Below are positions 1 to 36,685 of a DNA stretch of 36,685 bases, in pieces. The notes under the pieces are model-generated. The model saw only the letters and a program-made list of their open reading frames with translations, was not told where the DNA came from and did not search any database. The DNA is from an archaeon (GTDB taxonomy: Archaea; Thermoplasmatota; Thermoplasmata; Methanomassiliicoccales; Methanomethylophilaceae): assembly GCA_024399275.1 (NCBI GenBank), contig JAKSHS010000007.1, positions 1-36,685 on the forward strand. The letters run 5' to 3'. The translations under genes and the position numbers were made by a program. The first letter of the stretch is position 1; each line of letters begins with the position of its first letter.

Positions 1-2
1 AC

Positions 3-311
3 ATGGAGTATATCTATAGTGCAATGGTGCTTTACGCGGCAGGTAAGGACATCACAGAGAACGCCGTCGAGGCGATTCTTAAGTCTGCCGGTGTAGAGCC
101 TGATATAGCTAAAGTTAAATCGTTAATTGCCTCGCTCGAGGGTGTTAATATCAAAGAAGCAATAGCATCAGCTACCTCCGTGACAGTTACACCCACGACC
201 ACGGCCGCGCCTGCGACAGCAGCTCCGGAGGCTAAGAAAGAGGACCCTGCAAAGGAAGAGCAAGTCAGTGAGGAAGAAGCAGCAGCTGGTCTCAGCGCGT
301 TATTCGGCTAA
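3..311 (+). CDS. rpl12: Ribosomal protein L12/P1 (archaeal stalk protein)
   Basis: This 102-residue protein is a complete archaeal P1/L12 stalk protein, which forms the flexible lateral stalk of the 50S subunit and recruits translation GTPases. What shows this: an N-terminal helical dimerisation domain starting MEYIYSAMVLYAAGK, an Ala/Pro/Thr-rich hinge at about residues 60-80, and an acidic tail ending in GLSALFG, the factor-binding C-terminus typical of archaeal and eukaryotic P-proteins. The length is normal for the family. Only two bases precede the ATG, so the ribosome-binding site and upstream partner (commonly the L10 gene) are outside the window. The stop is TAA. The gene is clearly more GC-rich than the spacer that follows. 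Confidence 0.97.
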   Translation: MEYIYSAMVLYAAGKDITENAVEAILKSAGVEPDIAKVKSLIASLEGVNIKEAIASATSVTVTPTTTAAPATAAPEAKKEDPAKEEQVSEEEAAAGLSALFG

Positions 312-1057
312 ACGATCAGGCGCTCTCAATCTCTATAAACTCTTTATTTACTCGTTCCCGGCCTTTGTAGTTCTCACCGGGACGGGCATCTAATCAATCT
401 TCCAGCCATACCCCGTAGAACCAAGAATCACAGGTGTCTTCTCTCGATGCGTCAGGCACGGAAAAATTACCCTCTAGACAAGAAACAAGAATACTTACGA
501 CCGACAAACTATCAAGATTTAAATCTAGCGTTCCCCAATTTAAATCAAAGGAATATTGTTGCTTCCAAGAAAGGAATAGCGCTGGATCAAAAGTTGAAGA
601 ACTTAACGTCGAAAAATACTCGTGTCAATCGTTTAAATAAAATATATTCGAGTTTCAAACATGCCTTCTGAGAAAGAATACTCTGTATTATACGAATTAT
701 AATCAGTTCTACAATAAATAGCCCAGGCTAACTCGATTCTAGAAACTATTGTATTGCCCAGAAATACGCAAATAAGCACAATATTCTGACATATTACTAA
801 GTAGGCTGCAACTCCGAACGAGCTTATGTCATAAAAAACAATGTCAAAGCACATTTTAAGCATAAAAATAGAAAATACTAGGGAAGATCTAACTTCAAAT
901 TTTGACATAGAAGATGACAAGACTTACGAGGGCCACTATCTCATATTCTATATATTCTATACGATAAATTAATTAACTAAACAATACAATCCTGCCGACG
1001 GCGACGGAGATAACACGCTCCTTTCATACCAGCAGCAACCCAATAGAAGAGATCAAA
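312..1057. other. Long spacer without a supportable gene (746 bp)
   Basis: This is an AT-rich stretch between L12 and the exported protein. Just after L12 there is a small inverted repeat, TCCCGG (356-361) and CCGGGA (377-382) around a 15-nt loop, which could be part of the L12 3' end or of a short RNA. Two overlapping plus-strand frames (434-640 and 447-671) and one minus-strand frame (633-920) are open, but they have no convincing ribosome-binding site, no recognisable domain and biased composition. An AT-rich TATA-like stretch near 945-960 may serve the gene at 1058. No tRNA, CRISPR repeat or insertion sequence is visible. It may contain decayed coding sequence. Confidence 0.5.
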
Positions 1058-1792
1058 ATGCGATTTATGGAGTTCTTCGGAATAGTGCTTCTCTGCTTCT
1101 GCGTCATTGGGACTCTGTCCATTCCAGAGGTTACCACTTATGGAAGAACCTACGAAACAACAGGTTGTAACCCCGCAACAGATGTCTATCTCAATCACAC
1201 CCCTCTCCAAAATTACACAGGATACACTGAGTACGATCAATGTGGAAATGTAGTAGGAAAAGGCATCAGTTACACAATTACAGAACAAGTTAATAGTTAT
1301 CCAATATCATCATATGCTAAATCATCGGAAGAAAATACATGTGAAAAAGAATACATTGACATCTCCAAAGGCATCAGAATTAGCACCAAAGAAAAAGATG
1401 ATTACGTCATATGGAACAACGGCTACAAAAATGGAGAAATCACAATACTTTTTAAATCCGATTCAGACAAATCATATAACAGTTTTAAAACATCAGTTGG
1501 GGACGCTATTGAGTTGTCCTATGACAAAAACACACAAATAACAGTTAAAGACGAAACAATCAACATAGGGAACTGGAACACATTCCTTCTAAAACTTAAT
1601 ACCGTTAACGGAATTGCGACAGTACAGCCAATAAACTCATTCACTGACTACTTAGACTTTAAAGACCTCGGAAAATACATCTATGTAGGAAATATTTCGA
1701 AGAAACCAATCGAAGAAATTTACTGGGATTATACAGAAAGTTCGTTTGGCACAATAATAAAATCGACAACGTGCTGCCTTAGTGATAATTGA
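1058..1792 (+). CDS. Unrecognised exported or membrane-anchored protein
   Basis: This 244-residue protein matches no family I recognise. Residues 1-20 are a hydrophobic N-terminal segment (FFGIVLLCFCVIGTL) consistent with a signal peptide or membrane anchor. The remainder is polar and rich in Thr, Asn, Lys and Tyr, with three NxS/T sequons (N46, N52, N212), as expected for a surface protein. Cysteines at 37, 62, 95 and the pair 239-240 near the C-terminus could form disulfides. The sequence alternates in a beta-like way (ITILFKSD, IYVGNISK). The start is not certain: no strong Shine-Dalgarno precedes the ATG, and in-frame codons continue upstream without an obvious better start. It is isolated, with long gaps on both sides. 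Coding status is likely; function unknown. Confidence 0.7.
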   Translation: MRFMEFFGIVLLCFCVIGTLSIPEVTTYGRTYETTGCNPATDVYLNHTPLQNYTGYTEYDQCGNVVGKGISYTITEQVNSYPISSYAKSSEENTCEKEYIDISKGIRISTKEKDDYVIWNNGYKNGEITILFKSDSDKSYNSFKTSVGDAIELSYDKNTQITVKDETINIGNWNTFLLKLNTVNGIATVQPINSFTDYLDFKDLGKYIYVGNISKKPIEEIYWDYTESSFGTIIKSTTCCLSDN

Positions 1793-2046
1793 TCTTATAA
1801 TGAAGTAGCCAGAAATCAATATAAAATACAAATGCCGCAGCTACATTAATTCTGAATTAGTTGTCGGCAAATCCACCACATGGCAGTGAATTGAACAGTA
1901 AAAGAAGACAGATAGCAGCAAACAAACATCCTCACATTCATGAAACGTGGATACAGTTCATCGCACGTAATACATTACCAAAAAACGCGATGAAATTAAG
2001 AACTAGATACAATCCCGATTACGAAGTTTCCGGAAAATAGAACACC

Positions 2047-2754
2047 TTATCTTATCAATTTTTGTTTATTAATCGCTTTAGTGGCATCACCGATCACACC
2101 CATTATGGTATTATACTCATATTTTGTTGGAATAGAACGTCCTATCATTTTTCTAAACATAGCTGACGTACACTTTTTCCTTACTTTTGGGTATGCTATT
2201 GCCTCTAACAAATCATCAAAAAATTTGAACATTCTTTCCTTTTCTTCATTATCAGCAGGTGTAGGTGATTTTATTTCAAATTTAAACATCTCATACAAGA
2301 CCACACCAACTGCATGTGAAAGATTAAGAATGGGATATTTCTCGCTAGAAGGAATATGTACTAGCACATCACACCTTGCAAGTTCATCCTGTAAGAGCCC
2401 AATATCTTCCCTTCCAAAAACTACAGCTATTTTTTCGGTATAATTCCTTAAGCGTTCTGCAAAGGAGCCAACAGAGATCGGGACCCTAACATAATTTTTG
2501 TCACCCCTCGTGACAATCCCACTCGTTCCAGCAACAAAAAAGCACTCATCTAGAGCACCATTAAGGCTTTCAACGACTTTTGCATTATCAAGGACGAAAG
2601 CCCCGTGCTTTGCTCTATGATAAGCAACATCCCCTATTTCGCAAGGATGAACCAAATACAGCTCGTGCACATCAAAATTAGCCATAATTCTCGCAACGGC
2701 GCCGATATTCCCTTCAAATTTTGGTTCAACTAGTACTACTCGTACGCCAGACAT
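2047..2754 (-). CDS. trmJ: TrmJ-like tRNA 2'-O-methyltransferase (SPOUT class)
   Basis: This is a 235-residue SPOUT (SpoU/TrmH-type) RNA ribose methyltransferase. The three family motifs are present: NIGAVAR (residues 16-22, with the conserved Arg), FGREDIGL (113-120) and NLSHAVGV (144-151), which form the trefoil knot that binds S-adenosylmethionine. The TrmJ subfamily methylates the ribose at tRNA position 32, and archaeal members act on cytidine. The C-terminal tail of about 80 residues is typical of TrmJ rather than of TrmL. A TATA-like TTTTTATAATTG lies near 2791-2803, and the gene is divergent from the phosphopantothenate synthetase gene across 109 bp. The family assignment is firm; the exact target nucleotide is inferred from homology. 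Confidence 0.88.
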   Translation of the reverse strand: MSGVRVVLVEPKFEGNIGAVARIMANFDVHELYLVHPCEIGDVAYHRAKHGAFVLDNAKVVESLNGALDECFFVAGTSGIVTRGDKNYVRVPISVGSFAERLRNYTEKIAVVFGREDIGLLQDELARCDVLVHIPSSEKYPILNLSHAVGVVLYEMFKFEIKSPTPADNEEKERMFKFFDDLLEAIAYPKVRKKCTSAMFRKMIGRSIPTKYEYNTIMGVIGDATKAINKQKLIR

Positions 2755-2863
2755 TTAACAGTCCCATTCAAACCTGACGATAATTCTGCAATTATAAAAA
2801 TCTACACAAATGAATATAATCTTCACAGCAACCGTTTAAGTATCATTTTCTAATACGAAGCAT

Positions 2864-3601
2864 ATGACAGTCCCCCCGAATCATCCAAGATACAAAACAT
2901 TGGTAGTCAGAGAATATCTTGCGAGAATGGTGGATGATGGTCTAGTAGATCAGACAGGCCTCATATCTCATGGAAGAGGTGAGGCATTTGATTATTTAAT
3001 GGGAGGAAAAACTTTAGAACCTTCTTTAAAAGCAGAAAAGGTAGCTGCCGCACATCTCTTAAAAGCAAAAAAACCACTCATCTGTGTAAACGGTAATGCC
3101 ACAGTATTATGTGCGGAAAAATTAATTCAATTAGCCAAAATTATTCCTGCTCCTATTGAAGTAAACCTATTTCACAGGACAGAGGAAAGAATCGATAAAT
3201 TGATAAAATATCTCGAATCCAAAGGAGGAGAAAATATTATTGGAAACATTCCAACCGCAAGAATTCCAGGACTAGAACACAATCGTGCGTTATGTTCTGA
3301 AACGCTCCATAACTGTGACTGTATTTTAGTACCAATAGAGGACGGAGATAGGGCCGAGGCATTAGTTAAAATGGGAAAAACAGTAATTTCCATCGATATC
3401 AATCCTATCTCTAGAACATCCAAAGCGGCTACTATTCCAATATCAGATGAAATAGATCGTGCTTTAACGAATATTATCCAATTTATAAAGGGTCTCCATG
3501 GAAAGAGAGATGAGATTGATTTGCTGATCACATCTTTTTCTCGTGATCAAAATAGAAGAGAGGTTCTTTCTGAAATTTCCGAATTTTTAAAGTCACAGTA
3601 A
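2864..3601 (+). CDS. 4-phosphopantoate--beta-alanine ligase (archaeal phosphopantothenate synthetase, DUF137)
   Basis: This enzyme joins 4-phosphopantoate to beta-alanine, using ATP, to make 4'-phosphopantothenate in the archaeal route to coenzyme A. In archaea this route replaces bacterial pantothenate synthetase plus pantothenate kinase. The family's N-terminal signature VPPNHPRYKTLVVRE is at residues 3-17, followed by LISHGRGEAFDYL (33-45), a segment conserved across the family. Length (245 residues) is normal. The TATA-like TTTAAGTAT at 2835-2843 lies about 25 nt before the ATG, so the transcript is probably leaderless, which fits the lack of a Shine-Dalgarno. The partner pantoate kinase is not in this window. 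Confidence 0.92.
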   Translation: MTVPPNHPRYKTLVVREYLARMVDDGLVDQTGLISHGRGEAFDYLMGGKTLEPSLKAEKVAAAHLLKAKKPLICVNGNATVLCAEKLIQLAKIIPAPIEVNLFHRTEERIDKLIKYLESKGGENIIGNIPTARIPGLEHNRALCSETLHNCDCILVPIEDGDRAEALVKMGKTVISIDINPISRTSKAATIPISDEIDRALTNIIQFIKGLHGKRDEIDLLITSFSRDQNRREVLSEISEFLKSQ

Positions 3602-3769
3602 TTCTCAACAAATCTCGACTGATCAATGTAATCACTTTAAACTTGTAAACGAAAAATTCTAAATTCCAGGATCATATTGAACACCCCAGCTACACCAGTA
3701 ACCACAACAAAATTAATGTGACAAAATATGACGCATTGAATCTATCTTCAAGTTGAGAGATTTAAAAAA

Positions 3770-4294
3770 ATGTTAATAGCAATCACGGGAACGCCTGGAG
3801 TAGGAAAAAGCACGGTATCCAATATCCTTTCGAGTAGGTACAGAGTTATTAACATCAATTCCTACGCTAGGGAAAACAACCTTCTTGAAGAATTTGATAC
3901 GGAATTAGAGTCATATAATGTAGACATCGACAAGCTTAACGATTCTCTAAAATCCAAAATAGAAAGAAGCGAAATAGTTTTCCTGGATGGGCACTTGTCT
4001 CACTTTGTAAATTGTGACATTGTAATTGTTCTGAGATGTAACCCAAACATAATATACGAAAGACTCAAGCAGAGAGGATACAACTTACAAAAAATTCGAG
4101 ATAATATTCAAGCAGAAATACTGGACATAATCTTGTGTGAATCAGTAAATTCAGGCATAGTAACATCTGAAATAAATTGTACAAATTTGACACCTTCTGA
4201 GATCGTTGAAATAATCGAAAAAATCATTAGAAATCCAAGCCTGTTCCCTCCAGGAAGTGTAAATTGGAGCAACGAAATAGACAAGTGGTTCTAA
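3770..4294 (+). CDS. Fap7/hCINAP-like adenylate kinase family ATPase
   Basis: This 174-residue P-loop protein belongs to the archaeal Fap7/AK6 group annotated as putative adenylate kinase. The Walker A motif GTPGVGKST is at residues 7-15, and VFLDGHLSHF carries the DGH-type motif that distinguishes Fap7-like proteins from ordinary adenylate kinases. VIVLRCNP and a following Arg-rich LID-like segment also fit. In yeast and archaea Fap7 acts in the final maturation of small-subunit rRNA and binds ribosomal protein S11; a role in nucleotide balance is also possible. A weak GAGAG lies about 10 nt before the ATG. Two other small-subunit assembly factors (RIO1 and the KH protein) are encoded a few kilobases downstream, which suits this role. 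Confidence 0.85.
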   Translation: MLIAITGTPGVGKSTVSNILSSRYRVININSYARENNLLEEFDTELESYNVDIDKLNDSLKSKIERSEIVFLDGHLSHFVNCDIVIVLRCNPNIIYERLKQRGYNLQKIRDNIQAEILDIILCESVNSGIVTSEINCTNLTPSEIVEIIEKIIRNPSLFPPGSVNWSNEIDKWF

Positions 4295-4517
4295 CAAACA
4301 TAAAACTTCCAGTACTCATAAGGTTCCATTCAAATACAGTCAATTCTCCGACAACTCATTTTACTCCCACGACTGCAATTAACCCATCTCATACAGGCAC
4401 TAAAATCATCATTCTGGAGAATTGTCACGATTTCTATGTTTATTGCAGCACTCCATACTAGTGTGATACAGTTTGCTAATAGGAGACATTAAATGCCACT
4501 TATAAGCCTAACAAGGC

Positions 4518-5561
4518 CTACTCACCCTTATTCTCCATAGCCAACATCCTCTTGTAATATACAACTGGATGATTGACTTTTCTGCTATTGCACAGATCAT
4601 CTGGATTATAGCAAATCCCATTCGTCTTCATTGTGCTGCATTCGGGGGGAACGTACCCATCAGTGTCGTTCAACTCACCAGTTATGTGTTTAATTTGATA
4701 CAACGATTTTGATTCATCAAAATCGGGCGATCTAGAAAACAATTTAAGAATCTTATTTGAATCCATGCCTACGGCATGAAGAAACGATACCAGCGCAAAC
4801 CTTCCATTATGCGACAAATTAGCACCATTTTGCACATTTGTAAGCATAGTTCTGATACATGGAGGCAAACATCGATCTTTTAACGTTTCAGGAAATTGCG
4901 AATCAAATTTACTCCTACTACTCCTAAAAAGATTTTCTATGTAGACTATGTCTTCTCTTATTTTACATCTATATTCTTCTGGCACTTCGAGAGGGAGTTC
5001 AGACTCTATTTTATCCTGTAGTGCATTCTGAAGAAGCCTACCAAACCTATCCTTTTCAAGATATACATACCCCTTACGTACATCCATATTAACAAGCTTC
5101 CAATCTTTACTTCTAATTCTGGAAGAAAGCTTCAAATAGTCTGTGAAGTACATCCTCAGCTTCTTTCCATCAAATATCATGTTTACATTCAGTGTTTCCG
5201 CAATATACCGTACAGTATTCCCATTCTCCGACTCAAGAAGTTTTTTCATTTTTACTGACTCAGACAGGGCATATCTCTTCGTAAGAAACTTATCATCAAT
5301 ACACGAAACCACTATTCTTGCATAGAGATATGAGCACATCTCTGTCAATAATTCATACTCGCTAACCAAAGGCACACACGAAACTTCTGAATTGTTAATA
5401 GAATCCTCTAACCTTTGTATACCTCTTCGCCGTGAGCTCTCAAACACATCTGAAGAAATCAACATTGTCGCATCCACATTTATGTCAGATATTATTTGAG
5501 CCGTAATGCCAACAAACGGGTATTTAGCTGCTAGTCTTTTATCCACAAGGATAAATGACAT
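4518..5561 (-). CDS. priL: DNA primase large subunit PriL
   Basis: This 347-residue protein is the archaeal primase large subunit, which binds the catalytic PriS subunit and carries an Fe-S cluster domain needed for primer initiation. The C-terminal domain has the four-cysteine arrangement of the family: CLPPCIRTM, then PECSTM, NGIC and DDLC. The N-terminal two thirds is helical, as in PriL. Length matches the family. The PriS gene is not in the window. The gene is divergent from aIF1A, and an AT-rich TATA-like ATAATTTATTATC near 5606-5618 can start it with a leader of about 25 nt. The stop is TAG, with an in-frame TAA six codons further on. Confidence 0.93.
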   Translation of the reverse strand: MSFILVDKRLAAKYPFVGITAQIISDINVDATMLISSDVFESSRRRGIQRLEDSINNSEVSCVPLVSEYELLTEMCSYLYARIVVSCIDDKFLTKRYALSESVKMKKLLESENGNTVRYIAETLNVNMIFDGKKLRMYFTDYLKLSSRIRSKDWKLVNMDVRKGYVYLEKDRFGRLLQNALQDKIESELPLEVPEEYRCKIREDIVYIENLFRSSRSKFDSQFPETLKDRCLPPCIRTMLTNVQNGANLSHNGRFALVSFLHAVGMDSNKILKLFSRSPDFDESKSLYQIKHITGELNDTDGYVPPECSTMKTNGICYNPDDLCNSRKVNHPVVYYKRMLAMENKGE

Positions 5562-5680
5562 TCAAACAATAAATTACGTCGGGTTCCTACCTAACAATGA
5601 ATAATCCAAGAGATAATAAATTATGACGACATAACTCGCTACGCGTTGTCGAATTCAAGAAACTAGTTGAATATGCTACC

Positions 5681-5689
5681 TTTTATATA
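5681..5689 (+). promoter_or_regulatory. TATA box of the aIF1A-KsgA operon
   Basis: TTTTATATA stands in a less AT-rich context. Archaeal transcription starts about 25 nt downstream of the box centre, here near 5711, which places the start just upstream of the Shine-Dalgarno AGGGA (5711-5715) and the ATG at 5725. This supports 5725 rather than the upstream in-frame GTG at 5707, which would probably not be transcribed. Confidence 0.65.
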
Positions 5690-5724
5690 GGAAAGACCAG
5701 TCGCCAGTGCAGGGAATATTTAGT

Positions 5725-6051
5725 ATGAGCAACAAGCCTGTGGAGAATCCAGATGAAGACGTAACACGCATACGCCTTCCAAACATCAAAGAGGGAGAAA
5801 TGTTCGGTATAGCGGACCAGTTGCTCGGGGCGTCCAAAATCAAAATCATGTGTGAAGATGGAACTCCAAGAATGGGCAGAATCCCTGGAAAAATAAAAAA
5901 AAGGATGTGGATCAGAGAGGGTGATCTTCTTATTATTTCAGTCTGGGATTTTCAGCCTGACAAATGCGATATAAGATTTCGTTACACCAAAACACAAGCT
6001 CTGAACCTCAGTAAAAGAAATAAAATTCCAAAAAACACTGATATTTTCTGA
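5725..6051 (+). CDS. eif1a: Translation initiation factor aIF1A
   Basis: This 108-residue OB-fold protein is archaeal initiation factor 1A, which binds the A-site region of the small subunit and stabilises initiator tRNA and mRNA scanning or start selection. Conserved segments include EMFGIADQLLGASKI, GRIPGKIKKRMWIREGD and CDIRFRYTKTQ, in the family order. The ATG at 5725 is chosen over a GTG at 5707 because AGGGA lies nine nt upstream and the TATA box at 5681-5689 would start transcription near 5711. It is the first gene of a compact eight-gene operon, with RIO1 beginning 13 nt after its TGA stop. Confidence 0.95.
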   Translation: MSNKPVENPDEDVTRIRLPNIKEGEMFGIADQLLGASKIKIMCEDGTPRMGRIPGKIKKRMWIREGDLLIISVWDFQPDKCDIRFRYTKTQALNLSKRNKIPKNTDIF

Positions 6052-6064
6052 ATAGGAAGACCAT

Positions 6065-6853
6065 ATGTCGTACGAAGATACGTACTCTTATCTGGAGAGG
6101 CGTGTTGATTCTCTTAAAGCTTGCAGAACTGGGATCGAGAGAAGGGTAGACGCAGAAGTTTTTGACAAACAAACATTGCTAACTATATACGACTTTATGA
6201 ACAAAGGATATATCGACTCCGTTCACTATTTGATATCCACTGGTAAAGAAGGTAACATTTTTCATGTTAAGGATAATAACAAAAAAACGTACGCTCTGAA
6301 GATATTTCGATCGCAGACTACCACATTCAAAAGTATCTTGAGATACATCGAGGGCGATCCAAGATTTAAAGGCCTCACAGGCAATAGGAAAAAGATCATT
6401 TCTGCCTGGGCTAGCAAAGAATATCGAAATCTTCAAAGATACTTTAAAAACGGAATACACGTACCAAAACCAATCAGATGTGAAAAGAATTGTCTCCTAA
6501 TGGAATACATTGGGGACGAAGACAAACCAGCACTGCAGCTCAAGTATGCCATAATGAATAAACCAAACGTAGTTTATAGAAAAGTCATCTCTTTCATTGT
6601 TGACGGGTACAAAAAAGCCAATCTTGTGCATGGCGATATGAGCGAATACAATATACTATATTGGAAAGAAGAGCCCATATTGATCGACTGTGGTCAAGCA
6701 CTTACTATAGATCACCTTAACGCAAAAGAATTCCTAATTAGGGATATTAGAAACATCAATAGATTCTTCAAGGATAGGAATGTTGAGATAGTCAGCGACG
6801 AAATGATTTTACAAAAAATACTCGGCGAGGAAGAGAGCGATGCAATCTATTAG
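6065..6853 (+). CDS. rio1: RIO1-type serine protein kinase/ATPase
   Basis: This 262-residue atypical kinase is archaeal Rio1, an ATPase that releases assembly factors during late maturation of the small ribosomal subunit. Visible motifs: the P-loop-like STGKEGN at residues 58-64, the ATP-binding Lys79 in YALKI, the catalytic loop VHGDMSEYN at 188-196 with Asp191, and the metal-binding IDCGQ at 207-211 with Asp208. AGGA lies just upstream of the ATG. The last 14 nt overlap the next gene, which indicates translational coupling with the KH protein. Rio1 and Dim2/Pno1 are functional partners in 40S-type subunit assembly. The stop is TAG, followed by another TAG four codons later. Confidence 0.95.
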   Translation: MSYEDTYSYLERRVDSLKACRTGIERRVDAEVFDKQTLLTIYDFMNKGYIDSVHYLISTGKEGNIFHVKDNNKKTYALKIFRSQTTTFKSILRYIEGDPRFKGLTGNRKKIISAWASKEYRNLQRYFKNGIHVPKPIRCEKNCLLMEYIGDEDKPALQLKYAIMNKPNVVYRKVISFIVDGYKKANLVHGDMSEYNILYWKEEPILIDCGQALTIDHLNAKEFLIRDIRNINRFFKDRNVEIVSDEMILQKILGEEESDAIY

Positions 6854-7382
6854 AATACCACAGGATAGAATTGGAGCAATAATTGGAATCAAGGGCCAGA
6901 CAAAAAGAATACTCCAGAAAACATCTGGAGTTAAATTCAGTGTCGATTCTGAAGGTGAAGTTCTTATTTACGATAATGAGGAAGCGAATCCGTTGTCTGT
7001 TCTCAAGACTGTAGACGTTATTAAGGCTATTGGGAGAGGATTTGCACCAGACAGGGCTATGAAATTGTTCAACGACGATGAATATCTCGACATAATAAAC
7101 CTAAAAGAATTCACTGGCAAAAAGAGTGACCGATTATTGACGATTAGAGGTAGAATAATAGGCAAAGACGGAAAAACTCGTCAAATTATAGAAAGTCTTA
7201 CGGGCGTATACATCACTGTTTACGGCAACACTATCGGATTTATTGGCAATCCTTTTAATCTTCCGATAGCAAAGCATGCGATCGAACTTATTCTTAACGG
7301 AAGCGAGCATGCAACTGTATATCGATATCTAGAAAACCAGAGATCAAGAATCAAGATTAACGAGATGGGATTCGATCTTTGA
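6840..7382 (+). CDS. KH-domain RNA-binding protein (archaeal Dim2/Pno1 type)
   Basis: This 180-residue protein has two KH domains. The first carries IGAIIGIKGQTKR at about residues 11-23, and the second RGRIIGKDGKTRQ at about 103-115; both contain the GxxG RNA-binding loop (GIKG, GKDG). Archaeal Dim2/Pno1 proteins bind the 3' end region of small-subunit rRNA and work with the KsgA/Dim1 dimethylase and Nob1 nuclease. The gene overlaps the end of RIO1 by 14 nt and has GAGGAAGAG a few bases before the ATG. The presence of both RIO1 and KsgA in the same operon supports a role in ribosome assembly. Confidence 0.92.
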   Translation: MQSIRIPQDRIGAIIGIKGQTKRILQKTSGVKFSVDSEGEVLIYDNEEANPLSVLKTVDVIKAIGRGFAPDRAMKLFNDDEYLDIINLKEFTGKKSDRLLTIRGRIIGKDGKTRQIIESLTGVYITVYGNTIGFIGNPFNLPIAKHAIELILNGSEHATVYRYLENQRSRIKINEMGFDL

Positions 7383-7392
7383 GGTTAATAAC

Positions 7393-8619
7393 ATGGAAGA
7401 ATGGATTTCTGAAATAATCAATAAAGCAAAAAAATTAGCCAACATGAATTTTTGCGATCGTTGCCTTGGAAGAATGTTCGGGAAAGCCGGCACAGGCATG
7501 ACTAACGACATTCGTGGTATGAAAATACGTGAAGCTCTAGAAAAGGAATCCGTTAACACCAAAGCAGAAAACCCCTGTCCCCTCTGTAAAAACATCTTCA
7601 ATGAGCTTAATCGATATGCCACTGCAGTTATAGAAACTATCAGCAGTGTTGAATCCAAAAATTTTCTAATAGGAAGTCGTATAGATCCCGAAATAATAAA
7701 GAAAGAAAAGGAAACTCAAGACAAATTTCAACTTGAACAATGTGAAAGCATCAAAACCGAGATGAATCGAGAGATAGGAAAGTTAGTTCTTCCAGCAATA
7801 TGTCGATCTGTTGAATTTAAATCCCCACAAATTGTCGCATGTATAGACACACGCTTCGCAAGTGTCACGCTTGACATTGCTCCTGTATTCATTTATGGGT
7901 ATTACAACAAACTGAACCGCGAGATCCCTCAAACCATATGGCCATGTAAAGTATGTCGTGGAAAGGGATGCCCTAGATGTCATGGTACCGGAAAAATGTG
8001 TCAAACATCTGTCCAAGAAGAAATTGGCAATATAGCGTTAAGAATGTTTGATGGTCAGAATCACTTTTTTCATGGAATGGGGAGAGAAGACATCGACGCT
8101 CTATGCCTTGGAAAGGGAAGACCTTTCGTCCTCGAAATTAGCAACCCACGTATTCGTGAAGTTGATCTCAATGAACTTGAAACGAAAGCTAATATGTCTA
8201 AAGTTGCTAAATTTCATTATTTACGCTTTGTGGAAAGAGATACTGTTAGAGAAGTCAAAATGGCAGCTCCTACCAAGGTATACAGGCTAACAGTAAGAAC
8301 TGATAGTAAAGTTAATAAAGAAGCAATTACTAGAGCAGCGTTGTCGCTCGAAAACGTGCGCTTGAGTCAACGCACTCCCCGGCGTGTCGAACACAGGCGT
8401 GCCGACCTTGTTAGAAACAAGACAATACACTGGATCAAAGTGAACGAAGTTGGCGATTGCATGTTCAGCCTTACAACTGAAGTGGAATCTGGAACCTATG
8501 TGAAAGAATTCATCTCTGGCGACGGTGGAAGAACACAACCCAATTTCTCGGACACGTTGAAGGTTCGATGTACGGTCGAGGCATTGGACGTAGTGGCGAT
8601 TAATGAGGGAATAGAATGA
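7393..8619 (+). CDS. pus10: tRNA pseudouridine synthase Pus10
   Basis: This 408-residue enzyme makes pseudouridine at tRNA positions 54 and/or 55 in archaea, replacing bacterial TruB for the T-loop. An N-terminal zinc-binding THUMP-containing region begins with CDRC (21-24) and CPLC (62-65). A second cysteine set, CKVC and CPRC at 185-196, resembles a zinc ribbon. The catalytic segment GMGREDIDALCLGKGRPF starts at residue 228, with the catalytic Asp233 in the GRED motif; many relatives have an Arg two residues after the second Asp, where this protein has Ala-Leu. GAGGT is located about eight nt upstream of the ATG. The TGA stop overlaps the L21e start (ATGA), so translation is coupled. Confidence 0.94.
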   Translation: MEEWISEIINKAKKLANMNFCDRCLGRMFGKAGTGMTNDIRGMKIREALEKESVNTKAENPCPLCKNIFNELNRYATAVIETISSVESKNFLIGSRIDPEIIKKEKETQDKFQLEQCESIKTEMNREIGKLVLPAICRSVEFKSPQIVACIDTRFASVTLDIAPVFIYGYYNKLNREIPQTIWPCKVCRGKGCPRCHGTGKMCQTSVQEEIGNIALRMFDGQNHFFHGMGREDIDALCLGKGRPFVLEISNPRIREVDLNELETKANMSKVAKFHYLRFVERDTVREVKMAAPTKVYRLTVRTDSKVNKEAITRAALSLENVRLSQRTPRRVEHRRADLVRNKTIHWIKVNEVGDCMFSLTTEVESGTYVKEFISGDGGRTQPNFSDTLKVRCTVEALDVVAINEGIE

Positions 8620-8909
8620 AAGCATCCAAGGGGACGAGAACCAAAACTCGTACGATTCTCCGGAAAAAACCGAGGGATCGTGGCCTTTCGCCGATCACAA
8701 AAGCGTTTCAGGCCTTTGGTAGTGGAGAGAAAGTCAACATCATCATTGACCCTAGCGTGCATAAGGGTATGCCCTTTTCGAGGTTTCACGGCCTTACTGG
8801 CACAATAATAGGTAAAAGAGGTTCTGCATACGAAGTCAATGTCAAATCAGGCAATAAAGCCAAGACAGTAGTTGCACGCCCTGAACACCTTACCAAAAAT
8901 GCAGAGTAG
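8616..8909 (+). CDS. rpl21e: Ribosomal protein L21e
   Basis: This 97-residue basic protein is L21e of the 50S subunit. It shows the family sequence KPRDRGLSPITKAFQ followed by KVNIIIDPSVHKGMP and the SH3-like core GTIIGKRGSAYEV. Length is normal. A good Shine-Dalgarno, GAGGGA at 8605-8610, lies inside the end of pus10, and the ATG overlaps the pus10 stop. The stop is TAG at 8907-8909. The following codons stay open and in frame straight into RpoF, so only this UAG separates the two proteins (see findings). Confidence 0.96.
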   Translation: MKASKGTRTKTRTILRKKPRDRGLSPITKAFQAFGSGEKVNIIIDPSVHKGMPFSRFHGLTGTIIGKRGSAYEVNVKSGNKAKTVVARPEHLTKNAE

Positions 8910-8921
8910 TGGAGCATCAAC

Positions 8922-9272
8922 ATGTCTGACCGGTATGTGTCTCTAGCAGAAGTGAGGCAGATCCTTCTAGAATTAAAGAGCGTCAGGCCGGAAACGGCGT
9001 TTGGCACATTTCATAGTTCAACGTTGTCAATTGCCGAAGGCACACCGCTTTCTCTCGAAAGTGCCAATAAGCTAATCGATTGTTTGAAGGCACTCCATCT
9101 TACCACAAGTGAAGGCAAAGAGTACAAGCCAAACGACACCATCATATACAAGATTGTAGACATTCTCCCCACGACTAGTGTGGAGATTCGATCCATCATC
9201 TCGAGAGAGCACGTGATTCTTTCAGAAACCAGCGTAAAAGAGATTCTTGACACTGTTTCTAAATATAACTAG
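8922..9272 (+). CDS. rpoF: RNA polymerase subunit F (Rpo4/RpoF)
   Basis: This 116-residue protein is the archaeal homologue of Rpb4, which with RpoE (Rpb7) forms the stalk of RNA polymerase that binds emerging RNA and helps promoter opening. The helical HRDC-like sequence includes YVSLAEVRQILLEL near the start and DILPTTSVEIRSI towards the end, typical of the family. TGGAG lies about eight nt upstream of the ATG, immediately after the L21e stop. The clustering of L21e, RpoF, DUF655 and KsgA is a known archaeal arrangement. The stop is TAG, and the reading frame continues without any other stop into DUF655. Confidence 0.93.
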   Translation: MSDRYVSLAEVRQILLELKSVRPETAFGTFHSSTLSIAEGTPLSLESANKLIDCLKALHLTTSEGKEYKPNDTIIYKIVDILPTTSVEIRSIISREHVILSETSVKEILDTVSKYN

Positions 9273-9287
9273 AGGAAGGGGACGCGT

Positions 9288-9839
9288 TTGGAAGATTATG
9301 TCTACGTCCTAGATTATTTTCCACAAGGTTCCGGTTTATCAAAGAGGGAACCTACGTGCTATGCGATAGGAGAGTTAGAGTTTAAGCTATTTGAGCTCGT
9401 TCTCAAAAAGGATGTAACAGTAAACCTTGAAGACAGGGTATATATTGGAAAGAATTCCAATCTTCGAAAAGAAATCGATAGGGTAAAAAGGAGAATTGGA
9501 TACTCTAGCCTAACTAACACTGCCATAATGACACTCGAATACGTCGTCCGAAACATAATAACTCAAGATCAAAAAAGGTTTATCAGATTCTACAACGAGT
9601 CTCAGCCAGTTGGTCAAAGAAAGCATATGCTCGAAGAACTTCCTGGCCTTGGAAAAAAAATGATGAGTGACATACTTGCTGCCCGCTCATCTAGCATCTT
9701 TAAAGACTTTGAAGATCTCCGCTCGAGAGTTCCAACGGTCAAAGATCCAATAAAGCTCATTGTAAAACGTATATTGCAAGAGTTATCTGAAAACAATCTT
9801 AGACGCTACATATTCGTAGTTAGAAATGAACACCAGTAA
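9288..9839 (+). CDS. DUF655 family nucleic-acid-binding protein
   Basis: This 183-residue protein belongs to the archaeal DUF655 family found beside RpoF and KsgA. An OB-like N-terminus starts EDYVYVLDYFPQG, and a helix-hairpin-helix segment, LEELPGLGKKMMSDIL at about residues 115-130, suggests DNA or RNA binding. Its cellular role is not established. The start is TTG, chosen because a strong GAGGAAGGGG (9272-9281) is correctly spaced and the family's N-terminal motif begins here. The final 14 nt overlap the KsgA start. The frame is the same as that of RpoF and L21e upstream. Confidence 0.9.
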   Translation: MEDYVYVLDYFPQGSGLSKREPTCYAIGELEFKLFELVLKKDVTVNLEDRVYIGKNSNLRKEIDRVKRRIGYSSLTNTAIMTLEYVVRNIITQDQKRFIRFYNESQPVGQRKHMLEELPGLGKKMMSDILAARSSSIFKDFEDLRSRVPTVKDPIKLIVKRILQELSENNLRRYIFVVRNEHQ

Positions 9840-10620
9840 CATTTCAAATTTAATAAAAAAGACGGGAATCATACCCCAAAAGAGAAAAGGACAAAATTTC
9901 CTTATAGATGAGCGCATCGCACAAAGACAAGTTTCATTTGCTGATATTGAAAAGGCAGATAGGGTTTTGGAAATTGGTCCAGGTTTCGGAACCCTCACAG
10001 ATATTCTTGTTGAAAAATCTGACAGTGTAACATGTATAGAATTGGACAATACCCTCGCTGACTACATCGAAACGAAATATCATAGCCGCATAACATTAAT
10101 ACGGGGAGATGCTCTGAAAATCAAATTTCCTGAATTTGATAAATTTGTAAGCAACATCCCGTACAGCATATCAACACCCATAATTTTCAAGCTTCTCGAG
10201 TATCAGTTTAAGAAGGCCATAATCATGGTGCAGAAAGAACTTGCAGAACGGATGATAGCCAGTGTTGGGACTCCGGCCTATTCAAGACTTACGGTAAATA
10301 TATTTTACAGAGCAAGATGTCGAATCCTTGAAAACGTAACAGCATCTAAATTCAGACCCTGCCCAAAAGTTGATTCGGCTCTGGTGGAAATTATTTGCCG
10401 GCCAGCTCCCTTCCAAGTCCTCAACGAAGCAACATTTTTTAATGTAATTAAAACCGCGTTTAACTATAGAAGAAAAAAGATTCGTACATCATTAAAAGAA
10501 TCAGGTCTTATTTCCAAAGAAGATAGTATCCCATTCGCAGAAGAACGCATAGAAAATCTTTCACCTAAGGAAATTGGACAACTAGCAGACTCAGTGTTCA
10601 TGTTGAGAAATAAATTGTAA
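9826..10620 (+). CDS. ksgA: rRNA adenine dimethyltransferase KsgA/Dim1
   Basis: This 264-residue enzyme transfers four methyl groups from S-adenosylmethionine to two adjacent adenosines in the 3' terminal hairpin of 16S rRNA. Motifs visible: QKRKGQNFLID near residue 18, the SAM-binding EIGPGFGTL (49-57), the acidic IELD (71-74) and the catalytic NIPYS (110-114), equivalent to NLPY in other members. Length is normal. The ATG lies inside the end of DUF655, so translation is probably coupled. It closes the operon that also encodes RIO1 and the KH protein, both small-subunit assembly factors. Confidence 0.96.
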   Translation: MNTSNISNLIKKTGIIPQKRKGQNFLIDERIAQRQVSFADIEKADRVLEIGPGFGTLTDILVEKSDSVTCIELDNTLADYIETKYHSRITLIRGDALKIKFPEFDKFVSNIPYSISTPIIFKLLEYQFKKAIIMVQKELAERMIASVGTPAYSRLTVNIFYRARCRILENVTASKFRPCPKVDSALVEIICRPAPFQVLNEATFFNVIKTAFNYRRKKIRTSLKESGLISKEDSIPFAEERIENLSPKEIGQLADSVFMLRNKL

Positions 10621-10861
10621 TGTATTTCCCGATCTGTTGCAAAAAACAATACCAGCAAACGCACAAACACACCTAAAACATTGGGTTCACATTGAAAATT
10701 TCGCAACTAAAGATTTAAAATAATCCTAAACAACAATTCAGAAGTAATTCTCAGAATGATGATGTTATACCATCCAGAGATAACAGATAGGATCTGGCAA
10801 ATATACAGACGATACACTTAATAGCCAACCGCCCGAAAGTGTTCATAAAATCTAACAAATG

Positions 10862-10870
10862 GTTAATATC
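10862..10870 (+). promoter_or_regulatory. Probable TATA box for the YchF-type GTPase gene
   Basis: GTTAATATC lies about 27-30 nt before the ATG at 10897, within a 276-bp spacer after KsgA. No Shine-Dalgarno is visible before the ATG, consistent with a leaderless transcript starting at or near the start codon. The rest of the spacer shows no gene or RNA that I can support. Confidence 0.45.
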
Positions 10871-10896
10871 TACAAAGCAATCATCCAACCGGTTCT

Positions 10897-12084
10897 ATGC
10901 AAATAGGCATCGTCGGAAAACCAAATGTCGGCAAATCCACATTCTTTGAGGCGGCAACGATGGTTCCTGTGGAAATTGCTAATTATCCATTTACAACCAT
11001 ATCAGCCAATAAGGGCATAGGATATGTAAGATCCAAATGTCCGTGTGTGGAACTCGGAGTTCAATGTACCCCTCATAATTCGGGTTGCATTAACGGAACT
11101 AGAATAATTCCCATTGAGTTACTCGACGTCGCTGGACTCGTTCCAGGTGCCTGGCAGGGAAAAGGTCTAGGGAATCAATTCCTTAATGATCTCAGGCAAG
11201 CCAATGCTCTAATCAACGTTATTGACATCAGTGGTTCGACCAATATCGAGGGAGTACCAGGGAGACCTGGAACTTACGATCCAAAAGAGGATATTATATT
11301 TCTCAAAAAAGAAATCGAGTTTTGGATCAGTGGCATCATCAGCAATGGTTTTAGTAAAATAATTCGTACTGCTAAAATGACAGGAACAAAACCAGAGTGT
11401 GCTCTTTACGAAAGATTAGCCGGACTCAACGTAAAAGAAGATGAGATAAAAGCAGCACTCAGAGACATCAGCCCTCCAGAAAATCTGAATGAATGGAATG
11501 ACGATATCATTTTGGCAATTGCAAAGAAAATCAGAGAATATAGCAAACCGATAATTATTGCAATGAATAAAGCAGACATAGCACCTGAATGTAACATTGA
11601 ATCAGTTCGTAACATCGAAAAAATGTCCGTTGTTACTATGGCAGAAGCAGAATTAACGCTTAAAAAGGCTAAGGACTCTAAAATCGTAGAATATGTTCCA
11701 GGAGATAAATCCTTTAAAATTAAAGATAACTCCAAAATCAATGATGCTCAGAAAAAGGCACTAAATTACATAGCAAAAAATATTGAGAAACACGGCGGAA
11801 CAGGCATTCAAACATGTCTTGAAAGAGCTGCATTCGACGTGCTAAACCTCATAACCGTATATCCAGTCGAAAATGAAAGTAAATACACCGACCATTTTGG
11901 AAGAGTATTGCCCGATGCGCATCTCATTCCAAGGGGTTCAACCGCAAGAGATCTCGCCTATATGGTACATACTGAATTAGGCGACAAGTTTATCCGTGCA
12001 ATAAATGCCAAGACTAAGCGCACCGTTGGGGCGGATTATGTCTTAGAAGATGGAGACGTAATAAGAATAATCGCTAACAGGTGA
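10897..12084 (+). CDS. ychF: YchF/Obg-type translation-associated GTPase with TGS domain
   Basis: This 395-residue protein is the archaeal YchF-like member of the Obg GTPase group. The G1 motif GKPNVGKST is at residues 7-15, G3 DVAGL at 77-81 and G4 NKAD at 224-227. Because G4 is the classical NKxD, guanine specificity is expected, unlike bacterial YchF, which prefers ATP. Cysteines 48, 50, 57 and 64 form a cluster of the kind seen in archaeal members and may bind metal. The C-terminal 75 residues are a TGS domain (RGSTARDLAYMVH, VLEDGDVIRI). The protein probably binds ribosomes. DNA polymerase B begins four nt after the stop. Confidence 0.92.
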   Translation: MQIGIVGKPNVGKSTFFEAATMVPVEIANYPFTTISANKGIGYVRSKCPCVELGVQCTPHNSGCINGTRIIPIELLDVAGLVPGAWQGKGLGNQFLNDLRQANALINVIDISGSTNIEGVPGRPGTYDPKEDIIFLKKEIEFWISGIISNGFSKIIRTAKMTGTKPECALYERLAGLNVKEDEIKAALRDISPPENLNEWNDDIILAIAKKIREYSKPIIIAMNKADIAPECNIESVRNIEKMSVVTMAEAELTLKKAKDSKIVEYVPGDKSFKIKDNSKINDAQKKALNYIAKNIEKHGGTGIQTCLERAAFDVLNLITVYPVENESKYTDHFGRVLPDAHLIPRGSTARDLAYMVHTELGDKFIRAINAKTKRTVGADYVLEDGDVIRIIANR

Positions 12085-12088
12085 TCTA

Positions 12089-14482
12089 TTGAGAACGTGG
12101 GACGTCAGAATATTAAGTGCTTCGTACTGCCGAGATGAGGATGGCGTTGTCATTGAGCTCTTTGGAAAGACGAGGGATAGGAAGTCTATAACAATTCTAT
12201 ACTACGGTTTTAAGCCATACATCTACATAGTAGACCCAGAGCCCAATCTTGCCTCAATGATGCTCACAGATAAAGATGTCATTTCCGTATCCTCAGATAA
12301 GTTACTCTATAAAGGCGAAACAAAAAACGTTCTCAAAGTTACGGTAAGGTATCCGTGGTTAGTTCCAGACTATCGTAACAGACTCAAAAAATATGATCTC
12401 TTAGCTGCCGATATAGTGTTTCATCACAGATTCATCTACGATATGAATATGGGCGCATGCATACGTGTCACCGGTGAAGAGATTGAAAGAAAATATAACA
12501 CACACTTCGTAGTGAAGATGGAATCCTTCCAAAATATAGATTCTTTTGATCCTGGCCTCAAATTCCTTGCATTCGATATAGAGAATAGCATTCTTCACGA
12601 ATCTATTTTCACAATATGTTCCGTTACTTATGATGGCGGAGAGATAAAGACATGTGAACCCGTTACAGGTTCTGAAACTAATATAATAAAGAAATTCTCT
12701 GAGATTATTCTAAAAGAAGATCCCGACATTATAACTGGTTACAATATTGACAATTATGACATCAAAAAAATATGTGATAGAGCCAAATTCCTAGGAATTT
12801 TGGATGAGGTCAAGTGGGGAAGAGATGGCGGAGTTCCAAAATTTTCCAACGAGATCTTTTGGCGGGTAAAAGGACGCCTTATCGTAGATGCATGGAAGTC
12901 TGTAAGAAAAGAACTCAAACCAAAACAGGAAACACTAAATGCCGTTTCCATGCAGATACTCGGAGAATCCAAAATGGATGTCGATCCTAAACACATAGAT
13001 GACGAGTGGGCAAATGACAAAAATAAAGTTATAAAATATTGCATAAAAGACGCAGAACTATCATTAAAAATACTTCTTAAAATAGGCTCAGTAAGAAAAG
13101 GAATAGATCTCGCAACCGTCTCCATGCTTCCTTTAGAAGATGTTCTTACTTCCGGTACATCAACACTCGTTGACTCCTTACTCATCAGAAAAGCTGACAA
13201 AAACAAAATAGGTGTGCCCATGACCAAAAAATCTGTTGGTGTGAAACAAATTGAGGGAGGGTACGTTCACACTATGGTGCCTGGAATATACCACTGGGTA
13301 TGCGTTTTAGATTTTAAATCAATGTATCCTTCCCTCATCATCGCGAAAAATATATGTTTTACCACTTTAGCAGAAGACGGAGAAATTATTAGTCCAAATG
13401 GGATCAGATATATGTCTAAGGAGAGGAAAGTAGGGCTCCTTCCAACCATTCTCAAAGATCTCATGAAAGAAAGAGACGAAATCAAGACCAAAATGAAAGA
13501 AACAGAAAGTGAAAGTGAGTATCATTACCTTGACGGTCTCCAATCCGCCATGAAAGTGCTAATGAACACATTTTACGGGGTATTTGCATCATCATTTTAC
13601 AGGTTCACAGACAGAAATATTGGGTCGTCTATTACTTCTTTCGCAAGAAACACGATAACAGGAATAATAAATGAGGTGCAAAACGAAAATATTTCAGTAG
13701 TTTACTCAGACACAGATTCGATATTTGTTCAATCTCCTACTGACGATCTTAGCAGTTCCATCGATTTTGGAAATAAAATGGCGAAGCGCTTCTCTACGGA
13801 TGGAGGAACACTAGAATTCGAAAAAATATTGGAACCTCTCTTCACCCATGGAAAAAAGAAACGTTATGTTGGAAAAGTTGTTTGGCCAGAAGCCAAAGAT
13901 GAATTGCTTGTCAGAGGCTACGAAATTAGGCGTTCAGACTCATTTGACCTACAAAGTAACCTTTTAACAAAATTATTTAATTTCATCCTTCAAGAAAAAA
14001 CCAATGAGGCCTTATTACTCGTGAAAGAAACTGTTCAGAGAATACTATCCGGAAATGTTTCTGTATCGGAGTTGGTGATATCCAAAGGCTGCAAAGGGCC
14101 AGATGCATACGAAAATCCAGACAGCATGGCGAGCGTCCAGGCTGCCAAAAAACTAATTGATATGGGGCACGAATTTATACCCGGTATGAAAGTCTCCTGG
14201 ATTGTCACAAATTCAAAATCAACTCCACAAACGGTAGAACCGTACGTCGTAGGTGTTGAATTTAAAGATAAACCAGACTACAAATACTACGCCGAAAGAA
14301 TCGCTCAGACATCGTCCAGAATTACAGAGGTGTTTGGGTGGGGTGAAAAAGATATTATGATGAGCAGCCAACAGTTTACCCTTCTCGATGACACCTTTTC
14401 GAAGTACGTGTCCCCCCCTCACAAGGAACCTGTTAAAAAAACTCCAAAAATTAAGTATTCAAAACTGACTGATTTTCTATAA
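12089..14482 (+). CDS. polB: Family B DNA polymerase (replicative/repair, with 3'-5' exonuclease)
   Basis: This 797-residue enzyme is an archaeal family B DNA polymerase. Exonuclease motifs: Exo I FDIEN with Asp163/Glu165, Exo II GYNIDNYD with Asp221, and Exo III YCIKDAEL with Asp321. Polymerase motif A, DFKSMYPSLI, starts at Asp408; motif B, KVLMNTFYG, at Lys489; motif C, YSDTDS, has Asp541 and Asp543. All catalytic acids are intact. The start is TTG: GGTGAT lies just upstream, inside the end of the GTPase gene, and the N-terminus matches the family. The C-terminal SKLTDFL resembles a shortened PCNA-interacting motif. An adjacent GTPase gene suggests co-transcription. Confidence 0.94.
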   Translation: MRTWDVRILSASYCRDEDGVVIELFGKTRDRKSITILYYGFKPYIYIVDPEPNLASMMLTDKDVISVSSDKLLYKGETKNVLKVTVRYPWLVPDYRNRLKKYDLLAADIVFHHRFIYDMNMGACIRVTGEEIERKYNTHFVVKMESFQNIDSFDPGLKFLAFDIENSILHESIFTICSVTYDGGEIKTCEPVTGSETNIIKKFSEIILKEDPDIITGYNIDNYDIKKICDRAKFLGILDEVKWGRDGGVPKFSNEIFWRVKGRLIVDAWKSVRKELKPKQETLNAVSMQILGESKMDVDPKHIDDEWANDKNKVIKYCIKDAELSLKILLKIGSVRKGIDLATVSMLPLEDVLTSGTSTLVDSLLIRKADKNKIGVPMTKKSVGVKQIEGGYVHTMVPGIYHWVCVLDFKSMYPSLIIAKNICFTTLAEDGEIISPNGIRYMSKERKVGLLPTILKDLMKERDEIKTKMKETESESEYHYLDGLQSAMKVLMNTFYGVFASSFYRFTDRNIGSSITSFARNTITGIINEVQNENISVVYSDTDSIFVQSPTDDLSSSIDFGNKMAKRFSTDGGTLEFEKILEPLFTHGKKKRYVGKVVWPEAKDELLVRGYEIRRSDSFDLQSNLLTKLFNFILQEKTNEALLLVKETVQRILSGNVSVSELVISKGCKGPDAYENPDSMASVQAAKKLIDMGHEFIPGMKVSWIVTNSKSTPQTVEPYVVGVEFKDKPDYKYYAERIAQTSSRITEVFGWGEKDIMMSSQQFTLLDDTFSKYVSPPHKEPVKKTPKIKYSKLTDFL

Positions 14483-14514
14483 TTGATACTTAAGATGCCT
14501 CATCATCAGTTCTG

Positions 14515-14526
14515 TTTATATATAAG
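14515..14526 (+). promoter_or_regulatory. TATA box of the L15e gene
   Basis: TTTATATATAAG is a near-perfect archaeal TATA box. Transcription would begin around 14545, leaving a leader of about 55 nt before the L15e ATG at 14601. That is longer than for most genes here. The leader contains a short CTCC-GCC-GGAG inverted repeat (14556-14566), which is too weak to call a regulatory structure on its own. Confidence 0.65.
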
Positions 14527-14600
14527 AGGGCGATCCTCCATCGCTGAGTCCTTTACTCCGCCGGAGATGTACTTCAAGCGAATCCGAGCAGGTGATTACG

Positions 14601-15227
14601 ATGTCTGATGAAGCACAAACAGAGGTAACTGAATCCATAAGCGGTAAGAGTTTGTATTCTTACATAGCTGACACATGGAAGGCACATTCAAGCGATTGTG
14701 AAGAGCTTAATAAGCAAAGAAAAATTATTTGGCGAAGAGAAGAAAATTTCGGTCGTATAGACAAGCCCACCAGACTTGATAAGGCAAGGAACGTAGGCTA
14801 CAAAGCCAAACAGGGATACGTTCTTGTCAGGGGCAGGGTTAGAAAAGGATCTTTTGGAAAGAGAAGAATTAAAGCAGGAAGGAGAGCGAAAAGAAAAGGT
14901 ATCCTTCAAATGACCGTTGGCAAGAGCATGCAGAGAATCGCAGAAGAAAGATCTCAAAAAAGGTATCCTAACCTTGAAGTCCTTAATTCATACTGGGTTG
15001 GTGCAGATGGACAATATGAGTGGTATGAAGTAATTCTTATTGATCCCAGTCATCCTGTTATCCAATCTGATCCTAAAATTAATTGGATTTGCTACAACAA
15101 GCACAAGGGGCGTGTTTACCGTGGTAAGACTGCGGCTGGTCAAAGAGGTCGTGGCATGAGCACAACCGGAAAAGGCGCTGAAAAGTGCAGGCCATCAGTA
15201 AGAGCAAAGGGAAGGAGAGCTAAGTAA
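14601..15227 (+). CDS. rpl15e: Ribosomal protein L15e
   Basis: This 208-residue basic protein is L15e of the 50S subunit. Diagnostic segments include ARNVGYKAKQGYVLVRGRV, NLEVLNSYWVGADGQYEW and the Lys/Arg-rich C-terminus ending GRRAK. The ATG at 14601 is preferred to the in-frame GTG at 14592 because AGGTGAT (14590-14596) is the ribosome-binding site and covers that GTG. The N-terminus is about 15 residues longer than in many archaea and acidic (MSDEAQTEVTESISG), which may be lineage-specific. A strong TATA box is at 14515-14526 and a hairpin follows the stop. Confidence 0.95.
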   Translation: MSDEAQTEVTESISGKSLYSYIADTWKAHSSDCEELNKQRKIIWRREENFGRIDKPTRLDKARNVGYKAKQGYVLVRGRVRKGSFGKRRIKAGRRAKRKGILQMTVGKSMQRIAEERSQKRYPNLEVLNSYWVGADGQYEWYEVILIDPSHPVIQSDPKINWICYNKHKGRVYRGKTAAGQRGRGMSTTGKGAEKCRPSVRAKGRRAK

Positions 15228-15239
15228 ATTATCATCAAT

Positions 15240-15266
15240 CTAGGACTGCCCTCACGACAGTTCTAG
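15240..15266. terminator. Hairpin between convergent L15e and ThiI-like genes
   Basis: CTAGGACTG (15240-15248) pairs with CAGTTCTAG (15258-15266): nine base pairs with one G-U type mismatch and a nine-nt loop. It sits 13 nt after the L15e stop and overlaps the TAG stop of the opposing ThiI-like gene, so it could shape the 3' ends of both convergent transcripts. No long T tract follows on the plus strand. Confidence 0.4.
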
Positions 15267-16120
15267 TATCTCCTAAAGTCAAATTTAACAATATTATCAT
15301 ACAAAGAATCGACTTCAGCATCTGACATTCCAATTGTAGGGAAATATAGGGGAACCTCATATTTCTCGATGGAACTCAATTCCTCTACAGTACATCCTAT
15401 GGATATTCCAAGAATTTTCTTACTTAGTCTTGTATCAGTCTTCCAGTTCTGGAAAACGCACAACGAAGGGTCGTACTTTCTTAAGATATCCGTACCATAA
15501 TTCCCTGATATCAGTACTCTGCAACCACGCTTCATCATCATCCACGCTGATACGAAACCCCTTTTATTGTTAACCTCAGCAATTATACAGCCCTGACATC
15601 CGAGCGGGAGGCCCCCAGGGCAATTAATATACTCATCAAAAATATACGCACGATTGTTTCTAATTTCAATATAAAATATTTTATCAGGGTTTGTAAGGTC
15701 AACTTTCACTCCCTTATCTTCATTTTGAAGAAATATGGCAGATCCCGCCTCCCTTCCGACATCCATACTCGTATAAGGATGATCACCACTGCGCCTTGCT
15801 CTTACTGCGAACGATTGATTTCTGGATATTTTTCCGACTGAATATTCTGCCGCTTTAACACAGATATCTTCTATATTTGACGAGCACTCGTCAGCAATTG
15901 AAAGCGACGCTATTCCAAGCGCTCTTGTAACAGATTAGACGCATCTGCACATATCGTCGGCCCTGACATAGTACCGTGCATCCACAGATGTTACCAACGC
16001 TTCAACACAGTCAGCTGCCAGCATGTCAAGGATATTTTTTTTCAGAATACGCTCAAATCTTCTTCTTGCAGGAGTGTTCTTAAGTCCAATTTCACAATAC
16101 CTCGCAAGAATAATAGCCAC
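15263..16120 (-). pseudogene. ThiI-like THUMP protein with lost PP-loop motif and in-frame UAA
   Basis: Two segments in the same frame are separated only by a TAA at 15935-15937. The first starts LARYCEIGLKN, the N-terminal signature of ThiI, the tRNA 4-thiouridine sulfurtransferase. The second continues the THUMP domain (FAVRARRSGDHPYTSMDV) and the linker GGLPLGCQG that precedes the catalytic domain. Where ThiI has the ATP-binding PP-loop SGGIDSPVA, this protein has EVNNKRGFVSA, although the following MMMKRG is kept. The protein stops soon after, at about 285 codons, with no rhodanese domain. The GTG at 16120 is preferred as start: a TATA-like TTAAATATA at 16142-16150 predicts a start near 16120. 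It looks like a catalytically dead paralogue that has also acquired a nonsense codon, unless UAA here is a sequencing error. Confidence 0.75.
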
Positions 16121-16238
16121 GGCGATCTCCACTTATTTCATTAAATATAACTTTTATCAGAACTAAATCCCAAACAACTCCTCCATAAATTCCTTGTACA
16201 AAGTAAGCACAAGCACGACAGATCTCGCATAGCCACAA

Positions 16239-16322
16239 TGCAGAGGAAGGGATTCGAACCCTCGAACGACTGACGACTAGACCCTGAATCTAGCACCTTT
16301 GGCCAAACTCGGTTACCTCTGC
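16239..16322 (-). tRNA. tRNA-Leu (anticodon CAG)
   Basis: On the minus strand the acceptor GCAGAGG pairs with CCTCTGC, followed by discriminator A; CCA is not encoded. The D stem is ACC/GGT around a GG-containing loop. The anticodon stem CTAGA/TCTAG holds the loop TTCAGGG with anticodon CAG, which reads CUG leucine codons. A 13-nt variable arm, expected for a class II tRNA, precedes the T arm GAGGG-TTCGAAT-CCCTT. No intron is visible. A TATA-like CTTTTAATA, minus strand, at about 16348-16356 is placed correctly for transcription starting at the tRNA 5' end. Confidence 0.95.
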
Positions 16323-16550
16323 GCAATATTCATGGAGTGCATGAGCCTATTAAAAGATTAAGAATAATGAGCGTCAATTCCCCAAAAAAATCATGCTAAA
16401 TACATGATATGCCTTTTGTAAAACACAGCTCAAAGCCATTTATTAAAGGCACTCGATCAAGACATAGATTTTGGCTACATCGTCTCAAATGCGCTGATGT
16501 AATATCCAATGCACTTATTATGCCCATTAGAAGATACATTTAGAGCGAAT

Positions 16551-16558
16551 CTTATAAA
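16551..16558 (+). promoter_or_regulatory. TATA box of the L40e gene
   Basis: CTTATAAA lies about 27 nt before the Shine-Dalgarno GGAGGGAG (16583-16590) and about 37 nt before the ATG at 16595, giving a short leader that just includes the ribosome-binding site. The rest of the 272-bp spacer between the tRNA and L40e shows nothing else that I can support. Confidence 0.6.
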
Positions 16559-16594
16559 TGTAGGTTGAATATTGGACAATCTGGAGGGAGTTAT

Positions 16595-16744
16595 ATGGCG
16601 CGCTTCAAAGAAGCAGAAAGCAGACTTTTAGATAAGACTGTCTGTATGAGTTGTTATGCCACAAATCCTAAAAATGCGACTAGATGTCGAAAATGCAGAC
16701 ACAGCAACCTCAGACCAAAGGCAAAAGAAACTAGAAAGCAGTAA
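16595..16744 (+). CDS. rpl40e: Ribosomal protein L40e
   Basis: This 49-residue protein is L40e, a small zinc-binding component of the 50S subunit. It begins [17 protein letters not shown], and has the zinc motif CMSC (residues 17-20) and CRKC (31-34), followed by a Lys/Arg-rich tail. Its length is normal for archaea, where L40e is not fused to ubiquitin. A strong GGAGGGAG lies four nt upstream of the ATG. The DUF835 protein and enolase follow on the same strand after a stable hairpin. Confidence 0.96.
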
Positions 16745-16790
16745 ACTACCAGCTCCGTTGCAACCTCTGTGGTTCTTTTCGGATTCTCGC

Positions 16791-16814
16791 TAATACCACT
16801 CCCTGGTGGTATTA
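16791..16814. terminator. Perfect 9-bp hairpin after L40e
   Basis: TAATACCAC (16791-16799) and GTGGTATTA (16806-16814) pair perfectly around the six-nt loop TCCCTG. The hairpin sits 46 nt after the L40e stop and 39 nt before the DUF835 gene. It could end or stabilise the abundant L40e transcript, or bind a regulator. No oligo-T run follows, so intrinsic termination is uncertain. As DNA it is also a two-fold symmetric site. Confidence 0.45.
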
Positions 16815-16853
16815 CACTGCTTCCATCCCCATTATTTATAAAGGAGAAAACGG

Positions 16854-17750
16854 ATGAAAATTCTTGTCATAGATGATAATGTAGTCACTCGAGAAGTTAT
16901 TGCAGAAACTCTCATCGCTGCAAAATATGAAGTAGAAAAATCTAGCGACATTATAGATGCTATCCCGAGGCTGGGTGTATTCAAACCTGACATTATAATA
17001 TTAAACACAAAAACAGGCAAGAATGATGTTGATACACTAACAGCAGTTTCGAAACTTACAGGGTCACATGTTCTACCATTGACAGATGCTGACGAACAAA
17101 CAATCAAAAACGATGTAATTGTCGGATCCCCTGAGAATCCATTCAAAGACATAGATATCGTAAGTAGGGTAAACGATCTGGCAAATGAGATAAGAAAGAA
17201 AGATAAGGGGCTTCTACTTAGATTATTCACAAAAGAATCCAAAAATGAAGGTACCGAATGTAACTTTCCTAACTTTGAATTTGGAAAATCTTATGTTATT
17301 TTCGAGAAAGAGCCCAATATCATTTACAAAGCCATTGAATGTTTTACAGGAAAGGACTACGATGTGTTTGTTGCTACCGAAAAAACTAAGTTTATAGCTG
17401 AAAAATTTAAAGACGGCAACGATAAAATCAAAGTTCTTAAGTTATCAGTAAAACCACGTGAAGATTGCACAGAAGTCTCCAAACTTGGAACAATAACAGA
17501 CCAAATAAAGAAATTTATATCAGAAAAAGAAAGACCTGCTATTGTATTTGATGATCTCCTAACTATTACAGAGGCCAATGGACTTAACAGCACTATGACA
17601 ATGCTCTATCAGGTCCTCAATAGTGGAATAAAAAAGCGGATATCATTAATCTTTTCTATGGACGACGACATTCTTACAGGCAGCGATAGAGAATTATTCC
17701 TACATAATATGAAGCAGTACGGAATCCGAGGGGATTTTGATGAAAATTGA
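16854..17750 (+). CDS. Pseudo-receiver plus DUF835 domain protein
   Basis: This 298-residue protein has an N-terminal response-regulator-like domain (residues 1-115) and a C-terminal DUF835 domain (about 145-290). The receiver keeps the acidic pair Asp7-Asp8, but the phosphoacceptor position in PDIIILNTK is Asn51, and the conserved Lys of the KPF motif is Asn95 in ENPFK. Phosphorylation in the usual way is therefore unlikely. DUF835 is recognised by YVIFEKEP, PAIVFDDLLTITEANG and SLIFSMDDDIL; it is common in some archaea and its function is not established. AAGGAG precedes the ATG. The gene overlaps the start of enolase by 11 nt, so the two are co-translated. Confidence 0.8.
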   Translation: MKILVIDDNVVTREVIAETLIAAKYEVEKSSDIIDAIPRLGVFKPDIIILNTKTGKNDVDTLTAVSKLTGSHVLPLTDADEQTIKNDVIVGSPENPFKDIDIVSRVNDLANEIRKKDKGLLLRLFTKESKNEGTECNFPNFEFGKSYVIFEKEPNIIYKAIECFTGKDYDVFVATEKTKFIAEKFKDGNDKIKVLKLSVKPREDCTEVSKLGTITDQIKKFISEKERPAIVFDDLLTITEANGLNSTMTMLYQVLNSGIKKRISLIFSMDDDILTGSDRELFLHNMKQYGIRGDFDEN

Positions 17751-19005
17751 AAAGGTCTGGGCAAGGGAAGTTTTAGATTCCAGAGGAAATCCAACCGTAG
17801 AAGCAGAAATTACGGTATCAGGACATAGACTTCGCGCTATAGCTCCATCTGGGGCATCTACTGGCTTGTGGGAAGCTTATGAACTTCGAGATCGGAGCAC
17901 TAGATTCAATGGGAAAGGGGTACAGACTGCGGTAAATAACATTCGTACAGAAATTGCAAAATCTATTGTAAATATGGATCCAACAGATCAAAAAGCAATT
18001 GATGAAACAATGATTAAAATTGATGGGACAGAAAATAAACAGAAACTCGGAGCAAATGCAATTACAGCAACCTCTCTTGCAGTCGCAAAGGCAGGCGCTC
18101 TAGCCGAAGGTCTTTCGCTCTACGAATACATTGGAGATAATGGTGTTACCCTTCCGGTACCAATGCTCAATGTCATCAATGGTGGAAAACATGCAGGAGG
18201 TAACCTCAAAATTCAGGAATTTATGATTATTCCGATAGGCGCTAGATCATTTTCCGAATGTCTTAGAATGTCAGCGGAAGTCTACATGTCCCTAAAATCC
18301 ATATTAGTAAACAAATGTGGTGTGGGAGCAATTAATCTTGGAGATGAAGGGGGCTTTACGCCACCATTCAACACATCATCAGAGGCAATAGAAGTAATAA
18401 TCGACGCTATATCGAACGCAGGATATTTCCCAGGTAAAGACGTCTCTCTCGCTTTAGACGCAGCATCATCCGAATTTTATAGCGAAGGCATCTATAACAT
18501 CGATGGCAAGAAATTATCGGCATTAGAACTCTCTGATTACTATGAAACGCTTGTAAAAATGTACCCGATTATAAGTATAGAGGATCCTTTCTTTGAGGAC
18601 GATTTTGAAACTACAGCCACGCTCACAAAAAGAATTGGATCTCGAATTCAGGTCGTTGGCGACGATCTCTTTGTCACCAATATAAAACGTTTTCTAAAAG
18701 GAGTCAAAACACAAGCTGCGAATGCACTTCTTTTAAAAGTAAATCAAATTGGCACAGTCACAGAAGCAGAAAATACAGCTGACATGTGCTTTAAAAATGG
18801 GTACTCTGTCATTGTATCACACCGTTCCGGAGAATCGGAAGACGTCAGTATTGCGGATATCTCCGTAGGATTAGGAACAGGTCAAATTAAAACTGGAGCA
18901 CCAGCACGTGGTGAACGTACAGCAAAATACAACCGCCTTTTGAGAATTGAGGAAGAACTTGGATCCAAAGCAGTATTTCTCGGTAAGAAAGCATTTACAC
19001 TATGA
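17740..19005 (+). CDS. eno: Enolase
   Basis: This 421-residue protein interconverts 2-phosphoglycerate and phosphoenolpyruvate in glycolysis and gluconeogenesis. Family motifs are intact: VLDSRGNPTVEAEI near the N-terminus, APSGASTG, NLGDEGGFTPP with the catalytic Glu, SIEDPF and GDDLFVTN for magnesium, LLKVNQIGT with the catalytic Lys, and SHRSGES. The ATG at 17740 is preferred over the TTG three bases earlier because GAGGGG (17728-17733) is best spaced and KIEKVWAREVLDSRG matches family N-termini. It overlaps the upstream DUF835 gene, an unusual partner that may regulate or bind it. Confidence 0.96.
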   Translation: MKIEKVWAREVLDSRGNPTVEAEITVSGHRLRAIAPSGASTGLWEAYELRDRSTRFNGKGVQTAVNNIRTEIAKSIVNMDPTDQKAIDETMIKIDGTENKQKLGANAITATSLAVAKAGALAEGLSLYEYIGDNGVTLPVPMLNVINGGKHAGGNLKIQEFMIIPIGARSFSECLRMSAEVYMSLKSILVNKCGVGAINLGDEGGFTPPFNTSSEAIEVIIDAISNAGYFPGKDVSLALDAASSEFYSEGIYNIDGKKLSALELSDYYETLVKMYPIISIEDPFFEDDFETTATLTKRIGSRIQVVGDDLFVTNIKRFLKGVKTQAANALLLKVNQIGTVTEAENTADMCFKNGYSVIVSHRSGESEDVSIADISVGLGTGQIKTGAPARGERTAKYNRLLRIEEELGSKAVFLGKKAFTL

Positions 19006-19248
19006 ACTCTCGTATTCGCCCAGTCCTTAAAATTTCCTTAGGTGCAACTTAGAAGAATATTTAGATCTCCCAATAACGGTGTTTGTAACTAAAATTGCGG
19101 AATAAGTGTTCACTCACATTTTTGATAATTACAGATAAAATCGACCTATTTACAAACGATTTTATATCAGTCATATCTCGCAGCCTCGTGCATGGGAAAG
19201 TATTGATAAAGGTATCAATATTTCTCCCGCAATGTGGTGTGCAAATAT

Positions 19249-19518
19249 ATGGATGAAGATTACTCTGAACGCCAAATGTCAAGTAGCGGGAACTCGGTAT
19301 TCAATAGCATTGGGCTAAGTAAAATGAAAAAAGTGTTCTGTAAGTGCGGGGAAATTATAGATTTCGACTCTTCACAGATGTTTATCAAACTATGCCTAGG
19401 CAAAGAATTAGAGTGCCCTTCATGCCGCAATGCACGCATATCAAAATATATCGATGAGATAAATATCCACTATCAAAACACAAACATTGATGGTTGTACT
19501 GAACTTACCAACACATAA
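19249..19518 (+). CDS. Small zinc-ribbon protein, function unknown
   Basis: This short protein (89 residues from the ATG at 19249) has two metal-ligand pairs, FCKCGE and CPSCRN, separated by about 20 residues with further acidic and hydrophobic sequence, as in a treble-clef or zinc-ribbon fold. The N-terminal 25 residues are Ser-rich and probably disordered. I recognise no family. In-frame GTG codons at 19234 and 19237 could add five residues. A TATA-like TTTTATAT near 19159-19166 and another AT-rich segment near 19215 are possible promoters. It is convergent with the topoisomerase gene downstream. The size and isolated position leave some doubt, but the cysteine pattern supports a real gene. 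Confidence 0.65.
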   Translation: MDEDYSERQMSSSGNSVFNSIGLSKMKKVFCKCGEIIDFDSSQMFIKLCLGKELECPSCRNARISKYIDEINIHYQNTNIDGCTELTNT

Positions 19519-19575
19519 GCTACCTACTGCGATACAATGACAGAGATTATTTCCGCGACACTAACCCACACAGCG

Positions 19576-21834
19576 CTAAAACTTGGACGGTTTATCAGTT
19601 TTCTCGGGGCACGCACTGTTAACGCATTCTTCATGGCCCCCAAGCATTATGACAGGTGCCCCGCACGTCTCGCAAGCTTTGCTAGTAGGAGTTATTTCCC
19701 CTTTTCGTAAAAAGTATGATTGATTACAGTCGGGCCACCTAGAACATCCTGCAAAACGTCTTCCCTTCTTTGAATAGACTATCCTAATAATCCCAGTTTT
19801 ACAAGTAGGACACGTACCTAAAGTATTCTTTTCTACATTACTCGGACACTTTGGATTAACACACACTGTCTGTGGAGGCATGCCAGATCTTATAACTCTC
19901 AACTGAGGAAGTTTACACACTCCACACACAGTTTCTAACGTCTGTATAACAGCTCCATTTGGAAAAGGATATGTGCGTTTACAGCTCGGGAAACCATCAC
20001 AACCAATAAACTTACCATTCGTTGATTTTTTAATAATTATGTTGCCTCCACAATCTGGACATTTACCTAAAAATTGCTGAGTCTTAAGAGCCTCCCTGAT
20101 TTCATTACCAATCACTTCCATTTTTGGTTCCATCGTAATCACTGATTTATATAGCAAGTCTTGAGACTCTCTAACGACAAAGTCTAGTGTCTTTTCTCCA
20201 TTCATAATTTCAAGCATATCACTTTCAAGTTTTGCGGTCATCTCAGGCTCCACAATCCCTCCACCATGTTTTGTGAGTGATCTAATAAGAGCTATTCCAG
20301 AAGCCGTAGGAATCATATTATTCCCCTGAACATAGCTCCTTGAATATAATTTTCCAATAATTTCGTGTCTTGTACTCTTTGTCCCAAGATCTAACTTGTC
20401 CATTTCTTGAATGAGGGATCCTTGATTATATCTACGCGGTGGCTTTGTTTCCTCCTCCTCCACAAGTACTGACCTAATCTCTACAGACGACCCAATTTCT
20501 AGCTTGGGAATTCGAATATTCGTATTTGTGATGTATTTTCTATAATATTTCTTCCAACCTTTTTTCTTCAAAACATAACCTTCAGCATTGAATTTTTCAT
20601 TTGCAATATTTATAACACATTTTGTCACTTCAGCCTCCGCGTTACCCCCAACTGTCGCAAGAAATCTTCTTACAATAAGTTCATAGAGCTTCCATTTATC
20701 GCCCTTCATTCTACTTGATGACGCGCCATTTGTTGGATAAATCGGTGGATGATCTGTCGTTCTCCTTTTCCCTCTAGAAGGGCAAATATTATCCTGCGCG
20801 AGAATTTCCGCAGCTTCTTCCTCAAAATCTGACTTTTTAAGCCTTTCAAGAATATTTCGTAAATTTAAATTTCTTGGGTACTCTGTATTTTCTGTCCGGG
20901 GATAAGAGATATAACCGCCCGTATACAAGTCCTCTGCCAACTTCATAGCTGTAACAGGCGGAATGCCAATCTTGTTTGCTTCTACCTGCATTCGTGTAGT
21001 ATCAAAAGGAACAGGTCTAAGTTCCTCCTTCGTCACACACTCGTATAGTTCAACTTTCCCCTCCTTACACAATAAACATTTTTCGAGAATGGCATCAGCC
21101 TTTTCTTTCTCCCAGAACCGATTGTTCTCATGTTCCCCTTCAAACCCCGTCGACCCAAATTTACCAATAATTTTCCAATATGGTGCCGGTTTAAAATTGA
21201 CAATTTCTTCGTGTCTATCAACAAGAAGCTTCAATGTAGGGCTCTGAACTCTTCCTACAGACAAAAAATTTTTTCCTATTTGTCCTGATGAAACCGATAT
21301 AGATCTCGTAAGAACTGCACCCCAAGAGAGATCAATAATTTGTCTTGCTTCAGCCGCGTCTGCCAATCTTTGATCGGGATATGAAAGATTTTCGAAGGCG
21401 TTCTCTACATCACTTTTAATCAAAGCACTAAACCTAGCTCTCTTAACTATGCTCATATCCGCATTAGCGGCAATAACAGTTTCTAAACCGATAAGCTCTC
21501 CTTCCCTATCAAAATCTGTCGCAATAATGATTTCATCTACATTCTGCATCAAATCTACAATAGTATCAAGTATATTCTTCGATCGAATTATTTTTACCTG
21601 TGGTGCATACACAAGATCGGTCAAAGAAATTTTAGTCCACTCACTAAATTCTGGTGAGTAATCTAGTTCTATGATGTGCCCTCTAAGACTTACAACGTCG
21701 TAATCATCACTTTTGTTTGAGAAAGATATGACAGGTACTTTATTGACTATTTTTTTTTGTGATTCTTTATTAGACAAAATAGCAGAAATTCTTCTAGCTA
21801 CACTTGCCTTCTCGGTAATTACGAGCTTCCTCAT
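19576..21834 (-). CDS. topA: DNA topoisomerase type IA
   Basis: This 752-residue enzyme relaxes negatively supercoiled DNA by single-strand passage. The Toprim domain carries VITEK with Glu8 and TDFDREGE (106-113). The active-site tyrosine is Tyr311 in GGYISYPRTE. Four zinc modules end the protein: CPDCGGN with SCK, CGVC with PKCP, CPTC with PDC, and CETC with SACP, all containing recognisable ligand pairs. It is not reverse gyrase, as there is no helicase domain. The gene is divergent from ABCE1 across 132 bp. The stop is TAG, with another TAG four codons later. Confidence 0.95.
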   Translation of the reverse strand: MRKLVITEKASVARRISAILSNKESQKKIVNKVPVISFSNKSDDYDVVSLRGHIIELDYSPEFSEWTKISLTDLVYAPQVKIIRSKNILDTIVDLMQNVDEIIIATDFDREGELIGLETVIAANADMSIVKRARFSALIKSDVENAFENLSYPDQRLADAAEARQIIDLSWGAVLTRSISVSSGQIGKNFLSVGRVQSPTLKLLVDRHEEIVNFKPAPYWKIIGKFGSTGFEGEHENNRFWEKEKADAILEKCLLCKEGKVELYECVTKEELRPVPFDTTRMQVEANKIGIPPVTAMKLAEDLYTGGYISYPRTENTEYPRNLNLRNILERLKKSDFEEEAAEILAQDNICPSRGKRRTTDHPPIYPTNGASSSRMKGDKWKLYELIVRRFLATVGGNAEAEVTKCVINIANEKFNAEGYVLKKKGWKKYYRKYITNTNIRIPKLEIGSSVEIRSVLVEEEETKPPRRYNQGSLIQEMDKLDLGTKSTRHEIIGKLYSRSYVQGNNMIPTASGIALIRSLTKHGGGIVEPEMTAKLESDMLEIMNGEKTLDFVVRESQDLLYKSVITMEPKMEVIGNEIREALKTQQFLGKCPDCGGNIIIKKSTNGKFIGCDGFPSCKRTYPFPNGAVIQTLETVCGVCKLPQLRVIRSGMPPQTVCVNPKCPSNVEKNTLGTCPTCKTGIIRIVYSKKGRRFAGCSRWPDCNQSYFLRKGEITPTSKACETCGAPVIMLGGHEECVNSACPEKTDKPSKF

Positions 21835-21966
21835 CGCAAAACGCTATTTCTCCCTATCTATAATACTTAATGCTCGGAAATATCAAGTTTTGTTTCTAAG
21901 GAAGATAAATAATTATGCGATGAACTTTCAACATACATTTTTAACAAAGAGTGAAATCTCTTCAAC

Positions 21967-23745
21967 ATGCGAATTGCTGCCGTTATACGTGACAAGTGTC
22001 AAAACAAAAAGTGCAACAAAGAATGCCTCAAATTTTGTCCATTAGTGAGAACTGGAATAGAATGCATCACTAATGGAGATAAGGGCAAACCAATTATTTC
22101 TGAGACACTCTGCGTAGGATGCGGCATATGCGTCAATAAATGTCAGTTCGATGCAATCCGAATCATCGGACTGAACGATGAACTTAAAACCGAAATAATT
22201 CATCAGTACGGCGAAAACGCATTCAGGCTATACAGACTGCCCTTTCCAAAAAAAGGCATTGTTACAGGTATTCTTGGGCCTAACGGAATCGGCAAGTCTA
22301 CAGCCATTAACATACTTTCTGGATTAGAAATTCCGAATTTTGGAAAGTACAATTCTACCACTACAAAGGAGAAAGTCCTTCAGTATTATGCAGGCACAGA
22401 AATGCATGATTATTTTCAAACCTTATACGGAGGAAAAATTAAAACAGCAACTAAACCTCAATATGTCGATAAGATTCCGATGCAAATCAAAGGCGTCGTG
22501 AAAGACTTGCTATCAAAGATGCAAGAAAGAATGACAGTTCAGGAAGCAGCAGAAGAGTTTGAATTAAGAGAAGTCCTCGATAGAGAATTAACAAAGCTCT
22601 CGGGAGGAGAGCTTCAACGTCTTGCAATAGCGGCAACAATGATGAAAGACGTAGACGTTTATTTTTTTGATGAACCATCCTCATATCTCGATATTTATCA
22701 AAGAGTAAACATAGCAAAGAAAATCAAAAAGCTCAGTGAAACAAAACAAGTCATCGTAATTGAGCATGATTTGGCCATTTTGGACTTTCTCGCAGACAAC
22801 ATCAACATAGTTTATGGAATAGAGGGTGCCTACGGAGTCTTCACACAATCTCGTCAAGCTAGAACGGCAATCAATGTTTACTTAGACGGTTATCTTCCTG
22901 AAGAAAACATTAAATTCAGAGATAAACCAGTAGAATTTTTTACAACCTCACCACAAAGAAACTGGAATACTGCTAACTTAATAGAGTTCAGTGACATCGG
23001 AAAAAGTGTCGGAACATTCAGTCTTAAAATCAATCCTGGAATAATTAAAATTGGAGAATCTATAGGTATTGTCGGACCAAATGGGACAGGAAAAACAACC
23101 TTTGTTAAAATTATTGCCGGAGAAATTCAATCAGATACCGGAGAAATCAATTCAAACTTAAACATATCGTATAAGCCACAATATATTACCGTTGATTTCG
23201 AAGGTACGGTCAGAGATCTTCTTTACATGAAAGCTTACGACGTCATCGAAACAACGTTATTTCAAACAGAAGTCATTAAACCCCTTAATATCAAGGGCCT
23301 CTACGAAAAAAATGTTAGAAACCTTTCTGGGGGAGAGCTTCAACGTGTTGCAATTGCTATTTGTCTTTCAAAAAAAGCGGATATCTATCTCATCGACGAA
23401 CCTTCAGCATATCTTGATTCCAATCAAAGAATGAATGCTGCCAAAGTAATCAGAAGAACGATAGAAAAATCTGGAAAAAGCGGAATGATTATTGATCATG
23501 ACATGTACTTCTTAGATATGGTATCAGACTCAATGATGGTATTTGGAGGGATTCCAGGGCATAATGGCATCGGTAGTGGCCCTTACAATATGAGAGAAGG
23601 AATGAATAAATTCCTCAGTGCAGTCAACATAACATTCCGAAGAGATGCAGAATCCAACAGACCGAGAATCAATAAACCTGACTCAAGGTTAGATAGAGAA
23701 CAAAAATTGATAGGCGAATATTACTACACCGACTCCGCTATATGA
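21967..23745 (+). CDS. abce1: ABCE1/RLI ribosome recycling ATPase
   Basis: This 592-residue cytosolic ATPase splits ribosomes after termination or rescue, working with aRF1 or Pelota. The N-terminal ferredoxin-like domain has cysteine sets for two 4Fe-4S clusters (Cys11, 16, 20, 24 and Cys49, 52, 55, 59). Two ATPase domains follow: Walker A GPNGIGKST (104-112) and GPNGTGKTT, with LSGGELQR signatures in both halves and Walker B segments ending in DEPS. The hinge region separates them. Length and order are typical. The window ends in the start of the gene for Pelota, its rescue partner. Confidence 0.97.
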   Translation: MRIAAVIRDKCQNKKCNKECLKFCPLVRTGIECITNGDKGKPIISETLCVGCGICVNKCQFDAIRIIGLNDELKTEIIHQYGENAFRLYRLPFPKKGIVTGILGPNGIGKSTAINILSGLEIPNFGKYNSTTTKEKVLQYYAGTEMHDYFQTLYGGKIKTATKPQYVDKIPMQIKGVVKDLLSKMQERMTVQEAAEEFELREVLDRELTKLSGGELQRLAIAATMMKDVDVYFFDEPSSYLDIYQRVNIAKKIKKLSETKQVIVIEHDLAILDFLADNINIVYGIEGAYGVFTQSRQARTAINVYLDGYLPEENIKFRDKPVEFFTTSPQRNWNTANLIEFSDIGKSVGTFSLKINPGIIKIGESIGIVGPNGTGKTTFVKIIAGEIQSDTGEINSNLNISYKPQYITVDFEGTVRDLLYMKAYDVIETTLFQTEVIKPLNIKGLYEKNVRNLSGGELQRVAIAICLSKKADIYLIDEPSAYLDSNQRMNAAKVIRRTIEKSGKSGMIIDHDMYFLDMVSDSMMVFGGIPGHNGIGSGPYNMREGMNKFLSAVNITFRRDAESNRPRINKPDSRLDREQKLIGEYYYTDSAI

Positions 23746-23784
23746 ATTTAGACAGGCGAGGTATATTCTCCGATTTCTACATTC

Positions 23785-23800
23785 TTTTGCTTAAGCAAAA
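23785..23800. repeat. Perfect 16-bp palindrome after ABCE1
   Basis: TTTTGCTTAAGCAAAA is its own reverse complement. It lies 39 nt after the ABCE1 stop, in a 272-bp spacer that otherwise shows no gene. As RNA it folds into a six-bp stem with a TTAA loop and could be a 3'-end or terminator structure. As DNA it could be a dimeric regulator site. I cannot tell which. Confidence 0.5.
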
Positions 23801-24017
23801 TCCTATCACCTCATTTCCAAATCTCACGCTAAAAGAGACACTTTGAAACATATTGGAATTCGATGGCTTCGTTCACAGAACATTATTAGAGACTTTACCT
23901 CTACACCTGTCAGAAAGCATTACAGCTAAGGTTTGGGTGCTGTATTATATTGCAACGCCATACGCGTATCCAAGGTGTATCATTTACGAAGATAGCAAAG
24001 CCCGGAGTTGACACATA

Positions 24018-24617
24018 ATGTTATTTAAGAAAGGAAACCACGTATTAGATGAAATAAAAAAAGTTCATTTAGAATCGTGGTATATGAGCTTAGAGGATCG
24101 AGATAAAATAAGACTCGAGAGATATGCTTCTAATTCTAACACTATATCTGCATACGAATTTCTAATGGACGTTATTTATAAATCAGCAAAAGATAAAAAT
24201 CATGAATTTACCGCATTTCTGTGTCAAAGTATTACTAAACTGACCAAAATGAGTGATTATCAAAGATTCAAGATTAACGAGATATTTATCGATTCTTGCG
24301 CGGAAATAGAGAAGTACGACGATCTTAAAGTCGCTTGTGAAGCAAATTTTAACCTATTCGAAAAAGTCAGGACGAGCATACTCGAAGACAACAACGGTGC
24401 ATATCCGTCGAAGCTCAACTTTAGGAACAAGTATATTGATGTAGTTGTCGGGGTCGACTTCAACTACGATCTTGGATTCAAAATGTTGGAAAAGTACAGA
24501 GAGATGGGGTTACTCAGTGCGGAGGAGTTCAAATTTCGTTGCGAAAGTCTGAATGTTCACCGTCTTCAAAAAATTTTTGATGGGGTATATACGTACCGTC
24601 CCACTAATAATCCCTAA
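24018..24617 (+). CDS. Unrecognised soluble helical protein
   Basis: This 199-residue protein matches no family I recognise. It is charged, with alternating acidic and basic stretches predicted to be mostly helical (LDEIKKVHLESWYMSLEDRD, RLQKIFDGVYTY), and has no signal peptide, membrane segment or clear metal motif. There are only three cysteines. No good Shine-Dalgarno precedes the ATG. The stop TAA overlaps the stop of the opposing CutA/NIF3-like gene. Codon usage resembles its neighbours. Its place between ABCE1 and the peptide-modification locus gives no functional hint. Confidence 0.75.
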   Translation: MLFKKGNHVLDEIKKVHLESWYMSLEDRDKIRLERYASNSNTISAYEFLMDVIYKSAKDKNHEFTAFLCQSITKLTKMSDYQRFKINEIFIDSCAEIEKYDDLKVACEANFNLFEKVRTSILEDNNGAYPSKLNFRNKYIDVVVGVDFNYDLGFKMLEKYREMGLLSAEEFKFRCESLNVHRLQKIFDGVYTYRPTNNP

Positions 24618-24946
24618 ATTATTGATTTCCAGTCTATACATGGTATGACATCAATTGCTGGCTCCTCATAGGGATGTATTTCATATATTTTCAGAAGCGC
24701 CGCCTTTATGTCATCATTCTCTACAACAAACTCAACTTTTTTCTCTCTTGAGTATTCCTTCTCACCTATTGTTCCGACGTATGGTGAAGAACCCTTTTGA
24801 GGTATCCAAGTTCCCGTGCAGTCTGTAATATAAAAACATCGCCTGTAATTGCGATGAGACGACTTCAAAACTAGATCGATTTCATCCATCAATTTCTCAA
24901 CAAACTTTTCAGGTATTGAAACGACTACCTTGTATATTCCGGACAT
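24614..24946 (-). CDS. CutA-like protein of the NIF3/YqfO type
   Basis: This 110-residue protein resembles the CutA-like domain found inserted in, or standing apart from, NIF3/YqfO proteins. The diagnostic run GTWIPQKGSSPYVGTIGE is followed, about 35 residues later, by IHPYEEPAIDV, in the same order and spacing as in that group. The N-terminus MSGIYKVVVSIPE forms the first strand of a ferredoxin-like alpha/beta fold. Such domains form trimers; the role (metal tolerance, GTP cyclohydrolase-related or other) is unsettled. The stop TAG overlaps the convergent upstream gene's stop by four bases. The peptide-modification locus lies 144 bp upstream on the same strand. Confidence 0.8.
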   Translation of the reverse strand: MSGIYKVVVSIPEKFVEKLMDEIDLVLKSSHRNYRRCFYITDCTGTWIPQKGSSPYVGTIGEKEYSREKKVEFVVENDDIKAALLKIYEIHPYEEPAIDVIPCIDWKSII

Positions 24947-25090
24947 TGCCTATCTGATTCGTATTAAAGATTAGTAATGGACTTATAGTTTCACTTCGCA
25001 TCGTCCGTCTACCGATAACCCCAATTCTACCAAGCAACACACCTTGCCAGGCACGTACATTAATCCTTTGCACACACGCTAAGACAGAAA

Positions 25091-26248
25091 TCATCTCGGA
25101 TACGTTGTGTCGCCCATTAGAGGATCAACAAGCCTCCCGACAACAGAATCTCTTACAAATCTATTATAACCACTCAAACTCGGCTTCATCTCCATAATAT
25201 TGTCTAGCGTCATTTTAATATGCTTAAAAATTTTTTTATACACTTTGCAAGGGAATCCGTCGTTGTCTTCAATATTGCCATCTGCCATGGTGTCAATACT
25301 ACATTCTCCGTTGCAATAGCCATAAACTTCACAGCTTTGACATTTCTTACGTCTTTCAATAGAGCCGACGAGTATTCTTCTAAATCCGTCAGACTCAAAA
25401 AGATCCCTTATCCTCTCAATCCTTGAAATATTGCCCATAAAGAAAGTTTTTGGACACGCTTTTCCACACGGGTATACATCTCCGTTAGGATACACAGAAA
25501 TCCATTTCATCAGACATGACGAATGTGGGCAATCAAAAATACTCTGAGATCTATTCATTATCGCACTGATATACTGCGTAAAAGGAACTATGGGTGTACA
25601 TGTAGTACTGTCATGGAGCCAAACATCATAAATTTCAATTAACCTCTGAGCATATTCATCTGCATCTAACATCAATTCGGGGTACTTGCGAGCATTTCCT
25701 AGATTAATAACAGGATTGAACGAAAGAGGTAATTTCATCGTCCTAACTCTCTGATATATTTTCTTCATATCATCTACGTTGCCCCTATGTATTGTAGCAC
25801 TTACAAAAGACGCGCAACCGTCTTTAACCATGTAGCTCACCATAGAATCAACAAATTTTACATCCAAATTCGGCCGCAATCCTCTCTCAAAACCCACCTC
25901 ATAAGACACCCCGATGCTCACCCTATTATTTTTGCAGAATCTAATAAAGCGCGAGTTCAAAAGAGTCCCATTAGTTCTTATAACATTACCACATGTCCGC
26001 CCCCCAAAACACTTCTTCTGAACATCTATGGCATTCTTGAAAAAAGCAGTTTGCATCATAAGCGGTTCCCCTCCATGCCATACAAACATCGCTGAATCAT
26101 AAGACTCTGAAACTAAACTTACAACTCTTTTGTACAGCCCAATATCCATTACACCGTAAGCAGGTTCACAATCACCATGATAGCAATGTCTACACCGGAG
26201 GTTACAATCAAGCGTGGGCTTGATCACAACCGCAATGAAAGATCCCAA
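25091..26248 (-). CDS. Radical SAM/SPASM enzyme, probable peptide maturase
   Basis: This 385-residue protein has a radical SAM domain with CNLRCRHC (Cys15, Cys19, Cys22) binding the 4Fe-4S cluster that cleaves S-adenosylmethionine, and HGGEP at 58-62. The C-terminal SPASM domain fits the family rule exactly: Cys245, ten residues, Gly256, four residues, Cys261, then Cys303-x2-Cys306-x5-Cys312-x3-Cys316 and Cys334, binding two auxiliary clusters. Such enzymes form thioether or C-C crosslinks in ribosomal peptides, or oxidise Cys/Ser of sulfatases. The start is TTG at 26248, with AGGTG five nt upstream. No sulfatase is nearby, but a cysteine-rich peptide gene ends 33 nt upstream on the same strand, the likely substrate. 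Confidence 0.9.
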   Translation of the reverse strand: MGSFIAVVIKPTLDCNLRCRHCYHGDCEPAYGVMDIGLYKRVVSLVSESYDSAMFVWHGGEPLMMQTAFFKNAIDVQKKCFGGRTCGNVIRTNGTLLNSRFIRFCKNNRVSIGVSYEVGFERGLRPNLDVKFVDSMVSYMVKDGCASFVSATIHRGNVDDMKKIYQRVRTMKLPLSFNPVINLGNARKYPELMLDADEYAQRLIEIYDVWLHDSTTCTPIVPFTQYISAIMNRSQSIFDCPHSSCLMKWISVYPNGDVYPCGKACPKTFFMGNISRIERIRDLFESDGFRRILVGSIERRKKCQSCEVYGYCNGECSIDTMADGNIEDNDGFPCKVYKKIFKHIKMTLDNIMEMKPSLSGYNRFVRDSVVGRLVDPLMGDTTYPR

Positions 26249-26281
26249 CTCCGCACCTGGTCAGGGGAAACACACGGCCAA

Positions 26282-26542
26282 CTAGAACGGCCAGCAAGAC
26301 TCAACGCACCCATCTGGACTCAACGTATACGAGCAACAAACGGCCGCAATTGCAGTCACGGCTACAAGCGACACACAGCACTTAGCCCCGCAGCATCCAT
26401 AGCAAGACGGATCACCAGTGTGCGCCTTCGCCTCCCACGAGTCCTCTCGACCAGTAGGCGCCCTATAATTCACCCTAGCAAACGAATTCGACTGACCTTC
26501 ATAAATCAGCACGAGGTCTTTGTTGGATTTCGGTTCTCCCAT
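26282..26542 (-). CDS. Cysteine-rich peptide, candidate RiPP precursor
   Basis: This 86-residue peptide matches no family I know. The ATG at 26542 has GGTGA seven nt upstream. Residues 1-46 are polar, with charged leader-like sequence (MGEPKSNKDLVLIYEG). The last 40 residues hold nine cysteines (47, 50, 51, 55, 56, 69, 70, 79, 83), in pairs around a hydrophobic VSLVAVTAIAAV segment, ending CVESCWPF. Leader plus Cys-rich core is the layout of radical-SAM-modified peptides. The gene is 33 nt upstream of the SPASM enzyme and divergent from DUF5685. Local GC by hand count is about 54% over 26281-26520, well above flanking genes, suggesting different constraint or transfer. The stop is TAG. An alternative is an unmodified metal-binding peptide. 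Confidence 0.7.
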   Translation of the reverse strand: MGEPKSNKDLVLIYEGQSNSFARVNYRAPTGREDSWEAKAHTGDPSCYGCCGAKCCVSLVAVTAIAAVCCSYTLSPDGCVESCWPF

Positions 26543-26598
26543 CAGCTTCTCACCAATGCCCGTACGAGACATAAACAGCAGGTGCACATGTTAAAACC

Positions 26599-26611
26599 AT
26601 ATATTAAATAT
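26599..26611. promoter_or_regulatory. Shared AT-rich promoter element between the Cys-rich peptide and DUF5685 genes
   Basis: ATATATTAAATAT (within 26599-26611) is the only strong TATA-like element in the 89-bp divergent spacer and reads as a TATA box in both directions. On the plus strand it is about 27 nt before the DUF5685 ATG, predicting a leaderless transcript. On the minus strand, initiation near 26577 would give the peptide gene a leader of about 35 nt that includes its GGTGA ribosome-binding site. Coordinated expression is therefore likely. Confidence 0.55.
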
Positions 26612-26631
26612 TCCCATAAGGCAGCAAGCCT

Positions 26632-27552
26632 ATGTTTGGATATATCATTCCCATTGAAAATGAACTTTCACTCAGTCAAAAGGCAACATACAGAAACTAC
26701 TACTGTGAAACCTGTCATCATCTGAAGGAAAAGTATGGCTATATGTCAACTCTCACAGTCAATTACGAGATGACCTTCGCAACTATCTTCTTTGACTCGA
26801 TTTTACACAAAAACGAATTATTCCATAAACAGAAAAAAGCTAGATTTTGTATATTTGGACATAGTGTTTGCGACAAAAAATTAATGCATGAATTAGCGGC
26901 GTATACTGTATTAGCAATAAATAATAGCCTGATTGACGATAGAGAGGACAACACCCATTTCTTAAGAACAAAACTTGCTTTGTTATGTCTAAATCGTGCT
27001 ATAGTAAAAGCAAAAAAAGAATTTCCGAAATATGATGTCTTAATTCTCAATGGATACAAAAAATTAAGAAAAGCAGAACTTATGAAAGAATCAGATCCAC
27101 TTATAATGGGAGCATATTCAGCACAATCCATGTTGGACGTCTTTTCACTTATGTTAGGTAGTAAATTCAGTGATGGGCTCTATAAACTATTCAAAAGCCT
27201 CGGCATCTGGATTTACATTATGGACGCTATCGAAGACCTCGATGAAGACGATTCTAGAGGCACATATAACCCATTCCTCATAAACGACACCAACTTCAAG
27301 AACAAAAGGCAATTCATAAATGACAACGCTTTTGACATTGGAGAATTAGTTGGTGGTATTACCAACAATATTCAAAAATCATATCTTAGTCTACGTTCAA
27401 ATCTAAAATCTAACACCGAGATATTAGACAACATAATATTCCGAGGCGTACCACTTTCATCCCATAAAATTATCTGTGGCAATACGTCACCGAATTTAGG
27501 TTTAAAGCAAAGGATCAGTGAGACTATGTCTGCAGCAACCATACGATCGTGA
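26632..27552 (+). CDS. DUF5685 family protein
   Basis: This 306-residue protein matches DUF5685, known mainly from anaerobic Firmicutes: start MFGYIIPIENELS, CETCHHLKEKYG with Cys25 and Cys28, then LTVNYEMTF. Two acidic motifs stand out: LIDDREDN (residues 100-107) and MDAIEDLDED (197-206), the second followed by RGTYNPFL. Spacing of about 95 residues and the all-helical sequence resemble the DxxxD motif pair of squalene/phytoene-type prenyl synthases. That resemblance is my inference, and an enzymatic role is not established. The gene is divergent from the Cys-rich peptide gene with a shared promoter region. Transfer from gut bacteria is possible. Confidence 0.75.
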   Translation: MFGYIIPIENELSLSQKATYRNYYCETCHHLKEKYGYMSTLTVNYEMTFATIFFDSILHKNELFHKQKKARFCIFGHSVCDKKLMHELAAYTVLAINNSLIDDREDNTHFLRTKLALLCLNRAIVKAKKEFPKYDVLILNGYKKLRKAELMKESDPLIMGAYSAQSMLDVFSLMLGSKFSDGLYKLFKSLGIWIYIMDAIEDLDEDDSRGTYNPFLINDTNFKNKRQFINDNAFDIGELVGGITNNIQKSYLSLRSNLKSNTEILDNIIFRGVPLSSHKIICGNTSPNLGLKQRISETMSAATIRS

Positions 27553-27755
27553 TAAAGATTAGGGGCATCATCCATTTGCCCATCCAAGCCACATTTCACA
27601 ACCAAAAACGAGTCTAAAATCTCATCACAAAAATTTTTCTTATAAATGTTGTGCTCGCAATTTCATCACTCAAAAGTTCTGCTCAACCATCCAATAATCC
27701 TGACAGACAACTACGCTCGTCCTTCACATTTTTATGATGGATGCGGCAATCATAA

Positions 27756-27773
27756 TTGGTATCTTAATACCAA
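27756..27773. repeat. 7-bp hairpin upstream of the P-type ATPase
   Basis: TTGGTAT (27756-27762) and ATACCAA (27767-27773) pair around CTTA, and a run of seven T follows about 12 nt later. It could terminate the DUF5685 transcript, whose stop is 204 nt upstream. It lies before the predicted mgtA start site, so it is not obviously a leader riboswitch. Confidence 0.35.
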
Positions 27774-27818
27774 AGAACCAGAAATTGTTTTTTTATAAGA
27801 AATACAGCCTGCCAATTT

Positions 27819-27829
27819 GAAATATTAAA
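27819..27829 (+). promoter_or_regulatory. Probable TATA box of the P-type ATPase gene
   Basis: AAATATTAAAG lies about 25 nt before the GTG start at 27848. Transcription would begin at about the GTG itself, consistent with a leaderless mRNA and with the missing Shine-Dalgarno. This leaves no room for a leader-encoded magnesium sensor of the bacterial mgtA kind. Confidence 0.45.
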
Positions 27830-27847
27830 GTAATTGTCCACTATACA

Positions 27848-30565
27848 GTGACTAGCGATCTGTCCGATCCAGAAAAAAGAATAAAATTCGCTGCAGTGTC
27901 GAACGCCACAATATTGATGAACGAACTTGATAGCAGGCCTGAGGGACACTACAATGAAGAAGTCACAACGTCTCGCATCAAATTCGGCGATAACACAATC
28001 ACCAACCACAACAAATATATAATTTTAAAAAGGCTTCGCCGTGCATTCGTAAACATTTTTATTGTTTCCTTGATCACTATAGGTATTCTTTGGCTAGTGT
28101 GTTCAATTCTACAGGGAGAAAAGATTAATTGGGTATACATCTCCGTTTTAGCAACACTCGTAATCATTAATGGCTCCATGGTGTTTATACAAGAGACCAG
28201 AAGTGAGAATGCCGCCGCAAAACTCATCAGCATGGTCACGACAATTATTACACTTCGTCGTGAAAATGTTGAAATTGAAGTAGACTCAGCCGATTTAGTC
28301 GTTGGAGACATCATCATTCTAGATGCCGGAGATACAGTCCCCGCCGATGTTCGAATCATCAAGTCAAATCATTTAAAGGTAGACCAATCTGTCCTTACAG
28401 GAGAATCCAGTGAAGTTACAAAAACTGACACGGCAGTAGACGATGAAAAACACATTTTAGAATGCAGCAACATAGCATTTATGGGATCCAATGTCATTAG
28501 CGGTTCAGCCGAAGCAGTCGTTATCGCCGTTGGAGATGATACCGTTTTCGGTTTAATAGCAAACAAATTAACAAGAAATAAAAACGTAACATCGTACGAT
28601 AAGGGAAATAAAGCTATTATCAAAATTCTTACCAAATTAATGGCGTATACAATCCCAATAATCGCCATAATAATGTTAACCAGGGGATACCTTGACGAGA
28701 GCTGTTTTACATACCAAAATATACAAAACGCACTCATTTTTTCTGTAACTTTAGCTATCGGTCTCATGCCTGAAATGCTTGCAACCATTGTGTCTACTAA
28801 TCTTGCAAAGGGCGCCATGGACATGTCAAAGAAAAAAGTCATCGTCAAAGACATGACGTCCATTCAAAATTTAGGTGCTATGGATATTCTTTGTTCTGAC
28901 AAAACTGGCACACTCACCCAAAATAGAATCTCGGTCATGAGCTGTAACGATATTCACGGAAACAATAGTCACATGGCAGGTCTTTTTATTTGTCTAAATA
29001 GCAAAAATCTTACATCATCAACGAATCAGATTGATTGGGCCATCAATAACTATGCCGAAGAATGTGCGCTCGCAGATGAGTTAGAATTGTATCCGTACGT
29101 CGCAGATATTCCGTTTGACTTTTTCAGGCGGAGAGCAACTGTTGTTGTCAAACAAGATGATAAAGTTAACATAATGATCACTAAGGGAGCAACACCCGAA
29201 ATGCTTTCCATTTCAACAGGCTACTTAGATGAAAATAGAGAAATCAGAGTCCTCGACGATAAAACACGTAATGGCATTATGGGGCTTGTAGAGTGGTATA
29301 GCGAGAAAGGAATGCGTGTTCTAGGTGTTGGATACAGATATTTTCCTACTACGAAAAAGGAGTTTACGAAGGATGATGAATACGAACTTATCTATGTCGG
29401 TTTTGTCGTATTTTCTGATCCTATAAAAAACACGGCAAAAAATGCTATTGCGGACATGAAAAAATATGGTATTATTACTAAAGTCCTTACTGGAGATAAC
29501 GAATATGTTGCCCGCTACGTTACGAATGAAATCGGCATAGTATCTAGTGATGTTATTTTAGGCCCAAATATTGACAAAATGTCTGATAAGGAGCTAAGAG
29601 ATGCCGTAGAAAAATTCGATATTTTTGTTAGACTCACACCTAATAACAAATCTCGAATCGTACAGGCACTTCGTACAAACGGACACACCGTAGGGCTTAT
29701 GGGTGATGGAATCAACGATGTAGCAGCGATGAAAACTTCCGATATTAGTATTTCAGTTGATACCGGCACAGACATAGCAAGAGATACGGCCCAAATGATC
29801 CTTCTAGAGAAGGATCTCAATATCCTCAAAGATGGGGCCATAGAAGGAAGAAAAGTGCATGCCAACACTATCAAATATATAAAAATGATTGGTTCAGCTA
29901 ATTTTGGATATATGCTTTCTCTAATTCTAGCAACACTTCTATTCGATTTCAGCCCAATGGGCGCAATGATGATTCTTGTCTTCAATTTAATAAATGACAT
30001 TGCGTGCATTGCTATACCATGGGACAATGTCGAAGACGAATTTGTCAGAAAACCATGTAGGTGGGATATTACCAGCATTAAAAATACTATTTTTCGCTAT
30101 GGACCGCTGTATTTGCTAACAGACATCATAACATGGATGTTCATAATATTTGTATTATTTACAGTGGCTTCTACCCAAACTAATGAAGTTATCAGCGGTA
30201 TGGCAATGATTTTTGACAACGAAAACATAAGAAACACTTCATTTGAAGTAATGTTTCAATCTTTTTGGTGTATAGAGCAATACTGGGTACAAGTATGGGT
30301 TATTCACGTCGTACGTACTAACAAAGTACCATTCTTCCAGAGTCAACCATCGAAAATTTTGATAATAGCCACGATCGTTGCATTAATAATTGGCACAGGA
30401 CTTCCATTTATCGAACCTATATGGACAAATATAGCTGGAATAGAAGGATTAAAAATACCCCTATGGTCCCTCATCTGGATGCCATTTATAGCATGTGTGT
30501 TCCTTTCCTGCTCACATTTGATTAAAAGATACATGCTCAAAACATTCGGTTATTTTGCTTGCTAA
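27848..30565 (+). CDS. mgtA: Magnesium-importing P-type ATPase (MgtA/MgtB type, P3B)
   Basis: This 905-residue membrane protein is a P3B-type ATPase that imports Mg2+. The actuator loop VLTGES (182-187), the phosphorylated Asp351 in CSDKTGTLTQNR and the hinge GDGINDVAAM are all present. GLMPEM (305-310) in the fourth membrane helix matches the MgtA transport-site motif. Hydrophobic segments are visible at about 68-88, 97-115, 264-278 and 292-316, then a C-terminal set containing WVIHVVRTNKVPFFQS, typical of MgtA. The GTG at 27848 is chosen because it keeps the family's N-terminal region; an ATG at 27917 is the alternative. The gene is unlikely to be part of the peptide locus. Confidence 0.92.
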   Translation: MTSDLSDPEKRIKFAAVSNATILMNELDSRPEGHYNEEVTTSRIKFGDNTITNHNKYIILKRLRRAFVNIFIVSLITIGILWLVCSILQGEKINWVYISVLATLVIINGSMVFIQETRSENAAAKLISMVTTIITLRRENVEIEVDSADLVVGDIIILDAGDTVPADVRIIKSNHLKVDQSVLTGESSEVTKTDTAVDDEKHILECSNIAFMGSNVISGSAEAVVIAVGDDTVFGLIANKLTRNKNVTSYDKGNKAIIKILTKLMAYTIPIIAIIMLTRGYLDESCFTYQNIQNALIFSVTLAIGLMPEMLATIVSTNLAKGAMDMSKKKVIVKDMTSIQNLGAMDILCSDKTGTLTQNRISVMSCNDIHGNNSHMAGLFICLNSKNLTSSTNQIDWAINNYAEECALADELELYPYVADIPFDFFRRRATVVVKQDDKVNIMITKGATPEMLSISTGYLDENREIRVLDDKTRNGIMGLVEWYSEKGMRVLGVGYRYFPTTKKEFTKDDEYELIYVGFVVFSDPIKNTAKNAIADMKKYGIITKVLTGDNEYVARYVTNEIGIVSSDVILGPNIDKMSDKELRDAVEKFDIFVRLTPNNKSRIVQALRTNGHTVGLMGDGINDVAAMKTSDISISVDTGTDIARDTAQMILLEKDLNILKDGAIEGRKVHANTIKYIKMIGSANFGYMLSLILATLLFDFSPMGAMMILVFNLINDIACIAIPWDNVEDEFVRKPCRWDITSIKNTIFRYGPLYLLTDIITWMFIIFVLFTVASTQTNEVISGMAMIFDNENIRNTSFEVMFQSFWCIEQYWVQVWVIHVVRTNKVPFFQSQPSKILIIATIVALIIGTGLPFIEPIWTNIAGIEGLKIPLWSLIWMPFIACVFLSCSHLIKRYMLKTFGYFAC

Positions 30566-31112
30566 AATTAATTACTTATTTCTGTTGTTATAATTTAACA
30601 CAAAACAAGACAAACAGGATGGTCAAAACAGCTCCATCTTAAGAAGGCCATCCCCACCACCTGTACCTCAACTTAACTACAAATGAAAAGAGTTCACGAG
30701 AAGGAAAGGCCAAAGACAATTCTGAAAAGATAGGTGAGCCACCACAAACGTAGAATTAATTTTAATGAGAAGGAAACACAGGACATGCCCCATTTTTAAA
30801 CCGTAACTATTGATTGCACACATCATTTCTCTCTGCCAAACGATTCTCGAGCATCGTCAATACATTCAGCTTCATCATATGTCCTCCTAATGGACGGTAA
30901 AATATTCGCTTCACATCAAAAAGAACTAATACGACTTCCCAGACGTAACTTATCGTAGTACAGCGCATCCGAAGCTGTGATTTGGCAAATAGTAACATAT
31001 AGAATCCTTACCTCGACAACTTCACGTATCACGTTGATTATAAAAACTAAAAGTTACACCCGAACCCCCATATATTCCACCGTCAATATTTCTAAGTGTG
31101 GATTGCATCACT
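30566..31112. other. Spacer without a supportable gene
   Basis: This AT-rich stretch follows the P-type ATPase. One minus-strand frame of 63 codons (30807-30998) has no ribosome-binding site or known domain and I do not call it. Just after the ATPase, ATGGTC and GGCCAT-containing segments form weak pairings at 30620-30650, not enough for a defined RNA. No tRNA, insertion sequence or CRISPR repeat is visible. Together with the next entry it makes the longest gene-poor part of the window, suggesting decay. Confidence 0.45.
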
Positions 31113-31442
31113 TCAGCTTGACATCCAGATAACGTAACTCTCTTCCTCAGAATATTCAACAAAATCGGCGGCATCAACATTCCATTCTATTAAAAAATCT
31201 CCCACGTGCCTCCATCCTAAAATATCGATCCATTTTATAATACGATTGAAACGACAGTTAACAAAAGGCACAGTACCAAATAACCAACGATCGAAACCAC
31301 CCGTAGCTTTGCAAGAAGCGCAGCATCTTCTCAGGTATAGATGTGCGCCACATCAACCTTAACAAATCACATTATTGCTTGCAATGCCTTCTATATCATC
31401 AGCAAACCAGAATAGAAACACAATATTCCATGTATCGTGCAT
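31113..31442 (-). pseudogene. Frameshifted gene remnant, possibly acyltransferase-like
   Basis: Three minus-strand frames carry protein-like sequence in order. The first (31442-31359) begins MHDTWNIVFLFWFADDIEG and ends at TAA after 27 codons. A second frame has IPEKMLRFLQSYGW. The third, open for 79 codons from 31352 to its TGA at 31113-31115, contains FNRIIKWIDILGWRHVGDFL and ends in acidic EEESYVIW. The third frame has no start codon near its beginning. The pattern suggests one ancestral gene of about 110 codons broken by at least two frameshifts. The IKWIDILGWR-type segment recalls the end of GNAT-like acyltransferases, but this is only an impression. A TATA-like GATATAAAG lies upstream near 31479-31487. 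Confidence 0.4.
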
Positions 31443-31515
31443 CATTTCGGACATTCAATTACGATTCAACTAAATGTACTTTATATCCTAGTTATACAGT
31501 ACACATGCGGCGAAA

Positions 31516-31758
31516 ATGAAAGGTAAAATTCTCGTGATAACTATTGCCTTTGCGATAATCCTGCTATACTTTAGCTCCGGTTCGAGTGCTGCCTCTATAC
31601 CTAGTGATGAAACAACATGTAATAACCAAATAACGTTATTAGGGGCGCATGATAACAAACTATACGGAACTGGATGCAATAATCACGGTCAATTAGGTAC
31701 AGGAAACACTGACAATGTTCTATCTTGTACCAACGAAGCATTGGATAATGTAAAATAG
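31516..31758 (+). pseudogene. Exported RCC1-repeat protein, truncated after one repeat
   Basis: The 80-residue product begins with a clear signal peptide (MKGKILVITIAFAIILLYF, then small residues SGSSAAS), and residues about 41-68 read as a single RCC1 repeat: TLLGAHDNKLYGTGCNNHG followed by QLGTGNTDN. RCC1 proteins normally have several repeats forming a propeller, so one is not enough to fold. The frame ends in TAG, and reading through it gives only eight more codons before TAA with no further repeat. A TATA-like CTTTATATCC (31478-31487) suggests it is still transcribed. It is most likely the 5' end of a lost surface-protein gene, though a short secreted peptide cannot be excluded. Confidence 0.5.
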
Positions 31759-32140
31759 GCCACCCTGACTTTAATTTGCATATAAGTAATTCGCTTGCTA
31801 CTCTCAAGCCCCGTCATATGGCATACCATCTATAAGTGAAAAATTTTAAAAAAAGCAAACTCACTCATGAGGATACGCATGCTGGAGAAAGTATTTCCTC
31901 CATAACGAAAATTACAACGTACAGCACAAAACAACAAAAGTGATAAAAGAAAAAGTCAACCCCTCATCGAAGCAGTTCACAATTAACGATTCAGATATTT
32001 TACCTGGAAACAGTTGGTCTTCCGCCAATGTTTATACATGGATGCACTCTACACCCGCAATTGCCCAGTTAACTTCCCGCCTTAAAACAAGCACGTATTG
32101 TAAGAGGCTCGGTATATTCCGCAGACATGCTTTGTAGATT
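31759..32140. other. Spacer between RCC1 fragment and carB
   Basis: This is 382 bp with no gene that I can support. A plus-strand frame at 31940-32137 contains INDSDILPGNSWSSANVYTW, which looks somewhat protein-like and could be a leftover of the same surface-protein gene as the RCC1 fragment, but it has no ribosome-binding site and no known domain. A near-complementary GGAGAAA and TTTCCTCC pair at about 31883-31900 may form a small hairpin. Confidence 0.4.
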
Positions 32141-35100
32141 TTAATGCGTATGGTAATTCCTCATCGGGAGAACATTAAATTCCTCACTACACGAGGATTT
32201 AATCGCAGCCACCGTTGCATTAGCCCCGTTTGTGGTGGTTAAAAATGGTATTTCAAGCTCAACTGCTAGACGACGCAGCTGATACCCATCCCTTACAGCA
32301 CCCGATTTAAACGAAGGAGTATTAATAACCATATTGATTTTTCCAGATCTCATAAGACCTACCGCATTAGGTACCATATTCTCACTAAGCCTGAATACTG
32401 TAGTTGCAGGAATTCCGTGCTCTCTAAGAAATGTGGATGTCCCCTTCGTCGCATAAATTTCAAAACCCATTCCATATAATTCTCTTGCCGAAGTAATTAC
32501 ATTTTTCTTATCCTGGTCGCTAACTGTAATATAGACCCCTCCCCTTGCAGGAAGATTATTCCCTGCCGCGATGTACGCTTTATGACATGCCAAACCAAAA
32601 TTTTTGTCAATGCCCATAACTTCACCTGTAGATTTCATCTCAGGTGTGAGTACCGAATCTACTCCAGGAAGCTTTAGAAACGGAAAAACTGGCACCTTGA
32701 TAGCGTAATGATCAATTGTACGATACGTACACTCTATTCCTAAGTCCCTAAAAGTCTTTCCAAGCATAATCTGCGTGCCAATCTTAGCGAGTGGTATCCC
32801 GGCAGCTTTGGATATAAAAGGCACTGTACGAGATGCTCTGGGATTAGCTTCAATCATGTAAACGTCTTTTCTATTAACAACAGCCAATTGAAGATTCATC
32901 AATCCTTTAATCCGAAGAGCTAACGCAGTCTTTTTTGATATAGAAAGAACATCATCAATAGCTTCCTTACTCAGAGTGAATGGCGGCAAGACCATTGTTG
33001 CATCACCTGAATGAACGCCCGCATATTCCACATGCTCCATTATCCCCCCAACATAAACATCTTTCCCGTCAGAAATAACATCAACGTCTAGTTCAACGGC
33101 CTTAGTGAGATATTTGTCAATAAGAATCGGATGATTTTTTGATACTTTGACTGCCGTATCAACGTAATATTTAAGCTCTTCAGCAGAGTAAAGAATCTCC
33201 ATCCCACGCCCACCAAGAACATATGAAGGCCGTACGAGAACGGGATAGCCTATTCTTTCTATTATCCTACTAATCTCTTCAAGAGAGTATCCAGTCCCCG
33301 ATTCTGGCTGCCTGATACCAAGATTACTCATAAGTCCAGAAAACTTCCTTCTATCCTCTGCGATATCCATCATATCTGGATCAGTCCCAAGAATTTTCGT
33401 CTTGGTGCCTTTCAACGCAATTTTCAAGTCAACAGCAAGATTGACACTCGTTTGTCCACCAAATTGAACAATCACCCCATCAGCATTTTCCTTCTCAATG
33501 ACATTAAGAACATCTTCAAAACTTAGAGGTTCGAAATATAATTTATTTGCAATATCAAAATCTGTAGACACTGTCTCAGGATTATTATTGATAACAATTG
33601 CCTCTATACCCGCTGCCTGAAGTGCCATAACACTATGTACACAACAGCAATCAAATTCTATTCCCTGACCTATACGGATAGGACCCCCACCTATAATAAC
33701 AACAGATTTTTTCTCTTCATCATGGACTAGTTCACACACATCTTCGTATGTTGAGTAAAAATAAGGTGTCTTTGCCTCAAATTCAGCTGCACATGTATCA
33801 ACAGCCTTGTAAACAGGAGTAATTCCATGTGACTTTCTCATTTCACGAATGTCTCTCTCTTCCTCTCCAATGAATGAAGCAATTGTAGCATCTGCAAAAC
33901 CCATCTTCTTCGCTTCTTTAAGAAGGTAGGGTGTCAATTTTTCTTTTCGAATTCTATTTTCCATGTCAATAATGTTCTTAATCTTGTATACAAAAAAGAC
34001 ATCCCAACATGCAAGTTTTGATATTACTTCCGGAGACATCCCCCTTCTCAACGCTTCAGCAATAACAAAAATATGCTTATCCGTTGTGTGTACTAACTCA
34101 TCTCTAATTTCATCATCAGATATTTCAAGTTCATCAAAATACACGTTACCTATCTCAAGTGATCTTATGCCTTTAAGGATAGATTCCTCAAAAGTACGTC
34201 CGATAGACATCGTTTCTCCAGTCGATTTCATTTGCGTTCCAAGATGTCTATCAACTGTACGAAACTTATCGAAAGGCCATCTAGGTATTTTGGTCACGAC
34301 ATAATCTACAGAAGGTTCAAATGCTGCAGATGTGGTCCCTGTAACCTTATTAAGAATTTCGTCAAGTGTATATCCGAGAGCTATCTTTGCTGATATACGA
34401 GCTATTGGGAATCCAGTTGCTTTAGATGCCAATGCTGACGATCGTGACACACGTGGATTAACTTCAATGAGACGATAATCTCCATTAGAAGGATTTAGTG
34501 CGAACTGAACATTACATCCTCCCTCAATTCCAAGAGTACGTATAACTTTGATAGCCGACTTTTTGAGACGAAGATTATCTTCAGCGGAAAGTGTAAGGCA
34601 TGGAGCGCAGACAATGCTCTCTCCTGTGTGAATGCCCATAGCATCAATATTTTCCATATTACAAATAACTATACAATTATCGTTCCCGTCCCTCATAACT
34701 TCGTACTCGTACTCTTTCCAGCCAAGTACAGACTCTTCAATAAGAACCTGATGAATACGAGAATAGGCAAGTCCTCTTCCGCATATGCTTCTAAGCTCAT
34801 CCTCATTGTGAGCAATACCTCCTCCAGTACCTCCAAGAGTATAAGCAGGACGAACAAGGACAGGATATTTCCCAATTATTTCAACTGCTTTAAGCGCGTC
34901 TTCAATAGAGTTTACGCTTTTACTTAATGGAATCGGTTCCCCAATTCTTTGCATGGCCTCTTTAAAAAGTTCACGATCCTCTGACATCGCAATTGCATCA
35001 GGTTTTGTTCCAAGAAGTGTTACCCCATATTTTTTTAATATACCTGCATCTGCTAATTCCGAACAAATGTTAAGTGCTGTTTGCCCTCCCATGCCAGCAA

Positions 35101-35353
35101 GAATCCCATCTACCCTTTCTTTCTCAATAATCTTCTCTATCACACGTGTTTGTAGTGGCTCTATGTAAACCGAATCTGCCATATCAGCATCCGTTTGAAT
35201 AGTGGCCGGATTCGAGTTAACAAGAACTGTTTTGTACCCTTCTTCCTTAATTGATTTACATGCCTGTGAGCCCGAGAAATCAAATTCTGCTGCTTGTCCG
35301 ATAACAATGGGTCCTGAACCAATAATCATAATTTTCTCATAGTTCTTTCTCAT
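32141..35353 (-). CDS. carB: Carbamoyl phosphate synthase large subunit
   Basis: This 1070-residue protein makes carbamoyl phosphate from bicarbonate, ammonia and two ATP, for pyrimidine and arginine synthesis. Both ATP-grasp halves are complete: the first begins MIIGSGPIVIGQAAEFD, the second VIIGGGPIRIGQGIEFD near residue 550. Glycine-rich ATP loops (YTLGGTGGG, YVLGGRGME) and metal-binding ENPRxSRSSA / EANPRASRTVPF segments are intact. The C-terminal methylglyoxal-synthase-like allosteric domain (about 930-1070) includes GVYITVSDQDKKN and TTTNGANATVAAIKSS. Its ATG overlaps the carA stop (ATGA). Because CarA lacks its glutaminase triad, this subunit is predicted to use ammonia directly. Confidence 0.97.
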   Translation of the reverse strand: MRKNYEKIMIIGSGPIVIGQAAEFDFSGSQACKSIKEEGYKTVLVNSNPATIQTDADMADSVYIEPLQTRVIEKIIEKERVDGILAGMGGQTALNICSELADAGILKKYGVTLLGTKPDAIAMSEDRELFKEAMQRIGEPIPLSKSVNSIEDALKAVEIIGKYPVLVRPAYTLGGTGGGIAHNEDELRSICGRGLAYSRIHQVLIEESVLGWKEYEYEVMRDGNDNCIVICNMENIDAMGIHTGESIVCAPCLTLSAEDNLRLKKSAIKVIRTLGIEGGCNVQFALNPSNGDYRLIEVNPRVSRSSALASKATGFPIARISAKIALGYTLDEILNKVTGTTSAAFEPSVDYVVTKIPRWPFDKFRTVDRHLGTQMKSTGETMSIGRTFEESILKGIRSLEIGNVYFDELEISDDEIRDELVHTTDKHIFVIAEALRRGMSPEVISKLACWDVFFVYKIKNIIDMENRIRKEKLTPYLLKEAKKMGFADATIASFIGEEERDIREMRKSHGITPVYKAVDTCAAEFEAKTPYFYSTYEDVCELVHDEEKKSVVIIGGGPIRIGQGIEFDCCCVHSVMALQAAGIEAIVINNNPETVSTDFDIANKLYFEPLSFEDVLNVIEKENADGVIVQFGGQTSVNLAVDLKIALKGTKTKILGTDPDMMDIAEDRRKFSGLMSNLGIRQPESGTGYSLEEISRIIERIGYPVLVRPSYVLGGRGMEILYSAEELKYYVDTAVKVSKNHPILIDKYLTKAVELDVDVISDGKDVYVGGIMEHVEYAGVHSGDATMVLPPFTLSKEAIDDVLSISKKTALALRIKGLMNLQLAVVNRKDVYMIEANPRASRTVPFISKAAGIPLAKIGTQIMLGKTFRDLGIECTYRTIDHYAIKVPVFPFLKLPGVDSVLTPEMKSTGEVMGIDKNFGLACHKAYIAAGNNLPARGGVYITVSDQDKKNVITSARELYGMGFEIYATKGTSTFLREHGIPATTVFRLSENMVPNAVGLMRSGKINMVINTPSFKSGAVRDGYQLRRLAVELEIPFLTTTNGANATVAAIKSSCSEEFNVLPMRNYHTH

Positions 35354-36429
35354 TGCATCGCACTCCTAATTTTTTCGATGAATATATCGAGTAGATACTT
35401 TCCGTCACTAGAAAACTCATCCGTAATGTACTCAGTTCCGAATATTGGAAGTAATCTGTGTCTAATACCTTCCACAGATCCGTCATTAATATTTACTTCA
35501 CTAACCTCTAGTTCGGTACTCTCAATACTCGATTTATCGATAGTATAACCGTGATTTTGCGAGGTTATGTAAATTCTCTTTCCAAAACGGATAGGTTGAT
35601 TCGAGCCTCTATGACCAAACTTTAACTTACGAGTCGTCGCGCCAAATGCGATTGCTATAATTTGTCCACCAAAACTTATTCCAAGAATCGGCATTTTGCT
35701 GGCCAATTTTTTAACGGTTTTTACAACTGTATTAGTCATACTAGGGCTAGCAGGATTTCCTGGTCCATTTGTCACAACAACACCATCAATTCCTGCATGA
35801 ATGATAGTAGTTACAGACGTATCATATGGAAAAACTACAACGTTGGCCCTCACCTTTACATCATTAAGAAGAGTTTGTGTAACACCACAATCAATTATTC
35901 CAATAGTAACGTCTTTTCCCGAATCAATCTCGTATATCTCTTTGGTTGAAACCTTGGATACAAGATTCTCGTCATTCACATCCGCCATCGTTCCAAGTTT
36001 GACAATTATATCGTCTATTTCGTGCTCACTAAATACAATCGCCCCTTTCAACGTTCCATTATTCCGAATCTTAACAACCAATTCTCTTGTATCGATACCA
36101 GAAATAGCTGGAACTTTATGATCAATTAGAAACTGAGATAGCGGTATTCCTCCATATGAAACAGAGGGGTTCTTACAGTACTCTTTTACTATGACTCCTC
36201 TCGCATGTACGTTATCTGATTGATTAAATCTCTCATTTACACCATAGTTTCCAACGAGCGGATATGTGAAAACAAGTAAATGCCCACAATTAGAAGGATC
36301 AGTCAAAGCTTCCTGATAACCATTCATATCTGTGGTAAAAACAACTTCCCCATAGGAATCGCCCTCATATCCAAACGATTCTCCCTTTAATACTGTCCCA
36401 TCCTCAAGAACTAGGAAATTGCTTACCAT
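35350..36429 (-). CDS. carA: Carbamoyl phosphate synthase small subunit, glutaminase-dead
   Basis: This roughly 359-residue protein is CarA by sequence: the N-terminal domain has LVLEDGTVLKGESFGYEG and MNGYQEALTDPS, and the class I amidotransferase domain has TNGPGNPAS and KFGHRGSNQPI. However, the catalytic nucleophile segment, normally GICLGHQ, reads GISFGGQ with Ser252 replacing Cys, and the usual HPE of the triad reads ITD near the C-terminus (TEYITDEF). All three catalytic positions are changed, so it should not hydrolyse glutamine; it may be kept to stabilise or regulate CarB. The ATG at 36429 best matches CarA N-termini; GTG/ATG codons at 36441 and 36438 are alternatives. It overlaps carB by four bases. 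Confidence 0.93.
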   Translation of the reverse strand: MVSNFLVLEDGTVLKGESFGYEGDSYGEVVFTTDMNGYQEALTDPSNCGHLLVFTYPLVGNYGVNERFNQSDNVHARGVIVKEYCKNPSVSYGGIPLSQFLIDHKVPAISGIDTRELVVKIRNNGTLKGAIVFSEHEIDDIIVKLGTMADVNDENLVSKVSTKEIYEIDSGKDVTIGIIDCGVTQTLLNDVKVRANVVVFPYDTSVTTIIHAGIDGVVVTNGPGNPASPSMTNTVVKTVKKLASKMPILGISFGGQIIAIAFGATTRKLKFGHRGSNQPIRFGKRIYITSQNHGYTIDKSSIESTELEVSEVNINDGSVEGIRHRLLPIFGTEYITDEFSSDGKYLLDIFIEKIRSAMQ

Positions 36430-36448
36430 CGCGATCATCACAATTCAG

Positions 36449-36461
36449 TTTAATATATAAT
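36449..36461 (-). promoter_or_regulatory. TATA box of carAB
   Basis: On the minus strand ATTATATATTAAA lies about 20-32 nt before the carA ATG at 36429, predicting a start close to that codon. This favours the 36429 start and a nearly leaderless transcript. The 163-bp divergent spacer to the Pelota gene also holds an AT-rich AATAATTATAC near 36570, probably the Pelota promoter. Confidence 0.5.
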
Positions 36462-36604
36462 GGCTACCTAGGCGGCCGAATATCCTAGTTCCGATACATG
36501 TCGGCAGTATCACCATCCATTAAGCTTTTGGATCATACTGTTAAAATCCTCAGCTACTTCCAAGGTATCAGAATAATTATACAATGCATAACATGGAGTA
36601 AACT

Positions 36605-36685
36605 ATGCGTGTACTTGACCACAGTTCTGATAATACTATCTCAATAAAAGTTGAAACAGACGACGATATCTGGCATCTATAGAAC
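36605..36685 (+). CDS. pelA: Pelota (Dom34) N-terminus, cut by window end, with in-frame UAG at codon 26
   Basis: Only the first 27 codons are present. The sequence MRVLDHSSDNTISIKVETDD is followed by DIWHL, then TAG (36680-36682), then AAC at the window end. Archaeal Pelota starts MKI/MRV and has DDLWHLYN at this exact place, so the UAG replaces the conserved Tyr and the next codon still gives the expected Asn. Pelota, with a GTPase partner and ABCE1, rescues stalled ribosomes. GGAG (about 36595-36598) precedes the ATG by about seven nt. The interruption is either a nonsense mutation (TAT or TAC to TAG), a sequence error, or a recoded amber. Sequence beyond the window is needed. Confidence 0.8.

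Follow-up and report, generated by a model that had tools for sequence, protein, structure and literature searches.

A family-wide gene cassette of the Methanomethylophilaceae whose probable product is a chemically modified, perhaps lipid-bearing, membrane peptide of a new kind

The window, that is, the whole stretch of 36,685 nucleotides analysed here (contig JAKSHS010000007.1, from an archaeon of the family Methanomethylophilaceae), contains a compact three-gene locus. It consists of a gene for a short cysteine-rich precursor peptide, a gene for a radical SAM/SPASM enzyme and a divergently oriented gene for a DUF5685 protein. The features are as follows.

26282–26542, minus strand: precursor peptide gene, 86 aa, ATG start, TAG stop
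26492–26515, minus strand: putative leader recognition motif L10xxxY14xxQ17 (LVLIYEGQ), whose Y and Q never vary among 66 distinct precursors
26285–26404, minus strand: core region, residues 47–86, with nine Cys, the invariant C..CC, C.Y and C-terminal W-P(-F)
26321–26377, minus strand: hydrophobic segment, residues 56–74, mean Kyte-Doolittle hydropathy 2.1, possible membrane helix
26550–26554, minus strand: GGTGA ribosome-binding site of the peptide
25091–26248, minus strand: radical SAM/SPASM enzyme, 385 aa, TTG start at 26248, with CxxxCxxC and SPASM cysteines
26254–26258, minus strand: AGGTG ribosome-binding site of the enzyme
26632–27552, plus strand: DUF5685 protein, 306 aa, predicted class I isoprenoid-synthase fold
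26599–26608, no strand assigned: TATA-like box TTTAATATAT, A/T-rich, one box common to the divergent genes

A preliminary description had read most of these elements from the DNA, and they were found where it placed them. The open reading frame at 26282–26542 encodes a peptide whose nine cysteines (residues 47–83) all lie in the C-terminal 40 residues, and GGTGA precedes it. The enzyme gene follows on the same strand after a gap of 33 nt (26249–26281), within which it has its own AGGTG, and the TATA-like box lies between the peptide and the divergent DUF5685 gene. Of the interval given there, 26282–27552, the part covering the peptide and DUF5685 holds, while the enzyme falls outside it.

A second version of the entire region, about 88% identical, is present in the same bin on contig C9 (the window being C14). 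The RLI gene, normally single-copy, is likewise doubled, bin contamination is 5.1%, and the C9 version is probably another strain binned together. Having two versions in one bin makes it possible to test for selection on the peptide. Between the two copies, dN is 0.041 and dS 0.589 (dN/dS 0.07), 24 of 32 differences fall at third codon positions, and the ratio is as low as in flanking housekeeping genes. The peptide is thus under strong purifying selection and, on this codon-level comparison, is a real protein, not a chance reading frame. The TATA-like box is identical in the sister copy. The start is the ATG, a longer GTG alternative being unusable in the sister; the TTG start of the enzyme fits the N-termini of its homologues (MGQF..., MKPF...). 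The count of nine cysteines, correct for the window, is no constant of the family: the sister peptide has eight, and the family range is 8–13. In the C9 peptide, a Tyr stands in place of the Cys that precedes W-P-F.

Each gene was sought separately, and peptide, enzyme and DUF5685 were found in an identical set of 36 of 390 Thermoplasmatota genomes, all of them Methanomethylophilaceae, with none elsewhere in the phylum genomes. In a set of 61 genomes, comprising the window's own genome and 60 relatives searched individually for DUF5685, peptide and enzyme, nearly every Methanomethylophilaceae genome carries all three genes or none. The exception, G001, has a piece of DUF5685 at the edge of a contig. 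From the comparison of 390 genomes, matches in G067, G108 and G121 were excluded as below cut-off or as stop-ridden chance matches. Fisher's test for co-occurrence gives p = 1e-51, a value that overstates independence, given related genomes and adjacent genes. Stronger evidence for co-inheritance comes from genomes in which DUF5685 is retained at a distance from the peptide and enzyme (about 4 kb in G006, about 19–20 kb in G240 and on another contig in G409), and from joint absence of the three genes, which recurs in separate genera (G002, G335 and three g14 genomes) and is explicable in some cases by incompleteness.

A scan of 84,980 species genomes yielded about 65 family loci, after which matches fall to 33% identity. 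The samples behind these loci come from rumen, termite, horse and digester. Wherever a family locus extends far enough to tell, the peptide adjoins the enzyme, and the order peptide, enzyme, divergent DUF5685 is fixed in about 60 loci, nearly all of the family. No exporter or protease was recognised among the recurrent neighbour genes of the family loci, as the preliminary description had noted for the locus itself. These observations support its proposal that the three genes form a dedicated, RiPP-like peptide-modification system. The cassette is real, family-wide and unreported in the literature searched, where no paper on it was found and where the single mention of DUF5685 gives nothing beyond its name. 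Two loci carry frameshifts that may be sequencing errors or gene decay: RumEn M2 in the enzyme (L118:6001-7166), and 1R26 in the enzyme and apparently also the peptide (L120:5591-7157).

Alignment of 66 distinct precursors reveals a common plan of leader, variable acidic linker and core. In the leader, the Y and Q of YxxQ are invariant in all 66, and most precursors have LxxxYxxQS. The core consensus is C-(D)-[YWF]-x-C-C, a hydrophobic stretch, C-C-x-Y-x-T-x-[DNH]-G and finally W-P-[F]. Its fully invariant residues are four Cys, one Tyr, the Trp and the Pro; the cysteines occupy core columns 1, 5, 6 and 33 (C..CC and one in CC.Y). Cysteines in the hydrophobic stretch are often exchanged with V, A, L or I, and consequently some of them cannot be sites of modification. 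This pattern runs contrary to the earlier expectation of conserved cysteine spacing with a varying leader, since the leader YxxQ is invariant, only four cysteines are, and the W-P end is the most conserved stretch of the precursor. Across the family, the hydrophobic stretch has a median mean hydropathy of 2.1 over 19 residues and ends about 12 residues before the C-terminus, which is compatible with a membrane helix. Structure prediction for the peptide gives two helices at pLDDT 60.

The Trp, present in 66 of 66 precursors, is the third residue from the C-terminus. The stop codon directly follows W-P-F: it is TGA in all 61 relatives checked and in the sister, and TAG in the window (26282–26284). 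Because the stop is placed immediately after W-P-F across relatives, a free C-terminus at a fixed distance from the Trp is probably under selection. Interpreting the CWPF that ends the window's peptide as CaaX was rejected, as most relatives end in YWPF and the Cys is private to the window. Pyrrolysine use of TAG is known in the order Methanomassiliicoccales; read-through of the window's TAG was rejected because the relatives all have TGA at that place, and no PylS was found over the cut-off in the 79%-complete bin.

The enzyme exceeds the cut-offs of PF04055 (32.6 bits), PF13186 (30.0 bits) and TIGR04085 (43.7 bits, cut-off 27), and the cysteines of its CxxxCxxC and SPASM pattern are invariant. 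It falls below the cut-off of all NCBIfam radical-SAM equivalogs. The closest of these is the dynobactin maturase DynA (NF041298), at 171 bits against a cut-off of 450; the methanogen peptide-modifying model TIGR04083 gives 112 against 300. All family enzymes fall in one clade. Two core types exist, one with a Cys tail and a short mid-section and the other with an aromatic W/Y-T-Y-W tail, and the core type tracks the enzyme tree with two changes, the minimum possible. One locus (L130:5950-7053, the same as L057, G004:C19) has a full-length enzyme frame that lacks CxxxCxxC and QTNG and keeps the SPASM cysteines. There DUF5685 is kept, and the precursor retains almost all invariant residues. This enzyme would be either a pseudoenzyme or a case of early decay; if it is not decaying, it suggests that DUF5685 and the peptide can function without the radical step.

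The nearest enzyme relatives outside the family come from Clostridia (Eubacterium, Lachnospiraceae, Ruminococcus), at 29–33% identity; a search of 150 genomes for further ones returned a single genome, the starting one. These Clostridial relatives adjoin Tyr/Asp-repeat precursors. One such precursor reads ELALVYAGQENG...YMYSDYMYSDY and continues into membrane helices, and another reads NLFEEYISQDS...DDYDCHTDYGEHCDDDYGDIYVD. Tyr/Asp-repeat precursors with LxxxYxxQ lie in L123 and L124 from about position 7100, running on into membrane helices, and at L125:4591-4761. LxxxYxxQ is common to both outgroup precursors and to the archaeal leader (DLVLIYEGQSN in the window); an outgroup pairing with the window's leader has 6 of 12 identities (E 0.015). 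The motif was noticed after the fact, and it occurs in only 4 of 758 other reading frames of the outgroup loci. Its presence in archaeal and Clostridial precursors alike is suggestive of a docking site that guides this enzyme clade, whose ancestral targets may have been aromatic residues.

The DUF5685 protein matches PF18937 with 162 bits (cut-off 26.7). Its AlphaFold model, built from 45 aligned sequences, is all-helical (pLDDT 87, pTM 0.87). In a Foldseek comparison with the PDB, 50 of 50 among the matches listed have the isoprenoid-synthase fold, and they include octaprenyl and hexaprenyl synthases, the MoeN5 prenyltransferase, squalene synthases, and terpene synthases and cyclases. The best E-value is weak (0.04), with TM scores of 0.4–0.5 and probabilities up to 1.00. 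A sequence search of the PDB gave nothing convincing; only the fold comparison was informative. Two aspartate motifs are conserved in the 45 sequences: D102-D103-x-x-D106, with D102 and D106 invariant and D103 in at least 90%, and D198-x3-D202-x3-D206, with all three invariant. In class I enzymes, the first Asp-rich motif and the second motif/NSE triad are spaced in the same way. Since the matches are unanimous and the motifs are present, poor E-values notwithstanding, DUF5685 is, as judged from its model, an isoprenoid-synthase-fold protein. This fold points to prenyl chemistry in addition to crosslinking.

Unusual features of DUF5685 are a CxxCH (residues 25–29) and C73; the CxxC and C73 also occur in a Clostridial-type member (L006). 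The family is widespread in Clostridia, where it is followed by a J-domain gene and occurs without the cassette peptide, which indicates a general role broader than the peptide. In L149, L150 and L151 the two genes form a conserved operon, preceded in L149 by a gene for a small zinc-ribbon-like, Cys-containing membrane protein. This operon resembles the cassette in that its DUF5685 has the Asp motifs and CxxC, and differs in having neither a radical-SAM enzyme nor a W-P peptide. A Clostridial-type DUF5685-DnaJ-DnaK cluster is also found in the same archaeal order, in another family (L152:8290-9102, G058), through transfer or contamination.

Several known systems are comparable. ComQ and PalQ, which have the isoprenoid-synthase fold, prenylate a Trp of RiPP precursors, a C-terminal one in the case of PalQ (PMC10853753, PMC13290415). 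The ComQ-ComX and PalQ-PalX pairs resemble the cassette in combining an isoprenoid-synthase-fold protein containing DDxxD with an adjacent short precursor that has a conserved Trp in its C-terminal part. In contrast to them, the cassette is archaeal, adds a radical-SAM enzyme and places its Trp third from the end, followed by Pro-Phe, and DUF5685 has a full second Asp motif and CxxCH/C73. Known Trp prenyltransferases are marked by a Gln directly before the second Asp motif (PMC13290415). In DUF5685 this position lacks Gln (Y195-x-M/L/I-D198), and membership in the ComQ/PalQ group is therefore not claimed.

SCIFF/ranthipeptide systems, widespread in Clostridia, pair a six-Cys peptide with a SPASM maturase. 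The cassette resembles them in having a short Cys-rich peptide that adjoins a SPASM enzyme and is vertically kept across a whole clade. It differs in its enzyme score on the maturase model TIGR03974 (46 bits, cut-off 425), its invariant W-P tail and its DUF5685 partner. Among dynobactin and darobactin maturases (DynA, DarE), DynA provides the closest model, and the Tyr-repeat precursors of the Clostridial relatives are of the kind used by three-residue cyclophane enzymes. However, the enzyme scores far under the DynA cut-off, and the archaeal core is Cys-rich and without repeats.

The proposed explanation is a vertically inherited RiPP-like cassette in which the radical SAM enzyme modifies the core, DUF5685 prenylates it and the product is membrane-bound; drawn from sequence conservation, the fold model and analogy, it stands at about an even chance of being right. 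The N-terminal helix of the precursor, with LxxxYxxQ, would act as the recognition leader, as its conservation suggests. The SPASM enzyme, judging by its family, would then oxidatively modify the C-terminal core, a crosslink to a Cys or aromatic residue being the likeliest outcome (candidates are thioether, ether and C-C bonds, and oxidation). DUF5685, from its fold and motifs, would bind a prenyl diphosphate and prenylate the core, most plausibly at the invariant near-terminal Trp (W-P-F-COOH) or at an invariant Cys. The hydrophobic segment and the prenyl tail would hold the product in or on the membrane of the producing cell, itself built of isoprenoid lipids; that no exporter or protease accompanies the genes agrees with this. 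Prenylation is favoured because a protein of the isoprenoid-synthase fold always goes together with a precursor whose invariant Trp lies near a fixed C-terminus, and because ComQ and PalQ provide a precedent. The proposal is weakened by the weak Foldseek E-value, the missing Gln, the occurrence of DUF5685 in Clostridia without the peptide, the retention of peptide and DUF5685 in L130 beside an enzyme lacking CxxxCxxC, and gene adjacency, which makes co-absence partly a single event. DUF5685 might also bind a prenyl group without transferring it. Only tentatively can the product be regarded as a new RiPP-like class, in which a Cys-rich peptide of archaea would reside in the membrane, crosslinked by a radical SAM enzyme and prenylated; DUF5685 would then represent a new peptide prenyltransferase family containing both Asp motifs.

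It is also conceivable, though rather unlikely, that only the radical-SAM enzyme modifies the peptide (by a thioether, ether or C-C crosslink) and that DUF5685, having kept the fold without prenyltransferase action, serves as chaperone, carrier or partner. The nearest named families of the enzyme are crosslinking or oxidising SPASM enzymes, DUF5685 stands beside a DnaJ-domain gene in Clostridia that have no such peptides, and the conservation of its CxxCH and C73 hints at a role outside the canonical one. However, a non-catalytic protein would not need both conserved prenyl-diphosphate motifs, and DUF5685 outlives the catalytic motif of the enzyme in L130. Another reading makes the peptide a metallo- or redox protein, small, Cys-rich and located in the membrane, which the enzyme and DUF5685 mature or use as an electron carrier. 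Exactly four fully invariant cysteines, a count typical of Fe-S or Zn sites, would suit such a protein, as would recurrent neighbours that include no exporter or protease. This reading is improbable: it leaves the invariant W-P at a fixed C-terminus and the leader motif unexplained, cysteines vary in number and place and partly trade with V, A or L, and the low-confidence predicted structure has no metal-site-like fold.

The preliminary description had named grouping with sulfatase-maturating enzymes as a case against its proposal. If the enzyme were an anaerobic sulfatase-maturing enzyme (AnSME) acting elsewhere, the peptide would be a bystander. AnSMEs share with it the radical SAM and SPASM domains and the QTNG motif, are its nearest solved structures (4k36 at 6e-44) and give 150 bits on TIGR03942. 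That score lies well under the cut-off of 349, and sulfatases (PF00884) were found in none of 11 family genomes by a search that was positive in 10 of 14 controls. The enzyme, unlike AnSMEs, has a peptide partner, which is present wherever the enzyme occurs. With no sulfatase genes in the 11 genomes and the peptide present whenever the enzyme is, sulfatase maturation is refuted, and we give it hardly any residual probability.

If the prenylation reading is true, a radical-SAM peptide system would gain prenyl transfer, and this in archaea, from which few systems of the kind have been described. DUF5685, an unstudied family also present in Clostridia, gains a predicted fold and a testable chemistry. 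The cassette is a near-core trait of a family of methyl-reducing methanogens from rumen, termite and digester samples, and it is present in members with complete genomes, so that it is directly testable by proteomics.

Other genes recur around the family loci. An 84-aa Cys-rich protein (KCRTCRFCIHS...ENC...CSDYDP) is encoded next to the 3' end of DUF5685 in many loci; its cluster counts 16 loci, not all of them genuine members (examples are L043:8652-8906, L045:7783-8037 and L042:11135-11389). At 2–3 kb downstream of the enzyme, a gene resembling homoserine O-acyltransferase recurs in 15 loci and one resembling cysteine synthase in 13, placing sulfur amino-acid genes beside the cassette, for example at L043:15317-16249 and L047:5417-6343.
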